From NCBI GenBank assembly GCA_027365225.1, contig DAHXNV010000008.1:1-64000 (forward strand): DNA of 64,000 bases, read 5' to 3'. The notes under the pieces are model-generated. The model ran no database searches and had not been told where the DNA came from. It worked only from the letters and a program-made list of their open reading frames with translations. The position numbers were made by a program, and so were the translations under genes. This DNA comes from Gammaproteobacteria bacterium. Lineage in GTDB: Bacteria; Pseudomonadota; Gammaproteobacteria; Steroidobacterales; Steroidobacteraceae. Positions 1 to 64,000 of this stretch are shown here, piece after piece (the first letter of the stretch is position 1; each line of letters begins with the position of its first letter).

Positions 1-579
1 ATCGAGACCTGTCGCATGGATGTGCGCGACGCCACGAGCGTTGCAGCCGGTGTGGCCCGTGCCGGCGACGTTGACATTCTGTTCAACTGTGCCGGTTGCG
101 TGCACCACGGAACGGTCCTGGACTGCACCGACGCGCAGCTCGATCTCGCCTACGACCTGAACGTCAAGGGGATGGTCCGCACCCTTCGCGCGGTGCTGCC
201 CGGTATGCTTGCGCGTCGTGACGGGTGCATCATCAACATGTCGTCGGTGGCGAGCAGCGTCAAAGGTGTGCCGGTGCGCTGCGTCTATGCAACGACCAAG
301 GCGGCCGTGATCGGCTTGACGAAATCCGTGGCCGCCGACTACGTCAGCCACGGCATCCGCTGCAACGCCATCTGTCCCGGGACCGTCGAGACCCCATCGC
401 TCGAAGGCCGGCTGCGCGCCCAGGGCGACTACGAGCGGACGCGCGCGGCCTTCGTCGCCCGCCAGCCGATCGGGCGGATCGGCCGGCCCGAGGAGATCGC
501 CGCTCTGGTGGTCCACCTCGCCGGCGCCACCTACACCACCGGGCAGATTCACGTGATCGACGGCGGCTGGAGCATCTGA
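1..579 (+). CDS. SDR oxidoreductase, 2-keto-3-deoxy-L-fuconate 4-dehydrogenase-like (5' end missing)
   Basis: The reading frame is already open at base 1, so the N-terminal NAD-binding Rossmann strand lies upstream of the window. The visible part has the SDR core: the NCAG motif, the structural Asn (NVKGM), the catalytic Ser (SSVASS) and the YATTK Tyr/Lys pair, then PGTVETPSL and a C-terminal DGGW. The FNCAGCVHHG and ASSVKGVP segments are typical of enzymes that oxidise 2-keto-3-deoxy-L-fuconate, or the pentonate analogue, at C4. The product would be a 2,4-diketo acid, which a FAH-family hydrolase can split to pyruvate plus lactate or glycolate. That fits the 2-hydroxyacid dehydrogenases directly downstream. 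The SDR class is certain; the substrate is inferred from motif resemblance and context. Confidence 0.8.
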   Translation: METCRMDVRDATSVAAGVARAGDVDILFNCAGCVHHGTVLDCTDAQLDLAYDLNVKGMVRTLRAVLPGMLARRDGCIINMSSVASSVKGVPVRCVYATTKAAVIGLTKSVAADYVSHGIRCNAICPGTVETPSLEGRLRAQGDYERTRAAFVARQPIGRIGRPEEIAALVVHLAGATYTTGQIHVIDGGWSI

Positions 580-610
580 GCGCCGCCGCTGCGCACAGTG
601 GAGCACACGC

Positions 611-1786
611 ATGCCTTGGAAACGCCGGCCCTTCGATGGGCGTGACATCGCTTCGGCTCACACCATCGCGGATCTGCGCGCGGTGGCCCGCCGGCGGGTG
701 CCGGGCTTCGTGTTCGAATACGTGGAAGGCGGCGCGGAGGACGAAGCGACGCTGACAGGCAATCGGGCCGCGTTCGGGGCCTTGCGCTTCGTGCCGCCCA
801 CTCTGATCGATACCGAGGGCCGCAGTGTGGGCACGGAGCTGTTCGGTGTGCCCTGCGGCGCACCGCTGGCGATTGCGCCAACGGGTCTGAACGGCATGCT
901 GTGCCCGGATGGGGACATTGCGCTCGCGCGCGCGGCGGCCGCGTTCGGCATTCCCTTCACGTTGAGTACGCTCTCGACCACGCTGCTGGAGGATGTGGCG
1001 AGCCACGCGGGCGGGCGGTTGTGGATGCAGCTGTACGTCATGAAGAACCGCGCCATCGCCGAGGACATCATGCACCGGGCCGCGGTCGCCGGTTACGAGG
1101 CGCTGCTGTTCACCACCGATGCCAACGTCTTCGGCAACCGGGAATGGGACAAGCGCAACTATCGCAAGCCCGGCAAGCCCCGTGCGCGCGCCGCGCTCGA
1201 CGCGCTGCGGCATCCGCGCTGGCTTGCCCAGGTTCTGGCCCGGCACGGCGTTCCGCGCTTCCGCAACATCGAGAAATTCCTGCCGCCGGGCGCGGCCAGC
1301 GCCGTCGGCGGCAGCACGATCATTCCGCAGATGTTCGCCCCCACGTTGACCTGGGCGGACATCGCCTGGGTACGGGAGCACTGGCCGCGCAAGCTGCTGA
1401 TCAAGGGCGTGCTGACGGTGGCGGACGCGCGTCGCGCCGCCAGTCTCGGCTGCGACGGGATCGTGCTCACCAATCACGGTGGGCGCCAGCTCGATTACTG
1501 CGTTGCGCCCATCGAGGTGCTCGGCGAGATTGCCGCCGAGGTCGGCGATCGTTTGGCGGTGCTGATCGACAGCGGCGTGCGCCGCGGCACGGACATCGCC
1601 AAGGCGCTGGCACTCGGGGCCGATGCCGTGATGGTCGGTCGGGCGACGCTCTATGGCTTGGCGGCCGCGGGCGAGCCCGGCGCGAGGCGGGCCCTCGAGA
1701 TGCTCACCGTCGAGCTCGATCGGGTGATGGGTCAGCTCGGCTGTCGCTCCGTCGCCGACATCGGATCGCACCTGCTGCGCGGCTGA
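611..1786 (+). CDS. FMN-dependent alpha-hydroxy-acid dehydrogenase (LldD/MdlB family)
   Basis: This 391-residue TIM-barrel flavoenzyme has the usual length for L-lactate, mandelate or glycolate dehydrogenases of the FMN_dh family. It oxidises a 2-hydroxyacid to a 2-oxoacid and passes electrons to quinone or oxygen. The active-site signature TNHGGRQLD carries the catalytic His at about residue 289. The N-terminal GFVFEYVEGGAEDE and the phosphate-binding IDSGVRRG and VGRATLYG segments are intact. The gene starts 31 bases after the SDR stop, so the two are probably co-transcribed. In context it would oxidise the L-lactate or glycolate released by diketo-acid cleavage. The exact substrate cannot be read from the sequence. 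Confidence 0.85.
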   Translation: MPWKRRPFDGRDIASAHTIADLRAVARRRVPGFVFEYVEGGAEDEATLTGNRAAFGALRFVPPTLIDTEGRSVGTELFGVPCGAPLAIAPTGLNGMLCPDGDIALARAAAAFGIPFTLSTLSTTLLEDVASHAGGRLWMQLYVMKNRAIAEDIMHRAAVAGYEALLFTTDANVFGNREWDKRNYRKPGKPRARAALDALRHPRWLAQVLARHGVPRFRNIEKFLPPGAASAVGGSTIIPQMFAPTLTWADIAWVREHWPRKLLIKGVLTVADARRAASLGCDGIVLTNHGGRQLDYCVAPIEVLGEIAAEVGDRLAVLIDSGVRRGTDIAKALALGADAVMVGRATLYGLAAAGEPGARRALEMLTVELDRVMGQLGCRSVADIGSHLLRG

Positions 1787-1815
1787 GCGGGATCGGCCTC
1801 GAGCGGACTTCGCCA

Positions 1816-1848
1816 GGACCCCGGGGTGTGGGTCCAGCGCTTTGCGCT
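1816..1848. terminator. Two adjacent hairpins after the hydroxy-acid dehydrogenase gene
   Basis: GGACCC/GGGTCC (1816-1835) is followed at once by AGCGC-TTT-GCGCT (1836-1848). No T-run follows, so this is a weak or Rho-assisted terminator at best. The rest of the gap up to 1955 also holds a CGGAAAC/GTTTCCG inverted repeat near 1871-1910. Confidence 0.3.
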
Positions 1849-1955
1849 ACCGTCCGTCCGGCCAGAAACACGGAAACTGTGCCGTACCCGCGGTAGTGCG
1901 TCACGTTTCCGCGGCGGTGCTCCTCAAGCGCGGGTCGCCGCAGCCGAAGTAGCCG

Positions 1956-3326
1956 ATGGACGATCGGCCTTTCCGCTCTCACTGCAAGGTAGCGAGCCGC
2001 ATGTCGGCACCCTGGGCTCTCGCACGCGCGCCATCGGCCGCGCCGGCTTCGGTTGGCCCGCGGCGCGTCAAACTTCTGCCGTACGCGACCGGCGCGCTCG
2101 CCGCGCTCTCGGTCATGAGCACCCTCGTGGCGGCCGATCGTCTCGCGAGCTGGCCCATCGCCTCCGGCTCCACGGGCTATGGCCGCGCCGCACTGGCCGG
2201 ATCCGCCCTGATCTCGGTGCTGCTCGTCATCGTGTGCCTCGCGCAACGGGCTGGCCGGCGCAGCACGGAGGCCGCACTGCGGGGCACCATCGCCAAGCAG
2301 AGCGAGCGGCTCGAGGAGATCCTCGCCACGAGCAAGCTCATGGAACTGTTGCAGGTCTGTCATTCCCTGAACGAAGCGAATCGTGTCATCCGCGGCGCGC
2401 TGCCCAGGCTGTTGCGCGACGCCGCCGGCGCGTTCTATGTGTCTCGCGGAGCGGAGAGTGCCTTGGAGCTGCAGGTCAGCTGGGGTGGCCTGACGCCGGC
2501 GCAGAGCTTCTCCTCGGAGGACTGCTGGGCGCTGCGCCGAGGCCGGCCGCATCCGTATGAGCCCGAGCGCTCGAGTGTCGCATGTCAGCATCTCGGCAGC
2601 GTCGCTCGGGCATGTCTGTGCGCTCCGCTGGTCGCGGACGGACACGCCTTCGCGGTCTTGCACGTGCAGAGCGTCTCCGGTGAGCCGGTCTCGGCGGACG
2701 TGCAGCGCGTCACCGCGGCTCTGGCGGACCAGCTGTCACTCGCGGTCGGCAATCTGCGCCTGCAGGAGGCGCTGCGCACCGGCTCGGAGCGCGATCCCCT
2801 GACGGATCTGTACAATCGTCGGCATCTGGAGATCTCCCTGCACCGCGAGCTCGCCCGCGCGCAACGTCACGGGCACGCGGTGAGCCTGGTTATGCTGGAC
2901 GTCGATCATTTCAAGGAATTCAACGACACTCACGGGCACGATGCGGGCGACGCGGTCTTGTGCGAAGTCGCGCAGGTACTGAAGCGTCATTCGCGTGCCG
3001 AAGACATTGCCTGCCGCTACGGTGGCGAGGAATTCCTGCTGGTGCTGCCGAGCTGCTCCCTCGACGATGCCTATGCCAAAGCCGAAGCGATCCGGGAAGC
3101 GATCGCGCAGCGCCGCGTGTTCATGCACGGCAATGCGCTGCCGCGCATCACCGCCTCGCTCGGCATCGCGAGCTACCCGCTCCATGGCGAGCGCCTGGAG
3201 GAGCTGATCAGCTGCGCCGACGCGGCGCTCTATCAGGCCAAGGCGAGCGGTCGTAACCGGATCATTGCCAGCTCCCCGCCGGGCGACGTCGTGCTGTTCG
3301 AGCAGAAAGGCCGCAGCACGGGTTGA
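1956..3326 (+). CDS. Membrane-anchored GGDEF diguanylate cyclase with a GAF-like sensor
   Basis: This protein makes cyclic di-GMP from two GTP. Two hydrophobic segments at about residues 40-60 and 75-95 are followed by a short helical linker and a GAF-like region (about 130-265). The catalytic GGDEF domain (about 280-450) has its active-site loop as GGEEF at 356-360. An RxxD inhibitory site (RAED, 347-350) lies exactly five residues upstream, so product inhibition should work. ATG 1956 has no visible ribosome site. ATG 2001 (MSAPWA) lies behind AAGGTAG and is a good alternative start. The gene stands alone between the sugar-acid genes and a convergent sulfotransferase gene. The sensor domain is assigned from position and length more than from motifs. 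Confidence 0.85.
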   Translation: MDDRPFRSHCKVASRMSAPWALARAPSAAPASVGPRRVKLLPYATGALAALSVMSTLVAADRLASWPIASGSTGYGRAALAGSALISVLLVIVCLAQRAGRRSTEAALRGTIAKQSERLEEILATSKLMELLQVCHSLNEANRVIRGALPRLLRDAAGAFYVSRGAESALELQVSWGGLTPAQSFSSEDCWALRRGRPHPYEPERSSVACQHLGSVARACLCAPLVADGHAFAVLHVQSVSGEPVSADVQRVTAALADQLSLAVGNLRLQEALRTGSERDPLTDLYNRRHLEISLHRELARAQRHGHAVSLVMLDVDHFKEFNDTHGHDAGDAVLCEVAQVLKRHSRAEDIACRYGGEEFLLVLPSCSLDDAYAKAEAIREAIAQRRVFMHGNALPRITASLGIASYPLHGERLEELISCADAALYQAKASGRNRIIASSPPGDVVLFEQKGRSTG

Positions 3327-3368
3327 GCGAACCGGCGTTGCTCCATATAGCGCATGCCGTGCGGCACG

Positions 3369-4091
3369 TCAGCGCTCAGCAGCCGGGACCGCAGCCTGGC
3401 CGCCGAAGGCCCTTGCCTTGAGCGTCTCAACGTAGTTTCGCACGAATCTTTCCGCGGTTTCCGGATCGAGAGGCACGCCCCCGCGCTCCCGTGACGACTG
3501 CATGAGTTCCTCGCGACTGTTGACCCGTGGGAAAGGCTCGCCGGGCACTGGGACGCCAAGGAAGGCACACAGCGGCTCCCAGCCTTCGCTGGGTGAATAA
3601 ACCAGCAGTCTGTCCGAGGGCAATGCGTCAACGACCGCCTGGTTCCGCCGTGTGAACCAATCGATCATGAAACCCCGATCCCGAACGCGTCCGCCGAAAG
3701 CATCGAAAATTGCGCCCTTCATCAGGGTCTCCGTCGGCGAGCCCGCAAGCGAACCCATCATTTGATCAGAAAAGATCGTTTCGCTCACGGAATCGAACCA
3801 GCTGTCGGCGTCCCGGACGGTCAGCACCAGCTTCCCGTACGGATAATATTCGGCCAACTCTCGCCAGAAACTACAGGCGGGATAATCGGTCGTGGCATGG
3901 TAGCCAGTGAAGACCGTGTCCCAGTCGGGTTTGCCGCTCACCGCGTCGAGCCAGAGGGGAATGTTCCTCCGTCCGCCGGCGAAGACCTCGGTCATGTGGT
4001 AGCACGGCCCAAAACCAAGGTGTTCGAGCGCGAACTTCAAGGACAACGTCCCGGTCCGGCCGAGTCCGGCGCCGATGACCTTCAATGCCAT
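3369..4091 (-). CDS. Sulfotransferase family protein (P-loop, Sulfotransfer_4-like)
   Basis: This 240-residue protein begins MALKVIGAGLGRTGTLSLK, a PAPS 5'-phosphosulfate-binding loop in the form GxGRTGT. GPCYHMTEV and VLTVRDADSWFDSV (the 3'-phosphate-binding strand) follow. It belongs to the small bacterial and animal sulfotransferase-like family whose acceptors are mostly unknown. Start 4091 is chosen because AGGAG lies six bases upstream on the minus strand; a longer frame to 4241 lacks a ribosome site and adds low-complexity arginine-rich sequence. It is convergent with the diguanylate cyclase gene. The link to the neighbouring sugar-acid genes is unclear. Confidence 0.75.
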   Translation of the reverse strand: MALKVIGAGLGRTGTLSLKFALEHLGFGPCYHMTEVFAGGRRNIPLWLDAVSGKPDWDTVFTGYHATTDYPACSFWRELAEYYPYGKLVLTVRDADSWFDSVSETIFSDQMMGSLAGSPTETLMKGAIFDAFGGRVRDRGFMIDWFTRRNQAVVDALPSDRLLVYSPSEGWEPLCAFLGVPVPGEPFPRVNSREELMQSSRERGGVPLDPETAERFVRNYVETLKARAFGGQAAVPAAER

Positions 4092-4281
4092 GACGCTCTC
4101 CTCACTGGTGATGCTCCAACTTACCAGACGCGCCCGAATCCAACGGGTCCGCGGATGTGTGGCTCGTTCCCTGCGCCCCTGCCGGCACCTGCGAGCGAAT
4201 CGGCGGCAGGCCCCGCGATAGCGAGGGTGTGCGCACCCCATCCGGGGTGTCGTCCCGGCCAGCCGCGGTTTCCGTCGTACG

Positions 4282-5685
4282 TCATCCCGTGGTCGGAAGC
4301 ACTTTTCCGGGGTTGAGGATGCCGTGCGGATCGAGCGCCGACTTCAACGTGCGCATCAGGGCTATTTCCTCGGGCGTACGGGAGCAGGCCAGGTAGTCGC
4401 GTTTGTGCAGGCCGATGCCGTGCTCGCCGGAGATGGACGAGCCCGGCCGTGTGCGCAGCGGCCCGTATACTCGTTCCTCGATCTCGTGGTCGCTCTGCGG
4501 CGTGCCGTCCGGGAGTCCAACCATCACGTGCAGGTTCCCATCACCCAGATGGCCCCACACCACGAAGCGGCACTCGCTCCCCCAGCGGGCCACGAGCGCC
4601 CGGTGCACCTCGTCCAGATAGCCCGGCATGTCGCCGATCTTGAGGCTGACGTCGAAGGCCGACACGGGACCGTCGCGCGTGACCTGCGCGACGTCGTCGC
4701 GCAGACTCCACATCGCCTTGCGTTCGGTGTCGGATTTGGCGATTACCGCGTCGACGACCTCGCCGTCCTCGAGCGCTTCCGCCAGCACATTCTCGAAGTG
4801 CTCGGCGTCGGCCTGAACATTGACGCCGCGCGACTCGACCAGCACATAGAATTGGTGGCCGTGCGGCACAATCGGCCGGCCGGGGGCCGGCGCAGTGGTG
4901 ACCAGCCGGTAGTATTCCGCCCACATCACCTCGAACGACGAGAGCGAGCCGCCGAGGTCGCGCTCCAAACGGCGCAAAGTGCGCGGCAATTGCTCGAATT
5001 CCTCCACCGCCAGCAAAGCGACGTTTTCGCTCAGCGGTTTCGAGCGCAGTCGCAGCACGGCGCGGGTCACGACGCCGAGGGTGCCTTCCGAGCCTATGAA
5101 CAGCTGCTTCAGATCGTATCCCGCGTTGTTCTTGATCAGCGTGTTCAAACTGTTGATCACCGTGCCGTCGGCCAGCACGGCCTCGAGCCCGAGTACCATG
5201 TCTCGCGTCATGCCCCAGCGCAGCACCCGGTTGCCGCCGGCATTGGTGGCGATGACGCCACCGAGGGTGGCCGAGCCGCGCGCGCCGAGATCCAGCGGCA
5301 GCAGCAGCCCGTGGGCCTCGGCCGCCTCACAGGCGTTCTGCAGGATGCACCCGGCCTGCGCGCGCATCACGCGGTTGGTCGTGTCGATCTCCTCGATTGC
5401 GCTCATCCTCGCCAGCGACAGCGCGAGCGCGCCGTCGGCCGCAGCGCCATCCACCAGGCCAGTGCAACCGCCCCATGGCACCACGGGCTGACGCGCAGCA
5501 TGCGCCTGCCTGAGAATGAGCGACACTTCGGCCGTCGAGCGCGGCCGCAGCACCGCCAGCGGAACGCCCAGCTCGACGCCCAAGCCATGCGTCTGGGCGG
5601 CATCCCGAACCTCCAGGGCTGCCGTGCCGCGCAGCACGGCCTCCCGGCCCAGTGCGGCTTCGAGCTCCTCGACCAGTGATGTCAT
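4282..5685 (-). CDS. FAD-binding 2-hydroxyacid dehydrogenase (GlcD / D-lactate dehydrogenase type)
   Basis: This 467-residue protein has an N-terminal FAD_binding_4 (VAO/PCMH) domain with the WGGCTG pyrophosphate loop and GSATLGGVIATNAGG. The FAD-oxidase C-terminal domain carries WGHLGDGNLHV and SGEHGIG, and HGIL-NPGKVL closes the protein. It oxidises D-lactate, glycolate or 2-hydroxyglutarate-type substrates and feeds electrons to the respiratory chain. It is divergent from the GntR gene across a 115-base gap that holds a perfect palindrome, so it is probably under that regulator. With the FMN enzyme at 611 this gives the region two unrelated hydroxyacid dehydrogenases. Confidence 0.85.
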   Translation of the reverse strand: MTSLVEELEAALGREAVLRGTAALEVRDAAQTHGLGVELGVPLAVLRPRSTAEVSLILRQAHAARQPVVPWGGCTGLVDGAAADGALALSLARMSAIEEIDTTNRVMRAQAGCILQNACEAAEAHGLLLPLDLGARGSATLGGVIATNAGGNRVLRWGMTRDMVLGLEAVLADGTVINSLNTLIKNNAGYDLKQLFIGSEGTLGVVTRAVLRLRSKPLSENVALLAVEEFEQLPRTLRRLERDLGGSLSSFEVMWAEYYRLVTTAPAPGRPIVPHGHQFYVLVESRGVNVQADAEHFENVLAEALEDGEVVDAVIAKSDTERKAMWSLRDDVAQVTRDGPVSAFDVSLKIGDMPGYLDEVHRALVARWGSECRFVVWGHLGDGNLHVMVGLPDGTPQSDHEIEERVYGPLRTRPGSSISGEHGIGLHKRDYLACSRTPEEIALMRTLKSALDPHGILNPGKVLPTTG

Positions 5686-5711
5686 GGGCGGACTCTCGCC
5701 TTGCTCTAAGT

Positions 5712-5725
5712 ATGATAAATATCAT
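5712..5725. promoter_or_regulatory. Perfect palindrome, candidate GntR/FadR operator
   Basis: ATGATA-AA-TATCAT is a perfect 6-bp inverted repeat with a 2-base centre. It lies 27 bases upstream of the FAD dehydrogenase start and 76 bases upstream of the divergent GntR-family gene. FadR-subfamily regulators bind short palindromes of this size in divergent promoters. Binding is inferred. Confidence 0.45.
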
Positions 5726-5800
5726 GAGTGGCCGCGCCCGGCGGCGTCAAGTTGCCAGCGCTATACTGGTCCGATAGACCGCGCCAAGAGTACGCCTTTG

Positions 5801-6583
5801 ATGCCACCGAGGAAGCCCGTCTCCTCCAACAGCTCGCCGCGCGCGCAGGCGCTGCGCCTGCATGGCACCATCGCCCGTGACATCGGTGTGCGCATCGTAT
5901 CGGGACAACTCACGCCGGGCCGGGTGTTGAAAGGTGAGATCGCCGCCAGCGAGCGGCTGCGAGTGTCGCGCACCGCGTACCGGGAGGCGCTGCGCATACT
6001 CGCCGCCAAGGGCCTGGTCGAGTCCCGCCCGAAGCTCGGCACGCGGGTGAGCGAGTCGCGGACCTGGCATCTGCTCGATCCGGACGTCGTGTCGTGGATC
6101 TTCAGCACGCAGCCGGAACCGCGCCTGCTCACCGGGCTGTTCGAGCTGCGCACCATCGTCGAGCCGGCCGCCGCCGCGCTGGCCGCCGCGCGCCGCAGCA
6201 GAGAGCAGCTGCGCGCCATGCGCCTCGCCCTCGAGGCCATGTCGGCCGAATCCCTGGCCGTCGAGGCGGGGCGGCAGGCCGACCGGCAGTTCCATTCGGT
6301 GCTGCTGGAGGCCTCGGGTAATCCGTTCCTCGCGTCGCTCATCAGCGGGATCGCCGCCGCCGTCACCTGGACCACCATCTTCAAGCAGCGCGGCGCGCCC
6401 CTGGCCCGCAATCCGCTGCCCGATCACCGCCGCGTGTATGAGGCGGTGGACCGGCGCGACCCGGCGGCCGCGCGCGCCGCCATGACCGATCTGGTGCGCC
6501 TGGCGTTGCTCGATACGACCCGCGCACGCGCCGGTGCGCCGATCAGGACGAGACCAGCTGCTCGCTCTGCACGGCGCCGCTAG
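5801..6583 (+). CDS. FadR-subfamily GntR transcriptional regulator (HTH + FCD)
   Basis: This 260-residue protein has an N-terminal winged helix-turn-helix (about 20-85): IVSGQLTPGRVLKGE, then VSRTAYREALRILAAKGLVE. The all-helical FCD effector domain (about 100-245) shows the metal/ligand residues expected for the fold, including the Asp/His of ADRQFHSVLLEASGN and the His of LPDHRRVYEAV. FCD regulators typically sense sugar acids or carboxylates. It probably controls the surrounding catabolic genes through the palindrome at 5712. The start at 5801 begins the conserved region. Its 3' end overlaps the convergent permease gene by 41 bases. Confidence 0.85.
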   Translation: MPPRKPVSSNSSPRAQALRLHGTIARDIGVRIVSGQLTPGRVLKGEIAASERLRVSRTAYREALRILAAKGLVESRPKLGTRVSESRTWHLLDPDVVSWIFSTQPEPRLLTGLFELRTIVEPAAAALAAARRSREQLRAMRLALEAMSAESLAVEAGRQADRQFHSVLLEASGNPFLASLISGIAAAVTWTTIFKQRGAPLARNPLPDHRRVYEAVDRRDPAAARAAMTDLVRLALLDTTRARAGAPIRTRPAARSARRR

Positions 6584-7856
6584 TGCGATAGCCCCACAGC
6601 GCATAGAACAACACATAGCCGTAGCAAACCCACGGCAGGATGTATGACAGATGCAGGCCGATATGGTCCGCCAGGACCCCCTGCAGCTCCGCGAGCGCGC
6701 CACCGGCGATCGCCATGATCAGCAGTCCCGAGCCTTCCTCGGTCAGCGGCCCGAGGCCGCTGATGCCGAGCGTGAAGATCGTCGGGAACATGATCGAGTT
6801 GCACAGGCCGACCGCGAGCAGGCAATACATCGCGACGTGACCGGATGTGGCGAGCACCGTGGCCACCAGCGCGAGCGCGCCGAGCGTTACCGCGCTCAAG
6901 AGCCGCTGCGGCTTCATCCGGCGCAGGAGCCACGCGCCGATGAATCGCCCGGCCATGGCTCCGCCCCAATACAAGGTGAGATAGTCGGCGGCCCGCTGAT
7001 GCGACAGTCCGCCGATCGAAGGTAGGGACATGAAATTGATCAGCGTCGAGCCGATGCCGACCTCGCAGATCAGGTACAGCGCGATCGCCGGGACGCCGAA
7101 CACCAGGTTGCGGTGCTGCCAGAGACTGTGGCGTGCTCGCTCGGTCCGCGCCATGCGCCGCGTCTCCTTGCCCAGATCCGGCAGCCGCACCCGCCAGACG
7201 AGTATCGCCAGCGCGAGCAGCACCACCGCGATGATCGCGTAGGGCAGCTCCACCGTGTGTACGCTCGCGGTCCGCTGCGTGGCCGTCAGATGAACGGCGC
7301 CGTGCGCAGTGTCCGCGGCGCCGTGCCCGAGGATCAACAGCCCGCCGAACAGCGGTGCCAGCATCGTGCCGGCGGAATTGAGCGCCTGCACGAGGTTCAG
7401 GCGGCTCGAGGCCGTGTCGGGCGGACCGATCACCGCCACATAGGGATTGGCCGCCACCTGCAGCAGCGTGATGGAGGCGGCCAGCAGAAACAGCGCGACC
7501 AGGAACAGCCCGTAGGACTCCAGCATGGCCGCCGGGATGAACCCGGCGGCGCTCACGGCCATGCCCAACAGGCCGAGCACCACCGAAAGCTTGTAGCCCG
7601 TGCGCTCGAGGATCTTGGCCGACGGGATGGCCATGATCAGATAGGCAAGGAAGAACACGAGCTGAATCAGCAGGACTTGCGCGTAATCCAGCTGGAAGGC
7701 CGTTTTGAAATGCGGGATGAGGGTATCGTTCAGGACAGTCACGAAACCCCACATGAAGAACACGGTGGCGAGCACCACCAGCGCCGCCGTGTACGCCTGG
7801 GCCGTGCCGCCTTGCGGGCGCGCCACGCTCGAGTCGCCGCCGATCATGCCTGCCAT
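6543..7856 (-). CDS. FucP-family sugar:proton symporter (MFS)
   Basis: This 437-residue, 12-helix major facilitator starts with the FucP-type segment VLATVFFMWGFVTVLNDTL, where the Trp-Gly-Phe and the Asn-Asp pair are characteristic of L-fucose permeases. LLQVAANPYVAVIG and SSRLNLVQALNSAGT are further FucP signatures. It should bring a neutral hexose, 6-deoxyhexose or pentose in with protons. Start 7856 is preferred because GGAG sits eight bases upstream; an ATG at 7892 lacks a ribosome site. It is convergent with the regulator and divergent from the FAH-family gene, so it probably belongs to the same regulon. Confidence 0.85.
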   Translation of the reverse strand: MAGMIGGDSSVARPQGGTAQAYTAALVVLATVFFMWGFVTVLNDTLIPHFKTAFQLDYAQVLLIQLVFFLAYLIMAIPSAKILERTGYKLSVVLGLLGMAVSAAGFIPAAMLESYGLFLVALFLLAASITLLQVAANPYVAVIGPPDTASSRLNLVQALNSAGTMLAPLFGGLLILGHGAADTAHGAVHLTATQRTASVHTVELPYAIIAVVLLALAILVWRVRLPDLGKETRRMARTERARHSLWQHRNLVFGVPAIALYLICEVGIGSTLINFMSLPSIGGLSHQRAADYLTLYWGGAMAGRFIGAWLLRRMKPQRLLSAVTLGALALVATVLATSGHVAMYCLLAVGLCNSIMFPTIFTLGISGLGPLTEEGSGLLIMAIAGGALAELQGVLADHIGLHLSYILPWVCYGYVLFYALWGYRTSGAVQSEQLVSS

Positions 7857-7919
7857 GCTGAGGGCTCCGGATCGCAAGGCGCCGCCCCGCATGCGCGGGC
7901 CGGCGCCAAGGGTCGCCGT

Positions 7920-7999
7920 TTAATCAGACAAATGAGGTCCAGACAATACGAAGCGGCCGGACCGGCTGTCAAGCGCTGCTTATTAATCGGATAATTAGC
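7920..7999. promoter_or_regulatory. Divergent promoter region with repeated TTAATCNGA motif
   Basis: The 194-base gap between the permease and the FAH-family gene is locally AT-rich. It holds two similar motifs, TTAATCAGACAAAT (from 7920) and TTAATCGGATAATT (from 7983), 63 bases apart and matching at 11 of 14 positions. They are plausible binding sites for one regulator serving both genes. They do not match the palindrome at 5712, so a second regulator is possible. Confidence 0.35.
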
Positions 8000-8050
8000 C
8001 TTCCTTTGCATTATGATTCTGCTCCGAATTCGTGCTGGCCGGGGGTGTTC

Positions 8051-9031
8051 ATGGCATTGCGTCTGGTGCAGATCGAAATCGCCGCCGAACGTTGCGTGGC
8101 GGCTCTTGCGGACGAAGGGCACGGGCATCGGCTGGACGGAGTCGCCAGCGTTTACGAGCTTGCGACGCAGACCATCGCTGCGGGCCTCACCCTGCACGAG
8201 GCGGTGCGCCGCCGCCGCACGGATCAGCGCATCGCGCTCGCCAGCGCGCGGTTGCTGCCGCCGATCGACCATCCGGATCCGGCGCATTTGTACCTGACCG
8301 GCACGGGGCTGACCCATCTCGGCTCGGCCGAGAGCCGCGACAAGATGCATGCGCTTGCCGCTGGCGAGGCGGGTCAGACCGACTCCATGCGCATCTTCCG
8401 CGAGGGTCTCGAGGGCGGTAAGCCGGCCGCGGGCGGCCCGGGGGCGCAGCCGGAGTGGTTCTACAAGGGCGACGGCTCGAGCGTCGTGGCGAGCGGCGCG
8501 CCACTCGAGTCGCCCGCCTTCGCCCTCGATGCGGGCGAGGAGCCGGAAATCGCCGGCATCTACCTGATCGACCCCGAGGGTGTGCCGCGGCGGCTCGGTT
8601 TCTGTCTGGCCAACGAGTTTTCCGATCACGTGACCGAGCGGCACAACTACTTGTGGCTCGCGCATTCGAAGCTGCGGCCGGTGGCGCTCGGGGCGGAACT
8701 GCTCACTGGCGAGCTGCCCGCCGACGTACGCGGTACCAGCCGCATCTACCGCGGCGGGCGGCTGCTGTGGGAGAAGCCGTTTCTCACCGGCGAGGCGAAT
8801 ATGTCGCACTCGATCGCCAACCTCGAGCATCATCACTTCAAATATGCGGCCTTCCGCCGCCCCGGCGACGTACACGTGCATTTTTTCGGCACGGCGACCC
8901 TGTCGTTCTCCGACCAGGTGCGTGCCGAGCCGGGCGACGTCTTCGACATCCGTGCCGACGCTTTCCTGCTGCCCCTGTGCAATCCTCTCAGGCGCGCCGT
9001 GGCGCTGGGCGCCGCGCCTCGCCCGCTCTGA
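8051..9031 (+). CDS. FAH-superfamily AraD1/GguC-like enzyme (2-keto-3-deoxy sugar-acid dehydratase or diketo-acid hydrolase)
   Basis: This 326-residue protein resembles GguC/AraD1 proteins of pentose and sugar-acid pathways. It has TGLTHLGSAESRDKMH near residue 85, FYKGDGSSVVASG, then EEPEIAGIYLI and LANEFSDHVTERHNY, which carry the acidic metal ligands of the FAH fold, and FGTATLSF near the C-terminus. Such enzymes dehydrate 2-keto-3-deoxypentonate to 2-oxoglutarate semialdehyde, or hydrolyse 2,4-diketo-3-deoxy acids. The convergent neighbour is a dioxovalerate-type dehydrogenase that would use the semialdehyde, which favours the dehydratase role. The start at 8051 gives the normal N-terminus (MALRLVQIE). 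The two candidate reactions cannot be separated from sequence alone. Confidence 0.7.
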   Translation: MALRLVQIEIAAERCVAALADEGHGHRLDGVASVYELATQTIAAGLTLHEAVRRRRTDQRIALASARLLPPIDHPDPAHLYLTGTGLTHLGSAESRDKMHALAAGEAGQTDSMRIFREGLEGGKPAAGGPGAQPEWFYKGDGSSVVASGAPLESPAFALDAGEEPEIAGIYLIDPEGVPRRLGFCLANEFSDHVTERHNYLWLAHSKLRPVALGAELLTGELPADVRGTSRIYRGGRLLWEKPFLTGEANMSHSIANLEHHHFKYAAFRRPGDVHVHFFGTATLSFSDQVRAEPGDVFDIRADAFLLPLCNPLRRAVALGAAPRPL

Positions 9032-9065
9032 GCGAGCACGGATGCGCTGCGCGGCGCCCGCGCGG

Positions 9066-10649
9066 TCAGCCTGGTTTGGCGAGGCGTCGCTCACCATCGA
9101 GCCGATGCGGCCAGCGGAGCAGCTCGGCGGCGCGCAGCTCGAGCGGAAGCAGCGCTTCGGGGAAGTCCTGATAGCACACCGGCCGCAGAAACCGCTCGAT
9201 CGCCAGGGTGCCCACCGACGTACTGCGACCGTCGGAGGTCGCCGGGAAGGGGCCGCCATGAACCATGGCATGACATACCTCTACGCCGGTCGGCCAACCG
9301 TTGACGATGATCCGTCCGGCCTTGCGCTCGAGTGCCGGCAGCAGTCCGTGCGCGAGCGGCTGATCGGCCTCGTCCATGTGCAACGCCAGGGTCAGCTGAC
9401 CCTCGAGCCGCTCGATGATCCGGCGAATCTCCGCGACCGTCGCGCACCGCACCACGAGCGAGGCGGGACCGAAGGTCTCCTCGGAGAGTTCACGATCCTC
9501 CAGAAACGTGGCGGCGGGAACGCTGAACAGGGCCGCGCGGCCGCAGTTCTCCGCGTCGCCCGCCTCGCCGCGCGCGATCAGCTCGGCGCCGTGGGCCAGC
9601 ATGTGCTCGACGCCCTGCGTGTAATTACGATGAATGCCCGCGGTGAGCATCACGCCGGGCGTGATGTTCGCGAGCGCCGTGCGCGCGGCGTCGAGGAACG
9701 TCTGCAGACCCGGACTGTGCAACGCCAGGATGATCCCGGGATTGGTGCACATCTGGCCGACGGACTGCGTCAGCGAAGCGGCGAACTCGCGCGCCAGGCG
9801 CTCGGCGCTCGAGCCGAGCACCCCGGGCATCAATATGACCGGATTGACGCTGCTCATCTCGGCGAACACCGGGATGGGCTCGGGGCGCCTTGCCGCCACG
9901 CCCATCAGCGCCAGACCTGCGGCGCGAGAGCCGGTGAACGCCACGGCCCGAATGCGCGGATCGGCGGTCAATGTCGCGCCAAGCTCGGTGCCCGGGCCGT
10001 TGAGAAGCGAGAACACGCCTTCGGGCATGCCCGTCTCAGCCGCCGCGGCCGTGATGGCCTGTGCGACCCATTCGCTGGTGCCGGGATGCGCGGGGTGGCC
10101 CTTGACCACGATCGGACAGCCCGCCGCGAGCGCCGCCGCGCTGTCGCCGCCGGCCACCGAGAAGGCGAGCGGAAAATTGCTCGCGCCGAACACCGCCACC
10201 GGCCCGAGCGCGATCTTGCGCTGGCGCAGGTCCGCGCGCGGGGCCGGCTGGCGCTGCGGCATCGCCGGATCGACGCGCAGGCCCAGCCACTCGCCCGAGC
10301 GCAGCTCGGCGGCAAACAGGCGCAGCTGATTGGCGGTGCGGGCACGCTCGCCTTCCAGGCGGGGCAGCGGCAGCGCTGTTTCGCTGTGCGCGCGCTGCAG
10401 CAGCGGCTCGCCTTGCGCCAGGATGTGCTTGGCGATCGCCTCGAGAAACAGCGCGCGCCGCTGCGGCGGCAGTTCGCGATAGGCATCGAACGCGGCATGC
10501 GCAAGCGCGCAGGCAGCTTCCACCTCGGCGGAGCCCGCGGCGCTGAAGGCGGGCTCCAGCGAGCGGCCCGACGCGGGATCGAATGCTGGAAATTTTCGCG
10601 GCGTTTCCCGTCGCTCGCGGCCGATGAACAACTCCCCAGTCAGTGCCAT
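9066..10649 (-). CDS. NADP-dependent 2,5-dioxovalerate (2-oxoglutarate semialdehyde) dehydrogenase
   Basis: This 527-residue aldehyde dehydrogenase is longer than typical ALDHs, as expected for the dioxovalerate/fatty-aldehyde NADP class. It opens MALTGELFIG and has VFGASNFPLAFSVAGGD as cofactor-binding strand, FTGSRAAG, the catalytic Glu in FAEMSSVNPV and the catalytic Cys in QMCTNPG. It would oxidise 2-oxoglutarate semialdehyde to 2-oxoglutarate, the last step of oxidative pentose or hexarate breakdown. Start 10649 is chosen at the conserved N-terminus. It ends 34 bases from the convergent FAH-family gene and is divergent from the SDR at 10759, so all three probably serve one pathway. Confidence 0.85.
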   Translation of the reverse strand: MALTGELFIGRERRETPRKFPAFDPASGRSLEPAFSAAGSAEVEAACALAHAAFDAYRELPPQRRALFLEAIAKHILAQGEPLLQRAHSETALPLPRLEGERARTANQLRLFAAELRSGEWLGLRVDPAMPQRQPAPRADLRQRKIALGPVAVFGASNFPLAFSVAGGDSAAALAAGCPIVVKGHPAHPGTSEWVAQAITAAAAETGMPEGVFSLLNGPGTELGATLTADPRIRAVAFTGSRAAGLALMGVAARRPEPIPVFAEMSSVNPVILMPGVLGSSAERLAREFAASLTQSVGQMCTNPGIILALHSPGLQTFLDAARTALANITPGVMLTAGIHRNYTQGVEHMLAHGAELIARGEAGDAENCGRAALFSVPAATFLEDRELSEETFGPASLVVRCATVAEIRRIIERLEGQLTLALHMDEADQPLAHGLLPALERKAGRIIVNGWPTGVEVCHAMVHGGPFPATSDGRSTSVGTLAIERFLRPVCYQDFPEALLPLELRAAELLRWPHRLDGERRLAKPG

Positions 10650-10758
10650 GTGAACGCGATGCTCCTGATGACGTGTCCGGTGCAAGCGCGATGGTACGCC
10701 ACCGCGCATAATGATGCGCCCTTCCCCGGCCCTTGATTTATACGGAGTGCATTGCACG

Positions 10759-11517
10759 ATGACAGCTCTTTATTCCGACCTGAAAGATTGCGTCGTTCTG
10801 GTCACCGGCGGCGGCTCCGGGATCGGCGAGGCCATCGTGCGGGCGTTCGCGGCGCAGCAGGCCAAGGTCGCCTTCATCGATGTGGCCCGGGAACCCTCCC
10901 GGGCGCTCGCGGCGGAGCTGGCCGGCGCCGGCGCGACCGTGCATTTCGAGCCTTGCGATCTGACCGACATCGCGGCCCTGCGGCGCGCGATCGCAGCCAT
11001 CGCCGAGCGGTTGGGACCGATCATGGTGCTGGTCAATAACGCTGCGAACGACGAGCGGCACGCCACCGAGGAGGTGACCGAAGCGGTGTGGGACAGCCGC
11101 ATCGCGGTCAATCTGAAGCAGCAGTTCTTCTGCGCACAGGCGGTGTTGCCGGGCATGAAGGCCGCCGGGCGCGGCGCGATCGTCAATCTCGGCTCGATCT
11201 CCTGGATCATCGGCCAGGGCGGCATGGTCGCCTACACCGCCTCGAAATCGGCGGTGCTGGGGCTGACACGCTCGCTGGCACGCGATTACGGCCCGCATGG
11301 GATCCGGGTCAACGCGGTGGCGCCCGGCTGGATCATGACGCCGCGTCAGCTCGAAAAATGGGTGACGCCGCAGACCGAGCAGGAAATCCAGGCCCGGCAG
11401 TGCCTCAAGCGCGGACTGCAGCCCGCCGAGGTGGCCAGCGTCATCGTGTTTCTCGCCTCGGATGCCGCCAGCGCCTGCACCAGCCAGCAATACATCGTCG
11501 ACGGCGGCTGGGTGTGA
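10759..11517 (+). CDS. SDR sugar 1-dehydrogenase (D-xylose / L-fucose / L-arabinose dehydrogenase-like)
   Basis: This 252-residue classical SDR has [11 protein letters not shown] for NAD(P), [14 protein letters not shown] with the catalytic Ser, and [24 protein letters not shown] and the C-terminal DGGWV closely follow the pattern of the Caulobacter D-xylose dehydrogenase XylB, as I recall that sequence. It should oxidise an aldose at C1 to a lactone, the entry step of a non-phosphorylative pathway. A GGAG precedes ATG 10759. Which sugar is used is not decidable here; the FucP-type permease favours a neutral sugar such as fucose or a pentose. Confidence 0.75.
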
Positions 11518-11584
11518 TCGCCATCCGGGCGCGCCTGGCGTTACGATGTGTCGAGCGCCGCGTCGCGGCAATCGGATCGGTCCC

Positions 11585-13036
11585 ATGAGCGCCACCGTTC
11601 TCGCCCCGCCCGAAACACGCCTGCTCATCGATGGCCAGCGTGCGGCGGGCGAGGGACCGCTCGAGACCATCTTGGATCCGGCCACCGGGCGGTGCATCGC
11701 ATCCGTTCCCGAGGCCACCGGCGCGCAACTCGAGGCCGCGGTTGCGGCCGCCGTGGGCGCTTTCGAGCGCTGGTCCCGCACGACGCCGGCGCAGCGGGCC
11801 GGGCTGTTGCTCGAGATCGCCGCCCACCTCGATGCCGAGGCCGAGGCCTACGCGCAGCTCGAATCGCTCAACACCGGCAAACCTCTCGAGGCGATGCGTA
11901 CGGACGAGATGCCTGCCATCGCGGATGTCTTCCGCTTCTTCGCCGGCGCGGCGCGGCTCCAGAGCGCCCCGGCCGCCGCCGAGTACGTGCGCGGTTACAC
12001 CAGCCTGATCCGTCGCGATCCGGTGGGCGTGGTCGGTTCGATTGCGCCCTGGAATTATCCGCTGATGATGGCGGCGTGGAAACTGGCGCCGGCGCTCGCG
12101 GCGGGCAACACGGTCGTGTTGAAGCCCTCGGAGCAGACGCCGCTCACCGCGTTGAAGTTGGCCAGGGCACTGGCCGAGCTGCTGCCCAACGGTGTCGCCA
12201 ACATCGTGTGCGGACACGGCGAGACGGTGGGAGCGCCGCTGGTCGCCCACCCGAGCGTGCGCATGGTCTCGCTGACCGGTGACGTATCGACCGGACAGAA
12301 GGTTCTCGCGGCCGCCGCCGGCAATCTGAAGCGAACGCACTTGGAACTCGGCGGCAAGGCGCCGGTCATCATCTGCGCCGACGCCGATCTGGCGGCCGTT
12401 GCCTCGGCCATACGCGTCCTCGGCTTCTACAACGCCGGACAGGATTGCACCGCAGCGTGCTGCCTGTACGTGGCGGCGCCAGTCTACGACCGTGTCGTGG
12501 CGGACGTGACCGAGGCCGCGAGCAGCCTGAACGTGGGCAATCCGAGGAGTCCCGGTGTGGATATGGGGCCGGTCATCTCGGCCGAACAGCGCCGCCGCGT
12601 CGCCGGGTTCATCGAGCGCGCCGCCGCCGTCCGGCATCTGAGCATCACGACCGGCGGCCGAGCGCGCGCCGGCGAGGGCTTTTTCTACGAGCCTACCGTG
12701 ATCGCGGGCGCCCGTCAGGACGATGAGATCGTCCGGCGCGAAATCTTCGGGCCGGTGGTGACGCTCACGCCGTTCACCGACATCGAGCAGGCGATCCGCT
12801 GGGCCAATGATTCGGAATACGGGCTCGCCTCCTCGGTGTGGACGCGGGACATCGGCACGGCGATGCGGGTGGCCGCCCGCCTGCAGTACGGCTGCACCTG
12901 GATCAACGCGCACGGCATTCTGGCCCGGGAAATGCCGCACGGCGGGTGCAAGCGCTCCGGCTACGGCAAGGACCTGTCCGTGTACGCCCTGGAGGACTAC
13001 ACGGTGCCGCGGCACGTGATGGTCAAGCTCGATTGA
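11585..13036 (+). CDS. Aldehyde dehydrogenase, gamma-aminobutyraldehyde dehydrogenase (PatD)-like
   Basis: This 483-residue ALDH is strikingly similar along its whole length to E. coli PatD/YdcW as remembered: [42 protein letters not shown] with the catalytic Glu, [10 protein letters not shown] with the catalytic Cys, [24 protein letters not shown] and [15 protein letters not shown]. PatD oxidises 4-aminobutanal from putrescine to GABA. No putrescine aminotransferase is nearby, so here it may act on another small aldehyde. It follows the SDR by 67 bases on the same strand and could be co-transcribed. The GABA-pathway enzyme succinate-semialdehyde dehydrogenase is encoded 29 kb away at 42293. 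Confidence 0.75.
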
Positions 13037-13143
13037 GTCTGCTGCCGAACGGATCGGCACGCAGCCGCCGGGAGATGCGGCCGAAGCGCACATGACGCTC
13101 GGTTGCGGCCGTCATCCTGCCCTGCCGTTGCCGCGCCGAACGC

Positions 13144-14724
13144 CTACTGTGGCGCTGCGACCGCGCGCTCGAGCTCGCGCAGGTCGCGGCCGCGGGTCTC
13201 GTGGCCGTACCAACCGATCAGCGCAAGACTCATCATGACCGGAACCGCAATCACCGCCGCCGACACATTCAGCGCCGGCACCAGCGCGAGGACGCCGAGC
13301 CCCTGGCAGAGCAGGCCACCGGCCTTGCTGCAACCGGCCACCCATCCGGTGGCGCGCCCGCGGATGCGCAGCGGATAGTTCTCGGCGGAATACGGCAAGA
13401 GAATGGAGATGACTCCGGTCGAGCCGACCAGGAGCAGCACTGGGGCCAGCAGAGGGTTCTGCGCCACGGGTAGTCCGCTTTGCTGCAGGATCAGCGCGAG
13501 CACGCCGGCCGCGGTGGTCGCGGTCATGACCAGAAGTGCGCCCTTGGTGCTCCAGCGCGAATAGAGAACCGCTGCGACGGCGACCACCGGAGCGGCGAGC
13601 AGCGAGGAACGGGCGATGAGGGCGGCGGCAAGTCCAATGTTTCGACCCTCTGCCATCAACTCCCCGGGCAGCCACAACAGCAGCCCGAAGTTGACGAAAC
13701 CCCAGGACAGGCCGGCGACGGTCAGCGCCACAGTGGTGCCGAGGAAGCGCCGGTCCGTCGGCGGCAGGCGCGAATGGTCGAGCCTCGCCTCCTCGTCCCA
13801 TTCCTCGCTGCGGCTGACCACCACCGAGCCGAAGCGCTCGAGCGTTGCCCGCGCCTCGTCCGGTCGCCCGATATGGATCAGAAAACGCGCCGACTCCGGG
13901 ATCAGCGGCGAGAGACCGATCAGGAGCAGGCCGGACGGCAGATTGAGAAACCACATGATCCGCCAGCCGAAATGCGGCTGCAGCAGCGCCGAGAATCCCG
14001 ACGCGGCCAGGTATCCACCCAACGTGCCGAGGCCGCCGACGAGCACCAGGCTCCAACCGCGGTGCCGCGTCGGCATGATCTCGGCGAGCAGTGCGTAGGC
14101 CACCGGCAGTAGACCGCCGGCGGAGGCGCCCATGAGAAAGCACATGAACACGTTCCAGCCGAATGACGGCATCGCCCCGCAGATCGAGGTGCCGATGAAC
14201 ATCACGGCAGCGAGCAGGATAGTGGCGCGCCGGCCGTAGCGGTCCGCGAGCGAGCCCCAGATGAATGATCCAAGCGTCGCGCCGGTCAGCGCGGCGAACG
14301 GCAGCACCGAGACCCCCGCGACGCTTAGGCCGTACTCGGCGCGCATGCCGGGTATCACGAAGCCGAGCGTGCTCACCTTCATGATATCGACCGCGAGTGC
14401 GACGGCGAGGGCCGCACCGGCCGCCCAGTGCCATACGGTGAGCGGCGCATCCTCGGGCGCCACGATGCGCTCGTGAATCGTTGCGGGGTCGCTCGAGGCC
14501 CGCTTGGGCAGCAGTCCATAGGCGGCCGCTGTCGCGCCGGCAAGGATGCACCCCATGCCGAACAGCATCGGTGTTCCCATCGGCATTCCGGCCATACGGT
14601 AGTGCGTGGCGCGCGCCATGAGGAATGCCGGAATATGCAGCAGCACGCCGATCACGACGCCGAGACTGCCGAGCCAGAAGGCGAGCGGACTGCGCCGGTC
14701 TGCGAACGCGAACCATCGGCTCAA
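13144..14724 (-). CDS. MFS transporter with two extra N-terminal membrane helices
   Basis: The 526-residue protein has an N-terminal pair of hydrophobic segments (about 15-75), a soluble stretch, then a 12-helix major-facilitator core from about residue 95. The core contains the A-loop motif GSLADRYGRR, RHRG and PESARFLIHIGRPDEA, which resembles the sugar/aromatic-acid porter group. The extra helices are unusual for this group. The start is TTG at 14724, supported by AGGAGAA four bases upstream. The gene directly follows pyruvate carboxylase on the same strand with a 37-base gap, suggesting that the two form an operon and that the cargo is a small carboxylate or sugar. The substrate is unknown. 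Confidence 0.75.
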   Translation of the reverse strand: MSRWFAFADRRSPLAFWLGSLGVVIGVLLHIPAFLMARATHYRMAGMPMGTPMLFGMGCILAGATAAAYGLLPKRASSDPATIHERIVAPEDAPLTVWHWAAGAALAVALAVDIMKVSTLGFVIPGMRAEYGLSVAGVSVLPFAALTGATLGSFIWGSLADRYGRRATILLAAVMFIGTSICGAMPSFGWNVFMCFLMGASAGGLLPVAYALLAEIMPTRHRGWSLVLVGGLGTLGGYLAASGFSALLQPHFGWRIMWFLNLPSGLLLIGLSPLIPESARFLIHIGRPDEARATLERFGSVVVSRSEEWDEEARLDHSRLPPTDRRFLGTTVALTVAGLSWGFVNFGLLLWLPGELMAEGRNIGLAAALIARSSLLAAPVVAVAAVLYSRWSTKGALLVMTATTAAGVLALILQQSGLPVAQNPLLAPVLLLVGSTGVISILLPYSAENYPLRIRGRATGWVAGCSKAGGLLCQGLGVLALVPALNVSAAVIAVPVMMSLALIGWYGHETRGRDLRELERAVAAPQ

Positions 14725-14761
14725 CGGGTTCTCCTGCAGGCGGCTGCCGGCGCCCCGGTCC

Positions 14762-17700
14762 TCAGCGCAATACGACGAGCAGGTCCTTCGGGTCGACCTG
14801 CTGGCCCGGCGTGACCAGAACCTCCGCGACCTCTCCGTCGACCTCCGCGCGCACCTGAGTCTCCATCTTCATCGCCTCCAGGCTCACCAGGATATCGCCG
14901 CGAGCCACTGTGCGACCGACGCTCACCGCAATCGTCGCGATCGTGCCCGGCATCGGCGCGCCGACCTGCTTCGGATCATCGGGTTGGGCCTTGCGCGGCG
15001 CCGGGCGCTTTGCGACCTGACTACGGTCCGCGACCCGCAGTGAGCGGGGCTGTCCGTTGAGCTCCATGAACACCGTCCGCGTGCCGTCCTCGTGCACGTC
15101 GCTGCAGGCTATGTAGCGCACGAACAGGCGCTTGCCCCGCTCCAGATCGATGCTGATCTCCTCGCCAGGCTCCATGCCGTAGAAGTACACCGAAGTCGGC
15201 AGTATCCCGACGTCGCCGTAGCGGGTCCGTTCGGTCGCATAGTCGATCCACACCTTCGGATACATCAGGTAGGAGGCCAGATCGTCGTCGGTGACCGGCC
15301 GCGTCGAGTACTGTTGGATCCCGGTCCGCTCGGCCTGCAGATCGACCGGCTGCATCGAGGCGCCAGGCCGGCCCGTGAGCGGGGCGGCGCCCTTGAGCAC
15401 CTTGCGCTGCAGCGCCGGCGGAAACCCGCCGTACGGTTGGCCGAGCTCGCCGTGGAAGAACTTCACCACCGAATCTGGGAACGGCACGTCCACCTGCGGG
15501 TCGAGCACCTGCTCGGCGGTGAGGTCGCTGGTGACCATCAGCAGCGCCATGTCGCCGACCACCTTGGAGCTGGGTGTGACTTTGACGATGTCGCCGAACA
15601 GTTGATTGACTTCGGCGTAGGCTCGGGCCACGCGCGGCCAGTGCGCGCTGTCGATTCCCAGGGCGCGCGCCTGCTCGCGCAGATTGGTGTACTGTCCGCC
15701 CGGCATGCCGTGCACGTACACCTCGGAGGCCCCGGAGCGGATGTCGCTCTCGAACGCCGCGTAGAGCCGCCGGACCTGCTCCCAGTAGCCCGATAGCAGA
15801 CGCAGTTTGTCCGGATCGATGCCCGAGTCGCGCGGACCATGGCGCAGCGCCTCGACGATCGAGCCGAGGTTCGGCTGGGATGTCAGACCGCTCATCGCAT
15901 CGATGGCGCCATCCACCGCGTCCGCGCCCGCCTCGATCGCCGCCAGCACGCTGGCCGCGGCGATGCCGCTGGTGTCATGCGTGTGGAAATGGATGGGCAG
16001 GTCGATTTCCGCCTTCAACGCCTTGACCAAGGCATACGCCGCGCGCGGCCGGCACAAGCCGGCCATGTCTTTGATGGCGAGGATGTGCGCGCCCGCGGCC
16101 TGCAGCTGCCGCGCCATCGCGAGGTAATAGTCGAGCGTGTATTTCGTCTCGCGCGGATCGCTGAGATTGCCCGTGTAGCAGATCGCCGTCTCGCACAGCC
16201 GGCCGGTCTCGAGCACCGCGTCGATCGCCACGCGCATGTTCTCGACCCAGTTGAGCGAGTCGAAAATGCGGAATAGGTCGATGCCGCCGAGCGCCGCCCG
16301 CTTGACGAAGAAGCGCACCGCGTTGTCCGGATAGTTGGTGTAGCCGACCGCGTTGGACCCGCGCAGCAGCATCTGCAACAGCAGATTGGGCATGCGCTCG
16401 CGCAGGGTCGCGAGGCGCTCCCAGGGATCCTCGCGCAGGAAGCGCATCGCCACGTCGAACGTCGCGCCGCCCCAACATTCCACCGAGAACAGGTTCGGGA
16501 CGAGGCCGGCGTAGTAAGGCGCTATGGCCGCCATGTCGATGGTGCGCATGCGCGTGGCGAGCAGCGACTGGTGCGCGTCGCGCATCGTCGTGTCGGTGAG
16601 CAGCACGCGCTGCTCGGCCTGCATCCAGCGGGCGAAGCCCACAGGTCCGAGCGCGTTCAGCCGTTGCCGGGTGCCCTCGGGCGGCTCGCCCAAGGCCACC
16701 GGCGGCAGCTTTGCGCTCTCGATCCGCTCCGGGCGTGGGCGGGCGCGCGTCTCCGGGTTGCCGTTGACGATGGTCTCGGCGATGTAGGTGAGGATGCGGG
16801 TCGCGCGGTCGCGCTTGCGCGGCCACTGGAACAGCTCCGGTGTCTCGTCGATGAAGCGCGTGGTGTAGGAGCCGTCGGCGAAGCGCGGATGCGTGATGAC
16901 CTGATCGAGGAATCGCAGGTTGGTGACCACGCCGCGGACGCGGAATTCCCAAAGCGCGCGATGCATGCGCGCGATCGCCTCGCTCGGCGTCGATGCCCAG
17001 GCGGTCACCTTGACCAGCAGCGAGTCGTACGAGCGGGTGATGATGGCGCCGGTGTACGCCGTGCCGGCATCGAGGCGAACCCCGAAGCCCGCCGGGCTGC
17101 GGTAGGCGCTGATCTTGCCGTAGTCCGGAATGAAATTGTTCTCCGGATCCTCGCTGGTCACCCGGCACTGCAGCGCATGTGCCTGAATGCGGATGTCCTG
17201 CTGGGCCGGGACGCCGCTGTCGGGTGTGCCGATGCGTGCGCCCTCGGCGATGCGGATCTGCGCCTTGACCAGATCGATGCCGGTAGCGCATTCGGTGACG
17301 GTGTGCTCGACCTGGATGCGCGGGTTGACCTCGATGAAGTAGAAGCGGCCGCTGTCGGCATCCTGGAGGAATTCCACCGTCCCGGCGTTGATGTAGTCGG
17401 CCGCTCGCCCGATGGCGAGCGCGGCCTGACAGATCTCGGCGCGCTGCGCGTCGGTCAGGAACACCGCCGGCGCCCGCTCGACCACCTTCTGATTGCGCCG
17501 CTGCACCGTGCAATCGCGCTCGAACAGGTGCACCAGCGTGCCGTGGGTATCGCCGATGATCTGGACTTCCACGTGCCGGGCGTGGCGCACGAGTTTTTCC
17601 AGATACACCTCGTCGTTGCCGAACGCGCTCTTGGCCTCCCGTCGAGCCACCGGCAGCAGCTCCGCGAGCTGCGCATCGCTGTCGATCGCGCGCATGCCGC

Positions 17701-18220
17701 GCCCACCGCCGCCCCAGCTCGCCTTGAGCATGACCGGATAGCCGATCTGCCCGGCCAGGCGCCGGCACTCGGCGAGATCGCCGGGCAGCGGGCCGGTGGC
17801 CGGCATCACGGCCACGCCCGCGCGCTCGGCCAGATTGCGCGCCGAGACTTTGTTGCCGAGCAGGCGCATGGTCTGCGGCCGCGGACCGATGAAAATGATG
17901 CCGGCCCGCTCGCAGCCCGCGGCGAATTCCGGGTTCTCGGAGAGAAAGCCGTAGCCCGGGTGCACCGCATCCACGCGCGCCTCGCGCGCGATCCGCAGAA
18001 TGTCCTCGATGTCGAGATAGGCGTCGATCGGACCTTTGCCCTGCCCGACCAGATAGGCCTCGTCAGCTTTGGTGCGATGCAGCGAAAAGCGGTCCTCCCG
18101 CGAGTAGATCGCCACGGTCCGCAGGCCGAGCTCGGTTGCGGCCCGCATCACGCGGATGGCGATCTCGCCTCGATTGGCGACCAGAATGCTTCGAATCCCG
18201 TGTGACATGCGCTCGTTCAC
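14762..18220 (-). CDS. pyc: Pyruvate carboxylase, single-chain
   Basis: This 1,152-residue protein carboxylates pyruvate to oxaloacetate with ATP and bicarbonate. The N-terminal biotin carboxylase domain (about 8-460) begins IRSILVANRGEIAIRV. The carboxyltransferase domain (about 530-990) has LLTDTTMRDAHQS with metal and catalytic residues. The C-terminal biotinyl domain carries EAMKME with the biotinylated Lys at 1118. All domains are on one chain, the alpha4 type, which is less usual in gammaproteobacteria than PEP carboxylase. GTG 18220 is preferred over ATG 18208 because GGAGG sits upstream at a workable distance. It diverges from the isoaspartyl peptidase gene over 61 bases and is followed by the MFS gene. 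Confidence 0.93.
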   Translation of the reverse strand: MNERMSHGIRSILVANRGEIAIRVMRAATELGLRTVAIYSREDRFSLHRTKADEAYLVGQGKGPIDAYLDIEDILRIAREARVDAVHPGYGFLSENPEFAAGCERAGIIFIGPRPQTMRLLGNKVSARNLAERAGVAVMPATGPLPGDLAECRRLAGQIGYPVMLKASWGGGGRGMRAIDSDAQLAELLPVARREAKSAFGNDEVYLEKLVRHARHVEVQIIGDTHGTLVHLFERDCTVQRRNQKVVERAPAVFLTDAQRAEICQAALAIGRAADYINAGTVEFLQDADSGRFYFIEVNPRIQVEHTVTECATGIDLVKAQIRIAEGARIGTPDSGVPAQQDIRIQAHALQCRVTSEDPENNFIPDYGKISAYRSPAGFGVRLDAGTAYTGAIITRSYDSLLVKVTAWASTPSEAIARMHRALWEFRVRGVVTNLRFLDQVITHPRFADGSYTTRFIDETPELFQWPRKRDRATRILTYIAETIVNGNPETRARPRPERIESAKLPPVALGEPPEGTRQRLNALGPVGFARWMQAEQRVLLTDTTMRDAHQSLLATRMRTIDMAAIAPYYAGLVPNLFSVECWGGATFDVAMRFLREDPWERLATLRERMPNLLLQMLLRGSNAVGYTNYPDNAVRFFVKRAALGGIDLFRIFDSLNWVENMRVAIDAVLETGRLCETAICYTGNLSDPRETKYTLDYYLAMARQLQAAGAHILAIKDMAGLCRPRAAYALVKALKAEIDLPIHFHTHDTSGIAAASVLAAIEAGADAVDGAIDAMSGLTSQPNLGSIVEALRHGPRDSGIDPDKLRLLSGYWEQVRRLYAAFESDIRSGASEVYVHGMPGGQYTNLREQARALGIDSAHWPRVARAYAEVNQLFGDIVKVTPSSKVVGDMALLMVTSDLTAEQVLDPQVDVPFPDSVVKFFHGELGQPYGGFPPALQRKVLKGAAPLTGRPGASMQPVDLQAERTGIQQYSTRPVTDDDLASYLMYPKVWIDYATERTRYGDVGILPTSVYFYGMEPGEEISIDLERGKRLFVRYIACSDVHEDGTRTVFMELNGQPRSLRVADRSQVAKRPAPRKAQPDDPKQVGAPMPGTIATIAVSVGRTVARGDILVSLEAMKMETQVRAEVDGEVAEVLVTPGQQVDPKDLLVVLR

Positions 18221-18281
18221 CGTTAAAATTCACCTCCGATCATAGCGGTTGCGCGCCGCGCGCGCGCGGGACTGATCCTGA

Positions 18282-19187
18282 ATGTATGCCATCGCGATTC
18301 ATGGCGGCGCCGGCGGGTTGCCGCGACAGCAGCTGCCGAGCGAGCAGCAACGGCGCTATCACGATGCCTTGGCCGCCGCGCTCGATTGCGGCTACGCGCT
18401 GCTCGAGGCCGGCGGCTCGAGTCTCGATGCGGTCATCGCGGCGGTCCGTCTCCTCGAGGACGATCCGCTGTTCAACGCGGGCCGGGGCGCAGCGCTTACG
18501 CGGGAAGGGATTGCGGAGCTCGACGCGGCCGTGATGGACGGCAGTACGCTGCGCGCCGGCGGCGTAGCGGCGGTGCGACACGTGAAGCATCCGATCGAGC
18601 TTGCCCGTCGCGTGATGGAAAAATCCCGGCACGTCCTGCTGGTCGGGGCGGGCGCCGAGGAATTCGCGCTCGAGGAGGGCTTCGAGCTGCTGCCCAATGC
18701 ATACTTCCGGACCGCCGAGCGTCGGGCCGAGTTGGATCTGTTGCGCAGCGGGCAGCACGTTTCGGAGCTGGTGCCGGCCCCGCACGGCACGGTCGGAGCG
18801 GTGGCGCGGGATGAGCACGGCAATCTGGCCGCGGCAACCTCCACCGGGGGCATGGGCAACAAGCGGCCGGGCCGGGTGGGTGATTCCCCGGTCATCGGCG
18901 CAGGGACCTACGCCCGAAACGGCGCATGCGCGGTCTCGGCCACCGGACACGGCGAGTACTTCATGCGCCTCGTGGCCGCCTATCACGTCTGCGCCGCGGT
19001 GGAGTACCGTGGGCTAGGCGTTCAGGAGGCGGTGCGCGAGACCATACACGAGCGCCTCGCCGGGCTCGGTGGCCGCGGCGGCATCATCGCCGTCGACGCC
19101 GGCGGGCGGATCGCCCTCGACTTCAACACCGAGGGCATGTTCCGTGGCGCCCGCGACTCCAGCGGCCGGCGCGAGATCGGCCTCTAG
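18282..19187 (+). CDS. iaaA: Isoaspartyl peptidase / L-asparaginase (plant type, Ntn hydrolase)
   Basis: The 301-residue proenzyme cleaves itself before the Thr of PHGTVGAVARD (about residue 168) to expose the N-terminal nucleophile. The conserved IHGGAGG start, NAGRGAALT and ELDAAVMDG, TSTGGMGNKRPGRVGDSP after the nucleophile, and the ATGHGE motif are all present. It removes isoaspartyl residues from dipeptides and hydrolyses asparagine. The family's normal length is kept. Its stop overlaps the convergent gene at 19184 by four bases. Confidence 0.9.
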   Translation: MYAIAIHGGAGGLPRQQLPSEQQRRYHDALAAALDCGYALLEAGGSSLDAVIAAVRLLEDDPLFNAGRGAALTREGIAELDAAVMDGSTLRAGGVAAVRHVKHPIELARRVMEKSRHVLLVGAGAEEFALEEGFELLPNAYFRTAERRAELDLLRSGQHVSELVPAPHGTVGAVARDEHGNLAAATSTGGMGNKRPGRVGDSPVIGAGTYARNGACAVSATGHGEYFMRLVAAYHVCAAVEYRGLGVQEAVRETIHERLAGLGGRGGIIAVDAGGRIALDFNTEGMFRGARDSSGRREIGL

Positions 19188-19846
19188 CCGGAATCTCTGT
19201 GACCGCCGCGATGCACGGCGGTGGCCAGCTCGGCGACCACCAGCCGTATCCCCTGCAGCCCGGCCCGCGTGTGGGCAATGCCGCCCTCGGCGGCACCCTG
19301 CACGAGATCGTCCCAGACCTCCGGCGCATCGAGCCAGCGGGGCCGCAGCCACCCTGCGGCGCGGCGGGCGAGCAGCAGCATGCGCAGGATCGACTGCTTG
19401 GCGATCTGCTGCGCGCACTGCGGATGCATGCCGAGCGCCAAGGGCGCATGGTTTGCGTAGCGCCCGGCGATCGACCACGCATAGCAGAGTACGAACTGTG
19501 CGCCCGTGATCGCCCGTGGCGTCGCGGACTGCGTCTCGTACTCGGCCTGTGGTGCGTCGCAGATCTGTGCGGACTCCAGATTCCGCCAGCGGCGCGGATC
19601 GGCAAATCCGGCGTCGAACAGCAGATACGGATGGCTGGCCAGGCGTCTGCGGGCCTCGGCGTCGAGTGCCAGCCATCGCTCGGCGATCCGGCATGCGGCC
19701 GGATTTACCGTTCCGGCGTGAGCCTGTTCCACGAGCACTTCCAGGCAGTAGGCGTTCAAGTCGGGCAGCGGCTCGACCACCTCGCGAGGCGGCTGTGGAA
19801 TCCAGGAACGGTACCCACTTATAGTATTCCAGTCATAATCGACCAT
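19184..19846 (-). CDS. Hypothetical protein beside an FlhC-like regulator
   Basis: I do not recognise this 220-residue protein. It has no signal peptide or membrane helix and is mostly helical, with tryptophan-rich segments (YRSWIPQPP; LRPRWLDAPEVWDDL). The start at 19846 is chosen because GGAGGG lies seven bases upstream; the frame extends to ATG 19927 without a ribosome site. It is divergent from the FlhC-like gene at 20026, so the pair may be co-regulated. Confidence 0.6.
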   Translation of the reverse strand: MVDYDWNTISGYRSWIPQPPREVVEPLPDLNAYCLEVLVEQAHAGTVNPAACRIAERWLALDAEARRRLASHPYLLFDAGFADPRRWRNLESAQICDAPQAEYETQSATPRAITGAQFVLCYAWSIAGRYANHAPLALGMHPQCAQQIAKQSILRMLLLARRAAGWLRPRWLDAPEVWDDLVQGAAEGGIAHTRAGLQGIRLVVAELATAVHRGGHRDSG

Positions 19847-20025
19847 TGAAAGACCCTCCGTGCAACCCTCCCCACGCGGATCATGGTAGCTCTCGGGCAG
19901 TGGTTCCCACTGCTGCATTTCTGTCATTTTTCGCAGCTAAGTGAGATTGTTCTTTTCTGGAATTGGCCGAGAATGTGCCGCGTGGGCCGCAGTCGCGGCA
20001 TAAAAATTACGGGGAAGGAACGGAT

Positions 20026-20589
20026 ATGCGTATCGTGGAAGATCGCTATGAGGGGGAACTGCAGAACTTTCATCTAGCTCTGCGGCTCGTTCTGCGCGAG
20101 GCTCGCACGCGGACCATCCGCCTGTACACGGGTCTCACGGATCACCGGATCCGCCGGTTGTGGCAGCGCTACTGCGGCGGCTCGCGGGGTCTGGCGCGCC
20201 ACCGCGGCAAATCGCCGCACCAGGCCAGCTACTTCGTCCGCTCGGTGCGTGTGCGCGAGGAAGCTTCGGTGCTCGCCGCGGCCTACTGCGCCTACGGGCT
20301 GACCCGCGAGGAGCAGGTGCCGGGACAGCCGGATGCCGTGCCGAATGTGGTCATGGGTATGCTGCTCAGCGATATCTTTGACTACTACTCGGCCATGGCG
20401 CGCAAGCCGGCGGTGTCGTTCGAGCACGCGGTGTTTCTGTCCCAGTGCTTGCGCGAGGGCAATGAGCTTGCGGTGCGCCGCTGCGCCAAGTGCCACGGGC
20501 ACATGGTGGTGGAGCGCTTCCCGGTCCGGGACCGCTGGTGCGACCATTGTGTCGCCCACAGGGGCGCGCCGCATACCCCCGGAGGCTGA
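20026..20589 (+). CDS. FlhC-like zinc-binding transcriptional regulator
   Basis: This 187-residue protein shows the FlhC layout: an N-terminal helical region (LALRLVLREARTRTIRLYTG) with TDHRIRRLWQRYCGG in place of the LSRxRLxRLYKE segment, a middle helical part, and a C-terminal zinc site of two CxxC pairs (RCAKCHG about 151-157 and RWCDHC about 168-173). FlhC normally pairs with FlhD to activate flagellar class II genes. No flhD or flagellar gene is in the window, so this may be a stand-alone FlhC-type activator. ATG 20026 follows AAGGAA at six bases. The identification rests on motif layout, not on a search. Confidence 0.5.
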   Translation: MRIVEDRYEGELQNFHLALRLVLREARTRTIRLYTGLTDHRIRRLWQRYCGGSRGLARHRGKSPHQASYFVRSVRVREEASVLAAAYCAYGLTREEQVPGQPDAVPNVVMGMLLSDIFDYYSAMARKPAVSFEHAVFLSQCLREGNELAVRRCAKCHGHMVVERFPVRDRWCDHCVAHRGAPHTPGG

Positions 20590-20613
20590 CGCACGCGCGC
20601 TGTCCCGTCATCC

Positions 20614-21510
20614 ATGCTGGCTCGTCCGATTTTCTTTTCCGGTGCGTATCTCGACCGTCGCACCGAGGCTCGAGAGCAGACGGATTGGCTGGGCAGCGCG
20701 CTTGCCGACCCGCACACGCAGTTCCTGCTGGTCCGCGACAGCACCCCGCTGCTGTTCGGTGGACCGGAGCCGCGCATCGCGTTCGTCAGCGGGCGGCATC
20801 CGGCGGTGGCGGCCGCCGAGGCACACCAGTTCGTGCTGCTCGGATGGTTCCGGCAGCGGCGCTGTGTGCTGCTGATGCTCGCGCCCGAATGGCAGGACAT
20901 CGACCTGCCCGAGGGCGCGGGCTTCCAGGAGTTGCGCGCCCTGTCGCCACAGCTCGCGCCAGAGCAAGCGGGCCTGGGGGCGTGCGCCCGGGCGCTGTCG
21001 ATCTGGCGCGCACGGCAGCGCTATTGCGGGGTCTGCGGGGCGCCCACCGCGCCGGCCCGGGCCGGCCACAGCGTGGTCTGCGCCGACAAGCGGTGTGGGC
21101 ATGAGTTCTTCCCGCGTCTCGAGCCGGCCATCATCGTGCTCGTCACCGATGGCGAGCATGCGCTCCTCGGCCGCCAGCACGCTTGGGAGCCGGGGCGCTA
21201 CTCGACGATCGCCGGCTTCGTCGAGCCGGGTGAGAGCCTCGAGGACACCGTGCGCCGCGAGGTGATGGAGGAAACGGGTATCCAGGTGCTCTCCACTTGC
21301 TACGACGGGTCCCAACCCTGGCCGTTTCCCGCCTCGCTCATGGTCGGCTTCCAGGCCGTTGCCGCGCCCGGGGCGGTGCGCGTCGGTGGCGAACTTCAGG
21401 ACGCCCGCTGGTTCACACGCGCCGAGCTCGGCGGCGGTGCTGTCCGGCTGCCGCCGGTCTATTCGATCTCCCGGCGGCTCATCGACGCGTGGCTGGGAGC
21501 GCATCCCTAG
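20614..21510 (+). CDS. nudC: NADH pyrophosphatase / RNA de-NADding Nudix hydrolase
   Basis: This 298-residue protein has a zinc ribbon (CGVCGAP...CGHEFFPR, about 137-170) joined to a Nudix domain. The Nudix box runs from GFVEPGE through REVMEETG. The NudC-specific SQPWPFPAS follows it. NudC cleaves NADH to NMNH and AMP and removes NAD caps from RNA. Length and domain order are normal. Its stop codon shares one base with the start of the next gene. Confidence 0.93.
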   Translation: MLARPIFFSGAYLDRRTEAREQTDWLGSALADPHTQFLLVRDSTPLLFGGPEPRIAFVSGRHPAVAAAEAHQFVLLGWFRQRRCVLLMLAPEWQDIDLPEGAGFQELRALSPQLAPEQAGLGACARALSIWRARQRYCGVCGAPTAPARAGHSVVCADKRCGHEFFPRLEPAIIVLVTDGEHALLGRQHAWEPGRYSTIAGFVEPGESLEDTVRREVMEETGIQVLSTCYDGSQPWPFPASLMVGFQAVAAPGAVRVGGELQDARWFTRAELGGGAVRLPPVYSISRRLIDAWLGAHP

Positions 21511-22295
21511 TGTGTCTGCTGGTGCTGGCCTGGTGTGTCCACCCCCGCTATCGGCTGATCGTGGCGGCGAACCGGGACGAGTATCACGATCGCCCGGCGG
21601 CGGCGCTCGCGCCATGGCCGGCGCCCGATGCGTTTCTGGCCGGCCGTGATCTGCGCGCGGGCGGTACTTGGCTCGGCATCGATCGCGGGCGCCGCTTCGG
21701 CGTCATCACCAACTACCGCGACCTGCACCAGGCTCCGCTCGGGGCGCCCTCGCGCGGCGGGCTGATCCCCGATTTCCTGCGCGGCACGAGCGGCGCGGCC
21801 GAGTATCTGCGCGCGGTCGAGCCGCGCGCAGCCGATTATGGCGGCTTCAATCTGCTGCTCGCTGACGGCGAGTCCCTGTGGTACGCCTCGAACCGAGCGC
21901 AACCTTTCGCGCGCCGGCTGGAGCCGGGCGTTTACGGCCTTTCCAACGAGCAGCTCGATGCGCCCTGGCCGAAGGTCCTGCGGGTGCGCCGTAGCTTCGA
22001 GCAGTGGCTGGCGTCGTCCGCCGCGCAAGCCGAGCCGGCTGACCTGCTGGCGCTGCTCGATGATCGGCGCCCGGCCGAGGAGAGCGAGTCCGCGCTGACG
22101 CAGGCCGAACCGCTCGGCTGGGCGCGAGTCCTCTCCGCGCCGTTCGTCGAGCACCCCGAATTCGGCACGCGCTGCTCCACCGCCGTGCTGCTCGAGCACG
22201 ACGGCGCTCTGCGGATCAGCGAGCGACGCTTCGATCGCTCGGGTCGCTATGCCGGCGAGGCGCAATACCGCCTGCGCGCCGCCGAGTGGTGTTGA
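21510..22295 (+). CDS. TANGO2/NRDE family protein
   Basis: This 261-residue protein starts with GTG overlapping the nudC stop (TAGTG), giving MCLLVLAWCVHPRYRLIVAANRDE, the NRDE motif that names the family. GTWLGI, FGVITNYRD, GFNLLLADG and YGLSNEQLDAPWPKV are conserved. TANGO2 proteins are Ntn-fold-like proteins implicated in haem or lipid handling; the enzymatic role is unsettled. The tight overlap with nudC suggests translational coupling. Confidence 0.88.
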   Translation: MCLLVLAWCVHPRYRLIVAANRDEYHDRPAAALAPWPAPDAFLAGRDLRAGGTWLGIDRGRRFGVITNYRDLHQAPLGAPSRGGLIPDFLRGTSGAAEYLRAVEPRAADYGGFNLLLADGESLWYASNRAQPFARRLEPGVYGLSNEQLDAPWPKVLRVRRSFEQWLASSAAQAEPADLLALLDDRRPAEESESALTQAEPLGWARVLSAPFVEHPEFGTRCSTAVLLEHDGALRISERRFDRSGRYAGEAQYRLRAAEWC

Positions 22296-22339
22296 GGGAG
22301 CCCGAACCCGCCCATCGCCGGCGGTCATAACAGATTACA

Positions 22340-22689
22340 ATGACTCGCTTGACGCCGAGCCGATTCGGGCCGCAAGGGTGGATGGCGAGTCGCAATCCGT
22401 TTTGCGGGACTGTGCTGGCGCGGCTCTGCGGCGCACTGGTGTTGGTGCTCGTGAGCGTCGCGGCTCATGCCAACATCGCACTGACCGTCCGTGGCGTGGG
22501 CGGCGAGGTCCGTGCGAGCGGCATCGTGGCTGTCGCCTGGCGCTGGTCCCTTCATCGGCCATCAATCTGCGTTACATCTTGGGCAATCACTGGACGCTGC
22601 GCCTGCGGGCCGGGCAGGGCAAGACGCTCGGGATGCGCAAGAGCGGGACGATCGGCGGGCTGGATCTGATGTTCACCGCGATCAAATGA
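22340..22689 (+). pseudogene. Frameshifted remnant: TamA N-terminus fused to TamB C-terminus (deletion scar)
   Basis: In one frame (from 22340, or ATG 22382) there is a signal peptide ending HANIA, then LTVRGVGGEVRASGI, like the start of TamA (signal plus first POTRA strand). A second frame, opening near 22550, reads INLRYILGNHWTLRLRAG and ends GGLDLMFTAIK at 22689. This resembles the last strands of TamB, whose members end with an LRY-x-L-S-x-x-W...vDLxYT pattern. The genes tamA and tamB are normally adjacent. The simplest reading is one deletion of several kilobases that joined the ends out of frame. The identification is from pattern resemblance only. Confidence 0.45.
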
Positions 22690-22704
22690 GGGCCGGACGA
22701 GGGC

Positions 22705-22732
22705 TTGACGTCCGTGAATTAATATGCACAAT
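22705..22732 (+). promoter_or_regulatory. Predicted sigma-70 promoter of the arg operon
   Basis: TTGACG (22705-22710), a 16-base spacer and CACAAT (22727-22732) lie 43 bases upstream of argR. The first ARG box covers the spacer and the start of the -10 element, and the second lies just downstream, the usual geometry for ArgR repression. Confidence 0.55.
22715..22728 (+). promoter_or_regulatory. ARG box 1 (ArgR operator)
   Basis: TGAATTAATATGCA matches the ArgR half-site pair TGAATWWWWATTCA at 13 of 14 positions. It overlaps the predicted -10 region of argR. Confidence 0.75.
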
Positions 22733-22735
22733 GCG

Positions 22736-22749
22736 TGCACTTTTATGCA
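22736..22749 (+). promoter_or_regulatory. ARG box 2 (ArgR operator)
   Basis: TGCACTTTTATGCA matches the ARG consensus at 11 of 14 positions. It begins exactly 21 bases after box 1, the standard 18-bp box plus 3-bp spacing that lets one ArgR hexamer bind both. Confidence 0.72.
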
Positions 22750-22774
22750 AAAGACCACGGTTGCCTAACCTCCC

Positions 22775-23221
22775 ATGGACGCCCAGCAGCTCGAGCGGCG
22801 CCGGACCATCCTGCGCATCCTGCGCAGCGGCGTGGTCCATCGTCAGGCGGACCTGACGCGACTGCTGCGTGAGCAGGGGTACGAGGTGACCCAGTCCTCC
22901 GTCAGCCGCGACCTGCGCGATCTCGGGGTGTTCAAGGCGAGCGGCCGCTATGTGCTGCCTCCGGAGGAACTCACGCGTGCCCAGGGCGATTTCGCGATGC
23001 TCGGTCAGTTCGTACGCGGCTTGCGGCGCGCGGGCGCTTCCCTTGCCGTACTGCGCACCACCACGGGCGCGGCGCAGAGTGTTGCGGTCGCCATCGACCG
23101 CGCCGATTGGCCGGAGGTCGCCGGTACCCTGTCCGGCGACGACACCATTTTCATAGCCACCGCCTCAGCGCGCGCGCAGGACGAGCTTGTCGCTCGGCTG
23201 CAGGCGCTTTTTCGGATTTAG
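22775..23221 (+). CDS. argR: Arginine repressor
   Basis: This 148-residue protein has an N-terminal winged helix (VTQSSVSRDLRDLGVFK as the recognition region, about 42-58). Its C-terminal oligomerisation and arginine-binding domain contains the GDDTIF motif (about 124-129). With arginine bound it hexamerises and binds paired ARG boxes. It is the first gene of the operon, four bases before argG, and two ARG boxes lie directly upstream, so it should repress itself and the whole arginine pathway. Confidence 0.93.
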   Translation: MDAQQLERRRTILRILRSGVVHRQADLTRLLREQGYEVTQSSVSRDLRDLGVFKASGRYVLPPEELTRAQGDFAMLGQFVRGLRRAGASLAVLRTTTGAAQSVAVAIDRADWPEVAGTLSGDDTIFIATASARAQDELVARLQALFRI

Positions 23222-23224
23222 CCC

Positions 23225-24457
23225 ATGACCACAGCCTCCACCGCGGGCGAGCAGCCCATTGTTCTTGCGTATTCCGGTGGCCTCGACACCTCGTTCCTGG
23301 TGCCGTGGCTGACCGAGACCTACCGCCGGCCGGTCATCACCGTGACGGTGGATACCGGCGGGATCGACGCCGAGGCGGCGCGCACGCTCGCGGAGCGAGC
23401 CCGCGCGCTGGGGGCGATCGAGCATCATCAGGTCGATGCGCGCGCCCAGTACTTCGAGCAGGTGCTGCGCTTCCTGATCATGGGCAATGTCCGGCGCGGG
23501 CAGGTGTATCCCCTGTGCGTGGGGGCCGAGCGGGTGATGCAAGCGCAGACCCTCGCCCACATGGCGCGCCAGCTCGGCACCTCCATGATCGCCCACGGCT
23601 GCACCGCGGCCGGCAACGATCAGGTGCGCTTCGAGGTCGCGCTGCGCACGCTCGCGCCGGAACTCGAGGTCCTTGCCCCGGTGCGCGATCACGCCTTCAA
23701 GCGGCCGCAAGAACTCGCGTTCCTGCAGGAGCGCGCTCTGCCGGTGCCACCGTTCGGCGCGGCGTACTCGATCAACCGTGGCCTGTGGGGCGTGACCATC
23801 GGCGGCCAGGAGACCCTGACCTCCTCGGGGGGCATTCCCGAACACGCCTGGGTTCTCACGCGCGAGGCGTTCACCCGGCCGCGGCCGCCCGAGCACCATG
23901 TCATCGCCTTCGAGCGTGGCCGGCCGACGGCCCTCGACGACCGCGCGCTCGAGCCGGTGGCGCTGATCGAGGCGCTGGAGTCGATCGCCGCGCCGTTCGG
24001 CATTGGCCGGGGCATCCACCTCGGCGATACCATCATCGGCACCAAGGGCCGGGTCGCTTTCGAGGCGCCGGCCGCCGAGGTGCTGCTCACCGCGCATCGC
24101 GAGCTCGAGAAGCTCGTCCTGACCGGTCGCCAGCAGCGCATCAAGGAGCTGCTTGCTCAACCCTACGGCGACCTGGTGCACGAGGGGCAGCTGCTCGACC
24201 CGGTCTGCCGCGACATCGAGGCGCTGCTCGAGTCCTCGCAGGCGCGCGTGACCGGCTCGGTACGCGTGGCGCTGCGTCCGGGCAATCTCTTCATCGAGGG
24301 CGTCGAGTCGCCGCACTCGCTGATGAGCGCCTCCAAGGGTGTCTACGGCGAATCGGCCGGCGAGTGGACGGCGCGCGACGCGCTCGGCTTTTCCAAGATC
24401 GTCGCGCTGAGCGGCGTGTTTCACCGGCGCGCCGGCGCGCCGGGCGAGAGCGCCTGA
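23225..24457 (+). CDS. argG: Argininosuccinate synthase
   Basis: This 410-residue protein joins citrulline and aspartate with ATP. It has the N-type ATP pyrophosphatase loop YSGGLDTS (about 16-23), AHGCTAAGNDQVRF, and YSINRGLWGVTIGG for substrate binding. The segments GNVRRGQVYPLCVGAER and LAPELEVLAPVRD resemble the Bacteroidetes-type ArgG more than the E. coli or Xanthomonas enzymes as I recall them. It lies between argR and gene X with gaps of four and one bases, so it is in the same transcript. Confidence 0.92.
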   Translation: MTTASTAGEQPIVLAYSGGLDTSFLVPWLTETYRRPVITVTVDTGGIDAEAARTLAERARALGAIEHHQVDARAQYFEQVLRFLIMGNVRRGQVYPLCVGAERVMQAQTLAHMARQLGTSMIAHGCTAAGNDQVRFEVALRTLAPELEVLAPVRDHAFKRPQELAFLQERALPVPPFGAAYSINRGLWGVTIGGQETLTSSGGIPEHAWVLTREAFTRPRPPEHHVIAFERGRPTALDDRALEPVALIEALESIAAPFGIGRGIHLGDTIIGTKGRVAFEAPAAEVLLTAHRELEKLVLTGRQQRIKELLAQPYGDLVHEGQLLDPVCRDIEALLESSQARVTGSVRVALRPGNLFIEGVESPHSLMSASKGVYGESAGEWTARDALGFSKIVALSGVFHRRAGAPGESA

Positions 24458-24458
24458 G

Positions 24459-25535
24459 ATGGCCAACGGCATGCGCAGCGTCGTCGTCGACAAGATCGCC
24501 TCGGTGGCCCAAGCGTGCGGCCTTTCGCACGAGGTGCGCGTCGCGGCCGACATCCCGGCCGAGGAGGGCGTGGTGATCGTGGTCGAGGTGCTGACCAACA
24601 AGTCGACGTACAATCAACTGGAACTGAGCAGCGGCCGCATGGCCAAGGTGCGCAAGGGCGATGTCGTGGTCGGCGCGCTGGGGCACCGCAAGGCCCTGTT
24701 CGGCTATTCGGGCCACATCCCGCCGGCGGTCAAGGTCGGCGACGTGATACAGATGCTCAACATCGGCGGGGTGCTCGGGGTGTGCGATTCGATCAACCCC
24801 GACAAGGGCCAGCCGTTCGACTGCCGGGTGATCGGCGTCGTGCTGCGCTTTCCCTACCTCGGCGAGCGCATCGGTGTGCCGGCTCGGGCTGGACACCGCA
24901 AGCTCGATCCGTCGGCGCGTTTGGAGACCCTCAACGTCCCGGTCGTGGCGCTCGCCGGAACGTGCATGGAGGCCGGCAAGACCGCAGCCGCCTGTGCCGT
25001 GATCAGCCGCATGCGCCATCGCGGCCTGACGATCGATGCGTTCAAGGCTACGGGCGTCTCGCTGCGGCGCGACATTCTCGCCATGGAGGATGCCGGCGCG
25101 CGCCGCTCCGCAATCTTCACGGATTTCGGCGTCGTCACCACCACGCGCGGCAACGGCCCGGCGCTGACCCGGGCGATGCTGACCGAACTCGCCGCCGGCA
25201 AGCCTGACGTGATCGTGTTCGAGCTGGGCGACGGCATTCTCGGCACCTACGGCGTGGATGCCATCCTGGAGTGTCCCGACATCCGCGCCGTGCTGACCGG
25301 CGTGGTGCTTTCGGCCAACGATCCGGTGGCGGCCTGGGGCGGCGTGAAGCTGCTGCGCGAGCGCTTCGAGATCGAGCCGTGTGTGGTGACCGGACCGGCC
25401 ACCGACAACCAGGTCGGTGTCGATCTGATCACGGATCAGCTGCGGGTGCCGGCGTTCAACGCCATCAGCAGCGGTGCGCAACTGGGCGAGCATGTCATGC
25501 AGGCCGTCGGCCTGGCGCGCCAAGGCGAGCCATGA
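24459..25535 (+). CDS. P-loop protein of DUF1611/DgcN type inside the arginine operon (gene X), candidate acyl-glutamate synthase
   Basis: This 358-residue soluble protein has two halves. The N-terminal half (about 1-160) is conserved-looking: VVVEVLTNKSTYNQ, GHRKALFGYSGHIP, GGVLGVCDSINPDKG. The C-terminal half holds a P-loop at 167-175 (GTCMEAGKT), FKATGVSLRRD, EDAGA and FELGDGILGTYGVDAIL. This layout resembles DUF1611, whose member DgcN, as I recall, N-acetylates D-glutamate. It starts one base after argG and overlaps argC by ATGA, so it is translated with the arginine enzymes. No other acylglutamate synthase is present in the operon. A role in making N-acyl-L-glutamate is therefore an attractive hypothesis, but it is unproven; an assembly or regulatory GTPase is the alternative. 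Confidence 0.6.
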   Translation: MANGMRSVVVDKIASVAQACGLSHEVRVAADIPAEEGVVIVVEVLTNKSTYNQLELSSGRMAKVRKGDVVVGALGHRKALFGYSGHIPPAVKVGDVIQMLNIGGVLGVCDSINPDKGQPFDCRVIGVVLRFPYLGERIGVPARAGHRKLDPSARLETLNVPVVALAGTCMEAGKTAAACAVISRMRHRGLTIDAFKATGVSLRRDILAMEDAGARRSAIFTDFGVVTTTRGNGPALTRAMLTELAAGKPDVIVFELGDGILGTYGVDAILECPDIRAVLTGVVLSANDPVAAWGGVKLLRERFEIEPCVVTGPATDNQVGVDLITDQLRVPAFNAISSGAQLGEHVMQAVGLARQGEP

Positions 25536-26593
25536 GCGAGCGCATTCCCGCCGTGGTGCTCGGCGGCACCGGCTACGTGGCCGGAGAGTTGCTGCGGCTG
25601 CTCGCCGGACATCCGCACTTCGAGGTGCGCGCGGTGATGTCGGACAGCCAGCCGGGCGAACCGCTCGGGGCGGCCTTCCCCCACCTCGCGGCGGCCTATG
25701 GTGAGGCGTGCTTTCAGCCGCACAACGAGATCGAGTCACTCCTGACCCGCGTGCCGCACAGCGCGGTGTTCTGTGCCGCGCCGCACGGGGTCTGCGCCCA
25801 GCTCATCGATTCCCTGCTCACCGCTGCCGAGGCTGCCGGCACCCGGCCGCGCGTGGTGGACACCTCCGCCGACTTCCGCTTCCGGTCGGCCGACGCCTAT
25901 CAGCGGGTCTACAAGCATCCGCACGGCGCGCCGCAGCGCCTCGCGCAGTTCACCTGCGCCATGCCGGAGCATCTGGCCGAATCGAGTACCCCGCACGTGG
26001 CTCATCCGGGCTGCTTCGCCAGCGCAGTGCTGCTGGCGAGCGTGCCGCTGCTCACCCTGGGACTGACGCCACCGCAGCTGTTCGTGTCGGGAGTGACCGG
26101 CAGCACCGGGTCGGGACGCAAACCGGTGGCGGGCACGCATCATCCCGTGCGTCACAGCGATCTCTATGCCTACAGTGCGCTTGCGCACCGTCATGCGCCT
26201 GAGATCGCAGCCTGTGCCCACGCCGCCGCGGGTGTGTGGGCGGATATCGCCTTCGTCCCGCATTCCGGACCGTTCGCGCGCGGCATTCACGTGACCGTGC
26301 AGGCGCCGCTGGTGCGGCCGCTCGAGACCGCCGAGGTGATCGGTGCGCTGCGCGGGTTCTATGCCGGATCGCGATTCGTGCGCGTGCTCGAGGCGCCGCC
26401 GCGCGTGAAAGACGTCGTCGCCAGCAATTACGCGCACCTGAGCGCGGTGAGCGATGGCCGAACGGTGGCCGTGATGTGTACTCTCGACAATCTCACGAAA
26501 GGCGCCGCCGGCGGCGCGGTGCAGTGGATGAACCGGATGTTCGGCCTGGCGGAGACCGACGGTCTGACGGCACCGGCACCCGGTTGGACCTGA
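25532..26593 (+). CDS. argC: N-acyl-gamma-glutamyl-phosphate reductase
   Basis: This 353-residue enzyme reduces N-acyl-glutamyl phosphate to the semialdehyde with NADPH. It has GGTGYVAGELLRLL for the cofactor (about 10-23), the catalytic Cys in HPGCFASAVLLA (about 163) and the conserved GSTGSGRKP. DNLTKGAAGGAVQ near the C-terminus is the usual signature. It starts within the stop of gene X (ATGA), and argD follows after 15 bases. If the pathway is succinylated, the substrate would be N-succinylglutamyl phosphate; nothing in the visible motifs decides this. Confidence 0.92.
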   Translation: MSERIPAVVLGGTGYVAGELLRLLAGHPHFEVRAVMSDSQPGEPLGAAFPHLAAAYGEACFQPHNEIESLLTRVPHSAVFCAAPHGVCAQLIDSLLTAAEAAGTRPRVVDTSADFRFRSADAYQRVYKHPHGAPQRLAQFTCAMPEHLAESSTPHVAHPGCFASAVLLASVPLLTLGLTPPQLFVSGVTGSTGSGRKPVAGTHHPVRHSDLYAYSALAHRHAPEIAACAHAAAGVWADIAFVPHSGPFARGIHVTVQAPLVRPLETAEVIGALRGFYAGSRFVRVLEAPPRVKDVVASNYAHLSAVSDGRTVAVMCTLDNLTKGAAGGAVQWMNRMFGLAETDGLTAPAPGWT

Positions 26594-26608
26594 GGCGCAA
26601 GGAACGAC

Positions 26609-27784
26609 ATGAACGCAACGACACCGGGCCATTGCGCGCCGTCCGAGGCGCCCCGCGACGCTCTGGCGCCGGTCTACGCCCAATACCCGTTCGAGGTCGA
26701 TCACGCCGAAGGGGTCTGGCTGATCAACGCGCGCGGCGAGCGCCTGCTCGACCTGTACGGCGGGCACGCGGTGGCCGCCCTCGGTTACGGCCACCCCGGC
26801 TGGACCGAAGCGCTGGCCGCGCAGGCGCGCGCCTGCCAGTTCCAGACCAACGCGCTGCCGATGGCGATCCGTGCGCGTGCGGCGCAACGGCTGCTGGCGT
26901 TCTCCCAACTCGAGCTCGCCAGCGTATTCCTGGTCAACAGCGGCGCGGAGGCCAATGAGAACGCGCTGCGCCTGGCTCTGCGGGTGACCGCACGGCCGCA
27001 CGTGGCGGCGCTCGAGGGGGCCTTCCACGGCCGGACCGCCGCGGCGGCGGCCGTGACCTGGGGTTCCGAGGCCTGGTACGGCTTTCCCCGCAAGCCCTTC
27101 GATGTCAGCTTCATGCCGCGGCACGAGCCCGGCGCCATCGCCGAGCACGTGACCGAGCGCACCGCCGCCGTCATCGTCGAGCCGGTGCAGGGCCTGGCCG
27201 GCGCCGTCGATCTCGGTGCGCCGTATCTTGCGGCCCTGCGCGAGCGCTGTGACCGGGTCGGCGCGCTGTTGATCTTCGATGAAGTGCAATGTGGGCTCGG
27301 GCGCGTGGGCGCCCCGTTCGCCGCCACCCTGTACGGGGTCACGCCCGATCTGCTGACGACGGCGAAGGCGCTCGGCAATGGCTTCCCATGCGCGGCGCTG
27401 CTGACATCGGCGCGGGTATCGGCCGCTTTGAAGGTCGGTGAGCTCGGCACGACCTACGGCGGTGGGCCGATGGCCTGTGCGGCATTGCTCGCCTGCATCG
27501 AGGCGATCGAGTCGCAGCGGCTGTTGGAGAACGTCCGGCACATGTCGGAGACGATCCGCCGCACGTGTCACGTCGGGCCCGTGAGCGCCATCCAGGGCGA
27601 GGGGCTGTTGCTCGGGCTGCGCATGCGCCGCCCCGCCAAGCAGATCCAGGCCGAGCTGCTGCGCCGCGGCATCCTCGCCGGCACGGCGAGCGACCCGCAG
27701 GTCCTGCGGCTGCTGCCGCCGTTCATTCTCCAGGCCGCGCACGTCGAGCTGCTGCGCCGGGCGCTGGCGGACATCGGCGAATGA
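26609..27784 (+). CDS. argD: N-acylornithine aminotransferase (ArgD family)
   Basis: This 391-residue class III PLP aminotransferase has LYGGHAVAALG, VNSGAEANENALRLA, the PLP-binding Asp in IFDEVQCGLGR and the Schiff-base Lys in TTAKALGNGFP. LYGGHAV and NSGAEANENAL match the Bacteroidetes ArgD pattern. It converts N-acylglutamate semialdehyde to N-acylornithine using glutamate. Its stop overlaps the argF' start (ATGA), so the product can pass straight to the next enzyme. Confidence 0.9.
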   Translation: MNATTPGHCAPSEAPRDALAPVYAQYPFEVDHAEGVWLINARGERLLDLYGGHAVAALGYGHPGWTEALAAQARACQFQTNALPMAIRARAAQRLLAFSQLELASVFLVNSGAEANENALRLALRVTARPHVAALEGAFHGRTAAAAAVTWGSEAWYGFPRKPFDVSFMPRHEPGAIAEHVTERTAAVIVEPVQGLAGAVDLGAPYLAALRERCDRVGALLIFDEVQCGLGRVGAPFAATLYGVTPDLLTTAKALGNGFPCAALLTSARVSAALKVGELGTTYGGGPMACAALLACIEAIESQRLLENVRHMSETIRRTCHVGPVSAIQGEGLLLGLRMRRPAKQIQAELLRRGILAGTASDPQVLRLLPPFILQAAHVELLRRALADIGE

Positions 27785-28782
27785 AGCGATTCCTCGACCT
27801 GGCGGAGCTGGCCCGCGCGGAGGTGCTCGCGCTGCTGGAGCTGGCCGGACGGCTCGAGCGGCAGCCGGAGCCGCGCGCGCTCGAGGGCAAGATCCTCGGC
27901 CTGCTGTTCATGAACCCCTCGCTGCGCACGCTCGCCTCGATGCAGGCCGGCATGGCGCGGCTCGGGGGTAGCTCCTTCGTGATCACACCGGGGCAGGGCA
28001 CCTGGCAGCTCGAGACACGCCTCGGCGCGGTGATGAGCGGCGCGGCCGCCGAGCACGTGCGCGAGGGCATCCCGGTGCTGGCCTCCTACTGCGATGCGCT
28101 CGGGATCCGCGCCTTCGCCGATGGGCGCGATCTGGCCGCCGATCTGGCCGAGACCAACTTCAACGCGATGGCGGCGCTGACCAGCAAGCCCCTGATCAAC
28201 CTCGAGTCCGCCGTCAATCATCCCTGTCAGGCGCTTGCCGACTGGAAGACGCTGGACGATCTGGGCGTGGCGCGACACGGCCGCTTCGTGCTCTCCTGGG
28301 TCTATCATCCGCGGCCGCTGCCGCTGGCGGTCCCGGCCGCAGCGCTGCACATGGCGGCGTTGCGCGGGATGGAGGTGGTGGTGCTGCGGCCCGCAGGCTT
28401 TGCGCTGCCGCAGGCGATCATGGACAAGGCTCGCCGCGCCGCCTCGATGAGCGGCGGCTCGATTCGCGAGAGCGACGTGCGGCGCGAGGCGCTGGCGGGC
28501 GCGGCCGTCATTTACGCCAAGGAATGGGGTGCGACCGAATGTTACGGCGATACGGCGGCGGATGCGCGTCTGCGCGCCGCGCACGCCGACTGGTGCGTGC
28601 GCGGCGACTGGTTCGAGCATGCGGCGCCGGAGTGCCGCCTGATGCATTGCCTGCCCGTGCGGCGCAACGTCGCCGTGGCGGACGAGGTCCTCGATGGCCC
28701 GCGCAGCGCCGTGCTGCGCGAGGCGTACAATCGGCTGACGGCGCAAATGGCGGTGTTGTACCGCCTGCTGAAGGGGCTGTGA
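27781..28782 (+). CDS. argF': N-succinyl-L-ornithine carbamoyltransferase (predicted; AOTCase/SOTCase family)
   Basis: This 333-residue transcarbamylase carries FMNPSLRT for carbamoyl phosphate (about 43-50), NHPCQALAD and HCLPVRRN. VYHPRPLPLAVP and the HCLPVRR form are hallmarks of the acyl-ornithine group, not of ordinary ArgF. The residue before Glu-His in SGAAAEH is Ala90. This aligns with Glu92 of the Xanthomonas acetylornithine enzyme and Pro90 of the Bacteroides succinylornithine enzyme. Published mutants at this site (Glu92 to Pro, Ser, Val or Ala, as I recall) switch the acetyl enzyme to succinyl substrates. Overall it also looks closer to the Bacteroides enzyme (GIPVLASYCDALGIRAF). 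The family is sure; the acyl specificity is predicted. Confidence 0.82.
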   Translation: MKRFLDLAELARAEVLALLELAGRLERQPEPRALEGKILGLLFMNPSLRTLASMQAGMARLGGSSFVITPGQGTWQLETRLGAVMSGAAAEHVREGIPVLASYCDALGIRAFADGRDLAADLAETNFNAMAALTSKPLINLESAVNHPCQALADWKTLDDLGVARHGRFVLSWVYHPRPLPLAVPAAALHMAALRGMEVVVLRPAGFALPQAIMDKARRAASMSGGSIRESDVRREALAGAAVIYAKEWGATECYGDTAADARLRAAHADWCVRGDWFEHAAPECRLMHCLPVRRNVAVADEVLDGPRSAVLREAYNRLTAQMAVLYRLLKGL

Positions 28783-28826
28783 TCCGGACATGGTTATCGA
28801 TATTCCGACGAGGACTCTCAACTGAC

Positions 28827-29765
28827 ATGATCATGCAACCCGGCGACCAGGCACTGGCCATACGCGCGCTGAAAAGCGCGGCACCCTACATCCGCATGTA
28901 TCGCGGCAAGACGTTCGTGGTGAAGGTGGGCGGCGGGGTGTTTGTCGAGGAGGCTGCCACGCGCGCGCTCATCGAGCAGATCGCGCTGTTGCATTATTTC
29001 GGCGTCCGAGTGGTGTTTGTACACGGCGGCGGCCCGCAGGTCACGGAGCTGGCCAACGCGCTCGGCCTGGAGTCGCGCATGGTGGAAGGCCGCCGCGTCA
29101 CCGATCGCCGATCGATGGACGTCACCACGATGGTGCTCAACGGCGCGATCAATACCCGCATTCTGGGCGTGTGCCGCGAGCTGAACGTCGAGGCCGTCGG
29201 AGTCAGCGGGGTCGATGCCGGCCTGGTGCGTGCGCACAAACGCCCGCCGGTGCAGATGGCCTCGACTGGCGAGTTGGTCGACTTTGGGTTCGTGGGCGAT
29301 ATCGACGTGGTCGATCCGGCGGTGCTGCGCACGCTCCTCGACAGCAATCTGATGCCGGTGGTGAGTCCCCTGTCGGCCGACGATGCGGGGACCCTGCTCA
29401 ACATCAATGCCGATACGGTGGCCGCCGCCCTGGCCGCGGCGCTCGGCGCCGAGAAGCTCGTCCTGTGCACCGGCGCACCCGGCATCCTCGCCGATCGTGC
29501 CGATCCGGGCTCGCTCATTTCCTACACCGACCTCGCGGGCCTGCGCGAGCTGTGCCAGCAGGGGTGCATCGCCGAGGGTATGTTGCCGAAGACCAAGGCC
29601 ATCGAAGCAGCCATCCGCGGCGGGGTGCGCCGCGTGCACGTGGTGTCGTACCAGGCGCCCGAGGGCATCCTCGGCGAGGTATTCACCAACGAGGGGACCG
29701 GCACGCTGATCGTCGCGGACGTCAATGCGCTGACGCCGGCCGAGCAGCACGGCGCCGGGGGCTAG
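28827..29765 (+). CDS. argB: N-acylglutamate kinase
   Basis: This 312-residue amino-acid kinase has VVKVGGGVF (about 30-38), VHGGGPQV, the substrate Arg in EGRRVTDRR and NINADTVAAALA, and ends near GTLIVAD. It phosphorylates N-acylglutamate. Unlike the Xanthomonas protein it has no fused C-terminal acetyltransferase domain, so it cannot itself supply the first step. ATG 28827 follows GAGGA at 13 bases; ATG 28833 is an alternative. It starts 44 bases after argF' and ends one base before argH. Confidence 0.92.
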   Translation: MIMQPGDQALAIRALKSAAPYIRMYRGKTFVVKVGGGVFVEEAATRALIEQIALLHYFGVRVVFVHGGGPQVTELANALGLESRMVEGRRVTDRRSMDVTTMVLNGAINTRILGVCRELNVEAVGVSGVDAGLVRAHKRPPVQMASTGELVDFGFVGDIDVVDPAVLRTLLDSNLMPVVSPLSADDAGTLLNINADTVAAALAAALGAEKLVLCTGAPGILADRADPGSLISYTDLAGLRELCQQGCIAEGMLPKTKAIEAAIRGGVRRVHVVSYQAPEGILGEVFTNEGTGTLIVADVNALTPAEQHGAGG

Positions 29766-29766
29766 C

Positions 29767-30957
29767 GTGAGCCGGCTGTGGGACAAAGGCGCGCCGCTCG
29801 ATGAGCGGGTGCTGCGCTTCACCGCCGGGGAGGACTTCAGCCTCGATGAGCGGCTCATCGCCTATGACATCCGCGCGTCGATCGCGCATGCCGAGATGCT
29901 GCTCGAGCAGGGACTGCTTGCTCGGGCGGACCTCGAGGCCATTCGCGGCGGTCTGACGGCGCTCGGGCAAGCCCATGCCCAAGGGCAGTGGCACGTTGAG
30001 CTACCCGACGAGGATGGGCACACCGCCCTGGAGCGCCGGTTGACTGAACGAATCGGTCCTGCGGGGGGCCGGGTCCATCTTGGGCGCTCGCGCAACGATC
30101 AGGTGCTCGCTGCCCTGCGGCTCTATCTGCGCGATGCGCTCGAGGACCTGAGCGCCGGCGCGATAGCGGTCGCGCAGGCCCTGGAGCGGCTCGGCGCGCG
30201 CGAGCAGACCACGGCGCTGCCGGGCTACACGCACATGCAGCAGGCGATGCCGAGCTCCGTGCCGTTGTGGGCGGGTGGCTTCGCCGCCGAGATCCGCGAC
30301 GATGCCGAAGCCCTGCGCCACGTCCATCGCCGCCTGGGCCGCAATCCGCTCGGATCGGCGGCCGGCTACGGCACCCCGGGGCTGCCGCTCGACCGCGAGG
30401 CGACGCGCGAGAAACTCGGCTTCGCGTCCGTGCAGGAACCGGTGACTGCCGTGCAGCTCTCCCGCGGCAAGGCTGAGGCGGAGCTGCTCTTCCACGTCAC
30501 CATCCTGCTGCAGGACGTCGGACGCCTGGCCGCCGACGTGCTGCTCTTCTGTACGGAGGAATTCGGCTTCGTGCGCCTGCCGGAGGCGTTCACCACCGGC
30601 TCCTCGATCATGCCGCAGAAGCGCAATCCGGACCTCTTCGAGCTGATCCGCGGCCGCTCGGCCACCGCCCAGGCGTGCCTGCTGGAAGTCCTCGCCATCT
30701 GTGCCAAGCTGCCGTCAGGATATCAGCGCGATCTGCAGCTGTTGAAGTTTCCGCTGTTTCGCGCCATCGATCTGGCGTTGGAGACCCTGGGCATCCTGCC
30801 CGCCGCGCTCGATGCGCTCTCGTTCCGGACCGAGCGTATCCGGTTGGATCCGGCCATCCACGCTGCCGAGGAAGCCAACCGCCTCGTCGTGCGCGAAGGC
30901 ATCCCCTTCCGCGAGGCCTACCGCCGCGTGGCGGCGAAGCTGAAGGGATCGGGATAG
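29767..30957 (+). CDS. argH: Argininosuccinate lyase, short C-terminus
   Basis: This 396-residue fumarase-superfamily enzyme splits argininosuccinate to arginine and fumarate. HLGRSRNDQV, GYTHMQQAMP with the catalytic His, and the flexible signature loop GSSIMPQKRNPD are intact. It begins with GTG one base after the argB stop. The chain stops soon after GIPFREAYRRVAAKLKG, about 35-60 residues earlier than most ArgH proteins. The missing part is the variable C-terminal helix pair, so activity is plausible. A hairpin (CCGCTG-CG-CAGCGG, 30968-30981) follows the stop. No coding signal is seen from there to 31239. Confidence 0.9.
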   Translation: MSRLWDKGAPLDERVLRFTAGEDFSLDERLIAYDIRASIAHAEMLLEQGLLARADLEAIRGGLTALGQAHAQGQWHVELPDEDGHTALERRLTERIGPAGGRVHLGRSRNDQVLAALRLYLRDALEDLSAGAIAVAQALERLGAREQTTALPGYTHMQQAMPSSVPLWAGGFAAEIRDDAEALRHVHRRLGRNPLGSAAGYGTPGLPLDREATREKLGFASVQEPVTAVQLSRGKAEAELLFHVTILLQDVGRLAADVLLFCTEEFGFVRLPEAFTTGSSIMPQKRNPDLFELIRGRSATAQACLLEVLAICAKLPSGYQRDLQLLKFPLFRAIDLALETLGILPAALDALSFRTERIRLDPAIHAAEEANRLVVREGIPFREAYRRVAAKLKGSG

Positions 30958-31239
30958 ACGGGGTCCGCCGCTGCGCAGCGGGCACGCCCCTGGCGCCCCC
31001 TCGGCTCTCATGATCGCGAATCCCGTCTCGGCCGCCAGATCAGCAAGATCACCGGGAGCTGGCTTTTCAGGTGGTGCGCGAGCGCACGGCCGCAAAGCGT
31101 TCCTCCGCCGGTCGCATCGCCACCCCGGCGCGCGCCGGGCTGTCCAGCCGGTGCACGCCGGGGCACGCGCATCCATCCACGAGCCGTTCGCCCGCGGCAC
31201 CTCACTGGCGCGAGACGCCCGCTCAGAAAGCAGAGCGCT

Positions 31240-31671
31240 CTACTTGGTGACGATCTCGGGTTCCATCGCTGCGAGCTTGGCGAGCAGATTGTTCTGAGCC
31301 GTCATCGGGATGTGATGTTGGTCCATGGTACGAGTCAAGTCGCTGGCCAAGGCGTTGAAGGCGGCCTGGGTCACGCCGAGGTTCGCGTGGATGGCGTGCA
31401 TGTTCATATTGAACTTGCAGCCGCCGCCCTCGAGATTGCAAAACTGTATGGTCAGTGCCGCCTTTAGTGCCGGAATACTCGTATGGGCGAAATAGGCGGC
31501 GATCCGGGGATCGGTTGTGACCCGGTTGACGAAGTCGTTGACCATGGATCGCATGCCGGCGAGCCCGCCGAATTGCCGAAAGTAGGAGGTGGAGGCCGAG
31601 GACACCGGCGAGAATGCCAAGCCTGCGGCAAGCACGCCACTCAGGAATGTTGTGGAGACAATGCGTTTCAT
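31240..31671 (-). CDS. Secreted group 1 truncated haemoglobin
   Basis: This 143-residue protein begins with a signal peptide (MKRIVSTTFLSGVLAAGLAF, cleavage near Ala-Ser about 25). A small globin follows: FRQFGGLAGMRSMVNDF (helix B region), TTDPRIAAYF, and the proximal His in MHAIHANLGVTQAAFNAL. It should bind haem in the periplasm and could handle O2, NO or peroxide. Start 31671 is supported by AAGGTG eight bases upstream. It is the second gene of a two-gene unit behind the DUF3034 protein, 20 bases apart. Confidence 0.8.
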   Translation of the reverse strand: MKRIVSTTFLSGVLAAGLAFSPVSSASTSYFRQFGGLAGMRSMVNDFVNRVTTDPRIAAYFAHTSIPALKAALTIQFCNLEGGGCKFNMNMHAIHANLGVTQAAFNALASDLTRTMDQHHIPMTAQNNLLAKLAAMEPEIVTK

Positions 31672-31691
31672 GTCAGGGTCACCTTGGTTGC

Positions 31692-32729
31692 TTAGAAGCT
31701 CGCAGTGAGCGAAACATAGGCGCCGTTCTGGCCCGGCAGCGAGGCAATATGGCCCAGATGTGCATAGGCGGCGGTAAGTGACAGGTGTCTGTTGAGGAAC
31801 CAGGCGGCGAAAATATCCTGCCACGGATCGGTGCGACTTACGGCGTCGCCGAGCCCGTTGTAGCCGACCAATTGATTCTGAGGCATGGCGCGGAATTCAT
31901 AGCCCACTGCTACTCGACGCGTGATGAATTGGGCAACGGAGATCCCGGGTTCCAGTCTATAACCGTGCGTGTAGCTGCCGTTGCGGCCGATGCCGCCAAA
32001 ACCGAGCAGGCCATCCTGGTTGGCGTCGGTCACATCGAGAGTCAGGTTGACGAATGTGTACCGTCCAAACAAGCCGTCAATAAAAAGCTTGCTTGCCGCA
32101 ACGTAATAGTCCATGCCATCTGGCCGAGCCCCAATCGCATCGATCGTGGCGCCATTTTCGTTGTGGTGATAGCGCAATCCGACGGAGATTTCGGGCATGA
32201 GCGTGTTCTGATCGTAAACTATGTGGCCATGTAGACGCACCTTTATCCCGATGATGTCCTGTCTGAAGGCATAGTCATTGCCGAACTGTAACGGTGCGGG
32301 CAGCGCCGAGACTGGCGCGCCGAAGAAATTCCCGATGGCGGCATCGAGCGCCCCTCCGGTACGACCCAGAGTCAATTGCTGGTGTGCAAATGACAGTTCA
32401 ACACGGTCGTATAGACCGATCGCGGCACCGAAGTCGTGCAGGCGGTAATTGGGCAGATTGACGTAAGTATATGCTGCCGTTCCGCCGATCTGATCGTTGG
32501 TTTCCTGGCCGGCAATCACTGCCCAGGGATTGATGCCACCCCCGGCCGATCCGTCTACGGAGGTAATGCCGCCAGTCCCGGCGAGGCGTCCGGCCGCGAA
32601 CAACGCGTTCTGTGCCCAGACCCGCGGTGCAGCAGACATCGCAATCACGATCGCAATGCTCGCTAGGCGTGCTATCCAGCGGCGCTCCCGTGAACGACGC
32701 TCGGATGCTGATCGGTTCCGATTCGACAT
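31692..32729 (-). CDS. DUF3034 family outer-membrane beta-barrel protein
   Basis: This 345-residue protein has a long signal peptide ending AWAQ near residue 40. It then has GRLAGTGGITSVDGSAGGG and NPWAVIAGQETNDQIGGTAA, the DUF3034 opening, followed by alternating aromatic strands (YDRVELSFAHQQL, GYRLEPGISV) and a terminal Phe (SLTASF), the normal ending of an outer-membrane barrel. Its function is unknown; members often sit next to truncated haemoglobin or methylamine-type genes, as here. A strong inverted repeat covers its leader. Confidence 0.8.
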   Translation of the reverse strand: MSNRNRSASERRSRERRWIARLASIAIVIAMSAAPRVWAQNALFAAGRLAGTGGITSVDGSAGGGINPWAVIAGQETNDQIGGTAAYTYVNLPNYRLHDFGAAIGLYDRVELSFAHQQLTLGRTGGALDAAIGNFFGAPVSALPAPLQFGNDYAFRQDIIGIKVRLHGHIVYDQNTLMPEISVGLRYHHNENGATIDAIGARPDGMDYYVAASKLFIDGLFGRYTFVNLTLDVTDANQDGLLGFGGIGRNGSYTHGYRLEPGISVAQFITRRVAVGYEFRAMPQNQLVGYNGLGDAVSRTDPWQDIFAAWFLNRHLSLTAAYAHLGHIASLPGQNGAYVSLTASF

Positions 32730-32730
32730 G

Positions 32731-32786
32731 ATGTGCCCCCTTGTTCAAGCAGGATTGCGGAACTTGTCCGGCTCTCAGGGGCACAT
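32731..32786 (-). promoter_or_regulatory. Leader stem-loop directly before the DUF3034 start
   Basis: ATGTGCCCC (32731-32739) and GGGGCACAT (32778-32786) form a perfect 9-bp stem with a 38-base loop that holds smaller stems (CGGA/TCCG, CTTG/CAAG). In mRNA sense the stem ends one base before the DUF3034 start codon and takes in its purine-rich ribosome site, so folding could control translation. From 32787 to 33115 I see no convincing gene. A short frame ending at 32985 (last residues GGKIRL) could be the tail of a lost gene. Confidence 0.4.
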
Positions 32787-33115
32787 ACGGACAACCCGCT
32801 CTGGCGGATGCAGGTGTTACGCAAAAGATATTTCCTGACGCGATCCTCGTGGCGCAGACTGGGCTGCCGCCGGCAGCGACGAACGCTATCGTGTGCTCGA
32901 TGATCTGATGGCGCCCGTCGAGAGGCTCAATGCAACCTGGCCGCAGCGGGCACCGTGCGCCGATGGCGGCAAAATACGGCTCTGAGCGTCCTTCGCCGCG
33001 GCGCGCCCACCCTCCCGGCGTCCCGTTCGGGCGGTATGCCCTGAGGCCGGTCCCGTGCGCTGCGCGATGAGAATTCCGCGCGGCCTCGCGGCGGCGGTTG
33101 AGGCATAATACGGCC

Positions 33116-34243
33116 GTGATCGGCCAAGTGCGCTCTCAGATCCTGCCGCGGCCGGCGCCACCGGACCGGGCCTTCCGTGGTGGCGATGCCTTCTATCTGC
33201 CGAATTTCTGCGCTTCGCGGGCAGCGTTCACCATCGTCGTCGTGGCGGAGCTGACCGCCATCGTGGTGTCGATCGCCCGCAGCGCGGCGCAGGGCTTCTG
33301 GTCGGAACTGGCGCTCAGCTCGCTGTTTCTCCTGTGGGTTGGACTGCTGTCCGCGGCGCTGCTGTGCGTGCTGCGCCCGCTGCTCGCGCGCCTCGGGGTG
33401 CAACGCGGCTCGAGCGTCGCATTGGCGCTGATGATCGCGGTGGTCGCGGCGGTGTCGGCCGGCGTGTTTCTGCTCGGCCAGACACATCTGGTGCGCGCCG
33501 CCGGCGCGGACTCGCTGTTCCCGCGGCGCTTCGGGCCGTTCGTGCTGCGCAACACGACGATCGGTTTCGTCATCGCCGCGGTGACGCTGCGCTATTTCTA
33601 CGTCACGCATCAATGGCGACGCAACATCGAGCTGCGCGCCGCGGCGCGCGTGCACGCCCTGCAGGCGCGCATCCGGCCGCACTTCCTGTTCAACAGCATG
33701 AACACCATCGCCGCGTTGACGCGCAGCGAGCCGCGCGCGGCCGAGCAGGCCGTGCAGGATCTGGCCGACCTCTTCCGCGCCTCCCTTGCCGAGCCGCTCG
33801 CGACCATAACGCTTGCCGATGAGCTCGAGATCGCCCGCACCTATCAGCGCATCGAGCAGCTGCGCCTCGGCGAGCGGCTGCGCGTGGCCTGGCATGTCGA
33901 GGCCCTGCCGCTCGATGCGCGAGTGCCGGGACTGCTGCTGCAGCCGCTGCTCGAGAACGCAATCTATCACGGCATCGAGCCGCGCCCGGCCGGTGGCACC
34001 GTCGAGATCAACGGCGAGCGCACCGGCGAGCTGCTCTGGCTGGTGGTGCGCAATCCAGTCGGTGTGCCGGTGCGCGAGCGAGAGGGCAATCAGCTCGCAC
34101 TGCAGAATATCCGTGAGCGCCTGACGCTGCACTACGGCGAGCGGGCGCTGCTGAAGGCCGGTCGTTTCGACGAGGAATACATCGTGACGCTGCGTTTTCC
34201 GTACCTTCGGGCGCTGGCGCCTGCGGGCAGCGCGCGCGACTGA
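33116..34243 (+). CDS. algZ: AlgZ/LytS-type membrane histidine kinase
   Basis: This 375-residue protein has four or so hydrophobic segments (about 35-160), then a His_kinase domain of the LytS/YehU class. IRPHFLFNSMNTIAAL (about 185-200) carries the phosphorylated His, and LLLQPLLENAIYHGIEP is the N-box of the ATPase. It is followed after nine bases by a LytTR response regulator. GTG 33116 is preferred, with GAGG upstream; a TTG at 33098 is possible. The argH-algZ-algR order recalls Pseudomonas, here with the haemoglobin pair inserted after argH. Confidence 0.8.
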   Translation: MIGQVRSQILPRPAPPDRAFRGGDAFYLPNFCASRAAFTIVVVAELTAIVVSIARSAAQGFWSELALSSLFLLWVGLLSAALLCVLRPLLARLGVQRGSSVALALMIAVVAAVSAGVFLLGQTHLVRAAGADSLFPRRFGPFVLRNTTIGFVIAAVTLRYFYVTHQWRRNIELRAAARVHALQARIRPHFLFNSMNTIAALTRSEPRAAEQAVQDLADLFRASLAEPLATITLADELEIARTYQRIEQLRLGERLRVAWHVEALPLDARVPGLLLQPLLENAIYHGIEPRPAGGTVEINGERTGELLWLVVRNPVGVPVREREGNQLALQNIRERLTLHYGERALLKAGRFDEEYIVTLRFPYLRALAPAGSARD

Positions 34244-34252
34244 CGGCCGCCC

Positions 34253-34984
34253 ATGCTCAGGGTGCTCATCGTCGATGACGAGCCGCCGTCCCGCGAGCGG
34301 CTCGGTCAGCTGCTCGATGAAATCGGCGGCGTGCAGATCGCCGGGCAGGCCGCCACGGGGCTCGAGGCGCTCGAGCAGGCGGCGCGTCTGGCGCCGGATG
34401 TCGTGCTGCTCGATGTGCGCATGCCCGGCTTGGACGGTATCGAGACGGCGCGTTACTTGAACGTTCTGCACGAACCGCCCGCGATCATCTTCACCACCGC
34501 GTACGATCAATACGCGGTCCATGCGTTCGAGACGCACGCGGCGGGCTATCTCCTCAAGCCCATCCGCAAGGACAAGCTCGCGGCGGCACTCGCGCATGCA
34601 GGACGGTTGACGCGGCCGCAACTGCGGCAGCTGGCCGCAACCACCGGCGCGCGGGGCCGAACACATGTCGCGGCGCGGCGCCGCGATCAGGTCAGCCTGA
34701 TCGCCGTGGAGGAGATTCTCTATTTCCAGGCGGATCAGAAATACACCACGGTTCGGCACACTCAGGGCGAGGACCTGATCGAGGAGTCGCTGCGCACGCT
34801 CGAGGAGGATCTCGGGGAGAATTTCGTGCGCATCCATCGCAATACACTGGCCAATACCCGCTACCTGCAGCGCATCGTGCGTGACGCGGACGGGCACTAC
34901 TGCGTCCTGCTGCGCGGGTGCTCCACCCCGTTGCCGGTCAGCCGCCGCCTGGCCGGGGAGCTGCGCGAGCGGTTCAGGGTCTGA
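34253..34984 (+). CDS. algR: AlgR-type LytTR response regulator
   Basis: This 243-residue protein has a receiver domain (1-120) with the acidic pair in IVDDE, the phospho-acceptor Asp54 in LLDVRMPG and Lys in LLKPIRKDK. A LytTR DNA-binding domain (about 140-240) follows: ILYFQADQKYTTVRHT, NFVRIHRNTLAN, PVSRR. AlgR proteins control exopolysaccharide, type IV pili and virulence genes. It forms a two-component pair with the upstream kinase. Confidence 0.87.
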   Translation: MLRVLIVDDEPPSRERLGQLLDEIGGVQIAGQAATGLEALEQAARLAPDVVLLDVRMPGLDGIETARYLNVLHEPPAIIFTTAYDQYAVHAFETHAAGYLLKPIRKDKLAAALAHAGRLTRPQLRQLAATTGARGRTHVAARRRDQVSLIAVEEILYFQADQKYTTVRHTQGEDLIEESLRTLEEDLGENFVRIHRNTLANTRYLQRIVRDADGHYCVLLRGCSTPLPVSRRLAGELRERFRV

Positions 34985-35017
34985 CCGCGGGCCGGCAGTT
35001 ACGGTATGCTCGCGCCG

Positions 35018-35848
35018 ATGCGCATCGGCTTCACCAAGATGCATGGCCTCGGCAACGACTTCGCGGTGTTCGATGCGCCGGCCGGGCCCGCACCCCTTGC
35101 GCAGGCGCAGCTGCGCCGGCTCGCCGACCGTCACACCGGCATCGGTTTCGATCAGGCGTTGCTGCTGCAACCGCCGCAGCGAGCCGGAACGGACGCGTTT
35201 TACCGCATCTTCAACGCCGATGGGCGCGAAGTGGAGCAGTGCGGCAACGGTGCGCGCTGCGTTGCCGCACTGATCGCCGGGCGCGGCGCCGGGCGCGGCG
35301 GCGGCGTCACGCTCGACAGTCCGGCCGGGTTGGTGCACGCGCGTGTGCGGCCCGGCGGGCCGGTTTCGGTGGACATGGGGGCGGTGCGCTTCGAACCGGC
35401 TGCCCTGCCGTTCGATGCGCCACAGGAGGCCGACCGCTATCGGCTCGAGGTCGAGGGCGAGGCGCTCGAGATCGGCGCGGTCTCGATCGGCAATCCCCAT
35501 GCCGTGCTCCTCGTCGACTCGGTCGACACCGCGCCGGTGGCACGCCTGGGCCCGGCGATCGAGCATCATCGGCGCTTCCCCAAACGGGTCAACGCCGGGT
35601 TCATGCAGGTGCTGGACCGCGCGCGCGTCCGTCTGCGCGTGTACGAGCGCGGCGCCGGCGAGACGCTCGCCTGCGGCACGGGCGCATGCGCGGCGGTGGC
35701 GGTCGGACGCCGTTGGGGCCTGCTCGATCGCGACGTCAGCGTCGGCGCGCGCGGCGGCGAGCTGCTCGTCAGCTGGGGTGGTCCCGGCGAGTCCATCTGG
35801 TTGACCGGACCGGCCCAAGTGGCCTTCGAAGGCCATATCGATCTATGA
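35018..35848 (+). CDS. dapF: Diaminopimelate epimerase
   Basis: This 276-residue enzyme converts LL- to meso-diaminopimelate for lysine and peptidoglycan. It has KMHGLGNDF at the N-terminus and the two catalytic cysteines in EQCGNGARC (about 73) and ACGTGACA (about 223). ATG 35018 gives the canonical N-terminus; ATG 35006 adds four residues. It starts 33 bases after algR, and DUF484 and xerC follow in the order conserved across gammaproteobacteria. Confidence 0.93.
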   Translation: MRIGFTKMHGLGNDFAVFDAPAGPAPLAQAQLRRLADRHTGIGFDQALLLQPPQRAGTDAFYRIFNADGREVEQCGNGARCVAALIAGRGAGRGGGVTLDSPAGLVHARVRPGGPVSVDMGAVRFEPAALPFDAPQEADRYRLEVEGEALEIGAVSIGNPHAVLLVDSVDTAPVARLGPAIEHHRRFPKRVNAGFMQVLDRARVRLRVYERGAGETLACGTGACAAVAVGRRWGLLDRDVSVGARGGELLVSWGGPGESIWLTGPAQVAFEGHIDL

Positions 35849-35864
35849 GGAGCTGCCACTCATC

Positions 35865-36575
35865 ATGACAACACGCGAAGCCCACGGAATCACCGCGAGC
35901 GAGGTGGACGAGGAGTCCATCGCCGCGTTCCTGCAACTCAACCCGGATTTCTTCGAGCGCCACCAGGGATTGCTGCTGCGACTGCGGCTGCCGCATGCGC
36001 GCGGCGGCTCGACCATCTCGCTCGTGGAGCGTCAGATCGAAGTCATGCGCGAGAAGCATGCGCAGCTGGAGGGCAGGCTCGCCGAGCTGCTCGCCGTCGC
36101 CCGCGCCAACGATGTCGTCGCCGACAAGCTGCACCGCTTCACGCGCCGGCTGCTGTTGGCCGGCAGTCGCGCGGATGCGATCGGGCGGATCGAGACCAGC
36201 CTGCGCGAGGACCTCGACGCCTATCACAGTGTGCTGCTGCTGGTCGGGGAATACCCGGATCTGGCGCCGCAGCGCTTCGTGCATGCCGTCAGTCCGGAAA
36301 GCCCGGCGCTGAAGTCCTTCGAGACGCTCTTCAGCGGTGGCAAGCCGCGCTGTGGTCAGGTGCGTGATTCGCAGCGCGAGCTGCTGTTCGGACCGGACTC
36401 GGCGCAGATCGCCTCGGTGGCGCTCGTGCCGCTGATCGACAAGGGCGCGCCGCTCGGTCTGCTGAGCCTCGGCAGTCCCGATCGCGACCGATTCCATCCG
36501 GGCATGAGCACCGAATTCCTGGCCCGCATGGCGGACCTGATCGTCGATGCCCTGACGCTGCGCCGCAGTGCCTGA
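35865..36575 (+). CDS. DUF484 family protein (GAF-like)
   Basis: This 236-residue protein starts with a short helical domain (IAAFLQLNPDFFERHQGLL), typical of DUF484, then a coiled coil (VERQIEVMREKHAQLEGRLAE interrupted by the loop near 65) and a GAF-like fold to the C-terminus. Its function is unknown. It is nearly always encoded between dapF and xerC, as here, and overlaps xerC by eight bases if xerC starts at its GTG. Confidence 0.88.
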   Translation: MTTREAHGITASEVDEESIAAFLQLNPDFFERHQGLLLRLRLPHARGGSTISLVERQIEVMREKHAQLEGRLAELLAVARANDVVADKLHRFTRRLLLAGSRADAIGRIETSLREDLDAYHSVLLLVGEYPDLAPQRFVHAVSPESPALKSFETLFSGGKPRCGQVRDSQRELLFGPDSAQIASVALVPLIDKGAPLGLLSLGSPDRDRFHPGMSTEFLARMADLIVDALTLRRSA

Positions 36576-37551
36576 GCGCCAAGCGGCCGCGGCGGTGGCG
36601 ATGAGTCCGGAGGCAAGCGACTGGTTGGAGCGCTTCCGGCGCTACCTCGCGAACGAGCGGCGCGCATCATCGCACACCGTCTCGAGCTACCTGCGCGACC
36701 TGCGCGCGCTGAGCGCATTCTGCGCTCGCGAGGGAATTCCGCGGTGGAGCGACCTCGATGCCGTGCGGGTGCGCATGTTCGCCGCGACAGCGCATGCCGG
36801 CGGGCTGGCCCCGCGCAGCGTCCAGCGGCGCCTCTCGGCGGTGCGCAGCTTCTACGATTTCCTGTTGCGCGAGGCCCAGGTGCAGCGCGAGCGGGGCGCT
36901 GCCGGCGCGGGTGGCGATCTGCGGGCGCTGCGGGGCAATCCGGCGCTCGAGGTGCGCGCGCCCAAGGCCGCGCGCCGCCTTCCCGGTACGCTCGACGCGG
37001 ACCAGATGGCGCGGTTGCTGGCCATCACGGATACCACGCCCCTTGCGGTTCGCGACTGCGCCATGATGGAGCTGCTGTACTCCTCGGGACTGCGGCTCGC
37101 CGAGCTCACCGGGCTCGATCTCGAGCATCTCGATCTGTGCGACCGCACCGTACGCGTGCTCGGCAAGGGCCGCAAGGAACGGATCGTGCCCGTCGGAGGC
37201 AAGGCCGTGCAGGCCCTCGAGCGCTGGCTGAAGCAGCGCGCGGCCTGGACGGCCGGGGACGAGCAGGCGCTGTTCCTCGGGCGCGGCGGGGGGCGGCTCG
37301 GCCGCCGGCAGATCGAGAAGCGCATCCTCTATTGGGCGCGCCGCCAGGGCCTGCCGCAGCACGTGTACCCGCATTTATTCCGCCATTCCTTCGCCTCGCA
37401 CCTGCTCGAATCCGGCGCCGAGCTGCGTGGTGTGCAGGAGCTGCTCGGCCATGCCGATATCGCCACGACGCAGATATACACGCACCTTGATTTCCAGCAT
37501 CTCGCCCGCATCTACGATGCGGCGCACCCGCGGGCGCGGCGCAAATCCTGA
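36568..37551 (+). CDS. xerC: Tyrosine recombinase XerC
   Basis: This 327-residue protein resolves chromosome dimers at dif with XerD. The N-terminal SAM-like core-binding domain is followed by the catalytic domain with Arg in SGLRLAELTG, HLFRHSFASHLL, His in LLGHADIATTQIY and the nucleophilic Tyr in the last motif. The ending QHLARIYDAAHPRARR is diagnostic of XerC. It has an insert of about 15 residues near 110. GTG 36568 would couple it to DUF484; ATG 36601 is the alternative start. Confidence 0.92.
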   Translation: MPERQAAAAVAMSPEASDWLERFRRYLANERRASSHTVSSYLRDLRALSAFCAREGIPRWSDLDAVRVRMFAATAHAGGLAPRSVQRRLSAVRSFYDFLLREAQVQRERGAAGAGGDLRALRGNPALEVRAPKAARRLPGTLDADQMARLLAITDTTPLAVRDCAMMELLYSSGLRLAELTGLDLEHLDLCDRTVRVLGKGRKERIVPVGGKAVQALERWLKQRAAWTAGDEQALFLGRGGGRLGRRQIEKRILYWARRQGLPQHVYPHLFRHSFASHLLESGAELRGVQELLGHADIATTQIYTHLDFQHLARIYDAAHPRARRKS

Positions 37552-37599
37552 TGCGCGGGATCTGGGCGATACCCGCTGACTCGACCCGGCGAGCAATTC

Positions 37600-38163
37600 A
37601 TGACTGATCGCACATCCTGCTTCGATCCGCACGGCACGACCATCCTCGGCGTCCGCCGCAACGGCAGCGTCGCCCTCGGGGGCGACGGCCAGGTGACACT
37701 GGGCAACACAGTGATGAAGGGCAATGCCCGCAAGGTGCGCCGCCTGTACAACGACAAGGTGCTCGCCGGCTTCGCCGGCGGCACCGCCGATGCGTTCACG
37801 CTGTTCGAGCGCTTCGAGGGCAAGCTGGAGAAATACGGTAACCTGACCCGCGCGGCCATCGAGTTGGCCAAGGATTGGCGTGCCGACCGGTATCTGCGCC
37901 GTCTCGAGGCACTGCTGCTGGTCGGGGATCCGGCCAAGCTTTTGGTGATCTCCGGGAACGGGGACGTCATCGAGCCGGAATTCGAGGCGGCCGCCATCGG
38001 TTCCGGCGGACAGTTCGCCCTGTCGGCCGCGCGGGCGCTGCTGGCGGCCTCGGAACTTCCCGCCCGCGACATTGTCCAGCGTTCACTCGAGATCGCCGCC
38101 GACATCTGCATCTATACCAACCGCAATCTGACCATCGAGGAACTGCGGCACGACGCGTCCTGA
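37600..38163 (+). CDS. hslV: ATP-dependent protease proteolytic subunit HslV, with propeptide
   Basis: This 187-residue threonine protease forms the core of HslUV (ClpQY). The mature enzyme should start at Thr13 in [10 protein letters not shown], so residues 1-12 are a self-removed propeptide, in contrast to E. coli, where only Met is lost. [27 protein letters not shown] and CIYTN are conserved. The ATPase gene hslU follows after 24 bases, as is standard. No sigma-32 promoter is obvious in the 48 bases upstream. Confidence 0.93.
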
Positions 38164-38187
38164 GGGACTCGGCGGACGCCCTACATC

Positions 38188-39525
38188 ATGTCCACGCTCA
38201 CTCCCCGCGAGATCGTCCAGGAGCTCGACAAGCACATCATCGGCCAGAATGCCGCCAAGCGCGCCGTCGCGATCGCGCTGCGCAACCGCTGGCGGCGCAT
38301 GCAGGTGCTCGAGCCGTTGCGCCAGGAGATCACGCCGAAGAACATCCTGATGATCGGCCCGACCGGGGTCGGCAAGACCGAGATCGCGCGCCGCCTGGCG
38401 CGGCTGGCGAATGCGCCGTTCGTCAAGGTCGAGGCCACGAAATTCACCGAGGTCGGTTACGTCGGGCGCGATGTCGACTCCATAGTCAAAGAGCTGGCCG
38501 ACGTCGCCGTCAAGATCACGCGCGAGCAGGAAATGGAGAAGGTGCGGCAACGCGCCGCCGCGGCCGCCGAGGAGCGTGTGCTCGATGCGCTGCTGCCCAA
38601 GCCGCGCGTGATGGGCTTCTCGACCGACGAGCCGCAGCAGCCGCGCGATGCCGAAACCCGCGAGAAATTCCGGCGCATGCTGCGTGCCGGGGAGCTCGAG
38701 GATCGCGAGATCGAGATCGAGCTGCGCTCGCAGCCGATGGGCGTGGAGATCATGGCGCCGCCTGGCATGGAAGAGATGCAGCAGCAGCTGCAGTCGATGT
38801 TCCAGAATCTCGGCGGCAACCGCACGCGCAGCCGCAAGCTGAAGGTGCGCGAAGCGGTGAAGCTGCTGGTCGAAGACGAAGCGGCCAATCTGATCAACGA
38901 GGACGAGCTGAAGATCAAGGCCGTCGAGAACGCGGAGCAGAACGGCATCGTGTTCATCGACGAGATCGACAAGGTCACGCGCCGGCAGGAGACCATGGGC
39001 GCGGACGTGTCGCGCGAAGGCGTGCAGCGCGACCTGCTGCCGCTCGTGGAAGGCTCGACGGTGACCACCAAGTACGGTCCGGTCAAGACCGACCACGTGC
39101 TGTTCATCGCCTCGGGGGCCTTCAGCCTCTCGAAGCCCTCGGATCTGATTCCCGAGCTGCAAGGACGCTTGCCCATCCGCGTGGAGCTCGAGTCGCTGAA
39201 GGTCGAGGACTTCGTGCGCATCCTGACCGAGCCGGATGCTTCGCTCACCGCCCAATACCAGGCGCTGATGAGCACCGAGGGCGTTACGGTGCGCTTCTCC
39301 ACCGATGGCGTGCAGCGCATCGCGCAGATCGCCTATCAGGTCAACGAGCGGACCGAGAACATCGGCGCGCGCCGCCTGCACACCGTCATGGAGCGGTTGC
39401 TCGAGGCGGTCTCATACGATGCGTCGGAGCAATCAGGCTCCGAAATCAACATCGACGCGCGCTACGTCGACGAGCACCTCGGCAGTCTCGCCCAGGACGA
39501 GGATCTGACCCGCTACATCCTCTGA
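38188..39525 (+). CDS. hslU: HslUV ATPase subunit HslU
   Basis: This 445-residue AAA+ unfoldase has Walker A GPTGVGKT (57-64), Walker B VFIDEIDK (about 252-259), the intermediate I-domain between them (about 110-240) and the C-terminal tail LTRYIL, which docks into HslV. It unfolds substrates for HslV. The pore motif lies in EVGYVGRD. Length is normal. Confidence 0.94.
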
Positions 39526-39595
39526 CGCGAGCCGCCGGGCACGGGCCGTGTCCCTGGCGGCGGCGCGGCGCTCCCACCGTCAATGTCCGCGCAAA

Positions 39596-40345
39596 TCACC
39601 CGGCATGCGGGTGATCGTGGACCCACCGGGTGAGGAAGTTGATGAGCTGGATCGTCCGCCGGTCGCCGCTGGCCAGCCGCGACTCGTTGCCGTGATAGGC
39701 GAAGAGCGACGGTCCGGTCTTGAAGCGTCCGTCGACGATGATCGTCGGTGTGGCGGTGATCTGATACACCGTTTGCAGTTGTCGCGCCCTGTCCAGCTCG
39801 ACGTGCACGTCGAACGAGTCGTAGGCGTTGACGAAGGCGCTGCCGGAGATGCCGTGCCGCTCGGCGAAGGCTTCCTGGAGCGCCAACGTCTTTGCTTTCG
39901 TACTGCCGATCATGACGTTCTCATTGCCGCCGGCGGCCAGCTCCAGCCGGTGAATGGTGTTGAACGCCGTCGGGACCAGGTCATCCCGTCGCAGCGCCAG
40001 AAGCGTGTAGAACAGCCGCGCATCCGACACCTGCAAGGGCGCCCACATGACCGGCACCTGCACGAATTGCACGTAGGCCGGTTTGGTCTTGCGCCAGGCG
40101 GCGATGTGAGGCTCGAGCGCATGGCAGAACGGGCAGGCGAGATAGAAGAATTCCATGACCTGCACCTTGCCCGGGGGTGCGTTGGTGGGCTGGGCTGGGC
40201 TGAGTACCTTGTAGTTGATGCCGGCCTTCCACCGGCTGCTGATCGGCAGGTTGGCCGCCGCGGCGCGCGCGCCCGGGCCGCCGATGAGACACGCCAGCAG
40301 CGCAACCGAAACGGCCAGCACCCCGGATTTGCGTACGACTCGCAT
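39596..40345 (-). CDS. dsbA: Thiol:disulfide interchange protein DsbA (copy 1, CPFC)
   Basis: This 249-residue periplasmic protein has a signal peptide (to about residue 30) and a DsbA thioredoxin fold with the redox motif CPFC at 71-74 and the cis-Pro in ITATPTIIVDG. It introduces disulfides into exported proteins. It lies four bases downstream of a second, closely similar DsbA gene, and both share NAPPGKVQVMEFF/VFW before the active site, so they arose by tandem duplication. The middle residues Pro-Phe differ from the classical Pro-His, which should shift redox potential. Confidence 0.87.
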   Translation of the reverse strand: MRVVRKSGVLAVSVALLACLIGGPGARAAAANLPISSRWKAGINYKVLSPAQPTNAPPGKVQVMEFFYLACPFCHALEPHIAAWRKTKPAYVQFVQVPVMWAPLQVSDARLFYTLLALRRDDLVPTAFNTIHRLELAAGGNENVMIGSTKAKTLALQEAFAERHGISGSAFVNAYDSFDVHVELDRARQLQTVYQITATPTIIVDGRFKTGPSLFAYHGNESRLASGDRRTIQLINFLTRWVHDHPHAG

Positions 40346-40349
40346 CGCC

Positions 40350-41180
40350 TTAGCTCCTTTGCAGGTGTTCGTGGTCCCACTTGGTCAGGAAGTCGATCAG
40401 CTCGATCAGCTGCTGCTCGCCGCCCGCCATGTCTGGGTTGGTCTTGTACCGGCCATCGACGATGATGGTCGGCGTGGAGTCCACCTGGTAGGTCTGCTGG
40501 ATCTGCTCGGCCTGCTGCAGGTGCGTGTTGACGTCGAACGAGTCGTAAGCGCTGGCGAACGCCGCGGCCGAGACGCCGTTCTTCGCCGCGAACGCCTCTT
40601 GCATTCTCAAGGTGTTGCCCGGGGTGCTGCCCACCAGGATCGACTCCGAACCGGTTCGCGTCTCCAGCGCATGGATGTATTGGAACGTCTTGCCGACCAG
40701 ATCGTTCCGTCCGAGGGCCTCGAGGGTATAGAAGAGGCGGGCATGCGCCTGCTGCACCGGGCCCCACATCACCGGCACGCGCACGAACTGCACGTAGGAT
40801 GGCATGGTCTTGCGCCAGGCGCGGATGTAGGGCTCGAGCGTATAGCAGTGCGGACAGGCGAGCCAGAACACCTCCATCACTTGCACCTTCCCCGGCGGCG
40901 CGTTGGTCGGTTGCGCCGGGGAGACCACGTCGTAGTTGATGCCGGGCTGCCACTTGGGGCTGGCCGGCAGGGCGAGCGGACTGGCCGCGGCCGAGCGGAT
41001 CGAGGCGGAGCCGGCGCCGCTCGAGGTGACGGGCGGCGCGGCGGCGGCGCTTGGCGAAGCGCTCGCGCTCGCAGCGCTGGTGCCATGGGCCGCGGCGTTG
41101 CTCGAGGCTGGCGGCTGGCGGGAACTGCAGGCGCACAGCGCCAGGGCGGCCACGGCGGACAAAGCGAGCTGGCGGATCAT
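40350..41180 (-). CDS. DsbA-family thiol:disulfide interchange lipoprotein (copy 2, CPHC)
   Basis: This 276-residue protein has a signal segment with a possible lipobox ending at Cys18 (LALCAC), a long Ala/Ser/Pro linker (about 20-75) and a DsbA domain with CPHC at 109-112 and VDSTPTIIVDG. The classical CPHC motif suggests that it is the main oxidase, tethered to a membrane through lipid and a flexible linker. Start 41180 begins the signal; AAGGAG lies 11 bases upstream. It precedes copy 1 in the same transcript. Confidence 0.85.
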   Translation of the reverse strand: MIRQLALSAVAALALCACSSRQPPASSNAAAHGTSAASASASPSAAAAPPVTSSGAGSASIRSAAASPLALPASPKWQPGINYDVVSPAQPTNAPPGKVQVMEVFWLACPHCYTLEPYIRAWRKTMPSYVQFVRVPVMWGPVQQAHARLFYTLEALGRNDLVGKTFQYIHALETRTGSESILVGSTPGNTLRMQEAFAAKNGVSAAAFASAYDSFDVNTHLQQAEQIQQTYQVDSTPTIIVDGRYKTNPDMAGGEQQLIELIDFLTKWDHEHLQRS

Positions 41181-41208
41181 GGTCTGGGCTACTCCTTCTC
41201 TGGACTGC

Positions 41209-41385
41209 CTAACGCAAGCCTTGCACGGACGAGGCCGCCGCCTGCATTTGCGCGCAGGCCAGGTGTTCGGCGATCGCGGATATGATGGGATCGCGGCGCC
41301 CGCCGGGGGTGCTCGCGCCGGCCACTGCGGCCGCAGAGGCCGCGAGGACGGCTGCAACGGCCGGGAGAACGCGTTTTTCCGCCAT
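41209..41385 (-). CDS. Small exported protein, unknown (58 aa)
   Basis: MAEKRVLPAVAAVLAASAAAVAGAS reads (in pieces) as a signal peptide, followed by about 33 residues with one Cys (EHLACAQMQ). No family is recognised. It lies just upstream of the lipoprotein DsbA gene on the same strand, where a cytochrome c4 gene often stands in relatives; no CxxCH is present. The ribosome site is weak, so this may not be translated. Confidence 0.3.
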   Translation of the reverse strand: MAEKRVLPAVAAVLAASAAAVAGASTPGGRRDPIISAIAEHLACAQMQAAASSVQGLR

Positions 41386-41445
41386 GGCTCGCTCGCTTTG
41401 ATTCCGACCCGATGGTGCGAAAGCCGGGAATTGTACACTACGAGG

Positions 41446-42027
41446 ATGAGCGCATTTCCCCACGCAAAGTTTCTGCTGAGCGCCGCCGCGGCCGCGCAAT
41501 TTCCCGCCGATCATGGCGCGGAGGTGGCATTCGCCGGTCGCTCGAACGCCGGCAAGTCGAGCGCCATCAATGCGCTGGTGGGGCAGCGGGCGCTCGCGCG
41601 AGCCAGCAAGACCCCGGGACGAACCCGGCTGATCAATTTCTTCGCGCTCGCCGCCGAGGCGCGCCTGGTGGACTTGCCGGGCTACGGCTACGCCAGCGCG
41701 CCGGAGCGGGAGCGGCGCGCCTGGCCGGCGCTGATCGAAGCGCTGCGGCGGCGGAATTCGCTGCGGGGCGTGTTTCTCATCGTGGATGCGCGCCGTGGAA
41801 TCGGCGAGGGGGATGCGGCGCTGCTGCAGTGGGCGGCGGGCCGGCCGGCCCACGTGCTGCTCGCGAAGTGCGACAAGCTCTCCCGCGCCGAGGGCCGCAA
41901 GGCGCTGGCGGATGCCCGCGATGCGCTGGGCGAAGGGGCGGCGGTACAGCTGTTCTCGGCGCACAGCGGCGAGGGCGTCGAGCAGGCTCGGCAGGTGCTG
42001 GTCGCCTGGCTCGCGATCCACCATTAA
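41446..42027 (+). CDS. ysxC: Ribosome-biogenesis GTPase EngB/YsxC
   Basis: This 193-residue small GTPase has G1 GRSNAGKSS (about 28-36), G2 in TPGRT, G3 DLPGYG, G4 as AKCDKL (usually TKxDK) and a G5-like FSAHSG. It acts in 50S subunit assembly. GAGG abuts ATG 41446 with almost no spacing, so initiation may be leaderless-like. It is convergent with the predicted sRNA at 42026-42136, whose terminator T-run overlaps this gene's stop codon. Confidence 0.92.
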   Translation: MSAFPHAKFLLSAAAAAQFPADHGAEVAFAGRSNAGKSSAINALVGQRALARASKTPGRTRLINFFALAAEARLVDLPGYGYASAPERERRAWPALIEALRRRNSLRGVFLIVDARRGIGEGDAALLQWAAGRPAHVLLAKCDKLSRAEGRKALADARDALGEGAAVQLFSAHSGEGVEQARQVLVAWLAIHH

Positions 42028-42136
42028 AAGACCCCGATGGCCGGCAGGCCACCGGGGCAGACCAACCCGGCACAGGTCTCGTGTGAACCGGGTTTCGACC
42101 CGCTCAGGGAGGGAAGCGGGGAGTGCCGTAACACTC
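42026..42136 (-). ncRNA. Predicted sigma-E-dependent sRNA at the Spot 42/ErsA locus
   Basis: Reading the minus strand from about 42136, the sequence folds into three successive hairpins and an intrinsic terminator. The first is GAGTG/CACTC (42136-42121). The second is CCCGCT/AGCGGG (42120-42099), with a C-rich loop TCCCTCCCTG able to pair with Shine-Dalgarno sequences. The third is AACCCGG/CCGGGTT, continued by CACA/TGTG (42094-42064). The terminator is followed by TCTTTT. The length is about 111 nt; Spot 42 is 109 nt. In E. coli the order is polA, spf, convergent yihA (engB); here polA and this RNA are both on the minus strand and engB converges. The pseudomonad ErsA occupies the same spot. 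No open frame is seen. Expression is untested. Confidence 0.62.
42032..42057 (-). terminator. Intrinsic terminator of the predicted sRNA
   Basis: On the minus strand CCCCGGTGGCC-TGCC-GGCCATCGGGG forms an 11-bp stem with one mismatch and a 4-base loop, followed directly by TCTTTT. On the plus strand it lies right after the ysxC stop but without a T-run. Confidence 0.72.
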
Positions 42137-42142
42137 GCGAAA

Positions 42143-42170
42143 TTCGACTGGGGCCGTGCGGGGAAGTTCC
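42143..42170 (-). promoter_or_regulatory. Sigma-E (RpoE/AlgU) type promoter of the sRNA
   Basis: On the minus strand GGAACTT (42170-42164), a 15-base spacer and GTCGAA (42148-42143) match the sigma-E consensus GGAACTT-N15/16-GTCNAA without a mismatch. Transcription should start near 42136-42138. ErsA of Pseudomonas is controlled by the homologous sigma-22. The rest of the gap up to 42292, before the succinate-semialdehyde dehydrogenase gene, shows nothing else. Confidence 0.62.
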
Positions 42171-42292
42171 GTGGGACCGAGGCTCGTCATGGCTGATATT
42201 ACATACAGTTTTACGGCGGGCAGTGCTGTCTCCACAATCATGCCCCATGCCTCGGCCGGGAGGCCGGCGCCCCGCCTTGTATCGGAGACATC

Positions 42293-43747
42293 ATGCTGAA
42301 ACTCCGTGATCCGAGTCTGTTGCGCACGCAAGCCTATGTCGGCGGCCTGTGGATCGATGCGGATTCCGGCGCGTCCGCCACGGTGCGCAATCCGGCCACC
42401 GGCGCCACGCTCGGCACCGTACCGCAGCTCGCTCGCGCCGAGACTCGCCGGGCGATCGCGGCTGCGCATGCGGCCTTCCCGGCCTGGGCGGCCAAGACCG
42501 CGTGCGAGCGCGCAGTGCTGCTCGAGCGCTGGTACGCGCTGTTGATGGCGCAGCAGGATGATCTGGCGATGCTGATGACCGCCGAGCAGGGCAAGCCGCT
42601 GGCGGAGGCGCGCGCGGAGATCGCCTACGCCGCCTCGTTCATTCAATGGTTCGCCGAGGAGGCCAAGCGTCTCTACGGCGAGATCATTCCGGGGCATCAG
42701 AGCGACAAGCGCCTCCTGGTGCTGCGCCAGCCGGTCGGTGTGGTCGGCGCCATCACGCCATGGAACTTTCCGGCCGCGATGATCACCCGCAAGGCGGGAC
42801 CGGCGCTCGCCGCCGGGTGCACGTTCGTGTGCAAGCCGGCGATCCAGACGCCGCTCTGCGCGCTCGCGCTGGCCGCGCTCGCCGAGCGCGCGGGCATCCC
42901 ACCCGGGGTATTCAACATCGTCACCGGCAGCGATGCGGCTGCGATCGGCGCGGAACTCACCGGCCATCCGCTGGTGCGCAAACTCACCTTCACCGGCTCG
43001 ACCGCGGTGGGCAAGATCTTGATGGCGCAATGCGCCGGCACGGTGAAGAAGATCTCGCTCGAGCTCGGCGGGAATGCGCCATTCATCGTGTTCGACGATG
43101 CCGATCTCGACGCCGCGGTTGCCGGTGCGATCGACAGCAAGTATCGCAACTCCGGCCAGACCTGCGTGTGCGCCAACCGTCTGCTGGTGCAAGGCGGCGT
43201 GTATGATGCCTTCGCGCACAAGCTCCGGGATGCGGTCGCCACGCTGCGGGTCGGCGATGGACTGTCGGGGCCCACCGATCAGGGACCGCTGATCGATGCG
43301 CGCGCCCTCGCCAAGGTGGAGCGCCACCTCGCCGATGCCGTGCAGAAAGGGGCGCGCATCCTGCTTGGCGGCCATCGCCATGCGCTCGGCGGTACGTTCT
43401 TCGAGCCGACCGTGGTCGCCGGCGCAACCGCCGAGATGCTGCTCGCCCGCGAAGAGACCTTCGGGCCGGTCGCGCCGCTGTTCCGCTTCGACACCGAGGC
43501 CGAGGCGATCCACATGGCCAACGATACCGAGTTCGGGCTGGCCGCCTACTTCTATACGCGCGATCTGGCGCGCAGCTGGCGCGTGGCCGAGGCACTCGAG
43601 TACGGCATCGTGGGCGTGAACACCGGACTGATCTCGACCGCGGCCGCACCCTTCGGCGGCGTCAAGGAGTCGGGCATCGGCCGGGAAGGCTCGCGCCACG
43701 GCATCCTGGAGTACACCGAGATGAAGTATCTGTGCGTCGGGGTGTAG
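42293..43747 (+). CDS. gabD: NAD(P)-dependent succinate-semialdehyde dehydrogenase
   Basis: This 484-residue aldehyde dehydrogenase resembles GabD: ITPWNFPAAMITRK, FTGSTAVGK, the catalytic Glu in LELGGNAPFIVFDDADLD, the catalytic Cys in SGQTCVCANR, and the ending PFGGVKESGIGREGS. It oxidises succinate semialdehyde to succinate. It is inserted between engB with its sRNA and polA, which are usually adjacent. With the PatD-like enzyme at 11585 it could complete a putrescine/GABA route, but the genes are far apart. Confidence 0.87.
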   Translation: MLKLRDPSLLRTQAYVGGLWIDADSGASATVRNPATGATLGTVPQLARAETRRAIAAAHAAFPAWAAKTACERAVLLERWYALLMAQQDDLAMLMTAEQGKPLAEARAEIAYAASFIQWFAEEAKRLYGEIIPGHQSDKRLLVLRQPVGVVGAITPWNFPAAMITRKAGPALAAGCTFVCKPAIQTPLCALALAALAERAGIPPGVFNIVTGSDAAAIGAELTGHPLVRKLTFTGSTAVGKILMAQCAGTVKKISLELGGNAPFIVFDDADLDAAVAGAIDSKYRNSGQTCVCANRLLVQGGVYDAFAHKLRDAVATLRVGDGLSGPTDQGPLIDARALAKVERHLADAVQKGARILLGGHRHALGGTFFEPTVVAGATAEMLLAREETFGPVAPLFRFDTEAEAIHMANDTEFGLAAYFYTRDLARSWRVAEALEYGIVGVNTGLISTAAAPFGGVKESGIGREGSRHGILEYTEMKYLCVGV

Positions 43748-43761
43748 CCGGCGCCCCGCGC

Positions 43762-46569
43762 TCAATGCGCCTCGTCCCAGTTCGCCCCGGTGCCGATCTC
43801 GACCCGCAGCGGCACTCGCAGTGCCGCCGCCTCCGTCATGCGCTTGCGGACCGCCTCCGTGACGGCCGCGACATGCTCACGCGCGACCTCGAGCACCAAC
43901 TCGTCGTGCACCTGCATGATCAGATGCGCCTGTTCCTCGTGCCCGGCGCACCAGGCGTCGACCGAGATCATGGCGCGCTTGATGATGTCCGCGGCGCTGC
44001 CCTGCATGGGCGCATTGATGGCGCTGCGCTCGGCGTACTGACGGGTCTGTGAATTGCCGGAGCGGATGTCCGGTAGATAGAGCCGGCGGCCGAACACGGT
44101 CTCGACATAGCCCTGCTCCCGCCCCCGCCGGCGCGTCTCGTCCATGAAGCGCCGCACGTCCGGGTAGCGTTGAAAGTAGCGCTCCACGTAGCTCTGCGCC
44201 GCCGCGCGATCGATGCCGAGCTGGCGTGCCAGGCCGAATGCCGACATGCCGTAGATGAGTCCGAAGTTGATGGTTTTCGCGAGCCGCCGCTGCTCGGGCG
44301 TCACCGCGGACGGCGAGACCGCGAACACCTCGGCCGCGGTCGCCTGATGGACGTCGCGCTCTTCGGCGAAGGCGCGCAGCAGACCCTCATCGCCCGACAG
44401 GTGCGCCATGATGCGCAGCTCGATCTGCGAGTAATCCGCCGCCAGCAGCACCTGCCCGGGCGGCGCGATGAACGCCTGGCGGATGCGCCGCCCCTCGGGC
44501 GTGCGGATCGGAATGTTTTGTAGATTGGGGTCGGTGGACGACAGCCGGCCGGTCTGTGCCACCGCCTGATGATACGAGGTGTGGATGCGCCCGGTGCGCG
44601 GGTTGATCTGCTCGGGGAGTCTCTCGGCATAGGTCGATTTCAGCTTGGCGAGCGCGCGGTAATCGAGCACCGTGCGCGGCAGCGGATAGGCCGCCGAGAG
44701 TTCCTCCAGCACGTCTTCGGCCGTGGACGGCTGCCCGGTCGGGGTCTTGCGCAGCACCGGCAGACCGAGCTTCTCGAACAGCACCTCGCGCAGCTGTTTG
44801 GGCGAATCGATGTTGAACGCCGAGCCCGCCTCCTCGTGCGCTTGCCCGACGAGCTGCGCCATGCGCGCGGTCAGCTCACCGCTTTGGGCGCGCAACCGCT
44901 CGCGGTCGATGAGCACGCCGCGGCGCTCCATGCGCAGCAGCACCGGCACCAGCGGCTGTTCGATGTCCGTGTAGAGGCGCTCCAGGGCCGGGACGCTCGT
45001 GATCTTGGGCCACAGCGTCCGATGCAGCTGCAACGTGATGTCGGCGTCCTCGGCGGCGTACTCGGCGGCTCGGGCGATCGGTACCTGGCTGAAGGGAATG
45101 GCCTTGGCGCCTTTGCCGGCGACCGCCTCGTAGGCAATGGGGTGGACCCCGAGGTACCGGCGCGCGGCCGAGTCCATGTCGTGCCGCGTGGCCACGCTGT
45201 CCCACACGTAGGACTCGAGCATGCTGTCGTAGCGCATCCCCGCGAGGGCGATGCCGTGATTGGCCAGTACGTGCGCGTCGTATTTCAGATGATGGCCGAG
45301 CTTGGCGCGCCGCGGGTCCTCGAGCAGGGGCCGCAGAGCCTCGAGCGTCTCGGTGCGATCGAGCTCGACCGGCGCGCCCGGGTAGTCGTGCGCGAGCGGC
45401 ACGTAGGCAGCCTTGCCCGGCTCGACGCTGAACGACAGGCCGACGATCTGCGCCTGCATGTAATCGAGACTGGTGGTCTCGGTGTCGAAGGCGATCAGCT
45501 CGGCCCGTTCCAACTGGGTCAACCAGCGCTGGAGGTCTTCACGTGTCAGGACCGTCGCGTAATCCCGTGCCGCCGGCGCTGCGGCCGGCCGCTCGGGCAT
45601 GGTGCTGGCGTGCTCGGTCGTACGGTCATCCACCGCGGTGCCCGCGGCGGCTGTCGCGGCCGCCCGTTGCGCGGCATCGGCATCGGCACCGGCCCGATCC
45701 GCCGTGGCCGGGTGCTCCTCCTCGAGCTGATGCAGCAGCGCGCGCAGTTCGAGGCGCGAATACAGCGTGCGCAGGCGCGGCACGTCGGGTTCGCCGGGCG
45801 CCAGATCATTCGGACCCATCGGCAGATCGACATCGGTACGAATGGTCGCGAGCTGGCGCGACAGCTCCAGCGTGGCGAGCCCGGCGCGCAGGTTCTCACC
45901 CACCTTGCCGCCGACCTCGCTCGCATGTGCGACGAGGTTGTCGAGCGTGCCGTACTGCGCGAGCAGCTTGGCCGCGGTCTTCGGTCCGACCTGCTGGATT
46001 CCCGGGATGTTGTCCGAGCTGTCGCCTGCGAGCGCCAGATAATCGACGATCTGCTCGGGCATGACATCGAACTTCGACTTGACGCCCGCGCGGTCGAGCC
46101 GCGTATTGTTCATCGTGTTGATCAGCGTGATCGAGCCGTCCACCAGCTGCGCCATGTCCTTGTCGCAGGTGCAGATCACCACCCGGCTCCCGGCGGCGGC
46201 GGCCTGCCGCGCCAGCGTGCCGATCACGTCGTCGGCTTCGACGCCCGCGACGCGCAGCATCGGCAGGCCCCGCGCGGCGATGATCCCGAGCAACGGGGTC
46301 ACCTGAGCGCGCAGCTCCGGCGGCATCGAGGGCCGGTGCGCCTTGTAGGCGGTGAACAGCTCGTCGCGGAAGGTCTTGCCGGGCGCATCGAACACCACCG
46401 CGACGCGTGGTGCCGGGTATTCCCGGAGGAACTTCGCCAGCATGTTGAGCACCCCGAGCACAGCTCCGGTCGGCTCGCCGTGCGAGCTGGTCAGCGGCGG
46501 CAGGGCATGGAATGCGCGATAGAGATACGACGAGCCGTCGAAGAGCACCAGGTCCGGGATGTCGGGCAT
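43762..46569 (-). CDS. polA: DNA polymerase I
   Basis: This 935-residue protein has the 5'-3' nuclease (1-290, with FDAPGKTFRDELF and the acidic cluster EADDVIGTLA), the 3'-5' proofreading exonuclease (about 340-530, with IAFDTETTS giving the DxE metal ligands) and the polymerase (about 540-935, with ADYSQIELRIMAHLS, INFGLIYGMSAFGLA and MQVHDELVLEV). It fills gaps and removes RNA primers. Length and domain order are normal and the exonuclease residues are intact. Confidence 0.95.
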   Translation of the reverse strand: MPDIPDLVLFDGSSYLYRAFHALPPLTSSHGEPTGAVLGVLNMLAKFLREYPAPRVAVVFDAPGKTFRDELFTAYKAHRPSMPPELRAQVTPLLGIIAARGLPMLRVAGVEADDVIGTLARQAAAAGSRVVICTCDKDMAQLVDGSITLINTMNNTRLDRAGVKSKFDVMPEQIVDYLALAGDSSDNIPGIQQVGPKTAAKLLAQYGTLDNLVAHASEVGGKVGENLRAGLATLELSRQLATIRTDVDLPMGPNDLAPGEPDVPRLRTLYSRLELRALLHQLEEEHPATADRAGADADAAQRAAATAAAGTAVDDRTTEHASTMPERPAAAPAARDYATVLTREDLQRWLTQLERAELIAFDTETTSLDYMQAQIVGLSFSVEPGKAAYVPLAHDYPGAPVELDRTETLEALRPLLEDPRRAKLGHHLKYDAHVLANHGIALAGMRYDSMLESYVWDSVATRHDMDSAARRYLGVHPIAYEAVAGKGAKAIPFSQVPIARAAEYAAEDADITLQLHRTLWPKITSVPALERLYTDIEQPLVPVLLRMERRGVLIDRERLRAQSGELTARMAQLVGQAHEEAGSAFNIDSPKQLREVLFEKLGLPVLRKTPTGQPSTAEDVLEELSAAYPLPRTVLDYRALAKLKSTYAERLPEQINPRTGRIHTSYHQAVAQTGRLSSTDPNLQNIPIRTPEGRRIRQAFIAPPGQVLLAADYSQIELRIMAHLSGDEGLLRAFAEERDVHQATAAEVFAVSPSAVTPEQRRLAKTINFGLIYGMSAFGLARQLGIDRAAAQSYVERYFQRYPDVRRFMDETRRRGREQGYVETVFGRRLYLPDIRSGNSQTRQYAERSAINAPMQGSAADIIKRAMISVDAWCAGHEEQAHLIMQVHDELVLEVAREHVAAVTEAVRKRMTEAAALRVPLRVEIGTGANWDEAH

Positions 46570-46601
46570 GCGCCCAGTATAACGAACGCCTGCCGCAGCG
46601 C

Positions 46602-46820
46602 TTACGGTGCCGGCGGGCTCGCGCTCCCCTCGTCGGAGCGTTTCTGGGCGGCCCGCGTCGTGTCGCGCAGCGGGGATTTTGCCGCGCTCGAGGGCGCCGG
46701 ATGCGTGACCACGGCGGCTCTGCGCGCCGGCAGGTAGAGGGGGCCCCTGAACCCACAGGCCGCGCAGCTCAAGAGCAAACAGGCGCCGCCGGCGATGAGA
46801 CGAGTGCTGCGCGCGATCAT
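46602..46820 (-). CDS. lptM: LPS translocon maturation chaperone LptM
   Basis: This 72-residue lipoprotein has a signal ending at the lipobox before Cys22 and then CGFRGPLYLP, the LptM (YifL) signature, followed by a disordered tail. LptM helps LptD form correct disulfides in the LPS export complex. It usually sits next to lysA-dapF; here it lies beside polA. The gene is short but the motif is distinctive. Confidence 0.8.
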   Translation of the reverse strand: MIARSTRLIAGGACLLLSCAACGFRGPLYLPARRAAVVTHPAPSSAAKSPLRDTTRAAQKRSDEGSASPPAP

Positions 46821-46827
46821 GAGTGCC

Positions 46828-47265
46828 TCACGTTACCTCCGCCCGGCGCGGTACGACCGCCATCGTCAGACGCGAGACGCAGATCAGCCGCTCGCGCTCG
46901 TCACGGATCTCTATGCCCCAGACCTGGCTGCCATGGCCGATGTGAAAGGGTCGCGCCGTCGCGGTGACCCTGCCGCAACTCACCGGGCGCAGGTGGTTGG
47001 CGTTGAGCTCCTGGCCGAGGCACATGAAGCGTTCCGGATCGATGCAGAGGTTGGCCGCTACGCTGCCGACGGTCTCGGCCAGAGCGGCCGATACGCCGCC
47101 GTGCAGGACGCCGTAGGGTTGGTGGAGATCGGGCGTAACCTCGAGCGTTGCCTGCAGATAATCCGCCCCAATGTCCGACAGCCGAACGCCCATGCGCTCG
47201 GCGAACCCGCCGCGCGCGACCTGCGCCAGGGATTGGCGCGAAATGTCGCTGAACCAGATGCTCAT
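46828..47265 (-). CDS. Hotdog-fold thioesterase (PaaI/YdiI family)
   Basis: This 145-residue protein has VLHGGVSAALAETVGSVAA (about 52-70) with the conserved His-Gly-Gly and catalytic Glu, then the hotdog strands (GQELNANHLRPVSCGRVTATARP). Related enzymes hydrolyse acyl-CoA such as 1,4-dihydroxynaphthoyl-CoA or phenylacetyl-CoA. The substrate is unknown. It lies seven bases upstream of lptM on the same strand and diverges from maiA. Confidence 0.82.
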   Translation of the reverse strand: MSIWFSDISRQSLAQVARGGFAERMGVRLSDIGADYLQATLEVTPDLHQPYGVLHGGVSAALAETVGSVAANLCIDPERFMCLGQELNANHLRPVSCGRVTATARPFHIGHGSQVWGIEIRDERERLICVSRLTMAVVPRRAEVT

Positions 47266-47391
47266 GCGGCCGGATTCTAGCCCGGAACGCGCGCGGCCCG
47301 CAGGGGGCCTCGAAATCGCGACTTACCGTCGCTGCACGGATAATGGCACTCTTGGCACCATCCTTCGTGCCTCGAAAGAGAGCGTGCGCCC

Positions 47392-48027
47392 GTGAAGCTC
47401 TACACGTATTACCGAAGCTCTGCCGCTTACCGGGTCCGCATCGCGTTGAACCTCAAGGGCATTGCCTATGAGCAGGTGCCCGTGGACCTGCGCGCGGGTG
47501 CGCAGCGCGCGGCCGAGTACCTGGAACACAACCCGCAGGGCCTGGTGCCGAGCCTGCAGGACGGCGGCGTAACGTTCGGTCAGTCGCTCGCCATCATCGA
47601 GTACCTCGAGGAGAGGCACCCCGAGCCGCCGCTGCTGCCCGGCACGGCGCTCGATCGCGCACGCGTGCGCGCACTGGCGCTCGCCGTCGCCTGTGACCTG
47701 CATCCGCTGAACAACCAGCGTGTATTGAACTACCTGCGCGGGCCGCTGGGTCAGGACGAGAGCGCGGTCGAGGCATGGTATCGGCACTGGATCGCCGAAG
47801 GCCTCCGCGCCTTGGAGCAGATGGCGCGGCATACGAGCGACGGCCATCATCTGTATGGCGGGCATGTCACGCTGGCCGACGTCTGTCTCGCCCCGCAGGT
47901 CTTCAATGCCCGGCGCTTCAACTGTGACCTCGCGCCCTACCCGACCCTGTGCAGCGTCGAGGCGTATCTCGCGACGCTTCCGGCCTTCGCCGCCGCCGCG
48001 CCCGCGGCGCAGGCGGATGCGCCCTGA
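47392..48027 (+). CDS. maiA: Maleylacetoacetate isomerase (zeta-class GST)
   Basis: This 211-residue GST-fold protein has the zeta signature SSAAYRVRIALNLKGI (about 9-24, catalytic Ser and glutathione contacts) and VPSLQDGGVTFGQSLAIIEYLEE. It isomerises maleylacetoacetate to fumarylacetoacetate in tyrosine degradation. The start is GTG 47392. It stands alone; no hmgA or fahA is seen here. It is convergent with the dehydrogenase at 48036. Confidence 0.88.
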   Translation: MKLYTYYRSSAAYRVRIALNLKGIAYEQVPVDLRAGAQRAAEYLEHNPQGLVPSLQDGGVTFGQSLAIIEYLEERHPEPPLLPGTALDRARVRALALAVACDLHPLNNQRVLNYLRGPLGQDESAVEAWYRHWIAEGLRALEQMARHTSDGHHLYGGHVTLADVCLAPQVFNARRFNCDLAPYPTLCSVEAYLATLPAFAAAAPAAQADAP

Positions 48028-48035
48028 CGCGCCGC

Positions 48036-48926
48036 TCAGGCGTGCGGATCGCCGTTCCTGGCCGGCTCGAACAGTTCGGTTTTCAGGCGGAAGATCGCCG
48101 AGATGTCCTCGTCACCGTGGCCACGGGCGATGAGTTCGGCGTATTCTTCCAACATGCGCTCGACCATCGGCAGTGAAACGCCGAACCGCGCCGCCATGTC
48201 GCGGCAGATGGTCAGATCCTTGGCGTGCAGTCGGACGCGGAAGCCCGCGGGATAGCTGCCGCGGAGCATGTTGGGCGCGCGATGCACGAAGTACCAGCTC
48301 GAGCCGGCGCCCTTGCTCAGCGTTTCGATGAGCTTCTCGAGCGGCAGGCCCTGCGCGTGCGCGAACGCCATCGCCTCGGCGACCGCCTCGATGATGCCCG
48401 CGCACATGATCTGATTGGTGGCTTTGGCGGCCTGACCGCTGCCGACCGGTCCGAACAGCGTCACGGTGCGGCCCAGGGCTTGCAGCACGGGACGGGCCCG
48501 CTCGAAGGGCTCGGGGTCGCCGCCGCACATGATCGCGAGCGTGCCATCGCGCGCGCCCTCCACGCCGCCGCTCACCGGGCAGTCGAGAAAGCTCACGTCC
48601 CGGGGGCGAAGCAGATCGGCGGCGCGGCGCGCGGTGTCCGCGGCCGTGGTGGAGCAGTCGATCAACAGCGCGCCGGCGGAAAATCCCACGGTGAGCGCGC
48701 CCGCCATTTCCAACACATCGGCATCCGCCGAGACACAAGTCACCACCGCCTCGACGCTCGCGGCCAGCTCGGCCGGTGATGCGCTGGGGGTGACGCCGAG
48801 TTCTTCCGCGAGCCTCTGGGCCTTGTGCGGCGTACGGTTCCAGATCGCGCTCAGCAGGCCCGCCTTGTGCAGATTGCGGGCCATGTGCACACCCATCGCG
48901 CCGAGTCCGACGAATCCCACACGCAT
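48036..48926 (-). CDS. Beta-hydroxyacid dehydrogenase (3-hydroxyisobutyrate / tartronate semialdehyde reductase family)
   Basis: This 296-residue protein has the NAD(P) loop VGFVGLGAMGVHMARNL at the N-terminus, DCPVSGGVEGARDGTLAIMCGG (about 120-142) and the catalytic Lys in GSGQAAKATNQIM (about 170). It reduces or oxidises 3-hydroxyacids. Glyoxylate/succinate semialdehyde and 3-hydroxyisobutyrate are the likely substrate classes; the motifs do not separate them. No linked pathway gene is adjacent. The following 225 bases to 49151 show nothing. Confidence 0.83.
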   Translation of the reverse strand: MRVGFVGLGAMGVHMARNLHKAGLLSAIWNRTPHKAQRLAEELGVTPSASPAELAASVEAVVTCVSADADVLEMAGALTVGFSAGALLIDCSTTAADTARRAADLLRPRDVSFLDCPVSGGVEGARDGTLAIMCGGDPEPFERARPVLQALGRTVTLFGPVGSGQAAKATNQIMCAGIIEAVAEAMAFAHAQGLPLEKLIETLSKGAGSSWYFVHRAPNMLRGSYPAGFRVRLHAKDLTICRDMAARFGVSLPMVERMLEEYAELIARGHGDEDISAIFRLKTELFEPARNGDPHA

Positions 48927-49151
48927 CGCTGTCGCCGCCCCTCCGTCCGTTGCCCGTCATCCTCGGCCGCGACCCATGCAGCGTTGGCGTGTCGATGTGC
49001 GCGCCGCCGAAGGACACCCTGCGGCGGCAACGAACGTCCGCGCGCAACCGCGCGGTGCCGTGCCGCCCGGGACGGCCATCACGACGTGCCGGTCGCGATC
49101 CCCGTCCCCGACCCCGACTATAGGGCTATTGGGACGAGAGCGGAACCATGC

Positions 49152-49631
49152 TCAGGAGCTGGAATTCGATCCCGATCCGCAAAGCCGGTCCATTTCCTCG
49201 CGCGCTTTGATGCGCGCGGCATCGTCCTGCGCGCTGGTCATGTAATGGCGATGGCCGTTCTTGCCGACGGTGTACAGGCGCCGCGCATACAGAAGGTGCT
49301 GGTAGACCGCTTTGGCCTCCTTGCAGCGTTTGGCTCGCAGTCTGGCTTCCACCGTCGCGACGGTGCGCTCGGCCTTCCTGTGCTCGAGCGTGCGGTTCAC
49401 CGCTTGATCTTCAGCCGCGACGCTGTCCTGCGCATGCGTCGCGCTGGCGCTCGAGGCGGCGGGTGTCCCGGTTTGCGCCCTGATGCGTACGGCTCCAGGG
49501 CGCCACTGATCGCTGAAGTGGACCACGCCATGTTTGCCCACCCAGCGATAGACGTTGGCGTGAGCCGCGGACACGGTCCCGGCGAGCAGTAAGGCGGCAA
49601 TCGAGCTGATGCAGATCGCAGTGCGTGACAT
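49152..49631 (-). CDS. DUF4124 domain exported protein
   Basis: This 159-residue protein has a signal peptide (to about residue 25, AAHA) and an immediate DUF4124 segment, NVYRWVGKHGVVHFSD, followed by a variable charged region rich in Arg/Lys (LRAKRCKEAKAVYQHLL). DUF4124 proteins are small periplasmic proteins of unknown function common in gammaproteobacteria. Start 49631 follows AGGAG at six bases. Confidence 0.75.
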   Translation of the reverse strand: MSRTAICISSIAALLLAGTVSAAHANVYRWVGKHGVVHFSDQWRPGAVRIRAQTGTPAASSASATHAQDSVAAEDQAVNRTLEHRKAERTVATVEARLRAKRCKEAKAVYQHLLYARRLYTVGKNGHRHYMTSAQDDAARIKAREEMDRLCGSGSNSSS

Positions 49632-49736
49632 AGGTGGCTCCTGGCGGCGCGGAACGCGAACCGGACCCCGCGGCGCCTTTTTTACTCTGGCACAGCTTGG
49701 ACCGGCAGGCCAAGGCCTGGCTCTCAAAAATGAGAT

Positions 49737-49761
49737 CCCCAGCCGGCAGGGCCGGCCGGGG
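49737..49761 (-). terminator. Intrinsic terminator downstream of amtB
   Basis: An 11-bp stem with one mismatch (CCCC-x-GCCGGC paired with GCCGGC-x-GGGG, 3-base loop) starts 12 bases after the amtB stop on the minus strand. A small TCTCA/TGAGA stem whose loop is a T-run (49722-49735) follows. Confidence 0.6.
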
Positions 49762-49772
49762 ACCCGCACGCG

Positions 49773-51152
49773 CTACATGTCGTAGGCCCGCTCGCCATGT
49801 ATCGTGGTATCCAGACCTTCGCGCTCGTCTTCCTCGGACACGCGCAGTCCGATCGTGTGCTTGACCAGGTAGAAGCCGATGGCCGCCACGACCGCGGTCC
49901 AGATGATCACGACGCCCACGGCCTTGGCCTGAATCAGCAGCTGCGCCCAGATGCCGGGATAAGCCGCGCCGCCCGGGCCCCCGAGCGCCGGGTCGTTGAA
50001 GATGCCCGTCGTCAGGGCACCAAAGACGCCCCCTAGGGCGTGGACGCCAAAGACATCGAGCGCATCATCCACGCGAATCATCCTCTTGAGCCCCGTAACG
50101 CCCCAGAAGCAGATTGGGCCGACCGCCAGCCCGATCACGAAGGCACCCGGTATGCCGACATTGCCGGCCGCGGGCGTGATCGCCACCAGCCCGGCGACCG
50201 CACCCGAAGCAGCCCCCAGCATCGACGGCTTGCCTTTGATCAGCCACTCCGTAGCCATCCAGGTGAGCACCGCGCACGCGGTGGCAAGGTAGGTATTCAT
50301 GAAGGCGAGCGCGGCCGAGCCGTTCGCCTCGAGAGCCGAGCCGGCATTGAAGCCGAACCAGCCGAACCACAAGAGCGAGGCGCCGATCATCGTCATGGTG
50401 ATGCTGTGGGGCGGCATCGGCTCCTTGCCTAAACCGATGCGCTTGCCGAGGAACATGGCGCCCACCAGCCCGGCGACCCCGGAATTGATGTGCACCACGG
50501 TGCCGCCGGCGAAATCCAGGGCGCCCCACTGCCACAAGAGGCCACCGACCGGTTTTGCGCCAGGCGCCGTGTCGAGTCCCGGCCAGTACCACACCATGTG
50601 CGCCACCGGGCAGTAGCAGAACGTGAACCAGAACACCAGGAACAGCAGAATGCCGGAGAACTTCACGCGCTCGACCAACGCGCCCAAGATCAAGCAGCAG
50701 GTAATGGCGGCGAAGGTGCACTGGAACGCAACGTACACCAGCTCGTTGAGCACGACGCCTTTGGTGAAGGTGCCGATCGTGGAAAACGCGCCGGTCGCCG
50801 GATTGAACGTGCCGGCGAGGAACAGGCGGCTCAATCCGCCGATGAACGCGTTACCGGAGGTGAACGCCAGAGAGTAGCCGTAGACACACCACAGGACGGT
50901 GATGAGGGAAAACCCCACGAACACCTGCATCAGCACCGAGAGCATGTTCTTGGTGCGGACCAGGCCGCCGTAGAACAATCCGAGCGCCGGCACCGACATC
51001 AGCAGCACCAGGGCGGTGGAGGTCAACATCCACGCCGTGTCGCCCTTGTTCGGCACGGCCGTGCCCGCGTGGGCCATCGACGGGCTGAGTGCCGCGAGGA
51101 GGAGGGCCGCCTTCGATACGAAGGACCTGGGGGTCTTTGTAGTGCTGTGCAC
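49773..51152 (-). CDS. amtB: Ammonium transporter
   Basis: This 459-residue membrane protein has a signal peptide (to about residue 29, MAHA) and eleven helices. GLFYGGLVRTKN, AHMVWYWPG, DFAGGTVVHINSG with the first pore His, LLWFGWFGFNAGS and FGVHALGGVFGALTTGIF with the second pore His mark the Amt/Rh family. It takes up ammonium. The usual partner glnK (PII) is not adjacent. GTG 51152 follows GGAG at five bases. A sigma-54 promoter and an NtrC-type site lie upstream. Confidence 0.94.
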   Translation of the reverse strand: MHSTTKTPRSFVSKAALLLAALSPSMAHAGTAVPNKGDTAWMLTSTALVLLMSVPALGLFYGGLVRTKNMLSVLMQVFVGFSLITVLWCVYGYSLAFTSGNAFIGGLSRLFLAGTFNPATGAFSTIGTFTKGVVLNELVYVAFQCTFAAITCCLILGALVERVKFSGILLFLVFWFTFCYCPVAHMVWYWPGLDTAPGAKPVGGLLWQWGALDFAGGTVVHINSGVAGLVGAMFLGKRIGLGKEPMPPHSITMTMIGASLLWFGWFGFNAGSALEANGSAALAFMNTYLATACAVLTWMATEWLIKGKPSMLGAASGAVAGLVAITPAAGNVGIPGAFVIGLAVGPICFWGVTGLKRMIRVDDALDVFGVHALGGVFGALTTGIFNDPALGGPGGAAYPGIWAQLLIQAKAVGVVIIWTAVVAAIGFYLVKHTIGLRVSEEDEREGLDTTIHGERAYDM

Positions 51153-51260
51153 GTTGTCTCCCGAGCGGTTCGGTTGAGTCGCGCGTTTTTGACCGATCGC
51201 GCCGCAATTCGGGCTGCACGATCGGCCGGGACGCGCGTAAGCTGATGACGCGGGCGCTGG

Positions 51261-51276
51261 TGCAGAAACCGTGCCA
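51261..51276 (-). promoter_or_regulatory. Sigma-54 promoter of amtB
   Basis: On the minus strand TGGCACG-GTTT-CTGCA matches the RpoN consensus TGGCACG-N4-TTGCA with a single mismatch, about 109 bases upstream of the amtB start codon. Confidence 0.72.
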
Positions 51277-51329
51277 CGGAGATTTTCATTGTTGTTTCAG
51301 GAGCTTGAGCGTTTTGGTGCCGGGTGTGC

Positions 51330-51344
51330 GCACTGTTTCGGTGC
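51330..51344 (-). promoter_or_regulatory. NtrC-type enhancer site upstream of amtB
   Basis: GCACT-N5-GGTGC is the dyad core of NtrC sites. It lies about 54 bases upstream of the -24 element, a normal enhancer distance, supporting nitrogen control of amtB. Confidence 0.55.
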
Positions 51345-51390
51345 CCGGCGCGAGACGCTCCGCCCCAATACAGGGCATGCGAGGTGAGTG

Positions 51391-51645
51391 ATGACGGATT
51401 TGTTCGGTATCGATGCGATCGCCAGCCGGCTCGCCGAGAGCGTCCCGCCGGCCGTGCGTGCGGTGCAAAAGGATCTGGAGACCAATTTCCGGGCCGTGTT
51501 GCGCGCCAGCCTGAGCAAGCTCGACCTGGTGACCCGCGAGGAATTCGATACACAGACCCGTGTGCTGCAGCGCACGCGGGAGCGCCTTGCCGAGCTCGAG
51601 GCTCGGCTGGCGCTGCTCGAGGGTGCCCCGGCGGCCGGCAAGTGA
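51391..51645 (+). CDS. ubiK: Ubiquinone biosynthesis accessory factor UbiK (YqiC)
   Basis: This 84-residue coiled-coil protein has IASRLAESVPPAVRAVQKDLETNFRAVL (read in two parts), then LDLVTREEFDTQTRVLQRTRERLAELEARL as a long heptad coil. UbiK forms a complex with UbiJ, which binds ubiquinone intermediates. ATG 51391 is chosen behind GAGGTGA. ubiJ is encoded 6 kb downstream in the ubiEJB cluster. Confidence 0.85.
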   Translation: MTDLFGIDAIASRLAESVPPAVRAVQKDLETNFRAVLRASLSKLDLVTREEFDTQTRVLQRTRERLAELEARLALLEGAPAAGK

Positions 51646-51678
51646 TGCCGGTTGCGCTGACCGCCGCTGGCGTGTGCG

Positions 51679-53214
51679 ATGTTCTTCTCGCTCGCGCGAC
51701 TGATCTGCCGCGCCCAGGTGGGGCTCGCGGCGCCGCTCGTGCAGGTGGAAGTCACGTTGGCCGGCGGCCTGCCGGTGTTTCACATCGTCGGGCTGCCGGC
51801 CCCCGTGGTGAGGGAGAGCCGGGAGCGGGTCCGCGCCGCGCTGCTGTCCTGCGGGTTTGAGTTTCCCGCCGGACGCATCGTCGTCAATCTCGCCCCGGCC
51901 GAGATCCCCAAGGACGGTGGACGTTTCGAGCTGCCGATGGCCATCGGCATCCTGCTGGCATCCGGGCAATTGACCGCGCAGCCCGCAGCGCCCCCGTGCG
52001 AGGTGTACGGCGAGCTTGGTCTCGGCGCCGAAATACGGCCGGTCCGCGGCATTCTGCTCGCGGCCGCTCACGCGGGGCGCGCCGGCCACGAGCTCATCGT
52101 GCCCGCGGCCAATCTCGAAGAAGCGCTGATCGCCGGCACACCGGTGCGCTCGGCCTCACACCTGCGCGAAGTGTGCGCACACTGGTCCGGAGGGCACAGC
52201 CTGCCCCTGCACCGAGGGTCGCGACCCACAGGATCGGGGGCGGCGCATCGGCCGGATCTGCGCGATGTGCGCGGCCAGCTGCGCGCCAAGCGGGCGCTCC
52301 TGATTGCGGCGGCCGGCGGCCACAACCTGCTGCTGATCGGTCCACCCGGCAGCGGCAAGACCCTGTTGGCGCGGCGCCTGCCGACGCTTCTGCCGCCGCT
52401 CACGGACGCCGAAGCGCTCGATTGCGCGGCCATCGCCTCGGTCAGCCAGGCGGGCTTTCGGTTGGAGCGCTATGGACAGCGGCCGTTTCGCGAGCCGCAT
52501 CACACCGCTTCCGTACCGGCACTGGTCGGCGGCGGCGCCCGCGCGCTCCCCGGAGAGGTCACCCTGGCACACCATGGCGTGTTGTTTCTCGACGAGCTTC
52601 CCGAGTTCGACCGCCGGGCGCTCGAGGCGCTGCGCGAGCCGCTCGAGGCCGGCGTCGTCAACGTGTCACGCGCGGCGGTGCACGCGACCTATCCGGCGCG
52701 GTTTCAGCTCATTGCCGCCATGAACCCCTGTCCGTGCGGCCACGAGGGCGATGAACAGATCCCATGCCGCTGCACCCCGGCGCAGGTCGCCCGGTACCGC
52801 GCGCGGCTCTCCGGTCCGCTGCTCGAGCGCTTCGATCTTCACGTTCCGGTGGATCGGCCCGAGCCTGGAGCGTTCAGCGCCGGCGCCGCGCGCGGCGAAG
52901 ACAGTGCGGCGCTCGCCGAGCGCGTCGCCTGCGCCCGGGCGCGCCAGATTGCGCGTCAGGGCTGTTGCAACGCAGCGCTGACCGACGAGCACTGCGAGCG
53001 CTGGTGTGCCACGGATGCGGCGGGCGAGCGCCTGCTGGAGCAGGCCGTCGCGCGCTTCCATCTCTCGGCGCGGGCCCGCCGGCGCATCGTGAAGTTGGCT
53101 CGTACCATCGCCGATCTGGACTGCGGCGCCGGTGACATCACCCCCGCGCAGCTCGGCGAGGCGGTGATGCTGCGCTGCCTGGATCGAGAGCGTCTTACTT
53201 CGGTTTGCCCTTGA
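51679..53214 (+). CDS. comM: ComM/YifB-type AAA+ helicase (Mg-chelatase-like)
   Basis: This 511-residue protein has the N-terminal ChlI-like domain (1-170, GLPAPVVRESRERVRAAL), the AAA+ core with Walker A GPPGSGKT (221-228) and Walker B GVLFLDELPEF, then PCPCG and the C-terminal Mg_chelatase_C. ComM is a hexameric branch-migration helicase that promotes integration of transforming DNA. Its last 20 bases overlap the broken cytochrome gene on the other strand. Confidence 0.92.
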   Translation: MFFSLARLICRAQVGLAAPLVQVEVTLAGGLPVFHIVGLPAPVVRESRERVRAALLSCGFEFPAGRIVVNLAPAEIPKDGGRFELPMAIGILLASGQLTAQPAAPPCEVYGELGLGAEIRPVRGILLAAAHAGRAGHELIVPAANLEEALIAGTPVRSASHLREVCAHWSGGHSLPLHRGSRPTGSGAAHRPDLRDVRGQLRAKRALLIAAAGGHNLLLIGPPGSGKTLLARRLPTLLPPLTDAEALDCAAIASVSQAGFRLERYGQRPFREPHHTASVPALVGGGARALPGEVTLAHHGVLFLDELPEFDRRALEALREPLEAGVVNVSRAAVHATYPARFQLIAAMNPCPCGHEGDEQIPCRCTPAQVARYRARLSGPLLERFDLHVPVDRPEPGAFSAGAARGEDSAALAERVACARARQIARQGCCNAALTDEHCERWCATDAAGERLLEQAVARFHLSARARRRIVKLARTIADLDCGAGDITPAQLGEAVMLRCLDRERLTSVCP

Positions 53215-53626
53215 CTATCCGCGGATCGACCAGCGACACCACATCGTTGAGTGCCCGCTTGACCACCGCATCCCCTCGGTTCGCACCGCCGGCCTTGGGT
53301 GCCCCCGTGAGGCCCCGCCTCGTGGCAGGCGCTGCAGGTCCGCTCTAATGTTTGCCCGTGTTCGGCATGCTGAGGCCGCCGCTCGAGGCGCCCGCCGCGG
53401 GCGCGCCTGCCGGGCCGGCAGTGCCCCGCCCGGCGACCGCTTTCGTCTTGGACGGCGCGACGTTCCCTTGCGGCTTGTGGATGTACTCGGTCTCCGACAA
53501 GACTTCCCGTTCTTGCGTGTGGGCGCCGACGTAGCGTGCGACGACGAAGAAGACGATGGCGACCGTCACGAGAGTGCCTATGACCAGGCTGAACACTCGG
53601 ATGAAATGCGAGTCCTGCTTGCTCAC
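53195..53626 (-). pseudogene. Broken cytochrome c5-family gene
   Basis: From 53626 the frame gives a membrane anchor (FIRVFSLVIGTLVTVAIVFF) and linker, reaching SMPNTGKH and a stop at 53345. One frame away the sequence continues TLERTCSACHEAG, a c-type haem motif. The original frame then resumes with LTGAPKAGGANRGDAVVKRAL and ends at 53195. Two small compensating indels, a lost A in a CAAAC run and an extra C after GGGG, bracket the haem site. The part between GAPK and the C-terminal helix is about 30 residues too short for cytochrome c5. If these are not sequencing errors the gene is dead; the 93-residue N-terminal piece may still be made. Confidence 0.6.
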
Positions 53627-53896
53627 GATACCTCTCTCGGGAATCTGTGAACCGGGAAGGCGCCAGTATAGCCGCTCGCGGGCGCAATGGCTGAATTGGG
53701 CGCACGGCGGTGCTCGGGCAGCCTACCGGGGCGCCTCGGGGAGCATGCTCTCGGAACCGCGGCGGCGTCTCCATGGACGGGCGCGCGTCGAGCCGCGTAT
53801 CATTGCCCTCCCCCGGCGGAAGGGGCCGTGCAGGACACGTCCCTGGACAAGCCCCCGGCCCGGCCATCCGTGGCCAGGCGCGCGCCGTTGCGCGGT

Positions 53897-53973
53897 GCGC
53901 CCGTAGCTCAGTTGGATAGAGTGGCAGCCTCCGAAGCTGCAGGTCGCTGGTTCGAATCCAGTCGGGCGCGCCA
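53897..53973 (+). tRNA. tRNA-Arg (anticodon CCG)
   Basis: The 77-nt cloverleaf has acceptor GCGCCCG/CGGGCGC, discriminator G and an encoded CCA, D-loop AGCTCAGTTGGATAGAG, anticodon stem GCAGC/GCTGC with loop CTCCGAA (CCG, reads CGG), and T-loop GGTTCGAATCC. No coding signal is seen between 53627 and 53896. Confidence 0.95.
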
Positions 53974-54034
53974 ATTTGCACGGATCGGTGGACCCGAGCG
54001 GTCGGGCGGTTGGTTCGACAAACGCGCCGGGAGC
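53955..54034 (+). repeat. 80-bp direct repeat, copy 1 (tRNA-Arg 3' end plus downstream)
   Basis: This segment begins in the T-arm of tRNA-Arg and runs 61 bases past its CCA end. It matches 54095-54174 at 77 of 80 positions, offset by 140 bases. Confidence 0.9.
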
Positions 54035-54069
54035 GCGTTTGGACGGTGCGCAGCACCGGCCCCGCAGGG

Positions 54070-54113
54070 GCGCCCGCCAGGGACGGTGGGGCGCAATCCA
54101 GTCGGGCGCGCCA
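54070..54113 (+). pseudogene. Decayed second tRNA-Arg (44 nt, internal deletion)
   Basis: The remnant starts with the same acceptor strand GCGCCCG (54070-54076) and ends with AATCCAGTCGGGCGCGCCA, identical to the tRNA-Arg 3' end. The D-arm, the anticodon arm and part of the T-arm are missing, a loss of about 33 nt. With the shared downstream sequence this shows a former tandem tRNA-Arg pair. Confidence 0.7.
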
Positions 54114-54174
54114 ATTTGCACGGATCGGTGGACCCGAGCGATCGGGCGGTCGGTGCGACAAACGCGCCGGGAGC
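54095..54174 (+). repeat. 80-bp direct repeat, copy 2
   Basis: This is the second copy of the tRNA-Arg 3' region and flank. It differs from copy 1 at three positions (54141, 54151, 54155) and ends 48 bases before the DUF481 gene. Confidence 0.9.
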
Positions 54175-54222
54175 AAGCGCGGCCGGACCGCAAGACGCTT
54201 GAACAGCGAGGAACTCGACGCG

Positions 54223-54990
54223 ATGAAAGCCGTTTCCCTGGCCATTCTCACCCTGCTTCTCGCGCCTGCGGCAGCAGTGGCCACCGCGGCGCCGAGCGCG
54301 ACCTCGGCGGGCAAGTTCACCGGCAAGGGCCAGCTCGGCTTTCTTGCCTCCCAGGGCAACGCGCACGGCAAGTCCGGCAACTTCGCGCTCGATCTCAGTT
54401 ATGTCATCGGGCCCTGGAAGCACATGTTCGATCTGACCGGTCTGTACGGACAGAGCCAGGGCATCGTATCCGCCGAGCGCTGGACGGCCCTGTGGCAGAC
54501 CAACCGCAGCCTCAGCGCCGACGTGTTCGCCTTCGGCTCGCTGCGCTACGAGCACGACATGTTCGACGGCTTCCAGTACCAGCGCAACCTATCGGCCGGC
54601 TTCGGCTATACGGTGCTGAAATCCAAATCCATCACGCTGAGCACGCAGCTCGGCGCCGGCTACATGATGTCCCGGCCGGAACTGCTCATCCGCAACGCGC
54701 AAGGCGCCGTGGTCGAGCGCATCCCGCAGCTCGTTCAGAACTACGCGATCGCCACCGCGGGTATCAATTACGATGAGAAAATCACCTCGACCACGACGAT
54801 TACGGACAAGCTGCTGGTGGACGCCGGATCGCAAAACACGCTTCTCACCAATCGGCTCGCCTTCACGGTGAAGATCTCAACCAAGCTCGCGATGAGCCTG
54901 GGCTATGACATTCAGGATAACACCCGTCCGCCGGCCGGCATCAAGACTCTCAACTCGACCGAAATGGTCAATCTGGTCTACGCGTTCTGA
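54223..54990 (+). CDS. DUF481 (YdiY-like) outer-membrane protein
   Basis: This 255-residue protein has a signal peptide (AVATAAPS near residue 22), then GKGQLGFLASQGNAHGKSGNFAL, in which strand-turn-strand features of the DUF481 barrel are evident. Repeated amphipathic strands follow, with a terminal aromatic (NLVYAF). Such salt-induced outer-membrane proteins have no firm function. GAGGA precedes ATG 54223. It lies just after the tRNA-Arg repeats and overlaps the convergent GST gene by 13 bases. Confidence 0.82.
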   Translation: MKAVSLAILTLLLAPAAAVATAAPSATSAGKFTGKGQLGFLASQGNAHGKSGNFALDLSYVIGPWKHMFDLTGLYGQSQGIVSAERWTALWQTNRSLSADVFAFGSLRYEHDMFDGFQYQRNLSAGFGYTVLKSKSITLSTQLGAGYMMSRPELLIRNAQGAVVERIPQLVQNYAIATAGINYDEKITSTTTITDKLLVDAGSQNTLLTNRLAFTVKISTKLAMSLGYDIQDNTRPPAGIKTLNSTEMVNLVYAF

Positions 54991-55682
54991 GCGCCGTGAT
55001 CGCCGCGGCGCAGATCCTCGGTGACCACGCCCGCAGCGCGCGCCTCCTGCTCGTGGCTTGAATCCCGCCAGGGCTCCTCGAGCGCCGCCTCGTACCAGAA
55101 GCGCATCGCCGGTAGCTCGAGCAGCCGCCGCGCGTACTCCAGCGCCGCCGCTGGAAGCGGCAGCTCGTAGGTCTGGATGCGAAACGCCACCGGCGCGAAG
55201 AATGCATCCGCGCCGCCGCAGGCCGCGCCGGCGAGATACGGTCCGCCGAAACGCCGCAGGCCATCCTGCCAGAGCGCCTGCAGCCGCTCGAGATCGGTGC
55301 GCAGCGCGCCCTCGATGCGCTGCAGTCGCACGCGCAGGCCGCAGTTCATGCCGCAGATCTGGCGCAGGGCGCCAAAGCCGGAATGCATCTCGGCGGCCGC
55401 GCAACGCGCGAAGGCACGCGCGAGCGGATCGCCCGGCCAGACGCCCGCATGGCGCTCGGCCAGATACTCCACGATCGCGAGGGAATCCCAGACGACCGTC
55501 GAGCCGTCGTGCAGGCAAGGCACCTTGCCGTTGGGCGAGAACCTGGAAAAGTCGTGGGGCTGGGCGGCGGTCCCGAACGGAACCAGCCGCTCATCGAACG
55601 GGATCCCGAGGGTGCGCATCAGCACCCAGGGGCGCAGCGACCAGGAGGAATAATTTCTATTGGCGATGTAGAGCGTGTACAT
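54978..55682 (-). CDS. Glutathione S-transferase family protein
   Basis: This 234-residue protein opens YIANRNYSSWSLRPWVLMR, where the thioredoxin-fold N-terminus carries the catalytic Ser pair, and has GKVPCLHDGSTVVWDSLAIVEYLAE for glutathione binding. A helical C-terminal domain follows. The YSSWSLR motif matches the beta/zeta-like bacterial group (YfcF-like). The substrate is unknown. It lies 14 bases beyond the ubiB stop on the same strand. Confidence 0.85.
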   Translation of the reverse strand: MYTLYIANRNYSSWSLRPWVLMRTLGIPFDERLVPFGTAAQPHDFSRFSPNGKVPCLHDGSTVVWDSLAIVEYLAERHAGVWPGDPLARAFARCAAAEMHSGFGALRQICGMNCGLRVRLQRIEGALRTDLERLQALWQDGLRRFGGPYLAGAACGGADAFFAPVAFRIQTYELPLPAAALEYARRLLELPAMRFWYEAALEEPWRDSSHEQEARAAGVVTEDLRRGDHGAQNA

Positions 55683-55696
55683 GAGTCGCTTCCCGG

Positions 55697-57352
55697 TCAA
55701 AGCCAGCGGTAGGCCGCCAGGACCCCCGCAACGCCGCCCGCTGTCAGCACCCAGCCGGGCCACACCGGGTGGCCCACGGCCGTCCACACCAGCCCGCCGA
55801 GCAGCACCGCGCCGGCCACGGTCACCGCGTCGCGCCGCCGGGCCGCGGCCCGCAGCTCCTGGCGCAGCGGACTCAACTCCGTCACCTCGGTGTGCGATTC
55901 AGGCTCCTGGGCGCGTCTGAGGGAGGCCCGCAGCAGCACCGGCAGGCCCTGGATCGAGTCGAGCACCTCGGGCAGCTGGCGCCACAGGCTCTTGATCACG
56001 CGGCGCACGCTGGCGCGCTCGCGCATCCACTCGCGCAGGATCGGCGTGGCCGTGTTCCAGATGTCCAGTTGCGGGTACAGCTCCCGTCCCAGTCCCTCGA
56101 TGTTGAACAGCGTCTTCTGCAGCAGCATCAGCTGCGGTTGGATCTGCATGTCGAAGCGGCGAGAGATCTCGAACAGCCGCAGCAGCAGGTGGGCGAAGGA
56201 GATGTCGGCGAGCGGCCGGTCGAAAATCGGCTCGCACACGGTGCGCACGGCCGACTCCATCTCATCGACGCGGGTCTGCGGTGGCACCCAGCCGGACTCG
56301 ACGTGCAGCACCGCCACGCGCCGGTAATCGCGCTGGAACACCGCGAGGAAATTCTCGGCCAGATAGTGCTGGTCGCGCGGATCGAGCGTGCCCATGATGC
56401 CGAAGTCGATGGCCGCGTAGCGCGGCCGGGCCGGCTCGTCGGCCAGCACGAAGATGTTGCCCGGGTGCATGTCGGCGTGGAAGAAGTTGTGGCGGAACAC
56501 CTGGGTGAAGAAGATCCGCACGCCGTTTTCGGCCAGGCGCTTGAAATTGGTGCCCATGGCCTTCAGCCGCGTCATGTCGCTGATCGGAATGCCGCGGATG
56601 CGCTCCATCACCATCACGTCCGTGCGGCAGTAGTCCCAGAACACCTCCGGCACGTACAGCAGATCGGAACCGGCGAAATTGCGCCGCAACTGCGCGGCGT
56701 TGGCCGCTTCGCGCATCAGATCGAGCTCATCCAGGATGGTCTTCTCGTACTCGTGCACCAGCTCGAGCGGGCGCAGCCGGCGCGCCTCGCGCCAGTAAGT
56801 CTGCGCAAGGCCCGCCAGGGTGTAGAGGACCGCCAGATCCCCCTCGATGCGCATGCGCATGCCCGGCCGCAGAACCTTGACCACCACCTCGCGGCCGTTC
56901 TCCAGGCGTGCCGCGTGCACCTGCGCGATCGAGGCTGCCGCCAGCGGCTCGTCCTCGAATGCCGCGAAGATCTCCCGGATCGGCCGGCCCACGCTGCGCT
57001 CGATCGTCGCGCGCGCCGTTGCCGCCTCGAAGGGCGGCACGCGGTCCTGCAGCTTGGCGAGCTCGTCGGCGATGTCCGCGGGCAGCAGGTCGCGGCGCGT
57101 GGAGATGGCCTGCCCGAATTTCACGAAGAGCGGCCCAAGTTCCTGCAGGGCCAGGCGCAGCCGCAGTCCGCGCGGCGCGTCGCGGTCGCGCCGGAACCAC
57201 ATCCACGGTGCCAGATAGAACAGGAAGCGCAGCGGCCGGTACAGATGGGTGGCGTCGACGAAGTCGTCCAGGCCGTGCTTCAAGAGCACGCGCTGAATCT
57301 GCACGAGTCGAGCGAGGACCCGCAGATTGATCATCCGGCGCGCCGGCGTCAC
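55697..57352 (-). CDS. ubiB: Ubiquinone biosynthesis protein UbiB (atypical kinase/ATPase)
   Basis: This 551-residue protein has the KxGQ motif in LGPLFVKFGQAIS (about 75-85), the Ala-rich AAASIAQVH in place of a glycine loop, VVKVLRPGM, HADMHPGN and AAIDFGIMG as catalytic and metal residues, and two C-terminal membrane helices (about 505-550). It supports ubiquinone hydroxylation, probably by extracting lipid precursors. GTG 57352 overlaps the ubiJ stop (GTGA); ATG 57334 is the alternative. Confidence 0.93.
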   Translation of the reverse strand: MTPARRMINLRVLARLVQIQRVLLKHGLDDFVDATHLYRPLRFLFYLAPWMWFRRDRDAPRGLRLRLALQELGPLFVKFGQAISTRRDLLPADIADELAKLQDRVPPFEAATARATIERSVGRPIREIFAAFEDEPLAAASIAQVHAARLENGREVVVKVLRPGMRMRIEGDLAVLYTLAGLAQTYWREARRLRPLELVHEYEKTILDELDLMREAANAAQLRRNFAGSDLLYVPEVFWDYCRTDVMVMERIRGIPISDMTRLKAMGTNFKRLAENGVRIFFTQVFRHNFFHADMHPGNIFVLADEPARPRYAAIDFGIMGTLDPRDQHYLAENFLAVFQRDYRRVAVLHVESGWVPPQTRVDEMESAVRTVCEPIFDRPLADISFAHLLLRLFEISRRFDMQIQPQLMLLQKTLFNIEGLGRELYPQLDIWNTATPILREWMRERASVRRVIKSLWRQLPEVLDSIQGLPVLLRASLRRAQEPESHTEVTELSPLRQELRAAARRRDAVTVAGAVLLGGLVWTAVGHPVWPGWVLTAGGVAGVLAAYRWL

Positions 57353-57942
57353 GGCGCAGCCGCTCGGTGCTCTAGCAGCTCCAGGCGCGCGGCCAGCCGG
57401 TCGACATCCTCGCGCAGCGCATCGACGTCGCGCAGGAAGGCCTCGCCTTCAGGCCGCGACACCAGATCCCGGCGTTCGTGGCTCGCGTACTCGCCGATGT
57501 CCCGCCACAGCGCATCGAGGGCGGATCGGCTCCAGCGCAGCGTGCCGCGCACCAATTGCCCGGCGCGGTGGGCGGGGACGTCACCGACGAGCAAGGCCAG
57601 CTCCTCTTCCAGGTCGGGCGCGAGCAGCCGCAGCAGCTCCTGGAATTTCTCCGCGATCTCAACGTCACCACGGATTTCGACGGTGCCGCGCCGCAGCGGC
57701 TCGCCGGACAAGGCCGCGCCGGTCAGCAGCAGGCTCAAGGGGCCCCCGACAATGGATGCGTCCGCGGTTTCGGACCCGCGGCGCAGGCGCAGCGAGTTCC
57801 CCGTGGACTCGATCAGCAATCGCAGCAGATCCGGTGCCTCGACCGCCAGGCGCCGTCCATCGAGTTCCGTGCACAGCTGCCGCGCGCGCACCGAGCGCGG
57901 CAGGCCGCGATTGAGCAGGTTTTCCACAGTCGAGCGGATCAT
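57349..57942 (-). CDS. ubiJ: Ubiquinone biosynthesis accessory factor UbiJ (SCP2 domain)
   Basis: This 197-residue protein has an N-terminal SCP2-type lipid-binding fold (about 15-110, LLLTGAALSGEPLRRGTVEIRGDVEI in two pieces) and a C-terminal coil (VDALREDVDRLAARLELLE) that pairs with UbiK. It binds hydrophobic quinone intermediates for the Ubi complex. The order ubiE-ubiJ-ubiB with short or overlapping junctions matches E. coli. Confidence 0.88.
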   Translation of the reverse strand: MIRSTVENLLNRGLPRSVRARQLCTELDGRRLAVEAPDLLRLLIESTGNSLRLRRGSETADASIVGGPLSLLLTGAALSGEPLRRGTVEIRGDVEIAEKFQELLRLLAPDLEEELALLVGDVPAHRAGQLVRGTLRWSRSALDALWRDIGEYASHERRDLVSRPEGEAFLRDVDALREDVDRLAARLELLEHRAAAP

Positions 57943-57951
57943 GCGCGAAGG

Positions 57952-58701
57952 TCAGTACTTGTAGCCGCGGTGGACGGCGACGATGCCGCCGGAGAGATTG
58001 TGATAGCGGCAGCCCTCGAGGCCCGCAGCGCGCATCATTTCCAGTAGTTTCTCCTGCGGCGGATGCATGCGGATCGATTCGGCCAGGTAGCGGTAGCTCG
58101 CCTCGTCGTGCGCCACCCACTTGCCGATCTTCGGCAGGATCCCGAACGAGTAGGCGTCGTAGAGGGGCTTCAATCCCGGCAGCACCGGACGGGAGAACTC
58201 CAGCACCAGCAGCTGGCCGCCGGGCCTGAGCACGCGGAACATGGAGGCGAGCGCGGCGGGCTTGTCGGTGACGTTGCGCAGCCCGAACCCGATGGTCACG
58301 CAGTCGAAGGTGTCGGGTCGGAACGGCAGGCTCTGCGCGTCGGCCAGCACGTACTCGACGTTGCCGACCACGCCGCGGTCGATGAGCCGGTCGCGGCCGC
58401 GCTCGAGCATCGCGGCGTTGATGTCGCTCAGGATCACGCGGCCGCGCTCCCCGACCTGCCGGGCGAGTCCCGCGGTGAGATCGCCCGTGCCGCCGGCGAC
58501 ATCCAGCGCGGACTGGCCCGGGCGCAGCCCGGTGAGCGCCAGCGTGAATTGCTTCCACAGCCTGTGCGCGCCGCCGGACATCAGGTCATTCATCAAGTCG
58601 TAGCGGCCCGCGACCGAGTCGAACACGCCACGCACGCGGCGGGCCTTCTCGCCCCACGCCACGCGCTCGTAGCCGAAATCGGTCGCCTGATCCTCGCTCA
58701 T
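57952..58701 (-). CDS. ubiE: Demethylmenaquinone/demethoxybenzoquinol C-methyltransferase
   Basis: This 249-residue class I SAM methyltransferase has [22 protein letters not shown] (in parts; UbiE signature 1), [10 protein letters not shown] for [25 protein letters not shown] (signature 2) and [15 protein letters not shown]. It methylates the quinone ring in ubiquinone synthesis. It is the first gene of the ubiEJB operon. Confidence 0.94.
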
Positions 58702-58834
58702 TTCGCTCGCCGGATGGTCAAGACCCGGACATTGTATCCTCGGGCGCCGCCCGGAGCGCGATCCGGCGGCCCCGAAGCGCCCTCTACCGCGACTGCGGTC
58801 GCGGCGTCAAGCACCATCGGAAAGAGGGAAGTAT

Positions 58835-58864
58835 TTGCAATTTGGTGGACGCGGAGCACACAAT
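58835..58864 (+). promoter_or_regulatory. Candidate promoter of the oxidoreductase operon leader
   Basis: TTGCAA (58835-58840), an 18-base spacer and CACAAT (58859-58864) would start RNA near 58871, giving a 155-base leader before the GTG at 59025. The stretch 58702-58834 holds only the divergent ubiE promoter side. Confidence 0.35.
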
Positions 58865-58897
58865 CTGCGCCGCGTACGGGGGTCTTGAAACCTTCGG

Positions 58898-58932
58898 GGC
58901 CGGACGGTGTCTAAACCCCTCCGGCCTTTTTT
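58898..58932 (+). terminator. Intrinsic terminator inside the leader (attenuator)
   Basis: GGCCGGA (58898-58904) pairs with TCCGGCC (58920-58926), followed by six T's. No gene on this strand ends just upstream, so it acts as a leader attenuator or ends a short RNA. Two GGT-5/6-AACC-like units (GGTCTTGAAACC near 58881 and GGTGTCTAAACC near 58906) could pair alternatively. Confidence 0.6.
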
Positions 58933-59024
58933 ATGGGATTCTCCGGCGCTCGGGCCGCGGCGGGCTAGGGCTGCGGGCCCGGCTTGCACTATCATTGTGC
59001 ATCCGCCGCCAGCCGTGGAATCTC

Positions 59025-60839
59025 GTGGACGCCACCGATACCTCGCATCCCGATTATTACCATCGAGTGGTTGACTGTCAGTGGGCGTGTCCGGCGCACA
59101 CGGACGTTCCCGAATACATCCGCCTCATCGCCCAGGGCCTGTTCACCGAGGCCTATCTTCTCAATCGTCAATCCAACGTCTTTCCCGCCATTCTCGGCCG
59201 GGTGTGTGACCGGCCGTGCGAGCCGGCCTGCCGGCGCGGCCGGATCGAGAGCAAGCCGGTGGCCATCTGCCGGCTCAAGCGCGTGGCGGCGGACAATCGC
59301 GGCGACATCACCGGGCGGCTGCCGCCCGTGCCGCGCCTGAAGAACGGCAAGCGCATCGCCTGCATCGGTGCCGGCTGCGCCTCGCTCACGGTGGCCAACG
59401 ATCTGCTGCCGCTCGGTTACGAGGTGACGATCTTCGAGCAGAACGATCGGCCCGGCGGACTGATGCGCAGCAACATCCCGGCGTTCCGGCTGCCGGAGCC
59501 GGTGCTCGATGAGGAGATCGGGATGATCCTCGGGATGGGGGTCGAGCTGCGTCTCGGCGAGCGTATCGACAGCCTCCGCGCCCTGATCGAGACCGGGCGC
59601 TTCGATGCGGTGTTCGTCGGCTCGGGCGCGCCGAAGGGCAAGGAGCTGCGTTTGCCGGGACGCGACGAGGCCGCGGCCAACGTGCACATCGGTATCAGCT
59701 GGCTCGAGTCGGTCGCGTTCGGACACGTCGATCGCATCGGCGAGCGAGTACTCATCATCGGCGTCGGCAATACGGCGATGGACTGCTGCCGCACCAGCCT
59801 GCGGCTCGGGGCCCGCACGGTGCGGGTCATCGCGCGCAAGCCGCGCGGCTTCTTCAAGGCCTCGCCCTGGGAGCTCGAGGACGCCGAAGAGGAAAACGTC
59901 GAGATCCTCGTCAACCGCTCGCCGAAGGCGTTCGTGATCGACAACGGCCGCCTGGCCGGCATGCGCTTCGAGTGCATGGAATACGAGCTGGACGCGCACG
60001 GCCGCATCGTCGCGGAGCGGGTCGCCGACGAGCAGTTCCTCCCGGCCGACGACGTGATCCTCGCGATCGGCCAGGAGAACGCCTTCCCGTGGATCGAGCG
60101 CGACCTCGGCATCGCGTTCGACAAATGGAACGTGCCGGTCGTCGACGCGAGGACGTTCCAGTCCACCCGTCCCGGCGTTTTCTTCGGCGGCGATGCGGCG
60201 TTCGGACCGAAGAACATCATCTGGGCCGTGGAGCACGGCCATCAGGCGGCGATCTCGATTCACCGCCACTGCCACGGCGAGCCGCTCACCGAGCGCCTCC
60301 CTCCCGGGCTCAACCTGCAGAGCCGCAAGATGGGCATGCACGAGTGGGCCTATGCGAACGACTACGCGCCGATCGAGCGCCGGCTGATGCCGCACGTATC
60401 GTTGAAGGAGCGGTTCAAGAAGCTGAATATCGAGGTCGAGCTCGGCTTCAGTGCCGAGCAGGCCGCCGCGGAGGCGCAGCGCTGCCTCAACTGCGACGTG
60501 CAGACGGTGTTCAGCGCGAAGCTGTGCATCGAATGCGACGCCTGCATCGACATCTGTCCGGTCGATTGCCTGACGATCACGAGCAACGGCACGGAAGTCG
60601 AGCTGCGCGCGCACCTGAAGGCGCCCGCGCAGAATCTCGCGCAGCCGCTGTACGTGTCGGCGGCGCTGCCGCAGACCGGCCGGGTGATGGTCAAGGACGA
60701 GGACCTGTGCGTGCATTGCGGGCTGTGCGCCGAGCGCTGCCCCACCGCCGCCTGGGACATGCAGAAATCCCTCCTTCATTGGCCGCATGCCGAGGACGAG
60801 GCCCGCGCGCTGGAGCAGCGCAAGCCCAAGATCGCCTGA
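59025..60839 (+). CDS. GltD-like FAD/iron-sulfur oxidoreductase subunit
   Basis: This 604-residue protein starts at GTG 59025, giving the conserved opening DTSHPDYYHRVVDCQWACPAH. The N-terminal cysteines (CQWAC, CDRPCEPAC) bind an iron-sulfur cluster. An FAD-binding loop (GAGCASLTVANDLLPLGYEV, with Cys where Pro is usual) and an NAD(P) loop (GVGNTAMDCCR) follow, with FGGDAAFGPKNIIWAVEHGH. The C-terminus carries two [4Fe-4S] sets (CIECDACIDICP; CVHCGLCAERCP). It resembles the glutamate synthase small-subunit fold and should move electrons between NAD(P)H and ferredoxin-like centres for the 2-oxoacid oxidoreductase encoded next. This allows the enzyme to work without free ferredoxin. Confidence 0.85.
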   Translation: MDATDTSHPDYYHRVVDCQWACPAHTDVPEYIRLIAQGLFTEAYLLNRQSNVFPAILGRVCDRPCEPACRRGRIESKPVAICRLKRVAADNRGDITGRLPPVPRLKNGKRIACIGAGCASLTVANDLLPLGYEVTIFEQNDRPGGLMRSNIPAFRLPEPVLDEEIGMILGMGVELRLGERIDSLRALIETGRFDAVFVGSGAPKGKELRLPGRDEAAANVHIGISWLESVAFGHVDRIGERVLIIGVGNTAMDCCRTSLRLGARTVRVIARKPRGFFKASPWELEDAEEENVEILVNRSPKAFVIDNGRLAGMRFECMEYELDAHGRIVAERVADEQFLPADDVILAIGQENAFPWIERDLGIAFDKWNVPVVDARTFQSTRPGVFFGGDAAFGPKNIIWAVEHGHQAAISIHRHCHGEPLTERLPPGLNLQSRKMGMHEWAYANDYAPIERRLMPHVSLKERFKKLNIEVELGFSAEQAAAEAQRCLNCDVQTVFSAKLCIECDACIDICPVDCLTITSNGTEVELRAHLKAPAQNLAQPLYVSAALPQTGRVMVKDEDLCVHCGLCAERCPTAAWDMQKSLLHWPHAEDEARALEQRKPKIA

Positions 60840-60959
60840 CCCCGCCATCGTGGAGCCACCATCGGCAACAGCCACGGACCCCCCGTGCTCGCCCGCCCAG
60901 GGTCGCGCCGCGATCGCTGTCTGCCCGATGCACCGTTCGTCAATGACTTGCCAAGCGCC

Positions 60960-62888
60960 ATGACAACCGCCAACCGCGTCAATGATTTCACCATCAAGAT
61001 CGCCACGGTCAACGGCACCGGCTCGGCGAGTGCCAACACGCTGCTGATGAAGTCGATTTTCCGCAGCGGCGTGCCGGTGATGGGCAAGAACTTCTTTCCG
61101 TCGAATATCCAGGGGTTGCCGACCTGGTACGAGATTCGTGTCTCGCGGGACGGGCACGTGGCCCGCGCCGGCACGGTGGACCTGATGGTGGCGCTCAATC
61201 CCGAAACCTACGCGCGCGACGTGCGCGAGCTCGCCCCGGGCGGCTACCTGCTGTACGACTCCACCTGGCCGCGCCCGGTGCTGCTGTCGCGCGCCGACAT
61301 CACCGTCATCGGCGTGCCGCTGGCGAAGCTGTGCAACGAGAACTTCACCGGCGTGCGCACCCGCATCCTGATGAAGAACATCTGCTACGCGGGCGCACTC
61401 GCGGCGCTGCTGAACCTCGACCTCGAGCGGATCCGCGATCTGCTCGGCGAGACCTACGGGCGCAAGCCGCAGCTGCTCGAAAGCAACATGAAGGCCATCA
61501 CGTTGGGCTTCGAGTACACGCGCGCGCATTTTCCCTGCCCGCTGCCACTGTCGGTCGAGCGGATGGATCGCACCGCCGGGCACATCATGATCGACGGCAA
61601 CACGGCGGCCGCGCTCGGGTGTGTATTCGCCGGCGCGACCGTGGCGGCGTGGTACCCCATCACGCCCTCGACGTCGCTGATGGACGCCTTCAAGCGCTTC
61701 TGCGAGCGCCTGCGTATCGACCCGGACAGCGGCGCAAAGCGCTTCGCGTTCATCCAGGCGGAGGATGAGCTGGCCGCGATCGGCATGGTGCTCGGCGCGG
61801 CATGGAACGGCGCGCGCGCCTTCACCGCGACTTCGGGGCCCGGCATCTCGCTGATGAACGAGTTTCTCGGGCTGGCGTACTACGCCGAGGTGCCGGCGGT
61901 GGTGTTCGATATCCAGCGCGTGGGTCCTTCCACCGGTATGCCGACGCGCACGCAGCAGGGCGATCTGTTGTCCTGCGCCTACGCCTCGCACGGGGATACG
62001 CGCCACATCTGTCTGTATCCCGCCGACCCCGGGGAATGCTTCCAAATGGCGGTCGAGGCATTCGATCTGGCCGAGCGGCTGCAGACCCCCGTGCTGGTCG
62101 TGTCCGACCTCGACATCGGCATGAACGATTGGATGGTCCGCGAGTTCCCGTGGGACGACGCCTACCGGCCCGATCGCGGCAAGGTGTTGACCGCCGAGCA
62201 GATCGAGTCGCTGGAGAAGTTTCACCGCTATCTCGACCCGGACGGTGACGGCATTCCCTGGCGCACGCTCCCGGGCGTGCACCCCAAGGCGGCCTATTTC
62301 ACGCGCGGTTCGGGCCACAACCAGTTCGGCGCGTACACCGAGGACGCCGCGGAGTACCAACAGGTCCTCGACCGGCTGTTGAGAAAATGGCAGACCGCCA
62401 GGCAGTGCGTGCCGCGCGCGCTGCTCGAGGGCGAGGGGAGCGAGATCGGCATCGTGTCGATCGGCAGCGGCGACAGTGCGGTGCGCGAGGCGCTGGCGTT
62501 GCTGCGTGCGCAGGGCGTCGCGATCGACTATCTGCGGGTGCGGGCGTTCCCATTCGGCGAGGAGGTCGAGCGCTTCCTCGCCGGTCACCGGCTGGTGTTC
62601 GTTGCCGAGCAGAACCGCGATGCGCAGTTGCGCGCCCTTTTGACGCTGGAGACGGCGGTCGAGAAGGCCAAGCTGAGATCCCTGCTGCACTACAGCGGCT
62701 TGCCCGTGAGTTCGCGGTTCATCGTCGATGGCGTCCTCGCCGAGGTGCGTGGCCCGGCGGGGGCGAGTCACGGTCGCCGCGATCGGCCGGTCCCGGAGGG
62801 TCAGGCCGGATCGGATGCCGCGGCAGAGGCGGCCGCGATCTCCGGGCGCGAAGCCCTCTCGCCCGCGCCAGCCACGACCACCGTGTGA
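60960..62888 (+). CDS. 2-oxoacid:acceptor oxidoreductase, fused gamma-alpha subunit
   Basis: This 642-residue protein has an N-terminal gamma domain (about 1-190: TVNGTGSASANTLLMKSIF, PSNIQGLPTWYEIRVS) fused to the alpha/pyrimidine domain (about 215-600: GNTAAALGCVFAGATVAAWYPITPSTS (in parts), ATSGPGISLMNEF, VVFDIQRVGPSTGMPTRTQQGDL). It belongs to the KorA type and decarboxylates a 2-oxoacid (2-oxoglutarate or a branched/aromatic one) to acyl-CoA with low-potential electron transfer. ATG 60960 begins the conserved region. The C-terminal 50 residues are low-complexity. It overlaps the beta-subunit gene by one base. Confidence 0.87.
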   Translation: MTTANRVNDFTIKIATVNGTGSASANTLLMKSIFRSGVPVMGKNFFPSNIQGLPTWYEIRVSRDGHVARAGTVDLMVALNPETYARDVRELAPGGYLLYDSTWPRPVLLSRADITVIGVPLAKLCNENFTGVRTRILMKNICYAGALAALLNLDLERIRDLLGETYGRKPQLLESNMKAITLGFEYTRAHFPCPLPLSVERMDRTAGHIMIDGNTAAALGCVFAGATVAAWYPITPSTSLMDAFKRFCERLRIDPDSGAKRFAFIQAEDELAAIGMVLGAAWNGARAFTATSGPGISLMNEFLGLAYYAEVPAVVFDIQRVGPSTGMPTRTQQGDLLSCAYASHGDTRHICLYPADPGECFQMAVEAFDLAERLQTPVLVVSDLDIGMNDWMVREFPWDDAYRPDRGKVLTAEQIESLEKFHRYLDPDGDGIPWRTLPGVHPKAAYFTRGSGHNQFGAYTEDAAEYQQVLDRLLRKWQTARQCVPRALLEGEGSEIGIVSIGSGDSAVREALALLRAQGVAIDYLRVRAFPFGEEVERFLAGHRLVFVAEQNRDAQLRALLTLETAVEKAKLRSLLHYSGLPVSSRFIVDGVLAEVRGPAGASHGRRDRPVPEGQAGSDAAAEAAAISGREALSPAPATTTV

Positions 62889-63964
62889 TGCCGGAACCCA
62901 CCATGACCTTCATCGCCAAGCCCAAAGTCACCCACCCGTCACTGCCGCCGAACGCGCTCGGCCTGACGCGCCGCGCCTACGAGGGGGCGCTCTCGACGCT
63001 GTGCGCCGGCTGCGGTCACGATTCGATCACGGCGGCGATCGTGGAGGCCTGCTGGCGCCTGTCGCTCGAGCCGCAGAACCTCGTGAAGCTCTCGGGCATC
63101 GGCTGCTCGTCCAAGACCACGGCCTATTTCGTCAGCGGGGCGCACGGCTTCAACGCGGTGCACGGCCGCATGCCCTCGATCGCGACCGGTGCGAATGCCG
63201 CCAATCGGCGCTTGAGCTACATCGGTGTCTCTGGCGACGGCGATACCCTCTCGATCGGGCTCGGGCAGTTCTGTCATGCGATCCGCCGCAATCTCGACAT
63301 GCTGTACATCATCGAGAACAACGGGGTGTACGGCCTCACCAAGGGTCAGTTTTCCGCTTCGGCCGATATCGGCAGTCGTGCCAAGAAGGGCGAGACCAAT
63401 CGCCAACCGCCCATCGATCCGGTGCTGCTCGCGCTCGATCTCGGTGCTCCCTTCGTGGCGCGCAGCTTCTCCGGCGACAAGCGCCAGCTCGTGCCGCTGA
63501 TCGAGGCGGGCCTGAAGCACCGTGGCTTTGCGCTCATCGACATACTCTCCCCCTGCGTGACGTTCAACGACCACGAGGGCTCGACCAAGAGCTACGCGTA
63601 TACACGGGAGCACTATGAGCCGGCGGTGCTCGCCGATTTCGTGCCCCGCGAGCAGCCCATCAGCATCGACTACCCCCCCGGCGAGGCCCGCGAGGTGGCG
63701 TTGCATGACGGCAGCCGCATCGTGCTGCGCAAGATCGGTGCCGACTACGATCCGACCGACCGGACGGCGGCGCATGCGGCCGTGCAGGCCCGGGGGGGCT
63801 CTGGGGAATACCTGACCGGGCTGATCTACCTCGAGGCGGCGGACCGGCACGCGGAGTTCCACCAGGTGAACGCGACGCCGGAGGCGCCCCTGAACAGCCT
63901 GCCGTTCGAGCAGCTCTCGCCCGGATCCACCGCGTTGCGGACGATTCTCGCCCGCTATCGATGA
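62888..63964 (+). CDS. 2-oxoacid:acceptor oxidoreductase, beta subunit (TPP)
   Basis: This 358-residue protein carries the thiamine diphosphate site GVSGDGDTLSIG...IENNGVYGLTKGQ and the four cysteines of the beta [4Fe-4S] cluster (LCAGCGHD, GIGCSSK, LSPCVTFND). It completes the KorAB-type enzyme. ATG 62888 sits in TGATG with the upstream stop; ATG 62903 is an alternative. HGRMPSIATGANAANR matches 2-oxoglutarate:acceptor oxidoreductases; the substrate is not proven. Confidence 0.88.
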   Translation: MPEPTMTFIAKPKVTHPSLPPNALGLTRRAYEGALSTLCAGCGHDSITAAIVEACWRLSLEPQNLVKLSGIGCSSKTTAYFVSGAHGFNAVHGRMPSIATGANAANRRLSYIGVSGDGDTLSIGLGQFCHAIRRNLDMLYIIENNGVYGLTKGQFSASADIGSRAKKGETNRQPPIDPVLLALDLGAPFVARSFSGDKRQLVPLIEAGLKHRGFALIDILSPCVTFNDHEGSTKSYAYTREHYEPAVLADFVPREQPISIDYPPGEAREVALHDGSRIVLRKIGADYDPTDRTAAHAAVQARGGSGEYLTGLIYLEAADRHAEFHQVNATPEAPLNSLPFEQLSPGSTALRTILARYR

Positions 63965-64000
63965 GCGGCCGGCGGATGCTGCTTGTGTCTGATGAGCAGA
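63961..64000 (+). CDS. Start of a further gene in the oxidoreductase operon (3' end outside window)
   Basis: ATG 63961 overlaps the beta-subunit stop (ATGA). The 13 visible codons read MSGRRMLLVSDEQ. The overlap suggests a fourth co-translated protein; too little is present to name it. Confidence 0.45.
   Translation, partial: MSGRRMLLVSDEQ

Follow-up and report, generated by a model that had tools for sequence, protein, structure and literature searches.

The window analyzed here, a stretch of 64,000 nucleotides from a gammaproteobacterial genome (Steroidobacteraceae; contig DAHXNV010000008.1 of assembly GCA_027365225.1), carries a run of arginine genes in the order argR, argG, X, argC, argD, argF', argB and argH (Table 1), in which X denotes an open reading frame for a protein of 358 amino acids. 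The ATG of X follows the argG stop codon (TGA, 24455-24457) after a single base, and its last four bases, ATGA, also open argC. The first-pass annotation of this DNA had described a P-loop protein of this length coupled to both argG and argC, and the sequence and the coordinates bear out both points. It had also stated that the operon holds every enzyme from N-acylglutamate kinase to argininosuccinate lyase, which stands for the neighboring genes by their Pfam domains and falls for the deacylase, since none of the eight operon genes scanned in the window encodes one. The absence of a synthase fused to ArgB is confirmed, since this protein of 315 amino acids has an AA_kinase domain only.

Table 1. 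Features of the arginine operon around gene X (window coordinates)
Feature	Position	Strand	Basis
argR, arginine repressor	22775..23221	+	Pfam domains over cut-off; NCBIfam equivalogs below cut-off
argG, argininosuccinate synthase	23225..24457	+	Pfam over cut-off
Gene X, candidate N-acyl (probably N-succinyl)-L-glutamate synthase	24459..25535	+	Open reading frame, relatives, operon place
X N-terminal domain, residues 1-150	24459..24908	+	Nearly all-beta model, pLDDT 91.9
X Walker A GTCMEAGKT, residues 167-175	24957..24983	+	Sequence motif
argC, N-acyl-gamma-glutamyl-phosphate reductase	25532..26593	+	Pfam over cut-off; ATGA overlap with X
argD, acylornithine aminotransferase	26609..27784	+	Pfam over cut-off; TIGR00707 310 bits, below cut-off
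argF', carbamoyltransferase, acetyl/succinyl-ornithine type	27781..28782	+	NF003384 342.6 bits vs cut-off 288
argF' codon for Ala at the Glu92 position of Xanthomonas AOTCase, specificity residue	28048..28050	+	
argB, N-acylglutamate kinase, without fused synthase domain	28818..29765	+	Pfam over cut-off
argH, argininosuccinate lyase, without fused GNAT domain	29767..30957	+	Pfam over cut-off

The full-length model of X has a mean pLDDT of 93.9, and its C-terminal domain is predicted to adopt the P-loop fold common to DUF1611/DgcN, dethiobiotin synthetase (BioD) and CTP synthase. The best Z scores of this domain were 17.1 for CTP synthase, 16.7 for 2g0t, 16.5 for dethiobiotin synthetase, 16.3 for 2obn and 15.6 for 7xrj, so that in the model CTP synthase, DUF1611, BioD and DgcN are practically tied; a P-loop fold is common and by itself shows no function. 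The N-terminal domain, modeled alone, is nearly all-beta; Foldseek returned no match for it at E 0.001 or better, and its best PDB hit, to LexA, had a Z score of 3.5, which does not prove a new fold. At the sequence level, a PDB search with X alone gave no match, and a profile of X relatives gave weak BioD and MobB P-loop matches (BioD at E 0.0023, about 50 residues over the P-loop stretch). NCBIfam yielded no match on X at E up to 0.1, thus neither ArgA (TIGR01890) nor BioD; the Pfam matches listed for X (E up to 10) include neither ArgJ (PF01960) nor a GNAT domain. Residues K196, T198, G199, D205 and E255, forming a Lys-x-Thr-Gly motif, an Asp and a Glu, are invariant in 50 aligned rows and, as judged from sequence, presumably resemble the ATP, Mg and carboxylate ligands of dethiobiotin synthetase. 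X differs from BioD and CTP synthase (Z 14.8 to 17.1 for the C-terminal fold) in its N-terminal domain and its genome setting, and the sequence similarity is confined to about 50 residues.

A resemblance to the DUF1611/DgcN family had been proposed from the sequence, and as a claim of membership it does not hold. PF07755 scored 17.2 bits on X against a cut-off of 25 (E 0.0036, residues 154-199 only), and PF17396 was not listed at E up to 10 (the HMMER filters may drop very weak matches), whereas in the same scan the DgcN-type proteins of loci L249 (580.8 bits to 7xrj) and L257 gave PF17396 at 92.3 and 79.3 bits and PF07755 as well. From 20 DgcN-type loci, the pattern GTD[CAS].[VI]GK retrieved 16 open reading frames, of which 13 were aligned after three with trimmed starts had been dropped; hhalign of X against these 13 rows covered 41-44 columns, of the P-loop only, with a probability of 5-18%. 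Walker A ends in GKT in 85/86 X sequences (the remaining one lying off the search pattern) and in GKM in 13/13 DgcN-type rows. Structurally, the P-loop domain matches 7xrj, 2g0t and 2obn (Z 15.6 to 16.7) in a tie with CTP synthase and BioD; with the DgcN/DUF1611 proteins it has in common a GT....GK, an F-K/R-ATG and an E-then-G motif in similar order. The N-terminal domain is nearly all-beta in X and described as Rossmann-like for PF17396. X is therefore set outside the DgcN/DUF1611 family by the sub-threshold PF07755, the missing PF17396, the all-beta N-terminal model and GKT instead of GKM.

When a single genome of each species was scanned, 314 stretches encoded a relative of X, and the best 80 of these 314 loci were analyzed; all are titled as metagenome assemblies, several of them Steroidobacteraceae. 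Among these 80, argG lies at most 400 bases upstream of X in 78 and argC at most 400 bases downstream in 78; the misses are three contig ends and locus L097. The full eight-gene set was found in 53/80, in one of which more than 350 bases separate two aligned parts. Of 274 genomes drawn from the class, 19 gave a match to X, which was strong in six (E 1.4e-71 or better; G000, G017, G167, G040, G118 and G234). In G040, G118 and G234, which add two further families, identity to X is just 41-45% and the gene still lies between argG and argC (L004-L006). A relative in another class (G578, locus L175; 71% identical) stands in the order argR-X-argC-argB, as in L097, with no argG, argD or argF match beside X in either locus. 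Since X keeps company with argC and argB in these two reduced sets, it appears tied to the early steps of the pathway. No argD match was seen beside X in L070, L074 and L087. A metagenome contig titled Klebsiella pneumoniae (L066) carries the operon; its X is 77% identical and falls within the Steroidobacteraceae-like rows, and the title is probably a mislabel.

Homologues of only 25-35% identity were weighed as possible versions of this enzyme and then kept separate; 13/13 class genomes with only such homologues have ArgA over cut-off. In a tree, the arg-operon X sequences held together (99/95), with a bootstrap that is not settled and long branches that meet. One sister subfamily, about 30% identical to X, directly adjoins an M20 peptidase gene in G167, G008 and G554, one of these three genomes belonging to another class (L104:6402-8603, L106:5793-7543 and L176:7136-9341). 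The M20 domain is over its Pfam cut-off in 3/3, and the L104 peptidase resembles glutamate carboxypeptidase models below cut-off; judged from sequence, this subfamily and the M20 gene are a conserved pair. A third subfamily adjoins an ABC transporter gene with PF00005 and PF00664 over cut-off (L107:6690-9451, L112:6498-9289 and L115:6256-9194) in genomes that have ArgA; by eye, the same neighbor is present in L108, L109, L110 and L114, and in L178 the transmembrane part of the transporter alone was matched.

The assembly from which the window derives measures 1.96 Mb and is 65.6% complete. No ArgJ was found in it, and the ArgA model gave only its ArgB kinase match and one weak GNAT match of 28.7 bits; with this completeness such absences are weak, and the relatives bear the argument. 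ArgA (TIGR01890) was over cut-off in 0/6 strong-X class genomes and in 0/50 further X genomes (50 of the 80 named loci), in 48 of which, G280 and G300 being the two others, the ArgB kinase stretch of the model was matched. Likewise, ArgJ was found in 0/6 and 0/50 of these same genomes, as compared with 207/274 in the class draw, i.e. 207/268 outside the strong-X six (Fisher p 1.8e-4, uncorrected for kinship). The NAT domain of bifunctional synthase-kinases was missing from 45 of 45 X genomes, 38 of the 80 named loci included; its model matched 0/14 named control genomes, and its positive controls are the two Xanthomonas-like AOTCase genomes G012 and G165 only, both of which have the domain. 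As the six strong-X genomes span four families (f1, f2, f41 and f119), co-occurrence rests on few lineages. That X fills the slot of an acyl-glutamate synthase, as had been suggested for the window, is supported by the kept operon place and by the absence of ArgA, ArgJ and NAT from the X genomes searched.

A synthase of the GNAT family might have been missed by these models, weak GNAT matches of 18-40 bits being present in many of the 50 further X genomes and 5 to 14 GNAT proteins per genome in seven X genomes. Hereto, all 38 GNATs from five of these seven, the set without G000 and G167, were compared. Single linkage gave one group that reaches all five genomes and lumps several GNATs together, and the sole set matching mutually across all five (L213, L217, L223, L232 and L240) is RimI, with four members over the TIGR01575 cut-off of 86.4 bits and L240 under it at 77.3. 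A looser set (L216, L230, L225 and L241) covers 4/5 genomes, with no direct match in G118; L230 scores far under the cut-off of a RiPP N-acetyltransferase model, and L216 matches none. A further group covers 3/5. Because the only set shared by all five genomes compared is RimI, we consider a GNAT glutamate synthase in X genomes unlikely.

The partner carbamoyltransferase bears on the identity of the acyl group. In the excerpted text of PMC4581275, acetylornithine enzymes (AOTCase) have Glu92, Asn185 and Lys302 in Xanthomonas numbering, and succinylornithine enzymes (SOTCase) A/S/P/V/Q, P and V/I/E at the same positions; the part of PMC7311316 consulted also covers this residue rule. ArgF' of the window has Ala at 92 and Pro at 185, both in keeping with the SOTCase rule, and Ala at 302, which is neither Lys nor one of the published V/I/E. 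Of 75 X-linked carbamoyltransferases, 73 could be read at positions 92 and 185 and 72 at 302: position 92 is A in 70, V in 2 and P in 1, never Glu; position 185 is Pro in 73/73; and position 302 is A in 67, E in 3 and V in 2, never Lys, its predominant Ala lying outside the published SOTCase residues. The best PDB match of ArgF' is 3l02_A, tied with 3m4n_A; 3l02_A, which we take to be an engineered E92A form, and ArgF' both have Ala where 3m4n_A has Glu. Given these residues of a succinyl-specific enzyme, the product of X is more likely N-succinyl- than N-acetyl-glutamate, and we regard succinyl as the probable acyl group.

An AOTC/SOTC-type carbamoyltransferase was over cut-off in 8/274 class genomes, namely all six with a strong X plus G012 and G165 (Fisher p 5e-11 for its association with X, uncorrected for kinship). 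Those of the latter two genomes, in which X has no match, carry Glu, Asn and Lys at the three diagnostic positions. Two more carbamoyltransferases remained below cut-off, one in G065 with no alignment at the diagnostic loop and one in G153 (L179, G153:C153:1-3036) that is of succinyl type (A/P/A) on a 3-kb contig. G153 has no X match and an ArgJ match at E 3.7e-43, and may be a true exception, an assembly that lacks a piece or one with a stray contig. G167 has a second carbamoyltransferase-like gene, which adjoins an M20 peptidase gene and does not align at the acetyl/succinyl loop (G167:C5:49322-51318; L157, L186).

From its operon place, its conservation and co-occurrence, the absence of known synthases from the genomes searched, the argF' residues and the P-loop fold, we infer that X itself is probably the missing enzyme: it likely encodes an N-acyl-L-glutamate synthase, probably a succinyl one, that would commit glutamate to the arginine pathway, as its first step, where other bacteria use a GNAT or ArgJ synthase. 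X would acylate the alpha-amino group of L-glutamate to N-succinyl-L-glutamate, which would then pass through ArgB, ArgC and ArgD to the succinylornithine-type carbamoyltransferase, and a deacylase encoded outside the operon, putatively an M20 enzyme with several candidates, would free citrulline. Seven X genomes contain 33 PF01546 matches, 30 of which were fetched as loci, and comparison of the M20 proteins by tblastn revealed a DapE-like kind in 6/7 genomes (curated model over cut-off in 4/4 scanned; on a short contig in G167, L196), an amidohydrolase-like kind in 6/7 and a dipeptidase-like kind in 5/7 (NF005914 below cut-off in three scanned). No Xanthomonas-type ArgE turned up in the 30 M20 loci fetched, the reference (L180, NF006439-confirmed) giving one weak match, to a DapE-like protein (E 6e-11). 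With three M20 kinds common to 5-6 of the seven genomes, no single deacylase can be named.

For the acyl donor of this candidate synthase, we hold the chances even that it is succinyl-CoA, an acyl-CoA donor being favored by the related fold of DgcN, which is titled an N-acetyltransferase; succinate activated by ATP is a somewhat less likely possibility, favored by the intact nucleotide site of X. DgcN itself acts on D-glutamate. Taken further, X could be an ATP-dependent N-succinyl-L-glutamate ligase, in which succinate would be activated in a dethiobiotin-synthetase-like site and joined to L-glutamate; the intact GKT Walker A together with the conserved Lys, Asp and Glu would fit such a chemistry, which on the whole we consider somewhat unlikely. 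If true, it would constitute an acyl-glutamate route without acyl-CoA transferase or LysW carrier, within a succinylated arginine pathway of Pseudomonadota.

Other assignments of X were weighed against the synthase of N-succinyl-L-glutamate. It is unlikely that X makes N-acetyl-L-glutamate from acetyl-CoA by a new fold, with a carbamoyltransferase that takes N-acetylornithine despite its residues: the curated N-acetylornithine carbamoyltransferase model is indeed over cut-off (342.6 vs 288 bits), position 302 is mostly Ala and the DgcN structure is titled as an N-acetyltransferase, but Glu is absent at position 92 and Pro invariant at position 185 (n=73), the published marks of the succinyl enzyme. 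X could also be a P-loop NTPase with an accessory or regulatory role in arginine synthesis, glutamate being acylated by a GNAT encoded elsewhere. The intact GKT of Walker A suggests nucleotide binding, GNATs occur in 7/7 X genomes with one non-RimI group in 4/5 of those compared, and the Bacteroidetes GNAT ArgA2 is, in the excerpted text of PMC9026213, a predicted succinylglutamate synthase. This assignment is nevertheless decidedly unlikely, as RimI is the sole GNAT group common to all five genomes compared, the X genomes searched are without ArgA over cut-off, ArgJ and NAT, and X keeps with argC and argB where argG, argD and argF do not adjoin. A transacylase that passes the acyl group from acyl-citrulline to glutamate, like ArgJ does from acetylornithine, would need neither synthase nor deacylase and would agree with the absence of ArgA and ArgJ and with the single weak match of Xanthomonas-type ArgE among the 30 M20 loci. 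We regard it as highly improbable, since a primer would still be required, the DapE-like and amidohydrolase-like M20 proteins (each in 6/7 genomes) could serve as deacylase, and the intact Walker A would have no obvious role.

The step proposed for X is known from other systems. In the excerpted texts of PMC9026213 and PMC7311316, the Bacteroidetes GNAT protein ArgA2 (BT3761) is the predicted N-succinylglutamate synthase, encoded in arginine operons together with a succinylornithine-type carbamoyltransferase and in the absence of ArgA; it shares the proposed step and this setting with X and differs from it in belonging to the GNAT family, X having a P-loop domain. According to the part of a 2015 review consulted (PMC4490483), no gene had by then been assigned to the succinylation of glutamate, and a GNAT-like enzyme was expected. 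The Xanthomonas NAGS-kinase and AOTCase system has the same pathway layout, with carbamoylation before deacylation, whereas the genomes of that type in our draw, G012 and G165, combine a Glu92-type AOTCase with the NAT domain and have no X match. Among the papers listed in our literature searches (most subscription journals lay outside the search), we found no description of the P-loop family in this role. With X, an already known step would probably be carried out by an unrelated family, within an operon type that the literature consulted does not describe.

The first arginine step is a recurring gap in genome annotation, and the P-loop family, if our assignment is true, would close it in yet another way, unrelated to the others. 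This would explain arginine synthesis in a widespread, little-cultured group (314 stretches encode a relative, and several of the loci are titled Steroidobacteraceae). Moreover, the succinylated pathway, which the excerpted sources describe for Bacteroidetes, would extend to the Pseudomonadota, and a conserved family without a curated Pfam or NCBIfam model of its own would gain a testable function.
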